A DNA stretch of 64,000 nucleotides from Tetraselmis striata (lineage: Eukaryota; Chlorophyta; Chlorodendrophyceae; Chlorodendrales; Chlorodendraceae): contig VCJN01002412.1 of assembly GCA_006384855.1 (NCBI GenBank), positions 105,787-169,786 on the forward strand, written 5' to 3'. Position numbers and translations under genes: made by a program. Positions 1 through 64,000 of the stretch are shown one piece after another. A model generated the notes under the pieces. It worked only from the letters and a program-made list of their open reading frames with translations. It did no database searches and had not been told where the DNA came from. Numbering within the stretch: the first letter of the stretch is position 1; every line of letters starts with the position of its first letter.

Positions 1-704
1 ACCCCCTTGCAAAGAGGGAAAGACTATATGCTATTACACTGGTGAAATGAGCGAGAATACACCCCAAACACTGCATGTAATCCCTGCGTGAAGGTGCAAA
101 GCGATGGATTAGGCTCGCAGATTAAGCCCAAACGGCCCGCGGACCAATACATTAAGTATGCGGTTTTGCTCTCGGATGAGTGCAAGTTAGAGAGTGTGTG
201 TGTGTGTGTGTGGCTCAGGGAGGATCATCACGTCAGAACTTGGACCCAAAATCAGCTAAGGAATTAGCTGAATTCGATCTGAGCCCAATCTCCAGTTTAG
301 GTTAGGCATCATTTGATGAGACGAGAATTTCTGCCGGAAAACGAATTCAGGTGATGCAGGCAGAATTTTGGGCTAAAGGGATTGGAATTTTGGCGTGAGG
401 AATGATCTGCGCTGAACCGTGCTGATGTTGGCTGGCATGTGGACCAAGTAGTGCGTGCCATGGGTGCAAAATCCGTTACAGTCTGGTGGCAGCTGGGGAT
501 TGGCAGCGACGGTGGCTCTATGTACACAAGGCACACTTGGGGAGGGCGTCTGGCCAGCATCCTGGCAAGCAGAGCAATAATGAATAAAACTAACGGGTAT
601 GTGCCAACTCTGGCACAAGATGAAAGCACCAAGGACAACGTACCAATTTCCACTTGGGGGTCATAGCTGGGGGAAGGGGGGATCCTAGTCGGAAGCCCCG
701 CTCG
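1..704. other. Intergenic region beyond the polo-kinase stop
   Basis: No gene recognised. A short GT dinucleotide run lies at about 193-212. The short open frames here overlap one another on both strands and show no motif. The part next to 705 should include the polo-kinase 3' UTR. Confidence 0.5.
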
Positions 705-5473
<4,769 letters not shown>

Positions 5474-8400
5474 GTCGACACTTAATCAGCCGCTTGATAC
5501 TCGCTAGGTTTTCAAAAGCCGACCGACTCGGGACGGAGCTGGCACGCGCGGAAAACGGAGCCCCTCTCGCTGCCCGCTCTGACTTCAGCCGTTCGTGGTG
5601 TTCGTCCCGCCTACGACCCCGAACCTTTCAATCCTGAGTCTCCACTCTCGCACAGCGCGCCCGTTTCCCCACCTTAACCAGCGGGCGATGCGGGCTGTAG
5701 ATGTATGTTCGGCGATGGCGGAGGGGCTGCCCCGACGACGAGCCAGGCTCCCGACGCCGACCCCTGCTTTCGCACCCGTGCCCCGACCGCGCTCTCAATT
5801 TCCCTCCGGGCGCTGGTACACAAGCCGACACAACTCTGGTGTGGCCGCACGAAGAGCTCAACTGTCGTACTGCCTTCCTCACGGCGACGCGGCGGTGACG
5901 GCCCCCTTGAGGGTGTCGCAGGGGCCGCTACGTACCAGTAAGCGTAAACTGCGCAAACCGTCGACGAGTAACGGGCGTGCAGACAGTTGCGTATACTGCA
6001 CGCAGTACTACTACAGGTACAGCTGTGCCGTTGGCCCGCTGCCTGCTGATGCAGAAGTGCTCGACAGCCCTCCTGGCTGCTCGTCGCGTACCCCACCGAT
6101 GATACAGCTATCGTGTCGGTGTGGAATGGGCTGAGAGACCGTCAAAGAGTATTCTCTCGAAGAAAGGCGCCTCGAAGGCGGTGAGCTAGTCCCAATGCCA
6201 GACTCCGCAATTTCCAGCGGCCCAGCCACCACGGCACGATGACGCCCCGGACGGTTTCCCCAGGTATGTCAGCTTAGCACCTCGCACCTCGCCTCCGCAC
6301 CTCCCGACCGGTGCAAGGCGCGAAAAGGAGCTCCCACGCACTGGCCTGCCAATCGCACCTTTACAGCGCACCCGCCTGTTCAGCGGTTGCTGGCCGTCAC
6401 GTCTACTGTCGCCTTCGCCTTGTGTGCGGCGACAGCGCCGTCGAGCGGGGTTGTATCAAAACCGACGCTGACGCGCGCCGCGCCGTTCACCGCGCGCAGC
6501 GAGTGCACTCCGGCCGGAAGGCCGCAGGGGTGTCGTCATCAGCGGAAATGCTGCACGTGGTCGCCAGCATCCTCAGAAAATGAGGATTTGTAGTACTTAT
6601 GGCAGAGTATAGCTACTGGATATTACGGTACTCATGATGATGCATGGTCGATGAGTTGAACGACACAGTCGTCGGCACAGACGACGACGCGGTACGGGGT
6701 ACCGTACACGTACAGGTACCTACGGGTAGTTGGGTATTATAACAACAAATTTGTATTGCGAGTGCTACCCGGTGCTGGTAGTATGATAGTCGCTAACCCT
6801 TATGATTCGGAATTAATCGACGATGTAGCGAGATATGACAGGTAGCGACTTGATTTCCGAAAACCGACATGAGCAGGATCTTCGTCATATTAAGCAAGTA
6901 CGGTACCCGTAAGGATTATCCCATACCTGTTGCGACCTATACGTAATCCTTCAAGAGAAGTCGATGCATACACACTATATATATAAGGATTAGTCGTAAC
7001 TAAGTGTTACATCAGCAGGGCTTTCACAAATGCGCACTACAGACAGAACTAACAGCAACTACGAAAGGTTGCCAGCAAAAGAAAACCAGTCGTGGTCACG
7101 CTATGCCCAGAATTAATGCTGCTGGAATGAGATTTCATTAGCAATAAAAATGTTTAATGATCGTCTGTGTGGTAGCGCGTGATACATACTGATATGGCCG
7201 CTATGTGGATGACGAAACAAGTTATTAATATAGAAAAATATGTTGCTTGTAATGTCAGTACTTCAACGCAATGCATATTCACCTCGCGGCGCGCACTGTC
7301 ACGCGCAGGACGATGGCTGCGCATCAGGCGTCCTCGTACGTACGCCGCGCAATGAACGGCGACGACGAAACGAATGCTGACGGTGCAATGTGGGCCGGGG
7401 CGTCATGGGAGCAAAAGGTGGCGCGCCTGCGCGTAGGGCGGGCTGAGGAGGTCCATATGTACTGCGCCCGGAAAGGTACCCTGTACCGGTACAGGTACCC
7501 GAATCGTAAGGTAGCGATTACGGCAGCTACAGTAGGGCGGACCGACAGCGACCGGGCGGGTGCGGAATTGAAAGCATCCATCATATTCGTAGCAAGCCAT
7601 AAACAGGGCGTTACCTCTTACAAAATTGTTCGCTCCCAAAACATCGGCCCCAGCACCGGTGCTGCCTGGGTGGTGCCTAGCCATGTTCCCAGTCCTGTCC
7701 CGCCGGGGGATGACTAAACACGCTAGAAAACCTGTAGCGAATATATAGAACTCTTCGTCTTCAGAGAGGGGCTCATCGACTAGTATCCTGTCGGGGCATG
7801 GGCATGTATACTGTTGGCAACAACTGTTGGTAACAACTGCTGCTCTCACTTAATGAATCGTCCCAAAAGGATACCGCCTCGAGATGATACTATCCTCGTA
7901 AGTGGCTTTTATACACTAGCTATGCAGGACCTATGCAACTATAAATATGGAGAATCAACTTGTGAAATTGCCTGTTTTTGAGTACGCAAATTTGGTGTGA
8001 AGCATCCACTGGAAGCGGCATTCCGATCCAAAGGCATTATAGCTATGTGATACATTGCCCAGTAGACATGTTCAAAGAAACGCAGAATTCAATGGCGGCA
8101 TAGAACCGATATGATAGATACAGTCCATGGCATGATCGTTGCGTCGGCTCGACATATGAGCACTACACCTGGTGGCGTGATACCTGCAACCGCACTGCCC
8201 CCACCTGGGGTGAAGCAGCAGCACGCCATGTCGCTCTGCTGCCTCTCAGCCTGTCACAGTTATGCCAGTAGTCGTACACACCGATGGAGCTGGGAGTGAG
8301 CCAAGGACAATGAAAGCATTGGCTACGAGCGTTTGGCTATATCGATAACAATATGACAATGTTTTGGGGACTGCAGCCGCCTCCTCGGCGAGTCGATTCC

Positions 8401-8539
8401 AGCCTGAGACAGCGCTGCGCACAACCGCAGCTGCGGAGGGCTATCTGGGGCGGGGTTAGCAGGCTGTCTCTGGCTACAGTCGCCGCTACCTTGGCGCCAG
8501 TATATGGCTCCGTTCTTTGATCAAGTGCTGCATAAAACG
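5474..8539. other. Intergenic region upstream of polo kinase; no gene recognised
   Basis: This should contain the polo-kinase promoter, next to 5474, and the 3' flank of the gene ending at 8540. From about 6600 to 7300 it is AT-rich. GTAC-centred palindromes occur, for example 7481-7494 flanked on both sides by GGTACC, and a GTAC-rich cluster at 6690-6720. Overlapping open frames of 148 codons on both strands at 7271-7849 show no motif or splice context, and I do not call them. Confidence 0.5.
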
Positions 8540-11500
8540 TCACACAGATGGGCGGATGGATGGAGCGTGGGTGATGTCCCCTGTCCCCTGCCTGCTGTTG
8601 TCTAGTTGTGTGTACCGCCCTCGCTGGGGTTCCCACCAATTTGTGACAGGAGGCCTGACCAGTGCCGCACGGGAAGGCTGCTCTTTGGGCTCCGGCACGC
8701 GGAAGGAGCGTGCAGCAGTCAGCTCAGCATCCTCCTTCGGGTCAGCGCGCCGGCTGTGTTGCGCGGAGTTCCGCTTGAAGGCCATTGCAGCCGCCCGCAC
8801 CGCCTTGCCAGTTGTCCTCGAGTGCGGCGTCGACAGCTCCGTGGAGGGCGAGGCCATTGGGTTTGTGCTTGCGCCGGATGGAGGGGACAGCGAATCCCAA
8901 GCCCGGCTGGGGGAGCGTGCGGGGTGGGGCGAGGGCGACGTGGCGCCACTGTCCGGCTCCGAGTAGCGCACAGTGCGCCGGGTGCGGGCCAGCTTTTGAA
9001 GCCGCACCACCGCCTGCTCCGCGACCATGGCAGGGCTACTCGTGATAGACTCCGACATCTTGTGCGTCTGCAAGCTGGAGGCGCTCATCTCCTCGTGGAG
9101 CGCCCAGTTTGCGATGCCGCCAGTCATTTTGGCCGACTGCATCCGGCGCAGGCTCGGCGGCTCCATCGCGTCAGTAGCAGTGGCGGGCCGCCTCTGCGGG
9201 GCGTCCACGCTAATCTGCAGCGACGTCCGAAGCTTGGCTGCCTGTGCCGCCTTCTCTGGCGCCGCCACCTCCTTCGGCATCGCAAACTTGAAGTCGGTTG
9301 AGCCGTCGCCCAGGCGCTGCTCCAGGTTGAGCTCGTGGTATGCGGCCTGACAGGTGTTGGACAGGCGCACATGCGGTCAGCTCTGCTACGCTCAACCCCC
9401 CACCCCCCCCCCCCCCCCCCCCCCCCATGGTTCTCTGAACAACCACTCAAGCAGCCCATGGCAAGCAAGCGCGCCGCACCTGGTACACGGATGTGCGCGA
9501 CATGTAGGTGCTTAGCACCCAGTGCACTCCCTTGGGGTGCGCTACGCGCTCATACAGCCCGTCAAGGCCAAAGCTGGTGCACAACTTGATGATGTGGAAG
9601 AGGAATGAGTGCGCGTCGTGCGCTGCAGACGTCGCAGGCGGGGGTAGGGGGGCCACAGGGTGGGGGGTGTATGGGGGGGGGGTTCAGAGTCAGGCTTAAC
9701 TCAATGGTAAAACTCCCACTCATGGGCTGCAGGCGTCACATACGCCAGTCCCATATGGACGGTTGCTGTGCAAAGGGGTACCGGGATGCTACCCAGACCT
9801 CCAGCAACTTTAAGCAGATCAACGGGAGACCAATGAACCTAAGCGCAACTCGCATGTGGGTGGGTGGGTATCGGCATAGCGGCCATGTGGGCAGAGAATT
9901 GCACGGTCACAACGCCGCATACCACTGGCATTGCCTCAGTATTATGCTCTACACGGTGATTTGGCTCACACTCAACAGGACAACGTTATTTGTGGTAGAA
10001 GGTTGAACACAGGTGGTATGGTTTCGAGAAGGTCCCGCGTGGGTCAAGGGAGTGACAGAGGAGAAGGTTGAGTTCTGGAGGTATAACTTTTGTGTAATTT
10101 TAGAGTTTGGCTGACAGATATGGCGGTTTGGCTCTGCAGAGCAACAGTAGTACCGATTCTCTATTATGGTAGCGCTTCTTGATCTTCTGAACGACCAAGA
10201 AATACTAACATGAGTATATTGGCAACAGGGAAACGTATGCGTTGCGTGCAAGTGTAGCTGCTACTGTTGCAAGCATAGAAGGCCGTCCCCCTTGTCGCCC
10301 GTACTTGCAGCGCTGTGGTTTTAAATCCACTGGTGCTAAGGCAGACTGCACAAAAGTCCAAGCTCGCACAAGCAGGGCAAGGAGGTTTGGAGCCTCACCA
10401 TAGGTGTCTGACAGCTCCGGCTTGCCCCGCGTAGCGGAGGCAATGATGCTGTGCAATGCCATCTGCGCCTCACTGCTCGCGAGACGCCACATATGTGCCT
10501 CAAGCCAGGGGCCAAGCGCTTCCAGCGCCGCCTGCCACGCCTCCACCTCTTCCTCAAAGCGCGCGCTGGACAGCCGTGCCTGCGAAAGCGGGGGTGCGCC
10601 ATCCACCAGGGGCATGACGTGCTTTGCGTGCAGCTCAAACAGGTGTTGGAACGCCACGAGCGCCGACACACGTGCAGCGGCGTCCAGCTGCGCCGGCGAC
10701 GGCGCCGGGAGGTGGGCAGGCGAGCTGTGCAGGAAAGTCGCCAGCGGGATGCCCGCCTGCTGCAGCACAGCGCTCTGAATTGCCTGCTCTCGGGACAGCA
10801 CTGTCACGCCCTCCTCCAGCAGCAGTGCCGCCATCAGCAGCCGCGCCTGGTGCTGCAGCTGCCCCTACCACCCAGCGCAAGCAATGCCAGTGTGAGTAAT
10901 CAAGACGCAAACATAGCCGCTGTGCATTCTATGGCCACGTGCCTGCCAGTATTACAACGCGGTGAAGGGTGTAGTAAAATCAAACAGCGTGCTTTGCTAC
11001 TACTTGGATAATAATGGTCCCAAATTTGGCATGTCGTTAGGAGAATATTTGATATATTTAGAAACAACAATTAATTTCAGGGCTCTGGTCAGTCGTCCCG
11101 GGACGCATGCATATATGCTCACAGCAAGTACGTGCTGCAACGTGGACAGCACATCCGCATGATTATTCAACCTGGCGGCGGGCGGTTTGTAGCCTTGGGG
11201 ACTTGTAGCGCTCCAAAGCTAAGAAAGCATTCTGTGGTGTTACCATAACGTCAAGGGTGGACAACACCAGCCAGCCGTCCATTGATACTGAAGTAGATGT
11301 TCGAAATGACTGCTTGCTCAGTCCCAGATAACACACGCGCAGGGAACAGTGGTATAGCGCTGCACGTGCTTCCGAAGCCAAAAGTATACTGCACGGCATT
11401 GCCAGTTATGAGTAGGGCAAATATAAGTAGCGGCCTTTCATGCTCCGTACCTGCTACTGGTTATGAAGGGCGTTTAGTCACCATATCGCACGACGCGTGG

Positions 11501-13493
11501 CGGCAGCCATTTTTTTGTATCCGCATAGCAATTAAGCTAATAACTGGACATCACAGAATACGGTGCCGCATGAGTAGGTGCCGCCTAGGGGCAGACGCTG
11601 CCGGCAAGTCACATACTACTGCTGGAGTAGGTACGCGTATGCGATTAATGGATACTGTTCTTGGTGCTTGAGTGCCGCTGAAAAGATAGCAAGTGCAAAA
11701 CCGTAAAAGTGTAAATGGTGACATGGTGCGACGCGACGTATGCGTTTTTGAGCATCTCAGAACACGCAGCGCTCCGAAACCAAGATAATGGCGTGTGGCA
11801 CTATAATAATATTGAATATTATAAGATTAAAAAGAATTAAGTAGAATAATTCTTAAGGTTATACAATATACTTTATTTCGGTTTGATGGGTTTTTTATTT
11901 TTCCCTAGTCATCGCGCATTCATAGGTGCCACCGGGGGCCGTCGCCGTGGGCGAGCTGGCCAGTTGAGTGATACTATGCGAGAGCGGAGACTCGCAGGAT
12001 GTGAGTGCCACTGAGCAGGTAGCACGGGGAAACGGCGTGACATGGCGGTGGGCATGGGCGATAGCCGGTCGTAAGCCCTTGATGACCCGAAACCACAAAA
12101 GTGGCCTGGTATAAAGACGTTTGACATGCTGCCAGGGGCAAACACCACACCCATGCCGGCCCGTGCAGCTGTTTGGATAAAAAGTATCTGGTAGGATTAG
12201 GGATGGCGACTTGTAACCCGTGCCTGCTGCTAGGCACATAGCACGAGGTGGGGGAGTCGAGAGGAGGTGCGGACGAGTTGGCGCTCCGAAACCACAGTAT
12301 GTGACGAAACCAAGGCGCGAGAGGACGCCCCTGGAAGCAAGCACTGCGGGCAAGAAGCTAGCATTGGTGTAGACGAGAGTACTTGTGATGACGAGCGCGT
12401 GATAGATCACGGCCTCAAACAGCACGTTTAGAGATTATGGAGGTACAGGTACGGCGAGATGCGACGTCGTCGCGAGTCTCGAGGGCTTGCCGGGCCGGCA
12501 CCGTACACCGAGACAAGAAAACAGCATTTGGATCGTGACAGCCTGTGTCTCTGTGCTTGATAAAACAAACTTTGCTGTCGACCTCTGTAAGTGTAGTTAT
12601 CTTACGGGTAGTCGTGCTATAGTACGTTCACACTAGCAGTTCAGACATGTTCTCACACGCATCTGGTCGAGAGTACCCATAAACTAATAATACGTAGCAG
12701 GGTGGTGACCAATTAGCCAAACGCTAGCTGCGGCAGCAAGGCGGGAGCAGCGCCGCCGCACCGTGCGGTCGTGCAGGTTCCCGGCGCCAATGACGGCGGC
12801 CAGTAGAAAGCTGTCCAGATCGCAGCAGAATATCTCTTCCAGCAGGTGCTTCCGCTCCGCGGACGGCGGCGGGGCCAGCAGGCTGCGGTCGATCGCGTCG
12901 CCCGCCTTGAGCTCCCACCACCTTGGCCCTGCGAAGCGCCCACGCGCCGGTACCGGCGTCGTTTAGCGGTACACTATCCATCATCCGTCGCATAGCCAGC
13001 GCCGTGGGATACGGCGGAGACAATCTGCAGCCACCTTTTTTCTGTTGTGATAGTTGAGACGACACATGCGAGAGGTGCGCTGGGCACCTGATATGATATG
13101 GCGCGGTCATCGCCGCGTATCTGTCGTCGTCAGTCAGATTATAATCCTTACTATCGCGCGCGAGTGTATATGATGTATAGTCGTGTCGTAGTAGTAACGG
13201 CGCGCGACGCAGTGTTTTCGATATACATTTCCACAAAATCATCCAGTGTGCCCGGATTCCTCCGGATGGGTTGGTTTTGAGGGAAGCGAACGCTGCACTC
13301 GATTAATACCATGTTTGCGCTTACATGCCCAGGGTTTAGGTCCAGGCACCGATTTTGCTGGTTCTGAAACCATTTAGTGACGAAGCCGTAAAGCCTCAAA
13401 ACCCATTAACTTCTGCAGACACTCTGGCCCAAGTTCAGTCTCCTGCAGCGTCGGCACGCTCTCCCCATCCTCGCTCGTACAAATTACCGTCAT
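8540..13493 (-). CDS. Unrecognised multi-exon protein-coding gene
   Basis: I do not recognise the product. Four exons join with matching phases: 12928-12762, 10864-10399, 9622-9480 and 9346-8540 (stop at 8540), giving about 527 codons. The first of these starts with two partial-codon bases, so a 5' exon must exist. A weak candidate is 13493-13403 (ATG, then about 30 codons, donor GTTTTG), which joins in phase. The middle part is helical and Ala/Leu-rich. The exon at 9622-9480 contains FGLDGLYERVAHPKGVHWVL. The last exon is Ser/Pro/Ala-rich, looks disordered, and has a short basic stretch VVRLQKLARTRRTVRYSE, loosely IQ-like. The intron at 12761-10865 is about 1.9 kb and AT-rich. The next intron could be spliced differently, with a phase-2 donor at 10305. 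The TPR gene upstream ends at 13616 on the same strand, so a single larger gene cannot be excluded. Confidence 0.6.
9403..9426. repeat. Poly(C) run of 24 bases
   Basis: An uninterrupted C run on the + strand, inside the intron between exons 9622-9480 and 9346-8540 of the unrecognised minus-strand gene. On the transcribed strand it is poly(G), unlike the polo-kinase runs. Confidence 0.95.
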
Positions 13494-13615
13494 TATCAAG
13501 TACCCGTCCAAACACATGAACACACACCCCACAGCCATAGAGTCCCGATATACACACCTTACTTTACCCTATAGTTTGGGCAATGTATAGGCCTGTATTC
13601 CTCCCAAGAATACTC

Positions 13616-15920
13616 TCAAGCCAGCGCTGACAACGTCGTTTGCCGGGAGCCTCCCTCAGCGCCCGTGAGAGCAGACGGGATGCGAAGGGACTGGGCCAAG
13701 CGGATCGGCCGCACACCTAGGCCATTAAGCTCCTTCAGCAAGCCGGACACCATGTGAGACGCGCGCCGGGAGAAAGGCTCCGCGCCGTGCTCGATGTCCC
13801 GAAGCAGGTCGTGCAGATTCTGCGTACGGGAGATTTCACAAGGGAACCGTCAGCTCCTCGGTCAACATAGACTGAATGGGAACATTAACGATACTGCCTA
13901 TATACAACACTGACAGCCAAAATGATTGGGATCTTCTCCCTCTCAGGTTGGAGCACTCCTTTCCAAGAGGGCTCTGGCTGGCAGTAGGGATGTGGCCCAC
14001 CTTGACTGACTCGCGCTGGTGCGGCGGCTCCCAGGGATATTCTGGCTCTGGGTTTACCAGCAGCCGCGGCGGCGTGCGCATCTCGATGCGCTGCCGGTGC
14101 CGCTCCTCGACCTCTTCCCGCTGCCGCCGCTTCTCCGCACGCTCTGTCACCACACGCACCGGCCGCTGCAGCGCGCCCGTGCGCTGCGACACCAGCTTCT
14201 CGCACCTCATCATTGCTCTGCGGGGTGCGATACCCAGCAGGCTCAGGTATGCATCCCCCACGGGTGTACTGACTGTGGGAGGAAGAAGCTAAGCCCCCCC
14301 AAGCTGACCCCTGGGCTGCCCTTACTTGAAGGTCTGCGCAACATCCCCCAGCTGGCGCAGCGCCTTGGCCTTCATAAGCCACCCCTTTGCAAACTCCGGG
14401 TCCAGCGCCAGCGCCGCTTCCGCCTCCCGCAGTCCCTCCTCAGCAGCACCCATCTGGCTCACAGCCACCAGCAAGCAGCGGGTGAGTGGCACCCCTAGGC
14501 CAAGCTCCCCCTCCCGCCCCCCCCCCCCCCTCCTTTCCATCTCCCTCCCTTCCCCATTGCTGCCAGGCATGCTGTCTCCACCGGGCTTCCTCCGGAGGCA
14601 AGCGCACCATGGTGAACGCATTGCTCAGCTGACATAGGCGCTCTGGGGAGACGCCAAAGGTGTCGAGCATGTGGCGGCACAGCTCCACCGCCTCTGAGAA
14701 GTTGGCGCCATCACGCGCGGCGGTGAGCAGCATCCCGATCTCCGGTTCCGTCATATCCTCAATCATCTGAAGAGGGGCAGCAGTAGGATTCAGGCAACGC
14801 AGCACCGCCATATATAGCACTTATCGCTTAAACATGGTGCGGGTCCATTAGCGGGGCGCCGGGAGGCTACTGGAGATTCAGGAGGATCAGCCAGCAGGCG
14901 CACCTCTCGGGCAATTATCGACCGCTCCGAGGTGACAGAGGTAGCGTCGACGTCTATGGACACATGCCTGGAGGGTCCCGCGCCCGCCCTGCCGCCAGCC
15001 GCGCCCATCGAGAGCGCGCTGCAGAGTGAGTTCAGCCGCATCGCCCGCGCGCTTTCCTCCGCAGACCTGTGCCATCATGCATAGCAGGTGCAGGCTGTGT
15101 CAGCTATACCGACGCAGGCGATGACGGCACCCGCACCGCCGGGGTCGACACCTGATTCCCTGCGCTCACGCCCCGCTGCGTACATCTCTCCATGTCTACC
15201 GCCGGATGAAGCCAGGTAGAACCACCAAGGCGAAACCACATATACAGCGACACCAAGGCTCTGAAGAGCACGGTAAAAAAAATCAACATGTACATTTGCA
15301 TATCCAGGGGGAGACAATTTGGAATTGTGAAACGCACCCAGCGCAGTGGCCCGGAGATACGGAACATCACCCATTTATTTCAGGATGGAGTATCCCGCTA
15401 AAGCCATACTGAGAGTGAAACTATGTGTACATGCAATAAAGACAATAATGATCACGTTGAGATGTTCACTATAAAACATGGCGTTCTTCATGGGTTTGGC
15501 GGGGGGGGGGGGGGGGGGGGGGGCTTACATGGCGGAAAAGCCACTGACGGTCCGACCGGCGCCCCTAGATTGACGGACCGGCGGAACGGACCTTGCTGCC
15601 GAGTTTAACCCACTGCGTGATTCTGCCTGGCGGTTCCGACCCGCGGCCCAGGTAGGTGCCGTGGCGGGGCGGCCGACAACGCCCGGGGCGGAGGCGAACC
15701 GCATGTCCGCGCGTTCCCGGAACGGCGGCAGCACCGCGTTGGAGCTGTTCCACTGCAGCCCGGTGCTGTCGCCCTCCCCCGCGTCGCGCAGTTCCGGCAG
15801 CGATTCTCCCGTGCTCGGTCGGGGACTCGAGTCCAGGAAGGGGCCAGGGGGTCCCCCGCCCGCGGCGGCCGCGAGGTGGCCGCCCCGCGTTGCGCGGATA
15901 CTGCTGCCGTTGCGTATCAT
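13616..15920 (-). CDS. TPR-repeat protein, 6 exons
   Basis: Probably a protein-interaction scaffold; the partner is unknown. Predicted exons are 15920-15529, 15066-14904, 14766-14608, 14453-14326, 14217-14001 and 13819-13616. All intron phases agree, giving 420 residues. The first about 130 residues are Gly/Ala/Ser/Pro-rich and look disordered. A helical TPR block follows: one helix pair around FSEAVELCRHMLDTFG and a good TPR (GLREAEAALALDPEFAKGW, then KAKALRQLGD). After it come a charged coiled-coil-like stretch (VTERAEKRRQREEVEERHRQR) and a final helical exon that starts NLHDLLRDIEHG. The open frame runs upstream to 15998 without another ATG, so the start at 15920 (residues MIRNGSS) is the most 5' ATG in this exon. 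A further 5' exon is possible. Intron 1 carries a 23-base poly(G) run (15501-15523). I could not assign a family beyond TPR. Confidence 0.72.
15501..15523. repeat. Poly(G) run of 23 bases in TPR-gene intron 1
   Basis: It lies directly beside the predicted 5' splice site (GTAAGC) of exon 1 and reads as poly(C) on the transcribed strand. Confidence 0.95.
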
Positions 15921-16374
15921 GCCGCCCGCCACGAGCGAGCAGGCTACCTCTCTGGCATCCCTGCAAGCAAACGCTTCTGGATACCTGGTCTGTCCCACGA
16001 CAGCACGACTCCTCTATCTGGCACTGCGATGCAGGTGTGCCGGATTCGGCCAGCAGGGGTTGGGGGATCGAGCAGTTCGTTGCTTCCGCCGCCTGGGGGC
16101 ATGCTCAGAGTTTCGCGGAGAAAACAGCGCGCCAATCCATCACCTGTCCGTTCATCTGAAGTCCGTCCAGTCCTACTGTCCCACATGGTCATATTTTCAG
16201 CTGCTATATCGCAAGCGGCGATTTGCGAGCAGTTTTCGCGGTTATCAATGACCATAAGGAAGCCCATCTATCCTTCCATTTCATATATATTTTATATTAT
16301 TTCCGATATATATCGCCTTCTGCTGCTAGCTCATGTAAATATATATATTATCAACGGCCGTCGCTAATGTTAGT
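15921..16374. other. Spacer between TPR gene and tyrosine-recombinase element
   Basis: This is the presumed 5' flank of the TPR gene. 16270-16350 is AT-rich with ATATAT runs. No gene or clear promoter motif is seen. Confidence 0.4.
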
Positions 16375-16399
16375 ATTTCAAAGTTGAGTCTGGTTTTGC
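16375..16399 (-). repeat. Repeat B2 (25 bp), outer end of the tyrosine-recombinase element
   Basis: The copy of B1 at the far end, separated from A2 by about 93 bp. A diverged version ends the second element copy near 43710-43733, which supports this as the true terminus. Confidence 0.8.
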
Positions 16400-16492
16400 C
16401 AAAAAGGTCTCACAGGCTCTTTTACACGGACAGGAGCCGAAATTGGCAGGAAGGTTAAGTGAGTAAAGCGTGGCGGGAAAACGGAGTCACGG

Positions 16493-16694
16493 GGCCGCTG
16501 CGTGTAACGCAGCGAAAACTGGAAGATGGCGACTCAGCAGCTGTTATGGCTGCTTTTTTTTTAATGTCTAAGGATTACTCGTGCTGCAACGAAAAAAAGG
16601 GCGTAACGACAGGTGCCTAGTTCCCGTACCACTGAGCAGCACTGTAGCCGAAAAGCGGTTACTTAGGGCGGAAACCGTATGAACAAGTTTAGAA
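16493..16694 (-). repeat. Repeat A2 of the tyrosine-recombinase element
   Basis: Direct repeat of A1, with a T-rich insertion of about 30 bp near 16540-16570. It abuts B1 with a gap of one base, as expected for a B1-A2 junction. Confidence 0.85.
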
Positions 16695-18343
16695 CATTTC
16701 AAAGTTGAGTCTGGTTTTGCTAGTGTTGAGTGAACGGAGACAGCGGTGGATTGACGGAGAAGCGGTAGCGCCAGGTCTTGAAGTGGGCACCGGGAAGGCC
16801 ACCGCTGCGGAGTCTTGTTGGACTTGGAAGTGGCGGAGGGGCGCGATGTGACCGAAGAAGAACCACGCGCCAGGCGAAGGAAGGACGTTGGGATCGATGT
16901 AGTCCAGAACGACGTCGGAGTTAGTGGCCCAGCCGCCTTGGTAGCGAATGTGGGACAGTGGAGCTCCGATGGCGTTAGCAGCAGACGCTGCTCCCTTGCG
17001 AAGGCTGTGTGAGGTCCAGGAAGTGCCGGCGGAAGGGGCAGCACCGACAAGACGAACGGCTGCATAGAGCCAGTCCGACATTGTGGCGGCGGTTCAAGAA
17101 TCGGACTGCTCGCTCGGGGTGATCGCCCAGAAGTTAGTTTCAGCCAAGGAAACAGGAACCAGGGGGGGCAGACTGTACGTGGTCGACGAAGTGGTGCAGG
17201 AGACGCGCGATGCGGGGGTGCTCTGACACTGGAAGGAGCAGTACGCGCAGGGTCGCCGGGGCCTCGTCGACCAGCGCGGCCTTTCTCGCGGTACACCTGC
17301 ATGGTAATGTTGTAATCGTCGACATGCATATCCCGCACTCGGCAGGACACGCAAGTAAGTCCCCTGGCAAAGAACATGAAGTTGACAACCGAGGCCACGA
17401 GGGCTCAAAAGTTGTACTGATACTCTGGGATGGGGGCAGACATAATCAACTCTGCCTGCTCGACGAAGCTGTAAGCGATATCAGCCGGCAGAGGGACTCG
17501 CAAAGGGGCAGCCTCTAGCCGGCGTTGCCGTAGCATCAGCCCACGACAAGCTGCAGTAAGGTGCAGGCTGTCCTTGGCGATTGGGTTGAACTCGAATAAC
17601 GTGTTGATTACGGACGGTAGGGTTGCGACGACTTAGCCCCAATGTGCCCACGCTCACAAACAAAAGCAACGTACCGGACGACAGTAGCGATGGTCGCCTC
17701 CAGCGGGCTGGTGTTCTCCGAGTCGTGGCAGAACTCCGCGAACTGATGAGACAATTTGCCGGCGTAACTCTTGAGTGTATGAGCGGTGAGGGAGCTGGAG
17801 AGTAGATCGAGGGTCCGTTGTCCCAACTCGTGTGAGCCAAACGCACCATGCAGCCGAGACCGGAGTGAAGCAGCCCAAAGGGCAACAACTTCTGGCTCGT
17901 CAATTACATAAGTGCGGCGCTTGGCCGAGAGAGTAACAGAAGGTTGGCTCATGTTAGCAAAGTACTCGGTGGTAGCAGTCACTTAGGTTTTCGGCGGTTG
18001 GCCGGTAGTTGTTGGACGGGTTTGCCGCATCACCAATACGGGTTTGCGGGGCTAGGTTCAGGTAGGAGGGCCGCCCCGCGCGCCCTTCGCGCTCGTAGCG
18101 CATGTCACGCGCATGACGTACACGCGCGAAGCTTGGTCGTTGCGAACCGGTTGTAACACACAGTGTGACAACCGACTGACGCAGCGATGATATGGTATGG
18201 GAGGCGGTTTGTTGCGCCGTCATGCGCAGGTGTGCGGATGGTTGAGCCGCACTTGGCTGTAGCTGTAAGAAGCGCCGCACCGAGGAAGGTCTAAATGAAG
18301 TCTGTACGGAGGGGGGGGTATGGTCCCGACACAAGGCGTTCAT
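16689..18343 (-). pseudogene. Tyrosine recombinase of the element (frameshifted)
   Basis: DNA strand-exchange enzyme of DIRS-order elements, here inactivated. The coding signal runs through several frames: 18343-17954, 17982-17608, about 17608-17405 (ends in TGA), about 17398-17140, and 17081-16689. The N-terminal core-binding part includes RTLDLLSSSLTAHTLKSYAG. A first catalytic region reads FMFFARGLTCVSCRVRDM, with a candidate catalytic Arg. The catalytic C-terminal box contains HSLRKGAASAANAIG (the HxxR motif), YQGGWATNS (the H/W position) and VVLDYIDPN (candidate nucleophile Tyr). In the second copy the region before the core-binding domain is in one frame with it, so the intact protein probably had an N-terminal extension of about 110 residues. 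Confidence 0.8.
16696..16720 (-). repeat. Repeat B1 (25 bp) of the tyrosine-recombinase element
   Basis: Identical over 25 bp to 16375-16399 (both start ATTTCAAAGTTGAGTCTGG on the + strand). It overlaps the last codons of the recombinase frame. Confidence 0.85.
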
Positions 18344-18437
18344 CCCGTCGTTGAGCTGCTCAGGTTCGCCTCGCGGCGGTCACCAAAAGGTGGCCTCGCA
18401 AAGCGCCAGCAGCTCCGACGAAAGGCGCCCCACGCCG

Positions 18438-19332
18438 TCACTCGTGCTCACCTTCGCGGCCACGCCCGCGCCCGCCACCACGCCCACGTCCACGCCCTCG
18501 TCTTGCAGCCGCCGCCGCCACTCGAGCAGTAGCGGTTGCTTTTGCGTTGCTGGCAATTGTCGCCTTGAAGACGCGACGCTCGTAGTCCTTCATGAGGTCC
18601 CCAAAAATCGCAGAGCCTAGATGCTCAGAAGCGGGCTTAAAATGTTGGGCTCGCAGCACGCCCAGAACGCCTTGATCACCGTGCACACTCTTGACCTCGT
18701 TAAGCCTCCGTAGGAAGGTAAGGCCAAACGAAAACGAAACGCCTTGTCGATGGCTTCGATGTGATTCCGAGCACGCGCGAGGTAGGGGGTGAATTACTTG
18801 ATTTGCAGCAAGGACGTAGGTCATTAGCTTGTCGAGAGCTACGAAAAGCGCGGCCATGTGGGCGCCGAAATACGACATCGAAAGATACTCCTCCTGAGCC
18901 GGCGGACGCCGGTCATCTTGCTTGAGGCACTCGTTCGTTAGGTCGGTGCTCAAGGGGGAAGAGTCTAGGCACTCGGCTTACCGGTCGAACGGCCTTGTAA
19001 CTCGGCATGGTAACGGACTCTGCTCGTTGCGACGGCTATGGCACCGCGAGGTAGTCGTCCTCGTCACTCACGGATTTTGCTCCAACACGGCCGCTCTGGG
19101 ATGGCTCTAGGAAGTCGGGGCGCACTGCAGCTCCCGCGCCGCATGCCGGCTGTCCCGCGATGCGCTACCCGGAGACGAAACCATGTTCCCCACAACCACC
19201 AACAACACGGTCACGAGCCGTCAACTGAGCCAACAATGTTGCAATCTCGCGCAGCAATGTAGAATGGGCCTTCACGTGTGCTTGTAGTGATTCGAGCGTC
19301 GGCTCAACGACGGGTTCTTCTCCATCTGACAT
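18438..19332 (-). pseudogene. Gag-like ORF of the tyrosine-recombinase element (broken)
   Basis: It starts at ATG 19332 with an acidic, leucine-rich helical segment (residues ESLQAHVKAHSTLLREIATL), stops at 19165, and resumes in another frame at 18953-18438. The C-terminal part has a helical core (FLRRLNEVKSVHGDQGVLGV, then EHLGSAIFGDLMKDYERRVF) and an Arg-Gly-rich tail (RGRGRGRGGGRGRGREGE) likely to bind nucleic acid. No zinc knuckle is seen. The same core and RG tail recur at 42600-42895. A gag-like role is inferred from its position upstream of the recombinase and from the RG tail. Confidence 0.6.
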
Positions 19333-19440
19333 GGTAACGCACGGACGTATGGATGAGAATATCACACACGGGTGGCGAGCCGGGTGTGGTCTTGAACAAC
19401 CTGGGGTAACCTTGCAACAGGTTACGAGACAGTTTGAACA

Positions 19441-19612
19441 TCGCTGCGTGTAACGCAGCGAGAACTGGAAGATGGCAGGCTCAGCTGTTATGTCTACTCG
19501 TGCTGCACCCCAAAAAGGGCGCAACGACAGGTGCCTAGTTCCCGTACCACTGAGCAGCACTGTAGCCGAAAAGCGGTTAGGGAAAGGGAGGAAACCCCAT
19601 AAACAATTTTAT
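19441..19612 (-). repeat. Repeat A1 of the tyrosine-recombinase element
   Basis: About 170 bp, strongly similar in the same orientation to 16493-16694. Shared blocks include CGCTGCGTGTAACGCAGCGA at the inner end and long identical stretches around 19520-19577. The outer end (19578-19612) is more diverged. Confidence 0.85.
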
Positions 19613-20066
19613 AATATTACTGTTCGATAATTGCGAGGCCGCGTTCGATTTATTTTTAGAGGACGACCTCGAAATAAGGATAGTCGCTACTCTGTAGGTA
19701 TCTGTACCCTGTAATCCTTAGGAGATACAGGTACCCACGGAGCGCGGGCGGAAGCCGTATGGCACGGGGTACCAGTACGGGTACCTGGGAAGGAGTAATC
19801 CTGATCCCCACAGGGGATACTAGGGATCCGCCTGATGCTGATCAGGCGACGGCATCAGCGCAACGAACGAGTGAAGCAGCGGCGCTCTGCCGCTCTGACT
19901 TTCTACTGAGACATTGCCACTTTTTACTCTACTGTCCAGCGCGATTTTGAGGTTGACGGCCAACGCTCGAGCACAGACCTTCAGGTTGCGCGTGTTTGTG
20001 CAAGATCTCACTGGAGGAACATTCTGACGTCGTCCCCGCGTTGGTCGACACTGCAAGCAAACCGCT
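19613..20066. other. Intergenic region upstream of the GT29 gene
   Basis: The presumed promoter region of the gene starting at 20067. GTAC-rich motifs cluster at about 19695-19790. No gene is recognised. Confidence 0.4.
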
Positions 20067-20844
20067 ATGCGGGCGAAGCTCGCGCCGGTGCTCATCGTCG
20101 CCGCCTTCGTCGCTCTCCTCCCACCGCAAAGCGAGTCGGTGTTGAGACGTGGGCCGAGGCTGGGACTTTCCAAGCCCTCAGGCAGGCAGGCCGCGTATCG
20201 GCCGGTTAAGCCCCTCCCGCCGAGACCCATCGAGCGGGGCATGGCGCGGCGAGGGTGGCGAGCCGGCGGGCATGTCCCGCCTCCCGGGCCGAAGCAGGCC
20301 CGTCATTCCGAGGCGATTACCTCCTCATCACTGTCGGCAAGAGGTGCATCATGGGCGTTAGCTGCTACCACAGCGCGTGAGAAATCCATCCCGGACGTCT
20401 GTTTAACCCCGCCTCCCCAGTGGGCGTCTGGTGCTGCGCTGCCGTGGCCGCAACACGGCGGAGCTGACAACGCGGCGTCCGGGAGGCGCCGCCTGTTAGT
20501 GGGGGGCTCCAACAAGTGGCGCCCACAGACATTCCAGGAGCCGGCGGAATCCAGCGTGGAGGCAAGACATGTGAGTGCCCCCCCCCCCCACCCTTCTGGC
20601 GTCCCCGTAACTGCGTTTCTCTCGACGCGTCACAGCACGGCGCCGCACCACCGCTTCCTTATTATAAGATGTCAGGTTCAACGTCGCCGAGCAATGATCT
20701 ATGATCGCATGCGCAAACATGCTGACGCTCGCAGATCGCAGAGTAGAGGCTGCCTGACCCGAAAGGCTTGCGTGAAGAGAAGGCATGCGCTCTGTCAGCT
20801 CTGTCGCTCGACTAGAGAGAGGCAGGCAAACACAAACACAAACA

Positions 20845-20915
<71 letters not shown>

Positions 20916-23092
20916 CTTTCAGTGATTTTTGAGCCATGTAGGTGCATGATCATAGCTCTAAATAATTATATAACTACATGATTCCGTGGTCGCTCATTGA
21001 GTTTCTATATCTGCTTGAGCCAGCATTATGCCTCGTTCCATCCTACCAGGCAGTTGAGCAGCTGCAGCAGGGCCTGGGTCGTCGTGGCCGGCGCGTAGCG
21101 CCAACAGGATGGAACCGTATCTTCTCACCTGCGGCAACTCGGCATTCTCTCGGCTCCTGTGCCGTTGTGGGACTATCCAGACGGCTGGTAGGGAGCTGCT
21201 TGGTACGTACGGAGCCCGATACATCGCTCCCTGCCCTCTCAGCCCCGTGCACCCCCCCTCCCACACACACACACACACACACCGGTTGCACCACTTCATA
21301 GCTTGATGTCACTATTTTATATACGGTACGCTTTTATTTATAGGATTCCTAAAGCATCGAGCGGCTAACTTGCATGGGAACGCAGGGACGCGCCATCGAT
21401 GCGCATGACACCGTGTTTCGCTTCGGAGGGGCGCCCGTGAAAGGTTGGGAGGTGGATGTGGGAACTCGCAAATCGGTTCAGCTGGTGCGCCGGCCATCTG
21501 GATCCAAGTGAGCCTCTAGCTTCCTTATGTCGTCCCGTGACAGACCCTCGCAGCTGGGCTGCGCCGCCCTCACTTCACCCTGGCAACCATCACTGGGCAC
21601 AGGTGTAAAGACATTGACCACGATGTTTGGTTCAAGGGAAGCAACACGGGCTTTTCCAATGCTTCCGCAGCGGACACGCGGCGCCCCGAGAGCTTTTACC
21701 TCATGCTAGGCGGTGAGCCCCTGCCAACTGCGTCCAGCCTTTCACGTCGTTCCTTTCCCCGCCAATTTTGAAGCGGCCTTACCAAGCCAGGCCGGTAACC
21801 ATGGCTCACTCTCTGGTTGGCTCCTGATGTGCAGAGAGTGCAGACAAGTGCCCGGAAAGGGAGCGGATCAGCTCATTCAAGGGCACGCCTGTCAGGTGTC
21901 AGTGCTACCTTTCCCATCCTTTATACATTTCCTTTTTTCCACGAGATCGGCTCAAACATTTACACAGGTCTTGCGGCAGGATATAATCCGTGATGCGTTA
22001 TGTAAAGGAAACGATAAGTCACTACCAGGGTCACTGACAACTGCGTGCTGCAGCCAGGTTTTGAACTTGTGCAACGGAGTACGTAGGCATTCACTATTAG
22101 GCCAGCCACAAATATGCGGTAATGTGTATAACTTCTGGACCCCGAGCTCATATATGAGTTGCAACAGATTGAACTGTATGAAGGATGTCATGCCTATATT
22201 GTGTATTTTTGTTTATCAGAACAATGTCTGCAAGAGACTCACTGGCGATCTACCAGCGGCGGCTGAAAACGTACATCACGTCATGCTGCTGTATGTTATA
22301 GAGAGCGGGCGCAATCTATGTATATAATCTAGCAGTTTATGTGACATGCGCCCTAGCTGTGCAAGCGTGGTGGGGTGCTGTTGGTAATCAATGTATGCCA
22401 GCGACGGCAACCAATATCGATTGTCATTCAGGAGTGTTATTGTGGCGTGACTTTTACGATTGATGGCTGTTTTGGAAGGTGTCAAATACTACTGACGCAA
22501 TTCTGACCCCTGTGACATGTGAATACGAACATAGGTACCTCAACATGTACAAGGAGCTTGTAGTTATGAACTCAGACAAACTATACTCTGAGTTCTCCAG
22601 GATGCCCGCTGCGCAGGACAGTGATGGCAAGAAGAACGGCAAGGTGAAGCTGCCTTATAGGCATCGCGAATAATACTTGGCACTATGTCTTCCCCGGATG
22701 CCATGATGGTGTCGCGTGTTTTGGATACAATGGACGGTTTTCCTGTTTGGCTTTCTGATTCATGTGGGTCAACGGCGCAGGGCACAGGTGGCTTCAACCT
22801 CGTACTTGCACTGCTCATTTCACAAGCGTGCAGGCGGGTCGACCTATATGGGTTTGGCAAAGGCGAGGTAGGCCGCCCTCAGAAGAAAGCTGATTGTCTC
22901 CTTGTAGCAGTTGCATTTGTCACTACACTGTCACAGGGGAGCCGCTGTTGTAGCAGTCATTGTGACTCTCGATATGCACTGTCTTTCTCAAGTGGTCAGG
23001 AAGATCATTATTATGAATATCTTAATTATCTCGAATTGGGATTTACTTCCATTCTGACCACCCGAATTCGTTTTGCAGTTGTGAAAAGTTAA
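20067..23092 (+). CDS. Sialyltransferase-like glycosyltransferase (family GT29), 8 exons
   Basis: A Golgi-type glycosyltransferase of the sialyltransferase fold; donor and acceptor sugars are unknown. Predicted exons are 20067-20570, 21050-21202, 21386-21507, 21603-21712, 21835-21895, 22535-22643, 22781-22867 and 23000-23092. Every intron phase matches, giving 412 residues. The N-terminus has a signal-anchor-like stretch (KLAPVLIVAAFVALL), followed by a Pro/Arg-rich stem. The large sialylmotif spans exons 2-3: GSCAVVGLSRRLVGS, then AIDAHDTVFRFGGAP and WEVDVGTRKS. The small sialylmotif is in exon 7 (GTGGFNLVLALL, then RRVDLYGFG). Exon 8 supplies motif III and the VS-like region (DHYYEYLNYLE). 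This motif order is diagnostic of GT29. Intron 1 holds a CA microsatellite. Algal and plant GT29 members usually have unproven sialic-acid use, so I name only the family. Confidence 0.88.
20829..20907. repeat. CA microsatellite in GT29 intron 1
   Basis: An imperfect start (CACAAACACAAACA) followed by about 30 CA units. It creates a spurious Val-Cys open frame on the minus strand. A shorter CA run lies at about 21261-21282 in intron 2. Confidence 0.95.
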
Positions 23093-26000
23093 CACAAGCA
23101 TAATTTGGCTCCGGTAATGTGGTGCGTCACACTCATCTAAATTTCTTATAACGCAGAACTTTTTACAAACGCGTTGTGCAGTGCTCAACGTTTTGCCCTC
23201 GCGGCATGCAGCTCTGGAACGTGTCCCACAACGCCCCTACAGAATCCACGAACCCGCATGAAACCACGAACCCCACGAATCGTACTAGTTGACTGAAATG
23301 CCATCAACGAAGCAGCAATTGCTAGCTCGCCTAAAGAAACAAGTGCAGATTTACTGCTCTATATACTAACATTAAATGCAAGATTTGTATTTGATGCTTT
23401 TATCTGTATGCTGATCTTTGCTCTATTGTTATGCAAATGCTTATCAGGGATTGTCCTCATAAGCAGTATCATAGGCAGTATCATAACACTGCGGTGCAGC
23501 GTAACTATCCCTCCGCAACTTATTCTAGAGGCGCTTCCTTGCTGAACTCAGATTATACACGCTACATGCTCCAGAAGTCGTCGCGCGTCATGTCCATTAA
23601 TTCCAGGTTTTTCTACACGGCTCTGCTGTTATATAGTCATCCCTATCGCCCAGCAACAGGCGAGCCGGTGAACAGCAGGAGACGGCCGTGAATACAACAT
23701 TATAAAAATAATCGTGCCCGCGACTATATATGCCCCAAAACCACAAATTGCGCACCATTATGTTCAATGAATGCTCCATGCACCCAGCCATCAGGTTCTA
23801 TCAACTGGAGGTAAAATTGCATAGCATGGGCATTGTATTATTCACAAACACCTAACAAGGCGCTTTTCAGAGTCAGGGCTTTCTACAAAATCAGCAGAGC
23901 GGGTGTTAGGGAATGACAAAGTGCGTCATGTCCCGGGGCGGGAAAGAAAAGTGTCATAATATTCCCTGGACGGAGAACTTGATTGGTTCATCACCCAATG
24001 CTGGATTGATGGGGCGCTACGCTCACGTGCAGTAATATTGCCTGTCTTATCCACCATCCATTTTCCTTTAAGATCTCTCGGCCTATCTCTTGCCTGCACA
24101 GGACGCCGCTAAAAAAGAGAAGGCGGGGGAGGTGGTCATTTCAGCTAAGGCTCTTTGAGCCCTCCTTTTGGATGACACTCAATCGCCATATTGAGCCAAT
24201 CATCTACTCATGTAACACAATTATTAATTAGTAGCGCTCTGTGGAAATGATTACATTTAACCTCAGCACACACACCAGTAAGCTACAGGTTCTATGGCTG
24301 ACCGTCTGATTTGTTGTAACGAGAATGCCGCGCAAACGTAATGGCGGCTGGTCTCGCGTTGCAGCGGCGCATCCTTTGAGAGTCTGAAGAATATATTGAA
24401 AATAAACAATCGCTGGGCAAGACCACAATATTTAGGACAGCCTGGTCGGAGCAGTACCACCATACAATATACATAGCGGCACAAGTGGTATAATTCTAAA
24501 CATAAGCGAGTACGCACGCATCGTTAGACAGCCACATGGCACGAAACTGCAAGGCAGCCGGAGTAGACTCATACGAGCGCGACACAATGTAGTCACATGT
24601 CTACCTGACACAACAATACGCTATGCTGCCGCGCAGCGCAAGGGCGGCTTCTAGGCCATAATTACTACTGGTACACGCTGTACCAGGTGCTACCACCACA
24701 ATACTTATCATGTGATACTGTAGTGTCATCCGATTACAAGCGCACATCTAAGCAACATCTGCATGGTGTAGTACCGTCACAGCAAAACATTTTGCCGGTG
24801 CATTGTGCAAGCAGCAGCACAGCTCGTGCAGCACAGTTATTCTTTGCGGTGCCATGCTCTTGTTGTATTTGTCATTGTGTGTGTGTTTGTGCAAGCCTTG
24901 TATGAAAGCACTGAGAGAACTGACGCGATGCAGGGTGGGCATTACTTTTTCCATGAGCGATTCTCCACCAAGCCAACAACCGAGACACGACGAGGTATGA
25001 AACATGTACATAATGTAGGCATGGAGAACTGGCTGTTGCGGCGAGCAATGGCAGCCGGCCTGCTATGCATATACGACAAACACGATTTGTCGTATGGTGC
25101 CTCCTGTGAGTAGCTCCATGGTTTACATGACAGCACTTTGGCTCCAGCGGGGAACTTGTTGTTCCGTGGTGCCCTTTTGCTGTGACAGCTCATGGGCTGT
25201 AATATCAACCGACCCCCCCCCCCCCCCCCCCCCTCAGGACAGCCAGCCCCCGTCTTTAATGGCTGCCCCATATCGCCTTTGTCATTCTACATCCCGGGAC
25301 CCTGGTAACATGGTGCCGCTTGCATGCCGCCGTGATGGCCCCGGTCCGGTTCTTCACCTAGCTGCACTATCCGAGCTCGCCACCATCCCGACTGCCAGGT
25401 TTACAGTCTATCAACATCACCATCAGGTTTATTCTCGCATTGCACTGTGTTATGGGCCGCTTTATACAAGGAACAGAACCCATATCATGAAATTACATGA
25501 TTTTCAATGTAAAAAACACCTGCAAAGATCTTCACCCGCGCAATCGGCCATATATTTCACACCGGGCGCCACGCGCTCGTTGGTATTATCCCCAGCACTG
25601 GGCAACCCGTATTCTGCACAGATCGGCCAGGCTGTCCATCCGCCAGGCTCGCGAAGAGCAGCCTCTAGCGGCTGATCGAGCACCCTGAGCTTTGCGGCTG
25701 ACGGAGGCCCCTCGTCGCGCACGTTAGTTGATCGCGCTGCTAGGTGTATGGCTTCCACTGCTGCGGAGCCAGAGCGAGAGTTGATGCGGACTGATTGGCA
25801 CGAATGCGTGTGCCGCAGGTTGTGGTTCACCGTCTAGATAGCCAGGCAGATCATACCCTGAATGCGAAATATATCACGCGCTGAATGTGGAATGTACCGA
25901 TTCTTTATCCGAGGGCTAGTCATTGTGCATGCTTGCTTATTGCCATTAATGTTTGCGTAATGTGGATATAAGTTGTAAATTTGAAATTCGCAACAACTTT

Positions 26001-26405
26001 ATTCATGCCAGTCATCCAACTACACAGGCCAGCTGCCGGACGGCCCGGTTGAATGAACCTGCATAGGGTCTGCCGTAGCCCGTAGAATGCAGCCCTCTGA
26101 AGGCCAGTACAAGGTGTAGTATGGTATGGCTTTTGCTTTTTCTGTTGTGTATTTCCACCAAGAACCACGGCAGGGCCTCCTCGGCCTCGATGTTTTCTTG
26201 GCGTCCACAGGTCACTTGGTTGGATGATCCGGACTGGTAGTTGCCTTCCGACCACGGCTCTCTTGACCGCCCCTTGGTGCTTTGTGTGGTTCTCCCTTGG
26301 TTACTGGTTTCATTGTGTTTGTAGCAACGGTATTTCCATGGTGTGTTGCCATTTTAGCGGATGTAGTCATCACAACGGCTGGACTAACGTTATGGAGGCT
26401 GTCTG
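23093..26405. other. Long intergenic stretch, no gene recognised
   Basis: It is AT-rich and no coding signal with splice context was found. A 21-base poly(C) run is at 25213-25233. Opposed open frames at 25497-25830 overlap on both strands without motifs. Part of the right side (25985-26120) is a dispersed repeat also found at 37.6 kb. 26121-26405 should include the 3' UTR of the RNase T2 gene. Confidence 0.5.
25985..26120 (-). repeat. Dispersed repeat, copy 1
   Basis: About 135 bp similar to 37550-37678 in the same orientation. Both contain the shared core ATGCAGCCCTCTGAAGGCCA, and matching words run back through TCCAACTACACA. The minus-strand frame is conserved despite substitutions (YGLRQTLCRFIQPGR here, YGLRPTLCRLMQPGR in copy 2). 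Confidence 0.75.
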
Positions 26406-27931
26406 TCAAGAAGCATTGCGCACATCCACCGGCGCCGCGTACTTGTCGAGACGTACAGGCTTTGCCCTATTGCAGGGCGCAAAGTTTCCGTAGGGCTGCT
26501 TCGCAGCGCATGCCCGCGGGCGCACCGGCACAGTCCATCGGCCTGGGGTCATGTCCCAGCAGGTCCGGATGGCGAGCAGACGGTTGAGCGCATCTCCAGC
26601 GTTGCACCATACTTGCACACGTTGGGGATATATCTCTTGGATGTTGGCTACGCTGGGCGCATGCCTGGAGGCTGCCCATGCATCCATCGCAGCAGTGGCG
26701 TTGCCAACAAGGTCGGCCACCTGAAAGGTCAAGTCGAAGTAGTCCGCGGCCATACGGGTGAGGCTGCGAAGAGGGCCGCCGTCAGGCCACAGACCAAGGC
26801 AGTAGCCGTGCTTCTGCCACTCGTGGTTGGCTAAGCCGCAGAGCGATGCGTATCCATTGCGCACAGCGGGATCCAGCCGGCGGACGTCCATGCTCTCCGC
26901 ACTGAGGCGGTGCCCCTGTGGGAAAGTGGTGGTGTACTCCACGGGCTCCAGCGGCAGATTGAGCGATCCGGTGGACGCAGGACCCGAGCAACAGGCCGGA
27001 TAGCCGTCCACGTAGTTTGGCCAGAGGCCGTGCACTGTTAGGGTATTTGCAACACGCTGCATCAGGCACCTGGCGCAGCGTGGGAGCAGAGCGTGCTTGG
27101 AGTCATATGGCATTGGTCTGTGCACTGGAGAACAGGCAACTAAACACCGACCCATTTATAAGGCATCGATAAGCTCAGTCGAGGAGATACAGCAATATCC
27201 GTACTGGACAGTGATGCCTCTAAATCACCTGGTCCTTTTCTAAGTTCTCTCGCCCCCCCCCCCCCCCCCCCCCAGCCTGGAGCAGAGGGCCGCTATCCGC
27301 GAGGCGAATAAGGTTTGCACACTGCGTAAAGGGGTTATGAGAGTTGCACGCGCAGATCTTCGCGGCTGCGACACCTAGCGCTACCCCTGGTGACACTGAT
27401 CCCAGCGAGTCGTACGCTCGGATTCGCTGGGCGATCCGCGACTCCTGCCTGCCCGGGACACTGTACCGCGTCGCCCGCGTAGTGCACCGAACGGCCTACC
27501 GGAGAGTCAGGCGAATAGGTTGTCGACTATCCTTCCGACGATGGAGGGCCGCGCAGTCTGACAGCGATGGGTGGTAACGCGCAGCGTGTGGAGATTTATA
27601 AGGGGGAGAGAGGGTCTCACTGCGTTCCAGCGGGGAAGCGCTGCACGGCGTGGTGAGACACTGTGGCATCCACGCCTGCCTCCAGCAGCCGGCAGTACTC
27701 TGGCACGAACAAGTGTTCCAGCAGCAGAAAGTCCCAATCGCGAGGTGCCGACGAGCGTCCCTGCGCTGGGCAAATGGCGACGCAGTGTCCGGAGCCATCA
27801 AAGCCACCCGGATAGTCTGCGCCGTCCGTCAACCTAATGGACCGCCCGTACAGGTAGGCGCCCTCGACCTCGCGAGAGACGGCGGTGGCCAGCAGGAACA
27901 TCAACAGCGCGGGCAGCAGCCGGAAGAGCAT
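26406..27931 (-). CDS. Secreted RNase T2 family ribonuclease, 2 exons
   Basis: An acid endoribonuclease that cleaves single-stranded RNA via 2',3'-cyclic phosphates, expected in the secretory route, vacuole or outside the cell. Exons 27931-27621 and 27069-26406 join in phase (donor GTGAGA, acceptor CCAG) to give about 324 residues. A clear signal peptide covers residues 1-25 (LLPALLMFLLATAVS). The first core strand reads WDFLLLEHLFVPEYCR. Active-site segment CAS I is TVHGLWPNY, with His117. CAS II is HEWQKHGYC at 186-194, with Glu187, Lys190 and His191. All catalytic residues of the family are present. Many Cys residues fit disulphide bonding. The C-terminal extension after about residue 290 is Arg/Ala-rich. 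The intron (27070-27620) contains a 21-base poly(C) run (27253-27273). Confidence 0.92.
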
Positions 27932-30900
27932 CTCCGTGTGGGCTGGACCACCGCTCGATCACGAAGTTGACCCGCAAGCCGCTGGAGCCACCTCAGTGCC
28001 GCGCTCTGCGCCCAAATCAGCCTCACATCCAGGTGGAAGTTGCTGTGGTAAGGATGAAAGCGGAAGAGGCGGTGTGGCTGCCTGTCGCAAGTCGTCTTGC
28101 CACTCATACAGCTTGCGTCACATGTGCCCTTCTGGTAAGGATTATATCACGCCGGGGCGCCGATATATCAATGTGATGTATATAGTGTAAAATAATAGAC
28201 TGTAGGTGCAGCTATACCAGTCCACATAAGTATTTGCACATCGAAATCTGCGCGTATCCTCGCCTTGATGCCCAAGCCATGGGACCAACGGGCCATGGAG
28301 CCTTGTAATCCAGTGTATGCAAGCCTCCTACGCCAAGGAGGCAGCCGTTTTTCCTGGTTATAGCACTTTTAGAATTATTCTTCGGCAATGGCACTGTTTG
28401 GCACATGGCTAAAACCACAGAAAAAAACGGCCAATGAATAGGGGGCAACTTCATTGTTGGCGGCGTAGCTACCATCCTTCGCATATGCCCGCGTTTTGCC
28501 GGTGGTGGGTGGACGTATGCATGCGCTGTAAGACGACCGAGCTTGAGCCCAATCCATTCACCCTACCGATGCAATGCATGGGATTCCCATGAGTGTGTGT
28601 GTGCCAGCAATGCCGTCGTCGTGACGGGGCCAATCATCCCACAATTTTCCAACCTGCAGCATAAGCGCCGTTGGCGGCGCCTCGCTGGGTGAAAGTAGCA
28701 CACATAAAGTGTCTTCGATTCCATAGGGGCATGCTTAGTTGCTTACACCGCCCGCACCGTAGGCTAAGCGCGGGTTGCCTGGTCCCCTCGACAACAATAT
28801 CGCCACTGCTCCTCAGGTTTGCGCGCATGTTGTTACATGTCACCCATCATCCAAAGGGAAAAGCCAAAATGATGACTGGATCCGCGTGACGTGGAGACCT
28901 ATCCAAGGACTCCTCGCGCTTGGAACTTGCTTGCGTAGAAGGGCACAGTACATGCCACATCATGCGCCTCCACCCACAGTGAGTGGGCTAGCTCGGGTAC
29001 CAAATACAACAGGTGGGATAATATTTTGACCTGCCACCATATTTCGTCGTTTTATTGGATCGGGCTGTAAATTGGTGTATTGGTAAGCGCAAGTCGCGGG
29101 CGTTCCATCGCACTACTTTACAGCCAGATTTGATAAAAACGTCGAATGTTATGAATTAAAGCGTGATTGCAATATTACGGCTTCTTGCAGGGGCGAACAG
29201 AAAATTTTCGAATGATTGTCGCGTGCAGCCCGCTAGCTGACCATAGACTCCAAACCATGCGCCGCGCGGCATGGGTAGGTGGCCAACACATGTATTCTGC
29301 GACCATGGGAGGAAAACACGGTTCTTTTTGTCCAAATGTCGGAGTGCCGTGCGTTCAAACCGTTCATAGCCCGGCCGTGCAGCAATTGTTACACTATAGT
29401 AGTGCCGCATAATTGGCGCCGAGCGCGGCTTGCGCGCCGTCGCATTGGCCCTAGCACACCGTGTGCACGCTCTTTCATGGTTATATCCTCGCCATGGCTG
29501 CAACGGCGTAGACTATGCGGGGGTCTACCGACTAGACGCGACGAATAAACCCAATCATACCCATAAAAACATGCAGAGACTTCTGTGGGCTGCTGTACTA
29601 TACCTCTCCACATAAGTCTCAGGCCCCTTTTTGACCGAATCCGAGCTTACCAATAGCAGGGCAGCTTAATCTAGGGTTTATGACCTGAAATCCTGGAATG
29701 TTGCTGCACAAATCTGCTCACTCTTTATCACAACACAGGGTGGAAGCAAGCCCTTTGGCCCTATCAAGTGTCCTACACGAGGGGCACTACTTGCGCCACA
29801 TTGAGCGTTTCCAGTACCTCCACAACAACGGGGGTTACTTGGTGCCCGCACGTCCCGCCGCGCATGCATAGACCATTGCATGGTTAGATGGCCATGGGTG
29901 GGCGAGGAAACATGTCAGCAAAGAGGTTAGGGTATTTTTGGATGGGGTGGGGCCATAGTGGCGTGCACCCGTCCACAATGTCGCGTGATACCATCGCCAC
30001 TGCCATGTTGCCTTGTGGTGCAACTCTCAAATTCGCGGTAAATCGCTCAAAGCACTGCGAAGAAACGTACTTTTTTTCATAAATACCAATACAATCTACG
30101 CGAGCATGCCTACAATATATGCAGCTGAGGCACGGTCGTTCGAGGTCATTCATGCGAATTGTTTTTTAGAAATATTATGTCGAAATCTGACATATTTGCC
30201 ATCGTGTAATCTGCTGCAGCTCGTGAATCTTTACGCCAAGTGAATCTCAATGCCTGATACACGGTGGCGGGACAGTGTGTTGCGTGTGCTCGTGCACGGA
30301 CCACTCATATTTGGCACGTGCCCCACCTTGAGCGATGCCCACGACCGATATGCCGGATCCTAACCACAATGATGATATGGTTAACAACATATTTCCACCA
30401 CCATCGACGCATAAAGGTGAACGCCATTGCAGTCCCACTGGGTTCACCATGGCGCGCTATGGGCATGCGGCCATGCCCTACTACAGAAAAGCTTTGCCCT
30501 ACAGCAAGGAGACGGCGAGAAACCTCTCCCACCTGCGCGTGCAGCGATCGATCACAGCCGCATTTTGTCCATGATTTTGCCCATAAACCATCGTCATCGA
30601 CATGTAGGGCTTGGTCCAGGTCGTGAATGACCTAATTCAAATGCCCTGCGTGTATGGTGGATAGTTATCATACCAAGGGTCCAAGGGTGATGTGGTATGA
30701 TTACCAGTACGTACGGGGGTAAACCGTGCGCGCATCACTCATCCATCCCGCCTCGTCGTGCGGGATGCGGGCCGCTTTTGGGCGGCTTGCTGTGTTAATG
30801 TTTTAGCACTGTTTTTAGCTGTATGTGGATTTGTGAATGGCCTTGATTTTTTAGTGCATACCAGTACGGGGGCAGTGGTGTCCCATGCCTATCTATGCCT

Positions 30901-31332
30901 ATGCACACGAGTGGCGTAATTTGTGGTTTGAAGCGCTACTGGTACCAGTACCTAGCGCCAGAAGCCCTGCTTTTGCCTAAATGAGTGTTGACGGCAATGG
31001 CTACCGCGTTGCAGGACGGGGTCATATTCCCCAGTAATTAGTATATTCCCCCCAAGCCGTATGACCCTGAGTTAACATGCATGCACGCGCGCACGGTCTC
31101 CGTCATGTACGGTAGCTGCGCGGCATATGGATCGAATTCGCAAACCCCATACTTGTGTGGAGAGGTGTAGGTAGTTCTTGCTACAACATCGTCATAATCA
31201 TCATCAGGCGCCGACGACACCGCCGCCGCCACATGAACGCAGCCGACCGGCGCTGTCCATCTTGTTGTGTGCAGGCTCCAGCAGCCTGTGACTTCCACTC
31301 AAGCTCCAGGCTTCTGTCACGGACTGCCAGCC
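27932..31332. other. Long intergenic stretch, no gene recognised
   Basis: This should hold the promoters of the RNase T2 gene (left end) and the ARM-BTB gene (right end). Short open frames occur on all frames without motifs. A perfect 14-bp GTAC palindrome is at 30937-30950. A possible acceptor (TTGTGTGCAG) just before 31276 could mean the ARM-BTB gene has an extra 5' exon here. Confidence 0.5.
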
Positions 31333-33671
31333 ATGGATTCAGGGACAGGGCCGAGGGAGCGGCTCGTGGCGTGGGCGCTGGGCGGGGAGGGCGAGACGCG
31401 GCGCGCGATGGCGCTGCGAGAGGTGGCGCTGCTCTGCCGTGGGACCCCACAAGACGCCGGCGCGGACCCGCTGGTGCTGAAAGTAGTGTGTGCACTGGTG
31501 GAGGAGCTGGCTGTAGCTGATGAAGCGAAGTCCGAGCTCGCAGCGGAGTCGCTTGCTAAGTTCGCGCGCGGCGGCCAGACGGCTCTCGACACGATGGTGC
31601 GCAGTGCCGCCGCAAAATACTCCGGATTTACCTTCGCCACCCTCTGCTTCAGCCTTTCCCCTTCCCCATACCCAATATGCCCAGCCTGAGCGACACTCAC
31701 TCCCGGCTGATAACCTTAGAGCCTCGGAAAACCTCTTGGGGAGGGGTGGCATCAGTCTCCTACTGCTTTTGGATAAAGCCCGCCCAAGAAATCTCATATC
31801 GATTTTATTATGAAGAGCTGTCCAGCATATTTTTAAGGGCCCTCATCACACAGGGATAAGTATCTATGTTTGCTATGTCTGTGATTGCTGGTATCCCTCA
31901 CGGCAGTGTCAGAAGGGCTAGCGTACACAGCTGGGCGTGCCTGACTTAGGAGGTGCTGCGCCCCAGGTGGCTGCCAAGGCCATCCCGGCGCTGTTGGCGA
32001 TGCTGGCGGCAGACGAGCACAGTGGGGCGCCTGCGGCGGGCCGTGCGCTGGCGCTGCTGGCGTCGTCCAGGTCGGAGGTCACGGAGGGGGCGCTCGTCTG
32101 CAGCGGCGCCCCTATAGCGCTGCTCGGCGTGATGGTGAGCGACAGCGCATTGGACGAGACGCGTGTGGCGGCAGCGCTGGCGGTAGCGGATCTGGCAGCC
32201 AGCGACCGCGTGTCCACAACACGGGAGCTGCTGCGCGGCGGCGCCGTGAACACGCTGGTGGCGCTGGTGGGAACGGGTGACGCGTGCGGGGGGGAGGCGC
32301 TGCGTGCGATGGCGTGCCTCACTGGCGGGCAGCAGGGGGTGCGGAACGAGTTTGTGGCGGAGGGCGTGCTGCCGCTGCTCTTGATGGTGCTGGCGTGGGG
32401 GAGCGAGGAGACGGAGGCCCATGCCGCATGGACGCTCGCCAACTTGGCCGCTGACGATCAGCACTGCCGCGAGGCGCTGGTGGAGGCGGGCGTGCTGCCC
32501 TCGCTGCTGACCATCCTGCGCACACCCACCCGACCAGCTGCCAACCGCTGCCAGGCGGGGCGCGCGGTTGTCAACCTTGCCGCTGGGGCGCCCGCCACCA
32601 AGCGCGCGCTGATGGATGCGGAAGTTGTGCCTGCGCTGGAGGTCTGCCTACAGGTGCGCGAGGCGGCACCCCTTGCACACGCTGGCCGCACGGGGTTGCT
32701 CACAATCGCGCTCACACACTCCCACCAAGCAGGGGATCCAAGTTGGACACAGTCACACCGCTGCAGCACAGAACGTGGCTGACCCTAGTGTATGAAGAGT
32801 ACATCCCGATCTTTCCTTATAACTCCACGGCACCAAGAATACATCTTGCACATACATATGGCATACATACAATAGCATCCATGCACACATACATATGTAC
32901 ATACATACTCACATACATACATGCCTAAACACAACGTTGCAAAGGCGCTTCACATGAATTCAAAGCGTCTTTCCCCTAAACCGTCCATTCCCCGCTCTGC
33001 CATGACCTTCTCCTGTATTCCGCCAGGCGGGAACCCCGGAGGACGTCCAGGAGCAGGCGGCCGCGGCCGCTGCTCAGCTGGCGACGGGGGAGGACATGTT
33101 CCGGACGTACCAGGAGGAGATGCAGCCGCTGCAAGCCTCGCTGCTCGCCTTGCTGGCCCAGCCCGCCTCCCCCGCTTGCAAGCACGCCGCCAATGCAATC
33201 GAGAACTCGCCGCGAGCAGGTTCCACCCGTACGCCCCGGCCGGCGACCCCGAAGACAATGATGAGTTTGCCATTGCAGTGTTGCCGCCCTTGCTGGGCGC
33301 CATGGCCTGCCCGCATGCGAGCTCTATCAGCGCAGTGGTTGGCGCGCTGGCGGCAGTGCGACCGGGCCAGGCCCGGCCCCTTTGTGGCCCACCGCTGGCA
33401 GCTGCGACGGCTGTGGCCGGCCATGCTGAGCTCAGGACGAGCTGGTGCGCCCCGCCGATCCATCGCTGCCTTTTTAAACAGATTTAGGTTTTGCGACTAC
33501 CGCTACATATAGAGGTGGCGACTATTAACTGTAACGAGTATAGCGCGCTAGCGAATTTAGTTACCTCGGGAAGTCCTAGCTCCCCCTCTATTTCAAACCG
33601 ACCATGTGCAAATAACATGAAGGCTGATACCTTCCGGCCAGGGCGATGATCGTTTGCACACACACACACAA

Positions 33672-33705
<34 letters not shown>

Positions 33706-36054
33706 TTATGTATATATAATGTACATATAACATATATAACATATAATATACGTAACAGACATATGATACGTATATTACATATACATGTATATAATAGTAT
33801 ATCTACATACTTATAACACATATGTATATATCCGTAATTTAAAAAAATTCTAATAAAAAACCAAGACTATAAACTTATATCTACATTCTCAGCCCTCAAT
33901 TTACAAGAGCAGTCCTGACACCAGCAGCTGTCTGGGCTTCCTGCGCCCGCCGCACTAGGCTTGCAATGCCACGGCAAAGCCACGCACTACTGTGGTGATG
34001 ATACGTGCCAGGCCTCCTGCTTATTAGCAGCCATGCATCTGCCAGGGCTATGCCTGTTTTGTGGCTTCGGGGGATGATCCGTTATGCCCAAGTGGAAGGC
34101 CAATAGCTTTTGACGCGTGTTAATGGATCGAGGGGAGGAGTTACCTAGGGCCGGCGGGGGCTGGTGGGGCGGGAATCGGAGTACAAGGGAGGGAAACGTG
34201 GAGTGTTTATAGGCAGGTGCATCAAGCAGCTATTGGACATCCCTAAAGCCCCAACATTGGGCACTACGGGTATGCTGCGCCCCCCGCGGCTGGATCTGGG
34301 ATCTGCGCGTGGCTAGCCGTGCGGATTCTGGCTGTCAGCATTGCATCGACTATGTGTGTGTGGATATGTGTTATCTGTACAAGAGACACAGCGCATTGCA
34401 TGGTTTGCCGCATATATGTATATATATGTATGTATGTATTTATGTATATATATGTATATGTATGTATATATGTACATATGTATACCTATGTATATGTATG
34501 TATACATATACATATACATATACATATTTTGGCTACATGCTTCTGTACGATGGACGTTTTATTGTCGGTACCGTTTGCCTAAGCGTGCAACTTGCTGCCC
34601 TACTACTGGGATGTATCCATCCAGCAATCTCAACGAAAAAGAAGGCCAGGATGTATGAATAAGTATGGCGGGTGAGCATGTTGGCGAATGCGTAGGCTTA
34701 TCTAACGACCCTGCCTCACCCCCACCCCCATCCCGATGCTCGCTGCCACCACCAGATCCGCCCTGCTGCGAGGTCCAACCTGATCTGTGCACTCCAGGCC
34801 CTGCAAGAGCTGCTGGGGACCCAGCACAGCCACCTGCTCAACTACTGGAGCCCGATGCCGGCACTGAGCGCAGCGTTGGCCACCGTGGTCACCGAGAAGG
34901 GGGGTGCGCATGACGGGACGTGTGTGGCGGCGCTCCTGGCGTGCGTGGAGGCCGTGGTGTGGCGTGGCGGCCACACCGCGAAGGCCGATTTATGCGTCAA
35001 CCTGCTGCTGTCCGAGCGCGCCGCCGCCGCCGACCTCTGGGCGATGGCTGCCGCCAGCCCCGATGTCTGCCGCGACCACCCCTGGCTGTTCCAGGCGCTC
35101 CGCTGCGTGGTGCGGTCCCCAGCGCAGGCCATGCACAGGATCGCCAGCTGCCCGTCGGCGACCGGTGATGGCGCCGCCGCCGAGGACGGGCTCACCCGCC
35201 TGCAGCAGGCCATTGCCGTTCTGGCGGTGGCCATGATAGGCGGACCGCCGACCTCACAGCGCCCAGGCGAGGGCGCAGGGCAGCTCCTGGCGGATGCCGA
35301 CTACGCCCGGCACGCGGCGAAGGCGATGCTCCGGACGGACCGCCTGGGCGACTCCGCGTGCCGCCACGTTTCCGAGCTGTGCGGCAAGGGCGATCAGATC
35401 TGCTACCCTGCGGGCTGCGCCCCCCAGGACAGCGCTCCATCGCAACGCGGCACAGGGTCAGTGGTGCGGCTGCGCGTGGGCAACCGCGAGTTTACGGCTG
35501 ATGTTGGGCTGCTCATGGCCTGGAGCGCCACGTTACGCGAGGCGCTCGGAGGGCTCCTCCCTGAGAACAACGACGCCGGAGACGCAGCCATCCCGCTTGC
35601 AGGCCCTGCTTCCATCCCGCCGAGCGAGCTGGCACCCGTGTTTGAGGCGGCCCTGCGCCACATGGACAACACGCGGCCAGTTGACGGCGGCGTGGGCGGT
35701 CTGGGCGTGCCCCTGCTGTCCCTGTGGGAGTGTGGCCAGTGGCTGCAGGTGCACAAGCTATGCGAGGCGTGCGAGGCAGAGGCGGCGGCGCGGCTCCGCC
35801 GCTGCACCGACGAGAGCGCCGCGCTCCCGCTGCTCCATGACACCCTTCCGATGGCGTTTGAGGGCCGTGCCGCCGGGAGGCAGCTTTGCGACGCCGCAGG
35901 TGCCGCTTTCGCGCGCTGGGGAGTGGGAAGCGCGGGCTTGCGCGCGGCGATTAGCTCGAGCCTGGATGCGGAGGGCCAGCGGCTGTGGGTCGATTGCGTG
36001 ACGGCTGAGATCGTCAGAGCGGTGCTCCATAAGGTTGCCCACGAGGCTGTCTAG
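31333..36054 (+). CDS. Armadillo-repeat BTB/POZ protein (ARIA/ABAP1-like), 4 exons
   Basis: A protein-interaction and likely ubiquitin-ligase adaptor type: ARM repeats followed by a BTB domain, as in plant ARIA and ABAP1. Predicted exons are 31333-31596, 31967-32653, 33027-33355 and 34756-36054, all phase 0, with donors GTGCGC, GTGCGC and GTGCGA. Exon 2 encodes several ARM repeats (for example NEFVAEGVLPLLLMVLAWGS and AAWTLANLAADDQHCREAL). Exon 4 encodes further helices and the BTB domain (VVRLRVGNREFTADVGLL, then LLSLWECGQWLQVHKLC). Exon 3 is 329 bp and changes frame near 33206: the frame before it reads KHAANAIEN and the frame after it reads FHPYAPAGDPEDNDEF. One base therefore seems missing, which is either an assembly error or a real inactivating indel. 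Total length is about 860 residues. Intron 3 (33356-34755) is full of microsatellites. Degenerate copies of the 3' end follow downstream. Confidence 0.82.
33657..33835. repeat. CA and TA-rich microsatellites in ARM-BTB intron 3
   Basis: An ACACAC run (about 33657-33697) passes into an ATAT/GTATAT-rich stretch to about 33835. A second cluster of TATG/TATA tetranucleotides lies at about 34410-34530 in the same intron. Confidence 0.9.
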
Positions 36055-36430
36055 ATCCGCCGCGATCCGCTCGGACTGCGCTGCAGGCATGTACATACAT
36101 TATTTATATCAGGTGCAAATGTATTATCCTACTGGCTTAGACTGCCTGGACGCTTGGAGTTGCCACGCTCCATGCCCCTAATACGAATACCGATTTACTG
36201 ATGTGGCAGAATATGAGTCACAGCGAACACATCACACTACACAACAGGCTGCATGAACTTTTCTCAGGATGTAACTCGCTACACATGCAGATGTGGCCTG
36301 AGGTACAGAGGTACCAGCGGGCCGTCCATGCATGAGCAAGCAGAGGCATCTGCTGCAGCACGCACTGGCGCCCCGCACTCTTGTGGGGAAGCAACACGCC
36401 ATCCGCGTGGATGGTGCTGGTGCTCCGGGC

Positions 36431-36572
36431 GGTGATGGCGGTGCTGGTGCCTCCTGCAGCTCAATGGCGCAGCAATATTGCGCTTGAGCCCCAATGCGGA
36501 CGGCAAGCAGCTGTGGGTCGACAGCGCGTCGGCTGAGATCGTCAGAGCGGTGCTCGAAGATGATCGCCAAGG
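36431..36572 (+). pseudogene. Fragment resembling the ARM-BTB gene 3' end, copy 1
   Basis: It matches 35960-36040 of the parent gene, including GGCTGAGATCGTCAGAGCGG, which is identical in both. The parent frame is not maintained before and after. It shares CTCCTGCAGCT and AATGGCGC words with the fragments at 38.0 and 38.6 kb. Confidence 0.75.
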
Positions 36573-37549
36573 AAGATATGGAGGCCTGCAGTAACAGCCC
36601 GTCAGCACCGCATTACCAGTGTGTAAGGACAAAAGTATGCAACGCGAAGGTGGCAACAATTCAAACGGCGTTGCTGGACCGTGTTTTGCCACCCTTGTAG
36701 CGGTTTTTCCTATTTCTATTCTATCCTGATATTATGCTACTTATCTTCTTCCTACTGCTTAAGCTCCATCGTAACATACTGCTGGAAACCTTTCATAGCT
36801 CACCTGCTGTTAGTTCTGTTTGTAGTGCGCATATGTTAAAGCCCTATGTAAAAAACAAAGCAATAAACTGTTGCACACGATTCATAGGATTACGCGATCC
36901 TTCATGCCTGCAATATTGCTGCAGTAGATCCTAATGATATACTACCTGATACTACCTGTACTAACCACTACCAGGAGCACGTTCTGCCTCTGCTTTTACG
37001 CTCGATTCGTTTTCCGAGTGTTGCACTGTAATTAACGTTCGTATCGTTGTGCATCGGTCCGTATTCCTGCATCCCTATCTATTTTCAAACAATGCACGTA
37101 TTCCTTTCCTGAATGAATAGGTAATACAAGCTCAAACAATTTACTTAGTGATATCCGAAATCGATTCGCAATACGACTTAGACGCATGTCACTTTTCTGG
37201 CAAAAAGATTTCCAAACTATCGACACATTTTCTATTTCTATTCTATTCTGTTCTATTTCTAACTGCCGACGGAACTTCCATCCTAGCTAATTAATCCTAG
37301 AGCGATTAATTCACAGAAGCGAAACGACCATGACTTGAAACGGCCGAGACTCTCTATGTTGTGCCGTCCGGTGCAGGTGGCGCGTACAGCCTGGCGTCCC
37401 CCGTGTGCGCGTAATCAACCCCGAATGAAACACTCAATGTGTATTAGTGTCATTCATGAAAGATTAGTACCGCTGTACTGCAACATATCGACGTGGCTAA
37501 CAGAGGCCCCACCCGGCACGTTATAATAAGTGGACCCTGTGTGGGATTT

Positions 37550-37678
37550 GGACTTTGTTGTAACTTTGTTCCCGCCAGTCTTCCAACTACACAAGCCAGC
37601 TGTCTTACGTCCCGGCTGCATGAGCCTGCAGAGGGTGGGCCGTAGCCCGTAGCATGCAGCCCTCTGAAGGCCAGCGTG
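37550..37678 (-). repeat. Dispersed repeat, copy 2
   Basis: Partner of 25985-26120, diverged by scattered substitutions that mostly preserve the minus-strand frame (AGLCSWKTGGNKV here, AGLCSWMTGMNKV in copy 1). Possibly the remnant of a conserved C-terminus or of a mobile element; the family is not identified. Confidence 0.75.
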
Positions 37679-38039
37679 GACCCAATGCGTACTGGGCAGG
37701 GGCCAGCCCTTCCCTGATGCCCGGTAAAGACTGCTTGTCAAGAGAAAGAGCTTCATTTGGTTGTAAGATCAAATGTCAATTTCAGTGTTGTGCAGATGCT
37801 TTTGTTTCATGCTACTAACCTGAACAGGTGCTACTGATTGCCTGGCGTGGGAGAATGTCACTGCAGGGATGTAACCCCACTGCAAATCGGCATGCACGCA
37901 GGTTGAGGATGCAAAACATGGCCATACACGCAGACATGTGATGAAGCACAGGGGTATTCAAAGGTATCCACGGGAGTACGCGGTGCTTTATGGCTTTCTT
38001 GTGTCGAAACGGATGTGCCGTCCGCATTGGGTTTGCACG

Positions 38040-38135
38040 AGCCTGTAGTGGTAGCGGCCGCACCGGTGCCTCCTGCAGCTAAATGGCGCCGCATTGCGCT
38101 CAGGCCTTAATGCGGACTGCCAGCAGCTGATGCAG
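38040..38135 (+). pseudogene. Fragment resembling the ARM-BTB gene 3' end, copy 2
   Basis: A weak match that shares the GCCTCCTGCAGCT...AATGGCGC words with copy 1 and a later AATGCGGACTGCCAGCAGCT-like segment. The frame is lost. It is recognisable mainly through copies 1 and 3. Confidence 0.5.
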
Positions 38136-38519
38136 ACTGATAGCATGTCGGCCGGGCGCTCACAAAGCTCGCCAAATAAAAGGACAAGAGTCCACAATGA
38201 GCCATGCAGCCCGCTTTGAAGGCGTGCAGACAGGGGCGGGGGCGGGGGAACTCAGCCCAGGCTCCCGTGCGTTGGGCCCGCATTGCTCCATGCAATGCGC
38301 ATGGATGGTTGCAACCTATCACTGGATATGGGAGGATGTAACTGGGCCCAGGGACTGCTGCGAGCGTAGGTAACTGACCGCAAACGGTATTCTTCTGCTG
38401 GGAAGAACCATTTTGGGCGGCATACGTTGACTGACGGAGGCGCGAGTGGGCCAGGAATGCAATCAGGGTTCAAAGCTATTTGCTGAGGCGTGCGGTGTTT
38501 CGCGGCGCTCTGGCGGGGA

Positions 38520-38695
38520 ACGGATGCGCCGGCTGCCTTGGGTGTTCGCGGGCTGCCATGCGGTGGATGTGTTGGCGGCTCCTGCGGAGCAGAGAGGCAG
38601 CAATGCGCTCGAGGCGGGAAGCGGATGGGCAGCAGCTGGGCGTCGCGACGGCCGCAACCATCCGCGCGGTGCTCAAGACGGTGGCCAACAGAGAC
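38520..38695 (+). pseudogene. Fragment resembling the ARM-BTB gene 3' end, copy 3
   Basis: The translated frame reads EADGQQLGVATAATIRAVLK then TVAN, against DAEGQRLWVDCVTAEIVRAV then LHKVAH in the parent C-terminus. An open frame of about 112 codons runs through it, but no upstream ARM or BTB sequence is attached. Confidence 0.6.
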
Positions 38696-39092
38696 ATCTT
38701 AAAACCCCGCCATGATCCGTTACGGCGCTACCGGGGTGCAGATGGGTACGGCACAGCAGTGTCACGTGAGATGATCCGTACGCTGCGGAGGTGCCTGACT
38801 TTACTATGCTATGAGTAATACGTGCAGACCTGCAGGCTGGACAGGAATAAGTACCAGCATCGCAAGGCATTTGTCGGAATTGCGCCAGGAAATGATCGTG
38901 CCAATCGGGTTGGTTGGCGGATGACCTGCGGTGATGACGATGGCCGCTGCTGCAGCGCAATGATGCAAGCCATGTGTCATGTTGACAAGCCCTGCTCTCG
39001 GCAGCAGTAACCAGATGACGCACTACGTGTCGTGTGTGGTGAGCTCCGCGCAGCCTATCCCCGGCAGCAGCCCAGCTGCTGGCCCGGCGCGC

Positions 39093-40489
39093 CTACTCCG
39101 CCTTGGCAGCCGTCTTAGCGGGCGGCAGCGTGCCGAACACGTGGTCCATGAGGACGGTGGACACGCCAAACGTGACGTCGTGGTCCTTGAAGTGGTGGTC
39201 CATGTGCAGCCGCTTGATGTTCTGCATGAACCACGGCAGCTTGGTGCCAAAGTGCACAAAGTAGTGCACCATGTCGTACGCAATGTAGCCGCCCGAGAGG
39301 CCAGCGCCGAAGGAGAAGCCGGCGCCCCACTACAGGAATGCCAGGCATCGCAACGGAGGCGGTAGCGGGTCAGGCGGCGCGGCCCCAAAGCGACGTGCGC
39401 AGTCACATCAGCGCACAAAGTGCAGCATGACGGCACTTATAATTGATAATAAAAGCTGAGGCAGGAGGCGGGTGTTGGAGCACTGGCGCTCACCGGCATG
39501 GTGTTGAGGATGATGACGGCCAGCACGGACGCGATGGCGAGCGATGGTACGGGGTGCATGACCAGGTTGCCTTTGTCCAGCGGGAACTTGTGGTGCGCGC
39601 CGTGGTGCAGGAAGTGGATCTTGATGAACCACTCGCTCTCCGCCTTGCAGTGGAAGATGAAGCGGTGGATGCTATACTCCAGCAGCGACCAGTTCAGCAG
39701 GCCCGTCACGATGAGGGTCAGCCACTCCACCACGCGGTGCGTGCCCAGGTACGCCAGCCCAGCGCCCGCAAAAGCCGTCGTCAGCGGCACCCAGATCAGC
39801 GGCACCAGCCACCATGGCACCCGCACCAGGCTCTCCAGCAGCTCGTTATCGAAGTGAATGGGCTTGCCCAGCACTGGCTTGTGCGTCCACTCGTCATACT
39901 TGTCCCCCAGCTTGGCCACCTGCGTCATCGCAGCGCATGACCGTCCAACATATCACCACCACCACCTGACGTGCAGATTCTCATGCCCAGCTCCGCCGGC
40001 CTGGCTGTCACCACACAGCCCACCTCGACTGGCGCGTTCTGATCTGTACGGTTCTCACGATAGCCCATGCTCTAGCCGGAGTGCCCTACTAAATGAAGGC
40101 GCGTTGACGACGACCTCGCCGTTGATGCCATATCGATTTTTCGCTTGGCTTTCGAGGGCGCGAACAGCGCTAGCCACCCACCGCCGCCCGCAGGCCGCGC
40201 CGTTGATCTCCTCTGCCACATGCCTGACCTGCTGCGCCACGCGCGGCAATCCTGAACCAAAGAAACTCGCAACATGCCGCGCCGCGCGGGGGCGGGTGCG
40301 GTACCGTACGGGTACTATATGGTCAAAAGCCATATGGGCCGCGCGAGCCGAGGCGCGGAATACAGTAGTGACGATGCGGGCGCAGTGCTCGACTACCTGC
40401 TTCAGCATCGGCTTCTCCATGTCCACGCTCACACCGGCGGCCTTGTCGCTCACCGCGGCCTGCGTGCCGTCCATCACCGGAGCACCCAT
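39093..40489 (-). CDS. FAH: Fatty acid 2-hydroxylase without cytochrome b5 domain, 3 exons
   Basis: A di-iron membrane hydroxylase of the endoplasmic reticulum that 2-hydroxylates very-long-chain acyl chains of ceramides. Predicted exons are 40489-40397, 39919-39494 and 39329-39093, all phase 0, giving 251 residues. The exon 1-2 join recreates the family signature (EKPMLKQ then VAKLGDKYDEW). His-box motifs are present in order: EYSIHRFIFH, HFLHHGAHHKFP, YDMVHYFVHFG and LHMDHHF. Hydrophobic segments flank them (WLVPLIWVPLTTAFAGAGL, WLTLIVTGLLNW, LAIASVLAVIIL). Animal and yeast enzymes carry an N-terminal cytochrome b5 domain. Here, as in plant FAH1/2, there is none, so a separate cytochrome b5 would supply electrons. 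Donors are GTAGTC and GTGAGC. Confidence 0.92.
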
Positions 40490-42399
40490 CCTATGCTGCT
40501 GACTTCGCGTGCGGGGAGGTGCCTGGCGGCTGGGGTAACGCGATGACCGCAGCTGCCCCTTGGCTCAGCAGATGCTACGTGGCAGTCTCTGCCCGCAGCA
40601 AGGTACTCGCAGCTGGGGTTGGGGGACGTTTGTCAGCCCACTAGCTAGAACCCGGAGTGGTGCAGAGCGTCGATGCCCTTATCTGAGCTGATGAACGGCA
40701 GTCTGTAGCAACTGTTGCTTGTAGTGTGCTTTGGTTGTGCCGTTGGTGGCAGCAGAGGTTTTTGTCACCTGGGTTGCCAGAACCAGCAGGTGACGCCGCC
40801 CGCGCGCCGAGGGAGGCGCGCGCCCCCGGCCGGTGCCGAGATGATCCGTTCCGCGCGCCATCCATGGGTGCCATCTACGGGCGGTAGCAACTAAAAGGAT
40901 TTAGTATAGTCGCTAGTACTTACATGAGCTAGATGCAAAAGGCGATAAGGAAACCACCCGAAAATGCAATAGGAAACGTCCACTACAGCAAGCGCGCGAT
41001 GGAAGCACCACCAAGAGGGTGCGGAATGAGCACGGGCAGACGCATCTGACTTGGCCGTCTTGCACTCCGGCAGAGAGAATGTATGCCGCCCAAGGTACCA
41101 TGCACGCAAGCACAATCTCGCTGCAACAACCCCTGCCGCGTGCGCGACATACACGTGATGGCGGAACTCGGCAGGTTGGCTGGTAACAAAGGTCCGAAGA
41201 GCCTAGACGGACTGACCACGAAGGAAGCATGCAATCGAGGCGAAAGGACCGCCAGGGAAGTTGCGCACAGCAAGCAACACCGCGAAGATGTAGACCGCCG
41301 TTAAAGCGGATTTTCGGAGGCCGCGGTCCCCAACCACAAAAGGGTAGTACCGGTGAACACCCTGCACTGGGGCGGAAGACGCCCTGTCCGATGCCAGCTT
41401 GTTGTGCTCCGCCTCGGTCGACGCGATCCCGCCCGGGGTGCACCAGCGGGGGTCGTTGCCCCAAGTGGAGGACATGCACGCGAAATCGATCATGTTATCG
41501 CACGCCCCCCCCCCCCCCCCCCCGCCCCCCCCATCCCGCCAGCGTCAAATATGACGGCCGCGAGCGGCCCGCTTGGCGCAGCCCTCTCGTCTCAAGGGTC
41601 AAGTCACCGTCTCCCGAGCGGTCCCGGTCGAGCACCGCCCCCGCTTCAATCGGCACGGAAGCCCACAGATTTTTCAAAGCGGTATGCATGCGGTGCTTGT
41701 AGTTCGCGACGAGGCATATGGGCAGATGATCCGCAACGAAATCCGTGGCGTTCCCGTTCGAGCTATCCGTAAAGCGAATCCATAAGGGGTCAATACCACA
41801 CGTGGGGCCTCAGCATGTGACAAGCGCGGAACCCTTGCGCGGGTGAAGGCCCAGCACCCGCGCAGCGGTGGCCGAATAACAAGCAGCATGGGAATCTTGC
41901 GGGCTGACTTGTGATCCGACTGGAACAGCGATAGGGAGCCCGGCCCGCACGCGTTGTACAAGCGCAGGGTATCAAGTCGCGAGGCCGCGGCACCCGTACG
42001 GTTGAAACCAAGAGCGAGGGTCCACGAAGTCACAGAAGCGAATCGCACGGCTGAGGTGGCGTTGGACAACCATGGTCGTATATTGATCATCGGAGGCAGC
42101 ACCCATACCCATACCCGAGGGCGGAGCATTAGTACCGCATGGGTGGGGTTCTAGTAGGGAAGGAGTTGCTACTGACGGAGGGGGTGCCGCTAATTCGCGG
42201 GTTGACGGTATCGTGAGAGCTACAAGAGCGCATGTAGTAACGGTAGTGGCAGAACTCGTACCACCGATAGGAAGCGATTGCTGGGCAGTAGAGGCGGCCT
42301 CACTAGTACCAACTCCATGGAGAGTGGCCGTACAAGGAGATGTGGTCACGCGCACTCCTCCGCTAGTGCTCGTACCCGTCCGGGCCGTAGTACCAGCCG
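40490..42399. other. Region upstream of the second recombinase element; unassigned open frames
   Basis: Several long open frames overlap on both strands (about 40913-42129) without recognised domains or splice context. A 19-base poly(C) run is at 41505-41523. The part from about 42180 may already belong to the gag-like ORF of the second element copy, since an open + frame (42213-42575) leads into it, but I could not align it to copy 1. Confidence 0.4.
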
Positions 42400-42439
42400 T
42401 TGAATCCGGTGCAGCGGTGGTCGTAGCAATACCGACCGT

Positions 42440-42893
42440 AAGTAACTCGAAGATATCGTGGGCGTGCCCGTACGTTGCGCGTGCACGCCGCACATCTGCT
42501 TGCGGTAACGTGGTCAAGCCCGTACAGTCTCGTATACGCGGCGCGTCTCGCGCGCCCATAGCAAAGCACTCGTAGCCACGGCCGACACCTCGGCGCGAAC
42601 CTTCGCTTTCGTCTAGCCTTCATGCAGAGGCTTTACGAGGTCAGGCGTGTGCACGGTGACCAAGGTGTTGTGGACGTACTGCGAGACCAACATTTTCAGC
42701 TTGCCGCCGAACATCTGGGCTCTGCGATTTTCGGGGACCTAGAAAGGACTACGAGCGCCGCGTCTTCGAGGCAACGGTTGCCATGAGCGCAAAAGCTACC
42801 GCTACTGCTCGGGTGGCGGCGGTGGCCCCAGGACGAGGGCGCGGACGTGGGCGTGGCAGCGGTTGCGGGCGTGGCCGCGAAGGTGAGCACGAG
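42440..42893 (+). pseudogene. Gag-like ORF of element copy 2 (frameshifted)
   Basis: It aligns with the first copy: FMQRLYEVRRVHGDQGVVDV against FLRRLNEVKSVHGDQGVLGV, and EHLGSAIFGDL in both. A frameshift at about 42740 leads into KDYERRVFEATVA and the RG tail (RGRGRGRGSGCGRGREGE), stopping at 42893. Confidence 0.7.
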
Positions 42894-43042
42894 TGACGGT
42901 GTGGGGCGCCTTTCGTCGGAGTTGCTGGCGCATTGCGAGGCCACCTTTTGGTGACCGCCGAACGGCGAACCCTAGCAGCTCAGCGGCGGGATGAGCGCCA
43001 TATGTCCGGACCGGACCCTCCCACCTTATTTAGACTTTATTT

Positions 43043-43612
43043 AGACCTTCCTCGGTGCGCCGCTTTTTACAGCTACAGCCGGATGCGGCTCAACCATTGG
43101 TACACTTGCAAATGGCGGCTCAACAATCCGCCTCCCGTAATATCTCATCGCTGCGTCCGTCGGTTGTTACACTGCGTGTTACAACTGTTTCGCAACGACC
43201 AAGCTTCGCGCGTGTACGTTACGCGCGTTACATGCGCTACGAGCGCGGCGGGCGCGTGGGGCGGCCCTCCTACACGAACCTTGCCCCGCAAACCCGTACT
43301 GGTGATGCTGCAATCCCGTCCAACAACTACCGGCCAACCGCCGAAAACCCAACCGCCGCCGCGAAATATTGTGATAAAATGAACCGGCGCAGTGTTACTC
43401 CGTCGGCCAAGCGCCGTACTTACGTAATTGACGAGCCCGAAGATGTCTCCCCTTGGGCTACTTCACTCCGGTCTCGTTTACATGAGGCGTTCGGCTGAGA
43501 CGAGCTAGGACAGCGGACCCTCGACCTACTATCCAGCTCCCTCACCGCGGAGACGCTCAGAAGCTACGCCGGCAGACTGTCTCAGTTTGCGGAGTTCTGC
43601 GTTACACGCAGC
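43043..43612 (+). pseudogene. Tyrosine recombinase N-terminal half, element copy 2
   Basis: One open frame (to 43498) carries the N-terminal extension and the start of the core-binding domain (SAKRRTYVIDEPEDVSPWAT). After a TGA it continues as ELGQRTLDLLSSSLTAETLR. The catalytic HxxR...Y region is deleted. Confidence 0.75.
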
Positions 43613-43733
43613 GCCCCCCCTTGACTCCGTTGTAACCTCCACCCTTTCACTCAACATTCCTTCCCATTTCGGCTCTTGTCCGTGTAAAACCCAGACTGCG
43701 CGACCTTTTTGGAAAACCCAGACTCAATTTTCA

Positions 43734-44344
43734 AATCAATCCATAATCGTACTGTGTAATAGTGTGTTACTATTTATGACGCTTATTTCGACAGCATAGA
43801 CATCATTTCGACAAAATAACATGGTTTGGGTCACACCCCCCTCCATTTTGAGCCCCCCCTCTGGTTTGCTTGCAATCATTTTCTAGTACGTTAGGTACTG
43901 CGGCACACTGTGTAATTCATTGTGACATGTGGCATACACTTCCAACAACAACGCGATGCACCATGCCTCTCCCCCATCCCAACTGCCTATGCGAAGCCAA
44001 TAACATGAGGACCGAGGCGGGGGTGGGAAAATTTTGAGATAACAAGCGTTGAGTAGTGCCCCGGCGACCTAGCAGAGGGCACCTGGCAGTGCTGCGGGCT
44101 TGGTGCGGCTGTTGTAGTGATGTTTTGGACACTAACTCTGTTGACAATCGTCCCGGCAACGCATGAGCGGCCGGGCGGTGCGCTGCGGCTGCGGTTCCAT
44201 CGTTCCATGTAATGATTTCGCAGCAAGTTCAGCGTGCAACATGCATCGCCGCTTGTTGCGTCGAGCTGTTGCCCCGCCAGCCCTTTGCACATGCCGACAG
44301 CATACCCACTGGGCGATGTCCCGGCGACGCAGCGACCGTGCGGT
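43734..44344. other. Spacer between element copy 2 and the satellite
   Basis: No gene recognised. Overlapping open frames on both strands at 43917-44410 show no motif. Confidence 0.4.
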
Positions 44345-46440
44345 GCTCTGCGGCGACGGTTTCAGCACTGGTTTCGGAGCATTTTTTGGAGCTGCGTTGT
44401 TCCCGGTGAGCATTCCGTGTGTGCCCCCCCCCCCCCCCCCAACTGTTTACGTGTACTGATACGTAGTCATATATATAGTCTAGCGATCCCCAGCGCGATT
44501 TTGCGTACTTTTAGGTTGGTGGTGTACATGCACTGCCATATTGTGCGGTAAACACTGCGGCGTACGGAGCGGCACCAAATATATACTCGGATAGAAATCG
44601 CCACGTTTCGGGCTGCAAATCATACCATGTGCTGGCTATATATATAGTCCACTGTGCCACCATGATTTGAGATGGAATTCTAGCCACCATACTGGCCAGC
44701 GTCCGGGCGTTGCGGCGACGGTTTCAGCACTGGTTTCGGGGCATTTGTTGGAGCTGCGTTGTTCCCGGCGAGCATTCCGTGTGTGGGGGGCCTAGCCCCC
44801 CCCCCCCCCCCCCCCCCCCAACTGTTTGTATGTACTCATATGTAGTCATATATATAGTCTAGCGATCACTAGCGCAAGAACAGATTCTGCGCACTTTTGG
44901 GTTGGTGGGTTACATGCACTGCCATATTGTGCGGTAAACTCTGCGGCGTACGCTATGAAGCGGCAGCAATATATACTCGGATAGCAATCGCCACGGTTCG
45001 AGCTGCAAATCATACCATGTGCTGGCTATATATATAGTCCACTGTGCCACCATGATTTGAGCTGGAATAGCCACCATATTGGCCAGCGTCCGGGCGTTGC
45101 GGCGACGGTTTCAGAACTGGTTTCGGGGCATTTGTTGGAGCTGCGTTGTTCCCGGCGAGCATCCCGTGTGTGCCCCCCCCCCCCCCCCAACTGTTTGTAT
45201 GTACTCATATGTAGTCATATATATAGTCTAGCGATCACCAGCGCGATAACATATTCTGCGTACTTTTGGGTTGGTGGGTTATATGCACCGCCATATTGTG
45301 TGGTAAACACTGCGGTGTACGGTATGGAGCGGCAACAACTATGTATACTCGGATAGCAATCGCCACGGTTCGAGCTGCAAATCATACGATGTGCTGGCTA
45401 TATATATTCCATTATGCCAACATTATTTGAGCTGGAATAGCCACCATATTGGCCAGCATCCGGGCGTTGCGGCGACGGCTTCAGCACTGGTTTCGGAGCA
45501 TTTGTTGGAGCTGCGATGTTCCCGGCGAGCATCCCGTGTGTGCCCGCCCCCCCCCCCCCCCACCAAACTGTTTGTATGTACTCATATGTAGTCATCCAGC
45601 GAAGCGTCGATTTTTCGGCGGTGAGCTTTATTGCCGTACGGGTATACCCGTATATATAGTGCAGCGGATCAGGCCTATAGGTCCATGACTAAAGCGCTTA
45701 TCTACTGGAATGTACTACTAAGTGCTATAATCCACCCACCCGCCCACCCACCCGCCCACGGTCCTTAATTACACAGCCGTCCGATTACGATCTCACGGTT
45801 GGGAGGCTATGAGTACTGGTACTCGCTACTCGCTGCTGGTAATGGAAAAAAACTATGGTACTTCAAAGCGTTGGCAATGCGAACGCTCGCTGCTGGTATT
45901 GGTACTCGCTACTCGCTGCTGGTACTGCTGGTATTGGTACTGGTACTCGCTACTCGCTGCTGGTAATGGAAAAAAAACTCGGGTACTTCAAAGCGCTGGC
46001 AATGCAAACGCTCGCTGCTGGTAGCGACTACTTCAAAGCGATGGCAATGCAATTCATGGAATTGTAGGCCAGTGATATAGAACCCCTTCTTTTAAAATTT
46101 TCTGAAAAATCGACGCATCGCTGATTCAACTGTCAAGTTACTTCATATATATAGTCTAGCGATCACCAGCGCGAGAACAAATTATGCGCACTTTTGGGTT
46201 GATGGTGGTATAAATGCATTGCCATACTGTGCGGTAAACACTGCGGTGTACACTACGGAGCGGCAGCAAATGTATATTCGAACAGCAATCGCCACGGTTC
46301 GAGCTGCAAGTCATACCATGTGTTGGCTATATGTAATCCCCTATGCCACCATGATTTGATCTGGCGGGATAGCCACCATATCGGCCAGCATCCGGGCGTT
46401 GCCGTGAGATTTCAGTGCGATAGTTGGTTTCGGAGCAGCA
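44345..46440. repeat. Satellite array, unit about 370 bp, with internal poly(C)
   Basis: Units begin with CGGCGACGGTTTCAGCACTG or a close variant at about 44351, 44713, 45100 and 45470 (spacings 362, 387 and 370). Each unit has a poly(C) run after GTGTGTG, then CATATATATAGTCTAGCGAT, CATTGCCATATTGTGCGGTAA-type and CGAGCTGCAAATCATACCAT-type words. The fourth unit is interrupted after its poly(C) by about 550 bp of other sequence (45590-46140), after which the unit resumes and decays at about 46440. Poly(C) length differs between units. Confidence 0.9.
45810..46070. repeat. Minisatellite of TACTCGCTACTCGCTGCTGG-type units
   Basis: A tandemly duplicated block of about 120 bp within the interruption of the satellite array. 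It has the words GGTACTCGCTACTCGCTGCT (three times), TACTTCAAAGCG (three times) and GGCAATGCAA/GGCAATGCGA. Confidence 0.85.
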
Positions 46441-46799
46441 GCAGCCCATCGGCAGGATATCAAGACATGCCTACTACTCTACAGGTATAGTAGGTCGCTA
46501 GTAAATCCGGACCGTTCTTTCCACAAACCGCATTAGCAAGTGAATCCGGTAGCGCGGCGGCGGTGGCGCGGAGATTGAGAGACCACAATATGAGAAAGAT
46601 GGATCTGCGTGTGCAATGCAGTAGCCAGACAATGATGGTGATGTTCATCAACATGTTAAACGCACAGTAGCACAGGGCAGCCTGGTGTGAAAATTGTGCA
46701 CACTGGTCTGCACCAGTGTGCATGGTCCACACCCTGTCTCTACCTATTACATGTGCTACAATGTCTACGGCTGACATTGGCAAACGATACAATAGTACA

Positions 46800-49700
46800 A
46801 AGCGCCTCCAGTGGCCGACTCCGCGGGCGCAGCCGCGGTGGCGGCTGATGCCGCCGACGCTGCCGCTGACGCCGTCGGGGCTGTCGCTTTCTATTGCGGG
46901 TGCCCGCCTCGCATGCGCTCCAGTGCTTGCTTGGCCGGCTGCTTGTCCACGTTCTTGAGCTTATGCTGGCCGTTGGGCTTGAACTTGGGTAAAATGTGCT
47001 TCAGCCCATCTGCCTCGCATGCATCGATGTGATAAAACATTTGTCAGTGACACGCAATACAATTGCAGCCAGCAACAACGAAAAGGGCAGGCTGTACCTC
47101 GCAGATGAGCAACACAACATGATAGACGTTCTCCATGTCTTTGTGGCGCCGTCTGGCTCCAGACAGTTGCCCAGCACAGTGCACGCACATGTCCGGGTTG
47201 AACCACGCCACCGACTTCTTCTGGTGGGTGTAGTACTCCCACGCACCTTGGACTCGCATGTCTAGGCATCATCATGAACGAAGGTGTCGCGAAAGGGGTG
47301 ATCCTGTGGCAAGGGCTGCTTGCCACAGATAAAGGAAGGGGGGGCGAAGCAATCATGCAAAGCATGACTGGCTCTCTTTTGCTACTCCTTGCTAGCCGCC
47401 GACTTGGGGTCCTCCGGAGTAACGGTCTCCGCAGCGGGAGGCACCATCTTGGACAACGGCTGGGAGAATATGCAGCGAGGCTTGCCACAGTCCGTCTCAT
47501 GGCATACCAAGACACCGCGCAACTTTGAGGGGCGGGTGAGCGATAGACAACACCTTCTTGTGGGGGTGGATCAGCACCATGTTGCTGAGGGCGTTGCCTG
47601 ACAGTGCCTCGCGGGCTGCGCTGCTTGTGCAACCTCCGCTGTTGGTGCTGGATGGTGGTGGGCGGCCACGGCCACGGCTAGCTGCGGGGCGCGGCGCCGG
47701 CTAGCCCACGTCCACGGCCACGGCCACGGCCCGCAGCATGTTTTGCGTGCTCTGCGATCTTGGGCGGCTGGTGCTCATTGGCGGGCACTCCGTGATGGAA
47801 GGCCTCCTCCAATGTCATGTATTGGAACTCCTTCGTGCCGAGGCTGAACAATACAAGAGCAAAATCAACTGCACGGCTTACCTTGGCCTTGTCATCCATG
47901 ACAACAGCAACACCAAGTCTAACCTGCTGTGGCTGCTTGTCCAGCATAGTGGCAACACCCCGTACACTTTCATGTACTTGAATAGGGCTGCACAATATAG
48001 TGCGCGTTGATGCTCTTATACCTATGCGTCCTCTGCTAGACTGCATGCTGCGGGTCAAGCCTCCCTGCGGCCATGCCCACATATATATACACATTTCAAT
48101 ACAACATCTCACATGCAACATTGCACAACATGCTAGGCACACCATGCACACAAATTGACCTGTGAATGCCAAGGCCCTTGTGGCCAGGATGTTCTTTGGG
48201 CAGAACTGCAGCTCCACCCGTGCATGGGACGGGACGCTGGTGCCAGCCTCCTCTAAGCCGCCGTGCTCTTCCTTCAGGGCCTTCATAACCTTGTCCACCA
48301 TGGCCCTGATGGAAATATTGAATGTAGCGTGTTCTGAACCGCAAAGGCACATCAAACATGTCAATATCTGCATGATGCCAAGTCAACATGGTGTATTAAG
48401 CATGATAACTAGGCCAAGCAGGGCAGCAACGACTTACCGTGCCTTCGATCATCCACACGCTTGTGCTCCTCGAGCTGGGCAGCCAACTTTGTCCAAAAAA
48501 CGTCGAAGTCCGTGGAACCAGGCTCACCGTTCAGCTTTCTCAGGTCAAAGATTATGTTAGGGTCGTCAGCAAATAGGGCGTAGCTAGCCAGGCTAGGCGC
48601 CTCATCATTGCCACCGAAGGGTAGCTTCCCTCCGATGCGGTACTCGAACACAGCTATGCTGCCTTGCTAGACATGAACGACAGCTTCAGCACGTTCGCGT
48701 AGTACGCTTGCTTCGTTGCTTGGCTATATTGCACCTCGATTGTATCCCTCATTCTGTTGCTCAGCTGGTTCAACTTGTTCACCATGTCCACCCCACCCTC
48801 GGCGGGCACGCGAGGGGGTACCTTCCTGATATGGTGCAGCGCGAGCCCAACTCGGCTTTCCCCATACCGCCAAGCCCAACACATGAACGGGTTGGACAAC
48901 CCCTTTCTCATAGCCTCGAGGAACTCGGTCACGTTTATCGGGTTGTACAAGTCGGCTTGCTCGAGCAACGCGTCTATGCGGGCGAGACGGGGTGGTTGCT
49001 TGTGCGAGCGCGCCTCGAAGAGGTTCATGCTCAAGGGGGTTTCGACATAAGGGGCAGGAAGGTTGTGCGCAGCTGCCTACTATCAACTTGCGGGAACACT
49101 CGGTTGCGATAGCCCTCGGTTGATTGCCACACAGCCCACAGGCGGGGATCATCCACTTCCCTCGGAGGGCTTACTTGCCTCTCATAGCGAACGCATCCTC
49201 GAACGACAGCACGGCGGAACGCACGCGTGTCTCGATCTGCTCACCCCTATTCCCTTTCTCCTTTCTGCCAAAGAATTGCTCGAGTTTGGTGTGCGGCGGG
49301 GGGGAACTTAGTCGGCGGGGAAGTCGATGTGTCAGTAAGCTACAACTACGGGTAGTCGGCTTCGACCCTATATAAAAACCGTATACGAGGGGTTGGGCGA
49401 CGGTTAGGGCGCATGGCCACTTGCATGCGTTCGATGTGTCTTGGAAGGCCCTCCACACAACGCCGGTGGGCTGGAATATTCCGGCCGTAAAGACTATCAT
49501 GAACGGGACACCGTGGGTGGCCACCTCGGCGGCTGTCCACCCAACCTGAAACTTCTGGAAGTAGTCAAGCAAATCGTTGTATAGCCGGTGCTCAGCGGTC
49601 ATTTTCTTGAAGTTGCGCCGAGGGGGCAAGCACAACACGTCGGGACTCTGCGTAGCATAAATTAGCCTATCGAACGCGTTGACAAGGTTTCCACGGCGAG

Positions 49701-50044
49701 GCTTTTCTGGTTCTTTGATGAGAACCTTGAAGATGAACGTGTCAGCTAGGAGGGATATGCCGTTACTCGACCGCGTGTAGTAGCGTCACATCTGTGCACT
49801 CCATCGTGCCCGTCCCCAGCCGCTGCTTCTTCGACCGGCTATGGCAAGGCGAGACGTGCACCGAGTGCTGCTGCAACAACACCTTAAGCGAAATCTCCTT
49901 TACCTTGCTGGCGTCCTCTAGCGTGGGCAACATAGTTGCCCCGCCCGGGGCAGCTGTGACTGCAGCCTTCAACAGTTGCATGCAATCGTTGTTGCCCACC
50001 CATTCTTGGCTCTTGAGGAGCAGCTTGTATGTAGAGATCTCCAC
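46800..50044 (-). pseudogene. Large decayed coding unit, probably of a mobile element
   Basis: A long minus-strand protein signal spread over several frames. In order it includes LKSQEWVGNNDCMQLLKAAV, FDRLIYATQSPDVLCLPPRR, ARIDALLEQADLYNPINVTE, STDFDVFWTKLAAQLEEHKR, VPSHARVELQFCPKN, CAALFKYMKVYGVL, VRLGVAVVMDDKAKV, an RG tail (GRGRGRGRGLAG) and Cys/His-rich pieces near the end (CHETDCGKPRC; WFNPDMCVHCAGQ). Stops and frameshifts break it repeatedly, although a plausible intron (donor GTAAGT near 48437, acceptor CATGCAG) is still visible. The layout recalls large repeated genes of uncertain, transposon-like nature seen in algae and some animals, but I cannot name the family from sequence alone. 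A small basic piece (NGQHKLKNVDKQPAKQALER) closes it near 46900. Confidence 0.55.
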
Positions 50045-50814
50045 CCAAGGACTTTATCGTTCCACCTAACGGAAACGCGGAGCCTGTGCATGGGAACCGG
50101 TCGTGACGACGACGCCATGGTGGTGCGCAGGCGCTAGTGTGTGAGAGTTGGCGGCCAACATAGGTTGCGGGCGGGCGCTGGAAGTGTGATGAGGAGTGGT
50201 CGTCAGTCGATATCAGGCAGCTGAAAGGTAGCTAGGTTTGCATGCGGGCCCCCCCCTCCCTTTCCACGGATGACCTATGCCAGGTCATTTCGTCGGAGTG
50301 GCCTTCCTGCTGGAAGGCTGGAAGGCTGGGCAAGCACGGTGGCAGCAGCGGCGGCGGCGCAGGATAAGGACAAACGGGAGGTGTACATGGGGCGGTGGAA
50401 GGCTGTATACTGCTTAACGTACTAATTACAAAACTTTCGCAATTTACAAAACAACCCCCCCCCCCCCCCCCCCCCCCCCCCTTTCCACGGATGACCTAAA
50501 CCAGGTCATTTCGTCCGAATGGCCTTACTGCTTCTCCACTGCCTGTCGTCTCATTTTGAATCCTATGACAACGATCATTATTCGTACCAGAGTCCTGCTC
50601 TCGCGCGCCGCTCCGCGTGCGCAAGTATGTACGCGCAATACCCGAGGATACAGCAAGACCATTAAAACTTAGGATTATCTTACTTTTATTAGAATCGGCG
50701 GTACCTGCCGCGCTCGCATTCGACGACGCCCATCCACCAGCGGCCCACTCAGCCGCGCCCGTTGCTGCGTTTCACAACTGTCTTCTCCCTTGTCGCGGAG
50801 CCGTAGTGTCTGCC
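50045..50814. other. Spacer with a duplicated 50-bp motif upstream of the DUF4336-like gene
   Basis: It contains the direct repeat pair at about 50260-50310 and 50482-50535, the second directly after a 27-base poly(C) run (50455-50481). It also contains the presumed promoter of the downstream gene. An in-frame ATG at 50617 would extend that gene. Confidence 0.5.
50260..50535. repeat. Direct repeat pair with internal ATGACCT...AGGTCAT inverted repeat
   Basis: Both copies read CTTTCCACGGATGACCTA, three variable bases, CAGGTCATTTCGTC, then a diverged GGCCTT.CTGC. Each contains the 7-bp inverted repeat ATGACCT/AGGTCAT, and each follows a C-rich run. Confidence 0.8.
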
Positions 50815-53433
50815 ATGCCGTCGACAACGTGGCAGCTGCCACCGGTAAGCGGGGGCGCCGCGTCGCTGGAAGCCCGCACAGCGCGCGCCCGTCCTCGGCC
50901 GATAACCCCTAAAATCGGTGCGCCAGCATGCCAAGGAGCGACCCTTGCGCGCTTGGGCAGCGCGCAAGGCTGCGGCAGGCACCAGACCAGGCGTGTCTGC
51001 ACCCAGGCCGTGGCAGCCGAGGAGGCCGGCGGGGGAAAGCCAGGGACGGGAGCGCGTGGTGCTGCCCCCAATGCCGGCGTCATCGCGGAAGTACGCCTCG
51101 GTGACCCCCTCCCCTCCATGTCGAGCTATGGCCTGTTTCCCGAAATGAATCCGGGACAAGCCTGGCTGCTAGGCCCCTTCATTCCCGAAAGATCCCCCGT
51201 CTGCCTGGGCCCTAGCCAAGCAGATACGGGGTTGGCTAATGCCGGGAGCCCGCCGCCCTGTTCGCAGCTGCTGCCGCCCTTCTGGGAGCGGGAAACCACG
51301 GTGGAGCGCTTTTGCGATGGTGTGTGGATGTTCCGCCAGCCGATGGACCTGGGCGCGGGCGATGTCGGGATGCGCATGACGGTGGTGAAGCTGCGGGACG
51401 GCACGCTGTGGGTGCGGCGGCCCGCTCTCCCTACGGACTCCACCTGCACGCAGCTCAGCCCAGGGCGCCACCGCGGCTTCTTGGCCTGCCAAGCCACATC
51501 CCGGTCATGTGTGGGCCTGTTGAACCTGCGGGCCCCACCTCGCTCCGCTGGGAGGACCACGCTCATCTGCAGCGTTGTGGCTGCGCACGCCATGGGTGGG
51601 CCCAAGCCCAATCCCGCCCCGTAACGCCATAACCAAGTGTGACACATGCGCATGATGCTGTCATGCCCGCAGCACAAGCCGGCATAGTGCCATTATTTTG
51701 TAGCAACGGACACAAGCGAAAGTAGCACAGGCCATTAGCGCCATCTATGCACCATCCATTGCCTATGGCTCATAAAGGATGCCCAGCCGGCCGATTGTTG
51801 ACACCGCCCTTGATGCCGCCATTTGCTCGGACCCACGAAACGCATTGGCCGACCTCGGCGAGTTGATAGGGACGCTGCACTGCAGCAGAAGTTATCCGCA
51901 GTTGTCACGAATGATGCCCATTTATGCAGGATGCTTGAAAGCTATTTATGCCTCAGTATATTGTTGCTGACTGTGCCACGCCTGAATATGCCTCATGCCT
52001 CAGCTCTAAGCTCATGTATGCACAACCCTGGCGCGCACCACGCCTGCGCTGGCTCACTGACCGTGACAATCCGGGACAGGTGCACTCCCCGGTGGCGCTG
52101 ACGGACGAGTGCCGCACCGCGCTCCGGAGCCTCGGCGGCCGCGTGTCGCATGTGGTGGTTCCCAGCCTCAGCCCGCAGCACTGGTACGCCGCCACCTCCA
52201 TCGCTCTTCTGCCAACCGCGGCCAGCGCTGCATTGAGCCCCTTCCCGCCCTCCCGTTCCCGGGCAACCGACACCTCTGATAGAGCGGACCGCCTGCAGGA
52301 TCTTTGCGGCCGTGTATGCGCGCTACTTCCCGGGCGCCACAATCTGGGTGCCGCCGGGTGAGGCCGCGCGCCACTTGATACTATGGCATAGCGCCCACCG
52401 GGGGGGGCAAGGCCAGGGGGGCGCTCATCTCATGGCGCCCCGCTGCCCGCTCGCCGGCAGGGCTGCTGGAGATGCGGGAGCGGATGCGGCTGCTGGAAAA
52501 CATAGGTGTGCCGGAGCTGGCAGAGCTGGCGGATGCGCGCCCGCGCGTGTTGGGCGCCGTGTCGCCGCCCGCGTGGCGTCAGGACATCGGCACTGCGCTC
52601 TTCAGCTGCCCCATGTGGGTGGAGGCCGCCTTTTGCGTGCTGGACCACGGCGTGCTGCTGACCTCTGACCTCTGCTTTGAGGCCGACAGCGACCCGCGGG
52701 CCCGCTCCTTCCTGGACCGCCTGAGATCCCTGCCGCTGCAGGTACGCCGGGCGCATGGGCGTGGGTGGGCCCCCCGAGGGTGGCGGGAATGGACGGCAAC
52801 CATGCGCAGCCCAGCATCAGGGCAGCCAACTCGCCAGATACTGCCAAATATGGGAGGCAATGGCGCCCTGCCACAATGTCTTCTACCGCCGCCGCCGCCC
52901 CCGGAGCCTCTGCTTGCACGGCCACCCCCCTATCGAAATGGCTCGCGCCCCCTACACCAGAGCCGCTACTCGCACAGCCTCCACGCCACTCGCAAACCCT
53001 AAAAACACGCTAGCCTGAGCACCCCTCCACCCCCCCCCCCCCTTCCCCCACAACCAGGCCATGCTCGTGGTCGGGCGCATGGGCGGTCCGCTCGCATACC
53101 CCATCTTCAACTTGAACAAGGAGGTGAGGCGGCCCCTGCACCAAGAGCCCCTCCCCCCCCCCCCCCCCCCCATCTGTCCGCTCGCCCCGCCTTGTGCTTG
53201 CTTCCCCGTCCTGCCGCTCATCCCATGCTGCCCCCCCCCCCCCCCCCCCCCCGGAATGCGGTCAGGCGGCGCTGGCGTGGGTGATGCAGATCACAGAAAT
53301 GAACTTTTACGCCGCCATCCCGGGGCACTTTGACGCGCCCATCTACGACGGCAAGCGCAAGTTCATCGAGTGCTTTGAGTACGTGCTCAAGTGGGACACG
53401 CGCGGCAGCAGCTATGGCAGCGACGACTTTTGA
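50815..53433 (+). CDS. DUF4336-like protein, 6 exons
   Basis: Function unknown. The sequence resembles the DUF4336 family found in algae and cyanobacteria, which I recall as related to the metallo-beta-lactamase fold. Predicted exons are 50815-51411, 52080-52183, 52299-52357, 52461-52741, 53058-53123 and 53266-53433, with all phases matching, giving 424 residues. Family-like segments in order are GVWMFRQPMDLG, RMTVVKLRDGTLWVHSPVAL (across the exon 1-2 junction), HVVVPSLSPQHW, YARYFPGATIWVPPG, TALFSCPMWVEAAFCVLDHG with VLLTSDLCFE, and a C-terminus FYAAIPGHFDAPIYDGKRKF. The N-terminus from ATG 50815 is Ala/Arg/Pro-rich and could be a chloroplast transit peptide (RRVCTQAVAAEE). An upstream in-frame ATG at 50617 would add 66 residues. 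Introns 4 and 5 contain poly(C) runs. A pseudogene copy lies at 58965-59969. Confidence 0.82.
53231..53252. repeat. Poly(C) run of 22 bases just before the last DUF4336-like exon
   Basis: It ends 13 bases before the predicted acceptor (GCGGTCAG, exon at 53266), so it sits at the polypyrimidine-tract position. Another C run of about 18 lies at 53153-53170 in the same intron. Confidence 0.95.
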
Positions 53434-53488
53434 CCACCTGCTTGGGCTGCCCTTGCTTGGACGGGGAATCAGATGGTCACGGCCTGCT

Positions 53489-54163
53489 TCAGATGGCCTT
53501 GAGCGCGCCCAGCCGCTTCATCACCTTATTGACGTAGGCCTTGAACACGAGCGCCGTCCTGCCCAGCCACTGGCATTGCTCCTTCGGCTTGCTGATTCTC
53601 TTGTGGCGGAAGCCCTGCTTCCACCACCGCCCGATCCCGCATTGCGCGGGCAGTCCCAGATTAAGCGAATCCCAGTAACTTGCCGGCGGCGCTGGTGTGC
53701 ACCGTCATCTCCCCTCGCAAAACGGAGGAGTGGACAGCGTTGTAATAATCTCGAAACTATTTGGGTTAAACATGCAATAGGCTTACTGTTTTATCAACGG
53801 TGATGTGTAAGATGAGAGCGGGCGGGCACCCACTGTCCGCGGTGGTCTTGGTGTAAAATTTCAAGCGCCTCATGCCAGCCCCGCAACGCGCATTCCCGGC
53901 AGAGCCTCATTGCGCACTTCCCCCCCCCCCCCCCCCCCCCCCCAAGCTCTGCGGGTGGCGAAGCCCCTGCTGCTGGGAGCACTGTGGCCGCTGGCCACTG
54001 CAATCCGCCGCACGCAGCAGCAGCATCCGCCAGACGATGCCAGATGGGGGCGGTTGACGCCGTCGCCGCCGCCGCACCCAAGCCCGTGGGGTCGGGCGTG
54101 CGTCAGGCGGCTGCCGAGCAGGCGCAGCAACGACTGGATCCCACCGGACGCGGCATCTCTCAC
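53489..54163 (-). pseudogene. Mitochondrial bL35 pseudogene next to the DUF4336-like gene
   Basis: A decayed copy of the gene at 60039-60970. Exon 3 (53636-53489) keeps frame and stop (KQGFRHKRISKPKEQ, then FKAYVNKVMKRLGALKAI) with two in-frame codon insertions, but its acceptor AG reads GG (AATGCGG before GATCGG). Exon 2 (about 53873-53833) reads MRRLKFYTKTTADS and has no acceptor AG. Exon 1 (54163 to about 53880) starts at an ATG with SLLRLLGSRLTHARPHGLG and keeps SSRGFATR, but a poly(C) run (53920-53943) interrupts it. The distance from the neighbouring DUF4336-like stop matches that in the intact copy. Confidence 0.85.
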
Positions 54164-54841
54164 CTATGGCATCAAGATTGTAGAAGTGGCAGTCGCTGGC
54201 TCCCACCCGACTACTCACGTTCACATAGTATTATTCGAATCGGGGGTAGTCGACTACATATACCGGCGGTACTGGCTTGGGAGTCCATAGATGTCTCCCT
54301 TACCTGTTGACCAGGATGAAGGCATTTCATGGATTTCCTACAAGGCGAGCGACGTGGCGCAACGTGGTTGTCCGCATTTTGGATGTCCGCAATTGGCGGA
54401 GGCCCTCTGGTTAAAACTAACAGTGAAGTTCGCCGCGGGTCATCGGCACAAGCCGCCCCAACACCTGACCTCGCGAGGTCTGGCATAGCCATCAAACCGT
54501 TGCCTCATTCGAACCCCGCAACCTAAAAGTGGCTAGATGGTATGCCGCAGATGCGGCCTCGCTCACTTCAGTGCCTGCATGCCTATGGCTGCGGCCCATC
54601 AGTCATCCGTGCAACTCTGCTGTCCCTGCCGAGAGTCGATTTGGTCGTTTGACTTGTGGGCGCTATGCTCCTGCTGCGCTGTATTGCAGCCGAAGGATGA
54701 GCTCAACCCGCTCGAGAAGCTGAGGGCCAACCAGAAGGAGATGGCCGCCAAGGCAGCAGTGCACAAGAAGCGCTTGACCGAGGGCATGGCCAAGAAGAAG
54801 AAGCCCCCACACCCCCCCCTTCCCCCTCCCTCTTCTATGCT
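54164..54841. other. Spacer between bL35 pseudogene and DIRS-type element
   Basis: No gene established. On the + strand, 54691-54803 could encode a Lys-rich helical exon (NPLEKLRANQKEMAAKAAVH, after the acceptor TGTATTGCAG), but no partner exon was found. I treat it as a weak candidate only. Confidence 0.35.
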
Positions 54842-56640
54842 CTACTGCGGGTATCTGATCACTGTGCACATCATCTTCCATGCGACCTGCGCTGCTGGCT
54901 CGCGCGTCACCTGTTGGGTTCTGCAGTGTGCATATGCTGGGCACATCAGACAAGTGTGCATGTGCCTGAGCACATCACCCACCATTCTGAATGGGGAACT
55001 AATCCAGCAATTTAACTGAGACCAATCATGGTGCATAGAGTTAACACCATGAGTGCCAGGGCACCACAACTGAGAAAACTGCAGTGTGCATTTATGCTGC
55101 TCGCAAAGAGGTCAGCATTGTGAGGACCCCATCGGGCATCCAGCATCTGAAAATATCTACTGTGTAACACCCAGTCACTAGTGTCCACATATTTGCTGAT
55201 AGCGTCAGTACGGACGTTCCTCTCTCTGGGAAACTAATTTAAATCTAGAGTGATATCATACTTTACACACAGAAGGTGTAATTCAATATGTAGCCAGATC
55301 ATTAATAGGGATAGATCTGCTACCCTTCCCCACTATCCATAGGAGGTTCTGGTTATCAGTCTGGATCAATACCAGTTCGCCGACACAAAATGTAGTAAAA
55401 GACAGTATGCATCTGATAACTCCTGCCAGCTCTCCAAAGATAGAGGACTGAGCTCTCTCCCGCAGAGTGAAGAACTCATGGGCGATAAGTTGATGGGAAT
55501 CGGACAGGCCATTTATCAAGAGACCACCCCAACCAAATCCACCGGCATCAGTTTCCAAATTGATAGCCACCACATGCTGGCGGGGCCAGATTCTGCCCAC
55601 ACAGGAACTTCTGTCTAATCCTTTCCAGAACAACAGTTCATTCCTAGCTTCAGGTGTGAGAGTGACCCAAGAGGACCAGGACCACAATGATTTTTGAACG
55701 CCATAAAGATGTCGGGTATATAGCTGGGCCAGAGGGCCCAAAGCCAGCCTCATGGAGATAGCTTGGCCGATGATACTAGCCAACTTGCGGACAGACACTC
55801 TGCCTCTGCGGGCATACAGCAATTCAGCGATGCCTTGCTGTAACCTATCCCACCGGTCTTCTGGCACAGATAAAGTATTGGTGGCAGAGGCAACCAAGAA
55901 GCCCAAATGCCTGAGCAATTGAACGGGAGCTGGGGTGCTCTTCTCCATATTAAGACACAAACCTGAGATATAATTCTTCTGCTGAGCACTGATGCATCAG
56001 CAGCTGTGGGGGCATAGTATGAAAAATAATCCAGATAGGGTAGGACATGAATACCATGCCTGCGCCAGTATCTGGCCAGCTCAGACATGGTCTGAGCAAA
56101 GGCATAAGGGGCCACTTTGAATCCAAATGGGAAGCTTTGGAACATATTATACTTGCCCTTCCACTGGAAGGCGACATAAAGTTTTGCAGAGGGATGGAAC
56201 TCAACATGACTGAAACCAGATTTCAAGTCGAAAGCGATCATGTGATCACTTTTCAGCATAGTATCTTTGAGGTCTATGAGACCCTAAAAATTGAACTTAG
56301 GGCAATCAATTGCCTCATTGGCATATTGCATAACTATCAATTCAGCGCTTTCAGGACTACCCACAGTAGGTTTTTCAGATGTCTCAGACACATGGCCAGC
56401 AGCCACCATCTCAGCAATACACTCATCCACAAATTCTGTATTCTGGTGGGCCGTTTTGAGGTTGGGGAACTCAGCTAGGGCAGGAGGGGCAGTCTTCCGG
56501 CGAAGAGAGAAGCCATCTTCGATCCATCCCACGACCCATGAGCGATGGCGGCATATAGAACGCCAGAAAGCGAGTGACGTCTTCAGAGTACCAACTCGGA
56601 ACAGGGGTGTGCCATGCTCCATCTCAAATCTGTCTTGAGG
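54842..56640 (-). pseudogene. DIRS-type reverse transcriptase/RNase H (broken)
   Basis: The reading moves through frames 56622-56284, 56259-55750, 55960-55283 and on to about 54842. Visible motifs are AEFPNLKTAHQNTEFVDECI (N-terminal RT region), MIAFDLKSGFSHVEFHPS (motif A region), FPFGFKVAPYAFAQ (motif B region) and VLPYLDYFSYYAP, where the YLDD-type motif C has lost its second Asp. The RNase H residues are present in NLETDAGGFGWGG, IFGELAGV and IQTDNQN. After a TGA at 55283 the family continues with RERNVRTDAISKYVDTSDW, RWGPHNADLFAS and WCPGTHGVNSMHHDWS. This order fits DIRS-group RT-RNase H. The frameshifts, stops and mutated motif C make it inactive. Confidence 0.85.
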
Positions 56641-57256
56641 CTCTCTGAAAACCCAGTAAGACTCATCATCACGATGACTAATGGGGACCAGGAGAGAAAC
56701 CTATAACACAGCAGAAAAAGCAAACAGACTGAAATATGTGCCGGCATTATACTAATACTAAGAGTCAGCGAAGAATGTAAAATTTCAAATTCGAATTTGA
56801 ATTCAAAAACTAAATGATATTAACAAAGAAATATGACAAAGAAATAGTAATACAATACTCCAAGAGGCATATATAAAAATGTCAGAGCACAGATAAAGCT
56901 GAAAACATGAATCATAACAACGATACAAATGAAATCAAGTGGAAATCAAATGAGAATCAATGCCAAATGACATAGGGAGTCAGGAGCTAAGAAATGGCAA
57001 AGACAAAGCTGAATCACAGTCAGCCATCCTCAGAGGCTTCACTTACAACACCAATTCTGAGCAGACAGCAAAGGTAGATTTCAAAAGCTACATGTAGCTA
57101 TCAGCCAGAGCTGAAAACAGAACATGAAAGTACAAAGAGAGCTGAGCGGACAGTCTCAGATCCCAGGGGATGAATGCACAGGTGCATATTTAGAGAGATG
57201 TTACAAGTACAGGCTATTAAAAGCCGTGTACACATCTGGAGATGTACATCATCAAG
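56641..57256. other. AT-rich spacer inside the DIRS-type element
   Basis: No coding signal. The sequence is A-rich on the + strand and lies between the gag-like and RT regions. Confidence 0.5.
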
Positions 57257-58375
57257 TCAGCCCTTGTTGGCATTAGGGCAGTCATGCTTCAAGTGGCCAA
57301 ACGCGCCACTGCTATGGCAGGGGCCGACGACACGGCCACCAGAAGGTTGATAGCCATAGTGGTTATTTTGTCGTGCCAGTAAGTTGCTAGCCATAATAGA
57401 GGACATAGCTAGGGGATCGAAACTATTATAATAACCTTGACCTCCATCGCAACTACTGCCGCTGCCACCACGACTACCGCGCTTGCCGCCGTTACCACGA
57501 CCACCACCACCACCACCACAACCACCTCCTCCGGTATTGGCGGACAACCTGATGTGCCTTAAGAATAGAGGGCTTTGTCAGCTTCACAGCTTTACGAGCT
57601 CTTTCTTCGGGGGACAGAGTCATATCTGGGCCGCAGATATCACCTCCACGATACATGTTGGCAGTATCGGAGGAACACTTGTGCCGGAGGCACAGAATCA
57701 TGGATTCGTTGTATGTGGTACGAAGCAGATTCCTAAGAAAGCGAGGGACGGTCCACTCTGAAGTGGACGACTTGATCTCCTCTACAGGGACGGGGCGCTT
57801 GGCGGGAACTCCCTTCTTTGTATCGGAATATGCTTGATTCATGGCATCATCATAGAGCTGCCAAGTAATATAAAAGACGAGCGCCATAAACGGAATCTGC
57901 TGGGTATGGACAACGTGAGTTTTACCAGTGCTCTTGTTTTTGAAACCTCCAGGAGGCTGGGGAAGCTCCCGAGGAAACATACTGCTTAGGGTTGCTGCCG
58001 AGCTCGTCGTCGTCCGAGTCAGAGTCGTCGTCCTCCTCCCCACGCCGAGCGACGCAAAGAAGTAGCAGAAGGAGCCTCCGCCTTGCCTTTGGCTCCCTCC
58101 GGAATTCCGTCGGCCTCCTCGCCCTTGGTGATAAAAGCATCGAGCTGCGCCTCCAGAGCAGTCCTTCGGGCGGTGTAGTTATCGATGAGCATGCGGTAGT
58201 GCTCACGAGATCTCTCTCCTTCAGTAGAGAGAAGCAGCTCCTCAGCAGATTTGATGTCGCGGGAAGCCTCCTTGATACCGTCCTCTAATTGAGTAACGCG
58301 TCTTCGGAGGGCCAGCCTCGCGGTCGTTATTCCCAGCGTACATGCATGAGGGTACAAGTAAAACGATGGCTGCAA
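57257..58375 (-). pseudogene. Gag-like ORF of the DIRS-type element (frameshifted)
   Basis: Regions in order are a coiled-coil-like segment (LRRRVTQLEDGIKEASRDIK; HYRMLIDNYTARRTALEAQL), an acidic stretch (EEDDDSDSDDDELGSN), a helical middle (PFMALVFYITWQLYDDAMNQ; RFLRNLLRTTYNESMILCLR), a Gly-rich stretch and a terminal zinc-knuckle-like motif CHSSGAFGHLKHDC. The second position of the CCHC knuckle is Ser instead of Cys. Frame changes occur near 58040, 57950 and 57545, so this is a pseudogene. Confidence 0.7.
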
Positions 58376-58607
58376 GTAGAAGCAAGCGGTGGAAGCGGGT
58401 CATGGTGCTCACCGTCCGATACCCTAGCACAACCTTTCCACGCGCGCACCTGTCTCCCGGCCCGGCGCGTGCCTATATCCCGGCCCGCCGGGCGCTCTGT
58501 TTCCACTCTCTTCCTGCCCACAGTCCCCGCAGCTCGAGTCTGGTTCGCTGCTCCCACTGCAAGATGCTCCGAGCACTTCCACTCGCCATCACCTCCACGG
58601 TTGAGCC

Positions 58608-58843
58608 GTTTCGTGTCCGGCAGAGCCTCATTGCGTGCTCCCAGCCCCCCCAAAGCGCCGCAGGTGGCAAAGCCCCTGCTGCTGGCCACAGCAATCCGCC
58701 GGCGGCAGCAGCAGCATTGCCCAGGCGATCCCGAATGAGGGCGATTGACGCCGTCGCCAGCTTGCGCACCCAAGCACGTGGGCTCGGGCGTGCGCCAGAC
58801 GGCTGGCGAGCTGGCGCAGCAAACCGCCCACTGCTGCCGCCAT
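58608..58843 (-). pseudogene. Isolated copy of bL35m exon 1
   Basis: It starts at ATG 58843 and reads GLLRQLASRLAHARAHVLG (intact gene: DLLRQVGGRLAAAGRRLAAA), then SSRGFATCGALGG and NEALPDTKRLN where the intact gene has HRMKFPGRKHKTN. It is closely similar to exon 1 of the pseudogene at 53.9-54.16 kb. Exons 2 and 3 are absent; DIRS-type sequence begins about 200 bp further on. Confidence 0.75.
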
Positions 58844-58964
58844 CTGCGCGGTGCTGCCGAAGGGGTATGTGAATGTGTGGGTAAGGGGGGGGGCTGCCCG
58901 CTTGCCAGTCATCACCCATCTCCAGCCAGCCCCGGCCCCGGGCAGCATCAAGCACCCCCCTGTG

Positions 58965-59969
58965 TGCAGGATCTGCGCCGCCGTGGCTGCGCGCTGCTTC
59001 CCAGGCGCCACACCCTGGGTGAGTGCTGCGGAGAGATGCCCCAGTCCACCTGTCACCATGGCGGCGGGCCTTCCGAGGGCGGGCTGCTCTGGCAGGCCAG
59101 GAGGGCTGCTCATCGCCTTAATCCGCCTGGACCCTTAATCCGCCTGCTCGCCGGCAGCGCCGCTGGAGACGCGGGGGCAGACGGGGCCGCTAGAGAGCAT
59201 GGGTGCGCCGGAGCAAGAATGCCATCGCCCGCGTGGCGCCGGGACATCGGCGCCGCGCTCGTCAGCAGGCCCCATCTGGGTGGAGGCCGCCGCTCGTGTG
59301 CTGACCCACGGCGCGCTGCTGACCCCGACCCTTGCTGGACGCATGCCGCTTCAGGTGAGGCGTGTGCGTTTTGCGTGTGCGGCAGGGGGGAGAGAGGGGG
59401 GGGGGGGGGGCAATCGCAGCCCAGCCAAAAAGACCAAGCACACCCCACCAGGCAGGTTCATCCCGAGAACCATGCAGCCACAGCCGGCGACAGAGCACCC
59501 AGCCCCCATGGTTTGCATCGCCGCTCCCCAGCCGTACCGCGAAAGCTACCCGCACACCCCAACCCCCCTCTCTGAGACACACAACGTCCTCGCAGAGCCC
59601 TTCACCCCCCCTAACCCCCCATCATCAACCAGGCCACGCTCCTGGTTGGCCACATGGACCGCCCAACTAGAACAAGGAGGCAAGGCGCCACCTCCACCAG
59701 CCCCTCCGTTCCCCCCGTGGCTGCCTCACACGCTGTTGCTACTGGCACCCCCTACCCGGTTTGCCGCTGATTCCGCTCATTCCATGCCCCCCTTTCCCCC
59801 TGGCGCGCGGGCAAGCTGGCGCGGATCACACCGAGCATAGACATGAAGTTTTACGCCGCCATCCCGGGGAACTTTGACACGCCCCCATCTACGGCATCAA
59901 GCGCGCGTTGAGGGTGTGTTCATCGAGGGGGACACGCGCGGCAGCACCCGGGGCAGCTGCGTCATTTGA
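58965..59969 (+). pseudogene. DUF4336-like pseudogene next to intact bL35m
   Basis: It holds degenerate versions of exons 3-6 of the gene at 50.8-53.4 kb: RICAAVAARCFPGATPWV (58971 on), a frameshifted exon 4 (59158-59356, with GPIWVEAAARVLTHGALLT), a shortened exon 5 (about 59630-59685, LVGHMDRP) and exon 6 (about 59815-59969, IDMKFYAAIPGNFDTP, then out of frame). Exons 1 and 2 are missing. Confidence 0.85.
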
Positions 59970-60038
59970 CGGCCCGGAGGGGGCTGCTGCCCCTTGAGGC
60001 GGGGACACAATGAACTCTAGGGGTGGCCACGGCCTGCT

Positions 60039-60970
60039 TCAGATGGCCTTGAGCGCGCCCAGCCGCTTCATCACCTTGGCATAGGCCTTGAACACGACCG
60101 CCGGCCTGCTCAGCCGCTGCCGCTGCTCCTTGGACTTGCTGCTCCTCTTGTGGCGGAAGCCCTGCTTCCACCGCTTGATCCTGCACCGCAGCGGGCAGCG
60201 CCAAAATCTCATCAGCGGCCCAAATTGCCCCCTCCCTTTTGGCAGGCGGGGGTCCCCCGTGCGAGAGGGGTTGCCCTCAGTTTGAAAAAGATCTGCAGCA
60301 GGTGAATGGTTGGTTGCAGCTGCAAATAAACAGGACAGGGAGAGGTGATTTGCAAGATGAGAGCAGGCGGGGACACCCACACTCCGGTGCTCTTCAGGAA
60401 CTTGAAGCGGCGCTTGATGGCCCTGCAGCGCGCACCCCCCGGGCAGGCAGTTTGAAGTCTCACTGACAAGCGTCACCCCTCTCCGCCCCCCCTGCCTCAT
60501 GTGCAAGCACGCGCGGGCTCCAGCACTGGCAGGCCGCTTGATATTTTGTTTTGGGAGGGGGGGAGGGTGGCGGGCGCGCACGTGTTGGTCTTGTGCTTGC
60601 GGCCTGGGAACTTCATGCGGTGCGTCGCCGCCTCGGCGGCCGCGCGGGTGGCAAAGCCCCGAAACCCGCAGCCGCTGCTGCTGCTGCCGCCGCCGCTGCC
60701 GGGGGCACGCGCGAGGCCCGCGGCCACCCCGCCGGCTGCGGCAAAGCCCCGCCCCGCAAAGAGGCCCGCCGCTGGCGACGCCCCTGGCGACAGCGTCACC
60801 ACCCGCCAGGCGCTGCCGCCAGGCGCTGCCGCCGCGCGCCAGGCGAGTGGGGCGGATGACGCCGCCGCCGCCGCCCCCCCCGAGCCCGGCAGCCCGGCGG
60901 CAGCCAGCCGCCGGCCGGCGGCCGCCAGCCGGCCGCCGACCTGGCGCAGCAGGTCGCCCGCCGCCGTCAT
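60039..60970 (-). CDS. bL35m: Mitochondrial large-subunit ribosomal protein bL35m, 3 exons
   Basis: A component of the mitochondrial 50S-type ribosomal subunit. Exons are 60970-60582, 60422-60381 (only 42 bp) and 60180-60039. Phases 2 and 2 match across both introns (donors GTGCGC and GTGGGT), giving 190 residues. The N-terminus is a long Arg/Ala/Gly presequence (DLLRQVGGRLAAAGRRLAAA) ending with a typical mitochondrial cleavage context (SGCGFRGFAT). The mature part has HRMKFPGRKHKTN, then AIKRRFKFLKSTG joined to VIKRWKQGFRHKRSSKSKEQ, then RLSRPAVVFKAYAKVMKRLG. This matches the bacterial L35 pattern: a basic N-terminus, KRFK..TGSGKIKR-like, H....SKK.KR.LR, then a KR.K tail. Two decayed copies lie at 53.5-54.2 and 58.6-58.8 kb. 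Confidence 0.85.
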
Positions 60971-61498
60971 CCGCGCGCGCTTTTTTGCGGCGGTGGGCTG
61001 CGGGTTTAGGGCTTAATATTGGGCAGCTGCTGGGCGGCCGCGTCGTTCCGGCGGGGGCTGCTGTATTTGCCGGGTGCTGGCCTCGCCCGCGACACCGCCG
61101 CGACCTGCTGCCGCCGCCGATCTCCTGTAGTTGGACCACCGCCGCAGAGCTGAGGCAGTTTGAGTCGGGCCTTTCTTCCCGCGCGTCAGCCGGCCGTGGG
61201 TGATAATTGCGGTACAGCGATCTAAGCACCCCTCCCACCCTGTAGCCCCGGCCCGCTGCGCTGGCGGACGAGCCGCAAACATACCTCTCTCATCAGAGCG
61301 GCTGGAGTGGGGCCCGCCCCCTCCGCCCGCGCCATCCATCGCGGGCTGAGCGAGCGCGAGCGATCGAGCGAGCCAGGGCGGGGGCATCCACTCGCAGATG
61401 ATCCGACGGCGACGATGACGGGTTTTAGAAACATCTTACGATTTAAAATGCTCATAACATACTAAACCGCAATCGCAAAAAATGCAACCAAAAACGCA
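60971..61498. other. Intergenic region between bL35m and U6
   Basis: It probably holds the bL35m promoter (GC-rich left part) and the U6 upstream elements (AT-rich right part from about 61430). No open frame here is supported. Confidence 0.5.
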
Positions 61499-61506
61499 TA
61501 TAATAT
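61499..61506 (+). promoter_or_regulatory. TATA box of the U6 gene
   Basis: TATAATAT lies 30 to 23 bases before the predicted U6 start, the usual place for the TATA element of RNA polymerase III-transcribed snRNA genes. A plant-type upstream sequence element was not recognised. Confidence 0.7.
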
Positions 61507-61528
61507 CGCTGCAACTGCATATGCTATC

Positions 61529-61548
61529 GTTCTCTCGAGAACACCTGA

Positions 61549-61580
<32 letters not shown>

Positions 61581-61634
61581 GGCCCCTGCGCAAGGATGAC
61601 ACGCACAAATCGAGAAATGGTCCAATATGTTTTT
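61529..61634 (+). ncRNA. U6: U6 spliceosomal RNA
   Basis: The catalytic snRNA of the spliceosome. A 5' hairpin (GTTCT, loop CTCG, AGAAC) is followed by TAAAATTGGAACGATACAGA. The ACAGAGA box is at 61564-61570, the GATTAGCATGGCCCCTGCGC core follows, then AAGGATGACACGCA (internal stem-loop) and a 3' tail ending in five T (61630-61634), the polymerase III stop. The core agrees with U6 of other eukaryotes. The 5' hairpin and 3' tail differ from animal sequences, as is normal. The TATA box at -30 supports an active gene. Confidence 0.96.
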
Positions 61635-61719
61635 ATAAATCCGTAATGGATTCGGATGACATTCGTAATAATTCTCATAAAACTCCGAAACCTCCGAAAC
61701 TCGCAATCTTCTTACCCGG

Positions 61720-61739
61720 ATACGGTACCGGTACCGTAT
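61720..61739. repeat. Perfect 20-bp palindrome ATACGGTACCGGTACCGTAT
   Basis: Each half is the reverse complement of the other with no spacer. Related GTAC-centred palindromes occur at 3848-3859, 7481-7494 and 30937-30950. Confidence 0.95.
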
Positions 61740-61993
61740 TATAATAATGTGTAATCGTAGAGTTATCGTGAAATTACCGTAAAATCAGCGGTACAGGGAT
61801 ACATGCGACAAATGCGGATGACAAACGCGGTACGAATGCGGATGAGAATGCCGGGAGTGTGACAACGTGTCGCAACATTGACGCACCTTGCGAAAGGACT
61901 ATCCGCCATGGGGCAAAAGGCTCCGGCAGCTAGCGCGTGCAAAACGACGGCACACACACACATGCCCATCGTGACCGCCACTCATTCCGTCGT

Positions 61994-62015
61994 GAAGATT
62001 AGCATGACCCCCTGC
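61994..62015 (+). pseudogene. U6 snRNA fragment
   Basis: GAAGATTAGCATG is identical to the U6 core at 61569-61581, and CCCCCTGCC continues it with one substitution and one extra C. No hairpin, ACAGAGA box or T-run accompanies it. Confidence 0.6.
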
Positions 62016-62217
62016 CAGTACTACAGGTAGTCGGTAATAGTACTAGGAAGTAGTAGTAATAGTAATACATCCTCCCCCGACCCCCAGCCTCTGGCTGTGG
62101 CGTGGCCGGTGGGGGTTCAGCACCGTGGGGCGTCCTCTGGCCCCTCCAGGCCCCTCTGCTAGGGGGTCTCCCGTGGGGGTCGCGGTCCCGGCGGGGGCGG
62201 CGGTGGTGGTGGGCGCG

Positions 62218-64000
62218 ATGGCGCGGGTGCAGTCGTCGACGCCCGGCGGGGGCGTTGACTGGCAATTCCGGTGTTGCGATGGCGGCTGCGGACGCACCTA
62301 CTCGGCGGCCAGCCCCCTTGTGCACGCACGTGAAACCACGGGATGGAGTCCGACGACCCGGAGGTAGCTGCCATGCACCTCGCCTACGCTACGACTTTCG
62401 ACCCCTTCTGTGTATCTGCGGTGCGTCCCACGAGACCGGCTGCCCGCGCTCGGGCCACCACGTGTTCCATGGCGCGCAAGCGGCGGCCCGTGCCGCCACC
62501 TGCCAGTTCTGCAGCCCCCTCCTCCCACGGCTGCCGCCCCCGGTGTGGCTCTCCGGCGGTCGCAGCTGGCTGCGGGCGCTGCGCGCAAAAGCCGCCGGCT
62601 GCTGCCTCAGCCGCTCATGATGCCGCTCTCGCGGCCACCGCTCGGTGGTGCGCTTACCAGCGATGTCTACCGCAAGATGCCCCGTACGCCGCTGCGGGGC
62701 ACGGCTGTCGGCGTCCTGTCCCGCAGCTCGGCCTGTCCTCTTCCCCTGCTAGACCGTACGCTGGCCTATGCTGACCGCTTCCCTCCTACCGACGACCGGT
62801 CGTACGGGCCGAAGGCGCTGTCTGCGTATTTGCGGGGCTACTACTTGCGACCCTACCCATCCAGCAGCCCCGCAGTTGTGCGGAAATTGGGCGGAGCGGC
62901 GAGTGCGGCTGTGGGAGGCAGGGGATGCTGTGCGCGCCGGCTTCTCGGTGTGCGGGATGCAGCAACTGTGGCGCGAATCGCGGGATGGCAAGCGAGTTAC
63001 ATAATTTACCATATGGAGGCGGGTGAGCTGCCGACGACCACATCTCGGAGTGCCCGCCGACGGAAGCGCCGGCGATCTGCGAGGCGCGGGCGGCTGCTGC
63101 TGAGGCTGCGGAAGGGGGCGCCGATGCTGGGCGGCTGATGGGGTGCCGCCGGCGGTGGTGGATGCTCACCGCCGGGCGGCGAAACTCACCGCTGTGCAGG
63201 AGCTGCGCCGCGCTCAGCCAGGCGCTGGACACTGCTGACTCCGGCATGGTGTCTGACGCCGCTGCGGCGCTCCTGCCCTCGATCCCTCCATCTCGCCTCC
63301 TGCTGCCACCAGCCCGGAGTACTCTCCCCGAAGAACCCGCGGACCTGCAACGGGCGGCCGCCGTAGTGGGCGACAATGCGGATGAGGTTAGCGGTGGGGG
63401 GAGGACCAGCGGCGGGTTTCTGCGTCGTGCACCCGCCTTTCCGCAGGGCATGTGGACTGGTGGCGTTGGGAGCACACAGGGACCTAGACGTACCTTCATG
63501 GCGCCTGTGGTGAACCCTGCCTGGCGGGGCGGTGCCAGCTCGCGCACTGCGCTTTCTTGGCGAGTGGCTCCGTCTTTGCGCTCCCACAAGGAGACCCCGC
63601 GCGCGCGCGAGGAGCGGGAAAAGAGCGGCGAGCCGCTGCGAGTACGCCCGCTCGGCGTCGGCTCCGTGCTGGTGCGCCTGGCCTCCGCCCACGCTCTGGG
63701 GCAAGTGGGTGCGGATGCGCGGGAGGTCATGGGCCCGGTGCAACGCAGCTTTCAGTCGGGAGCTGGCTGTGAGACGGCGTATATGAGCATGCGGGTGGCG
63801 CTGCAACTTTTCGGCGGGCGTGGTACTGGTGGGAAAGGACTACTACTCCTGGATATTCGGAATGCCTTCAATGAGGTATCCGGGGTGCGATACTTTACGG
63901 CTTGCTTCAGCACCCGCGGCTACATGGCCTGATCCTTTTTTCCAGATGTTGTACGATCGCCCTAGCGACTTGTACTACTACGCGACGGATGATCCCGGTA
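62218..64000 (+). mobile_element. Decayed non-LTR-like retroelement with reverse transcriptase, cut by the window end
   Basis: A Cys/His finger-like segment (DWQFRCCDGGCGRTYSAAS, then PLVHAR) near 62255 is followed by Arg/Pro-rich frames and a reverse transcriptase N-terminal half in 63138-63932. The visible RT segments are PLRVRPLGVGSVLVRLASAH, EVMGPVQRSFQSGAGCETAY and GLLLLDIRNAFNEV (motif A, with its Asp). A competing frame around 63557 holds SGSVFALPQGDP, so there is at least one frameshift before the R-P-L-G block. After 63932 another frame seems to continue (LYDRPSDLYYYATDD). A zinc finger before an RT is typical of R2/NeSL-type non-LTR elements, but I cannot place the clade. Confidence 0.65.

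Follow-up and report, generated by a model that had tools for sequence, protein, structure and literature searches.

A split-repeat element family of Tetraselmis striata with gag-like and tyrosine recombinase genes and no reverse transcriptase

To our knowledge, the gag, reverse transcriptase (RT) and recombinase genes of tyrosine recombinase (YR) retroelements travel together. The 64,000-nucleotide stretch of the Tetraselmis striata genome analysed here (the window) raises the question of how an element can do with two of these genes: positions 16375 to 19612 hold a gag-like gene and a YR gene between split direct repeats, with no RT. A preliminary description of the locus had taken this absence for a property of the whole family, which would move either with a polymerase supplied in trans or by recombinase action alone.

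The sense strand of the window copy is the minus strand, along which A1, the gag-like frames, the YR frames, B1, A2, X and B2 follow one another. The left terminal repeat A1 lies at 19441..19612 (-), and a blastn match extends it to 19618. It is followed by a decayed gag-like gene (18438..19419, -), split into two pieces that no longer share a frame (19419-18952 and 18956-18459) and are 73% and 76% identical to the gag frame of a well-preserved copy, L069, with a TGA stop at 18438-18440. The decayed YR gene (16779..18437, -) is broken into four pieces in several frames, and its HxxR and Y region is still legible at 16779-17081; the C-terminal frame (16689-17081, -) matches PF00589 with E=0.0019, below the Pfam cut-off. 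Then come B1 (16696..16720, -), the adjoining A2 (16493..16694, -; blastn match from 16496), the A2-B2 spacer X (16400..16492, -), which is the counterpart of a 93-bp X in L069, and the right terminal repeat B2 (16375..16399, -; GAAA, then flank). The split repeats are thus present as first described, B1 and B2 being identical at 25 of 25 positions and A1 and A2 aligning in collinear blocks (19442-19476 with 16496-16530, 97%; 19495-19519 with 16576-16600, 84%; 19512-19579 with 16594-16661, 99%). Identity between A1 and A2 is 72% over all columns and 87% over the best 118 bp. Compared with L069, the whole copy shows 82.6% identity over 3,269 columns and is, to judge from the L069 proteins, which align only piecewise and in several frames, dead.

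The anatomy of the family is clearest in L069 (C317:21300-25300), which reads A1-gag-TGA-YR-B1A2-X-B2 over 3,223 bp from A1 to B2, a length completely filled by these parts. Its A1 and A2 are identical over 186 of 186 bp and lie 2,916 bp apart, and B1 and B2 are identical over 28 of 28 bp. The gag frame is open for 322 codons (291 from the first ATG) and is followed, after one in-frame TGA, by 553 open codons of YR. The gap of about 95 bp previously placed between the two genes is absent from well-preserved copies, where a single in-frame TGA separates gag from YR. This TGA is present in all 38 junctions read, which were selected by pattern and include the window copy once more as L009. The YR frame of L069 matches PF02899 above the cut-off (7.8e-08) and PF00589 below it (0.0015), and the motif HSLR...W...Y is conserved. 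An ATG at YR codon 72 is conserved in all 11 intact frames, and pN/pS values of 0.30-0.34 in the stretch ahead of it are in line with some translation there.

The genome assembly (224 Mb, 2,903 contigs) contains many such elements. In a search with X-A2-B1, 40 of 1,945 candidates were scored, and all of them matched; the YR and gag searches were scored for the best 150 of 4,243 and of 4,586 candidates, respectively. Whole-genome pattern counts with at most two mismatches gave 1,405 gag-TGA-YR junctions, 1,203 ORF-B1 junctions, 1,143 gag-internal matches, 1,116 B1-A2 junctions and 1,002 X-B2 junctions, and the reversed-pattern controls gave zero for each. The recurrence of the B1-A2 and X-B2 junctions rules out that the A and B repeats are chance neighbours. 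Diverged copies will have been missed, since the patterns came from young copies, and the family can be put at roughly a thousand copies from these counts, which do not suggest any large excess of solo A-X-B units or of permuted copies.

The same data bear on the missing RT. The count of direct gag-TGA-YR junctions (1,405, against 1,143 for the gag-internal pattern) and the lack of an RT in all 29 gag-YR pairs uphold the view that its absence is a family property. These pairs are the gag matches that have a YR match at most 15 kb downstream, both taken from the lists of the best 150, and the presence of an RT was excluded by spacing in 25 and by reading in four. The gap measures 1,359-1,361 nt in 24 pairs, 1,240 nt in one and 4.7-8.1 kb in four (L110, L111, L112 and L113), where the gag is directly followed by a YR of its own, cut short in L113. 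The distance from gag to B1 tells the same: 61 of 68 values fall at 1,999-2,173 nt, a single value at 2,337 nt and six above 5 kb, and none of the 68 lies near the extra 2 kb expected from an RT. This set comes from 86 of 100 listed gag sites (of 1,143) and 100 listed B1 sites (of 1,203); 18 of the 86 gag sites have no listed B1, and the six distances above 5 kb were not read individually. Together, the junction counts and the two kinds of spacing rule out a local deletion as the cause of the missing RT.

No RT-bearing member was found from the side of the proteins either. Among the 120 listed of 346 YR relatives, RVT_1 occurs only in P0081, and among the 120 listed of 335 gag relatives it does not occur. 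P0081 was rejected as an RT-bearing member and is taken as a fused gene model, because its RVT_1 is N-terminal, lies ahead of gag and has a Ty3/Gypsy look. Neither frame of L069 shows a methyltransferase (MT, Dam) domain in Pfam at E up to 5. The same 120 YR relatives comprise 119 with Tetstr1 names and one (P0002) from a JGI contig of 5,779 nt, and no match was found in viral contigs.

The window itself contains two further sequences of interest. A second copy at 42602..43736 (+), located at 42.4-43.7 kb in the preliminary description and regarded there as comparable to the first, does have the same direct gag-YR junction and is otherwise a truncated relic. It consists of the end of gag, the TGA junction and the start of YR to about 43597, joined to an A2-X-B2 end (43597-43736, +). 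It lacks the 5' part, the C-terminal half of YR, B1 and most of A2, since the matches begin inside gag, end inside YR and then jump to A2-X-B2. The other is a separate RT/RNase H relic at 54953..56628 (-), with matches to RVT_1 (2.1e-09) and RT_RNaseH (8.5e-06) and 28-40% identity to the RT of L070. It is of the kind found in PAT-layout elements of the T. striata genome and lies outside the gag-YR element, for which this type of RT is a possible helper. Among 30 RT loci similar to this relic, none has a family gag or YR, and 11 have a piece of a PAT-type YR.

Both genes of the family are under selection. For pairs of intact frames with dS above 0.1, dN/dS is 0.10-0.13 for gag (median 0.12; 5 of 10 pairs) and 0.12-0.26 for YR (median 0.16; 34 of 55 pairs), with YR dS reaching 0.29. 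These values concern open frames only (11 YR and 5 gag, broken copies being left out), and the pairs are non-independent. Constraint on YR is strongest in codons 201-340 (pN/pS 0.05 and 0.08) and 471-553 (0.07), corresponding to the SAM-like and catalytic parts and including the HSLR...W...Y motif. The intact gag and YR frames thus show purifying selection. As the RT-less state is common to the old window copy and to young copies, and dS reaches 0.29 at low dN/dS, this selection would have acted after the RT was gone. The name gag is itself putative: it rests on position, on a helical and RG-rich make-up and on selection, homology being undetected. The L069 gag frame matches no Pfam family at E up to 5, its RG-rich tail is the only part that matches PDB chains, and its fold prediction is poor (pLDDT 52).

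Further information comes from the repeats. The reverse-transcription model of PAT and Ngaro elements (PMC6681497) implies that A1 and A2, and likewise B1 and B2, are nearly identical at insertion. In 27 copies, mean A1-A2 identity within a copy is 0.956, versus 0.919 (SD 0.004) for shuffled pairings, and none of 5,000 shuffles reaches the former value (maximum 0.935). The copy's own A2 is the closest to its A1 in 13 of the 27, at least one other copy being closer in the remaining 14; the outliers are L008, L020 and the window copy, where 25, 24 and 26 copies, respectively, come closer to A1 than its own A2 does. Part of the signal could be due to subfamily structure or gene conversion. The 27 pairs are 25 of 35 fetched A1 regions together with L069 and the window copy; left out were L003, whose A1 runs past the contig end, L024-L026, with a partial A1 (by hand), and L002, L005, L013, L014, L017, L029 and L030, which have no A1 of 150 bp.

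Insertion occurs at a short degenerate core and usually without target duplication. The left flanks have A or T (W) at -2 in 26 of 26 cases, C being absent at -3 and G at -1, and the right flanks have C or T (Y) at +1 in 23 of 23 (the window copy, L003 and L024-L026 are left out of these sets). The comparison of insertion sites that had been proposed gave a flanking repeat of at most 2 bp in 22 of 23 insertions, the exception being L032 with a 13-bp repeat. L007 and L011 occupy two copies of the same host repeat at points separated by 9 bp, and in each of them the site used by the other is intact and shows no duplication or loss.

Some copies are arranged in arrays that resemble products of circles. 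The C2249 array consists of head-to-tail units with a period of 2,916-2,918; its part L073 has repeats at 99.86% identity, joined by B1-A2 junctions without X at a period of about 2,917. At C764, three gag matches lie 3,203 bp apart, and the L109 junction joins B2 to A1 minus its first 16 bp. Positions on C348 suggest a further array of about 2.9 kb. The arrays fit circles with B-A junctions, and they could also stem from unequal crossing-over or from DNA circles.

The family is probably a lineage of semi-autonomous YR retroelements that have retained gag and recombinase and rely on RT supplied in trans. A PAT/Ngaro-like cycle is indicated by the layout with its paired repeats, by the selected gag-like gene and by the high copy number; from this we infer RNA-mediated copying, and since the element has no RT of its own, the enzyme would have to come in trans. 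The transcript of the element would be packaged with the element's own gag and copied into cDNA by the RT of a different element, such as a member of the co-resident PAT-layout family. Both ends would be rebuilt with the internal B1-A2 junction as template, the cDNA would circularise to give a B2-A1 junction, and the YR of the element would recombine the GAAA/TG junction (the slash marks the junction) with a chromosomal site having W at -2 and Y at +1. Spliced copies were sought as evidence of an RNA intermediate and none were found: two splice-junction patterns derived from gene models had no match at up to three mismatches, and the introns in question may be annotation artefacts.

A representative of the potential helper family is the C132 element. 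It has the PAT layout over 5,856 bp, with A repeats of 201 bp (99.5% identical), B repeats of 68 bp (100%) and a 5-bp overlap of B1 and A2. Its gag frame contains a zinc knuckle, and a frame of 696 codons encodes RT/RNase H/Dam (Dam: PF05869, 1.2e-06). A third frame has no Pfam match at E up to 5 and is called YR on account of its location, its motif and its similarity by profile to the family YR. RT frames of 696 codons number at least 22 among the best 150 of 781 candidates, one of them with a stop inside the match. The YR profile of the family aligns with the profile of the C132-type YR over 286 columns (E 9.8e-07, 19% identical). Against a role as helper, the C132 element is unlike the family in several respects: the repeats of the two have no nucleotide similarity, the gags have no similarity (E 0.26), and the YRs find no match by single-sequence BLASTP (best E 5.0). 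The junctions of the two, GCGAAAAC/TGTAGG and CTTTGAAA/TGATCT, have a likeness too short to weigh.

Of the two modes of movement named at the outset, a polymerase in trans and the recombinase alone, we favour RT in trans. Cryptons are thought to move without reverse transcription, and in a DNA-only cycle of this kind the YR would excise or copy double-stranded circles and reinsert them, the split repeats being recombination sites that are homogenised in circles and arrays. Such a cycle would account for an element without RT, for the strong constraint on the catalytic region of YR with its HxxR-type motif, for the head-to-tail arrays, be their units full-length or of 2.9 kb, and for the lack of spliced copies. 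It would leave the conserved gag without a role, and excision alone does not raise copy number. Moreover, DUF3504 is not one of the three Pfam families matched at E up to 5, which counts only against animal-type Cryptons. We regard this alternative as unlikely, because Cryptons, as described in PMC3212892, have no long direct repeats and a very low copy number in most hosts, unlike this family with its roughly one thousand copies and its long split repeats. A bolder form of it also seems doubtful. In it, an RT-free gag-YR transposon would use its split direct repeats as recombination sites to form circles of full length, of 2.9 kb and possibly of 305 bp and to insert them again, gag would have a part in the DNA cycle, and the PAT/Ngaro arrangement of repeats would either predate reverse transcription or not depend on it.

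Another rival explanation is that an RT-bearing, autonomous master sharing gag, YR and ends with the family exists and is rare, too diverged for the patterns or absent from the assembly. Room for it is left by the scoring of the best 150 candidates only for YR, RT and gag, by the gag sites without a listed B1 and by the six long distances; we nevertheless hold it to be very improbable, as no intermediate distance (about +2 kb) appears among the 68 or the 29 measured and none of the 30 RT loci matches. Many non-autonomous elements arise as deletion derivatives, and this common origin would make gag and YR mere passengers after a recent loss of RT from an autonomous element, which is least credible of all in view of the RT-less state of old and young copies alike, the YR divergence at low dN/dS between intact frames and the lack of an RT-bearing sister among the 30 RT loci.

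In the literature searched, which included PMC4157794, PMC8226300, PMC3212892, PMC6681497 and PMC8547959 and was not exhaustive, we recognised no description of a selected gag-YR lineage without RT. With gag and recombinase kept under selection in about a thousand copies and no RT, two halves of the cycle are separated. It thereby becomes possible to test whether the recombinase can act on the split repeats by itself or reverse transcription is required, whether unrelated YR elements can share RT, and how DIRS-order elements and Cryptons might give rise to each other.

The closest layout is that of PAT-like elements, including C132: their split direct repeats are likewise arranged A1-ORFs-B1A2-B2, the first ORF is gag-like and YR comes last, and they share the GAAA../TG junction form and, in most copies, insertion without target duplication. 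They differ in that the family lacks RT, RNase H and Dam/MT and measures 3.2 kb versus 5.9 kb, in that its gag has no zinc knuckle and no detectable similarity to theirs, and in its remote YR (19% by profile). Ngaro elements, according to PMC8547959, also have split direct repeats, in the order A1-[ORFs]-B1A2B2, and their YR contains the His-X-X-Arg motif and Tyr; repeats and motif are common to both, whereas the RT and RNase H of Ngaro, which come without MT, are missing from the family. With Cryptons the family has in common YR as the only enzyme and the absence of RT, and it differs from them in its 186-bp A and 28-bp B repeats, its gag-like gene, its high copy number and the lack of a DUF3504 match. 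Because it has neither the RT of PAT and Ngaro elements nor the restriction to short direct repeats of Cryptons, we file it under neither group. TOC1 of Chlamydomonas is a YR-element derivative without RT that presumably moves in trans. SIRE, the short derivative of VIPER in trypanosomes, is made of VIPER ends, has no RT and is presumably mobilised in trans, as stated in PMC6681497. Both are RT-less derivatives of YR elements; the T. striata family instead retains gag and YR under selection.

A splice-donor-like site, GAAG|GTGAGC, lies immediately upstream of the gag stop in copies of the family, for example at window positions 18438-18450, and gene models place splicing at this site of the junction between gag and the tyrosine recombinase frame. 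Copies carrying the predicted splice junction were looked for and none was found.

Among the genomic copies, the well-preserved L069 is adjoined by a stretch (L069:2-352) that is 74% similar to the start of its own A1 (left terminal repeat) and gag, and which belongs to a relative that has diverged further within the family. At another copy, L032 (A1 region L102), a 13-bp repeat flanks the insertion on both sides, while 22 of 23 insertions show at most 2 bp; this 13-bp sequence is possibly a local repeat.

The window also harbors parts of a Polo-like kinase gene (2125-3687, minus strand, with Pkinase and POLO_box matches), a Ribonuclease T2 family gene (26406-27155, minus strand) and an Armadillo-repeat protein (31922-32782, plus strand), as well as a DUF4336 match (50569-51624, plus strand). 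A tandem array at 44349-45595 repeats 3.3 times with a period of 369 bp, and every copy contains a long run of C residues. Finally, an RT/RNase H relic is present at 54953-56628 on the minus strand; it has a 98% relative at C310, and is 28-40% related to the RT of the co-resident PAT-layout element of this genome.
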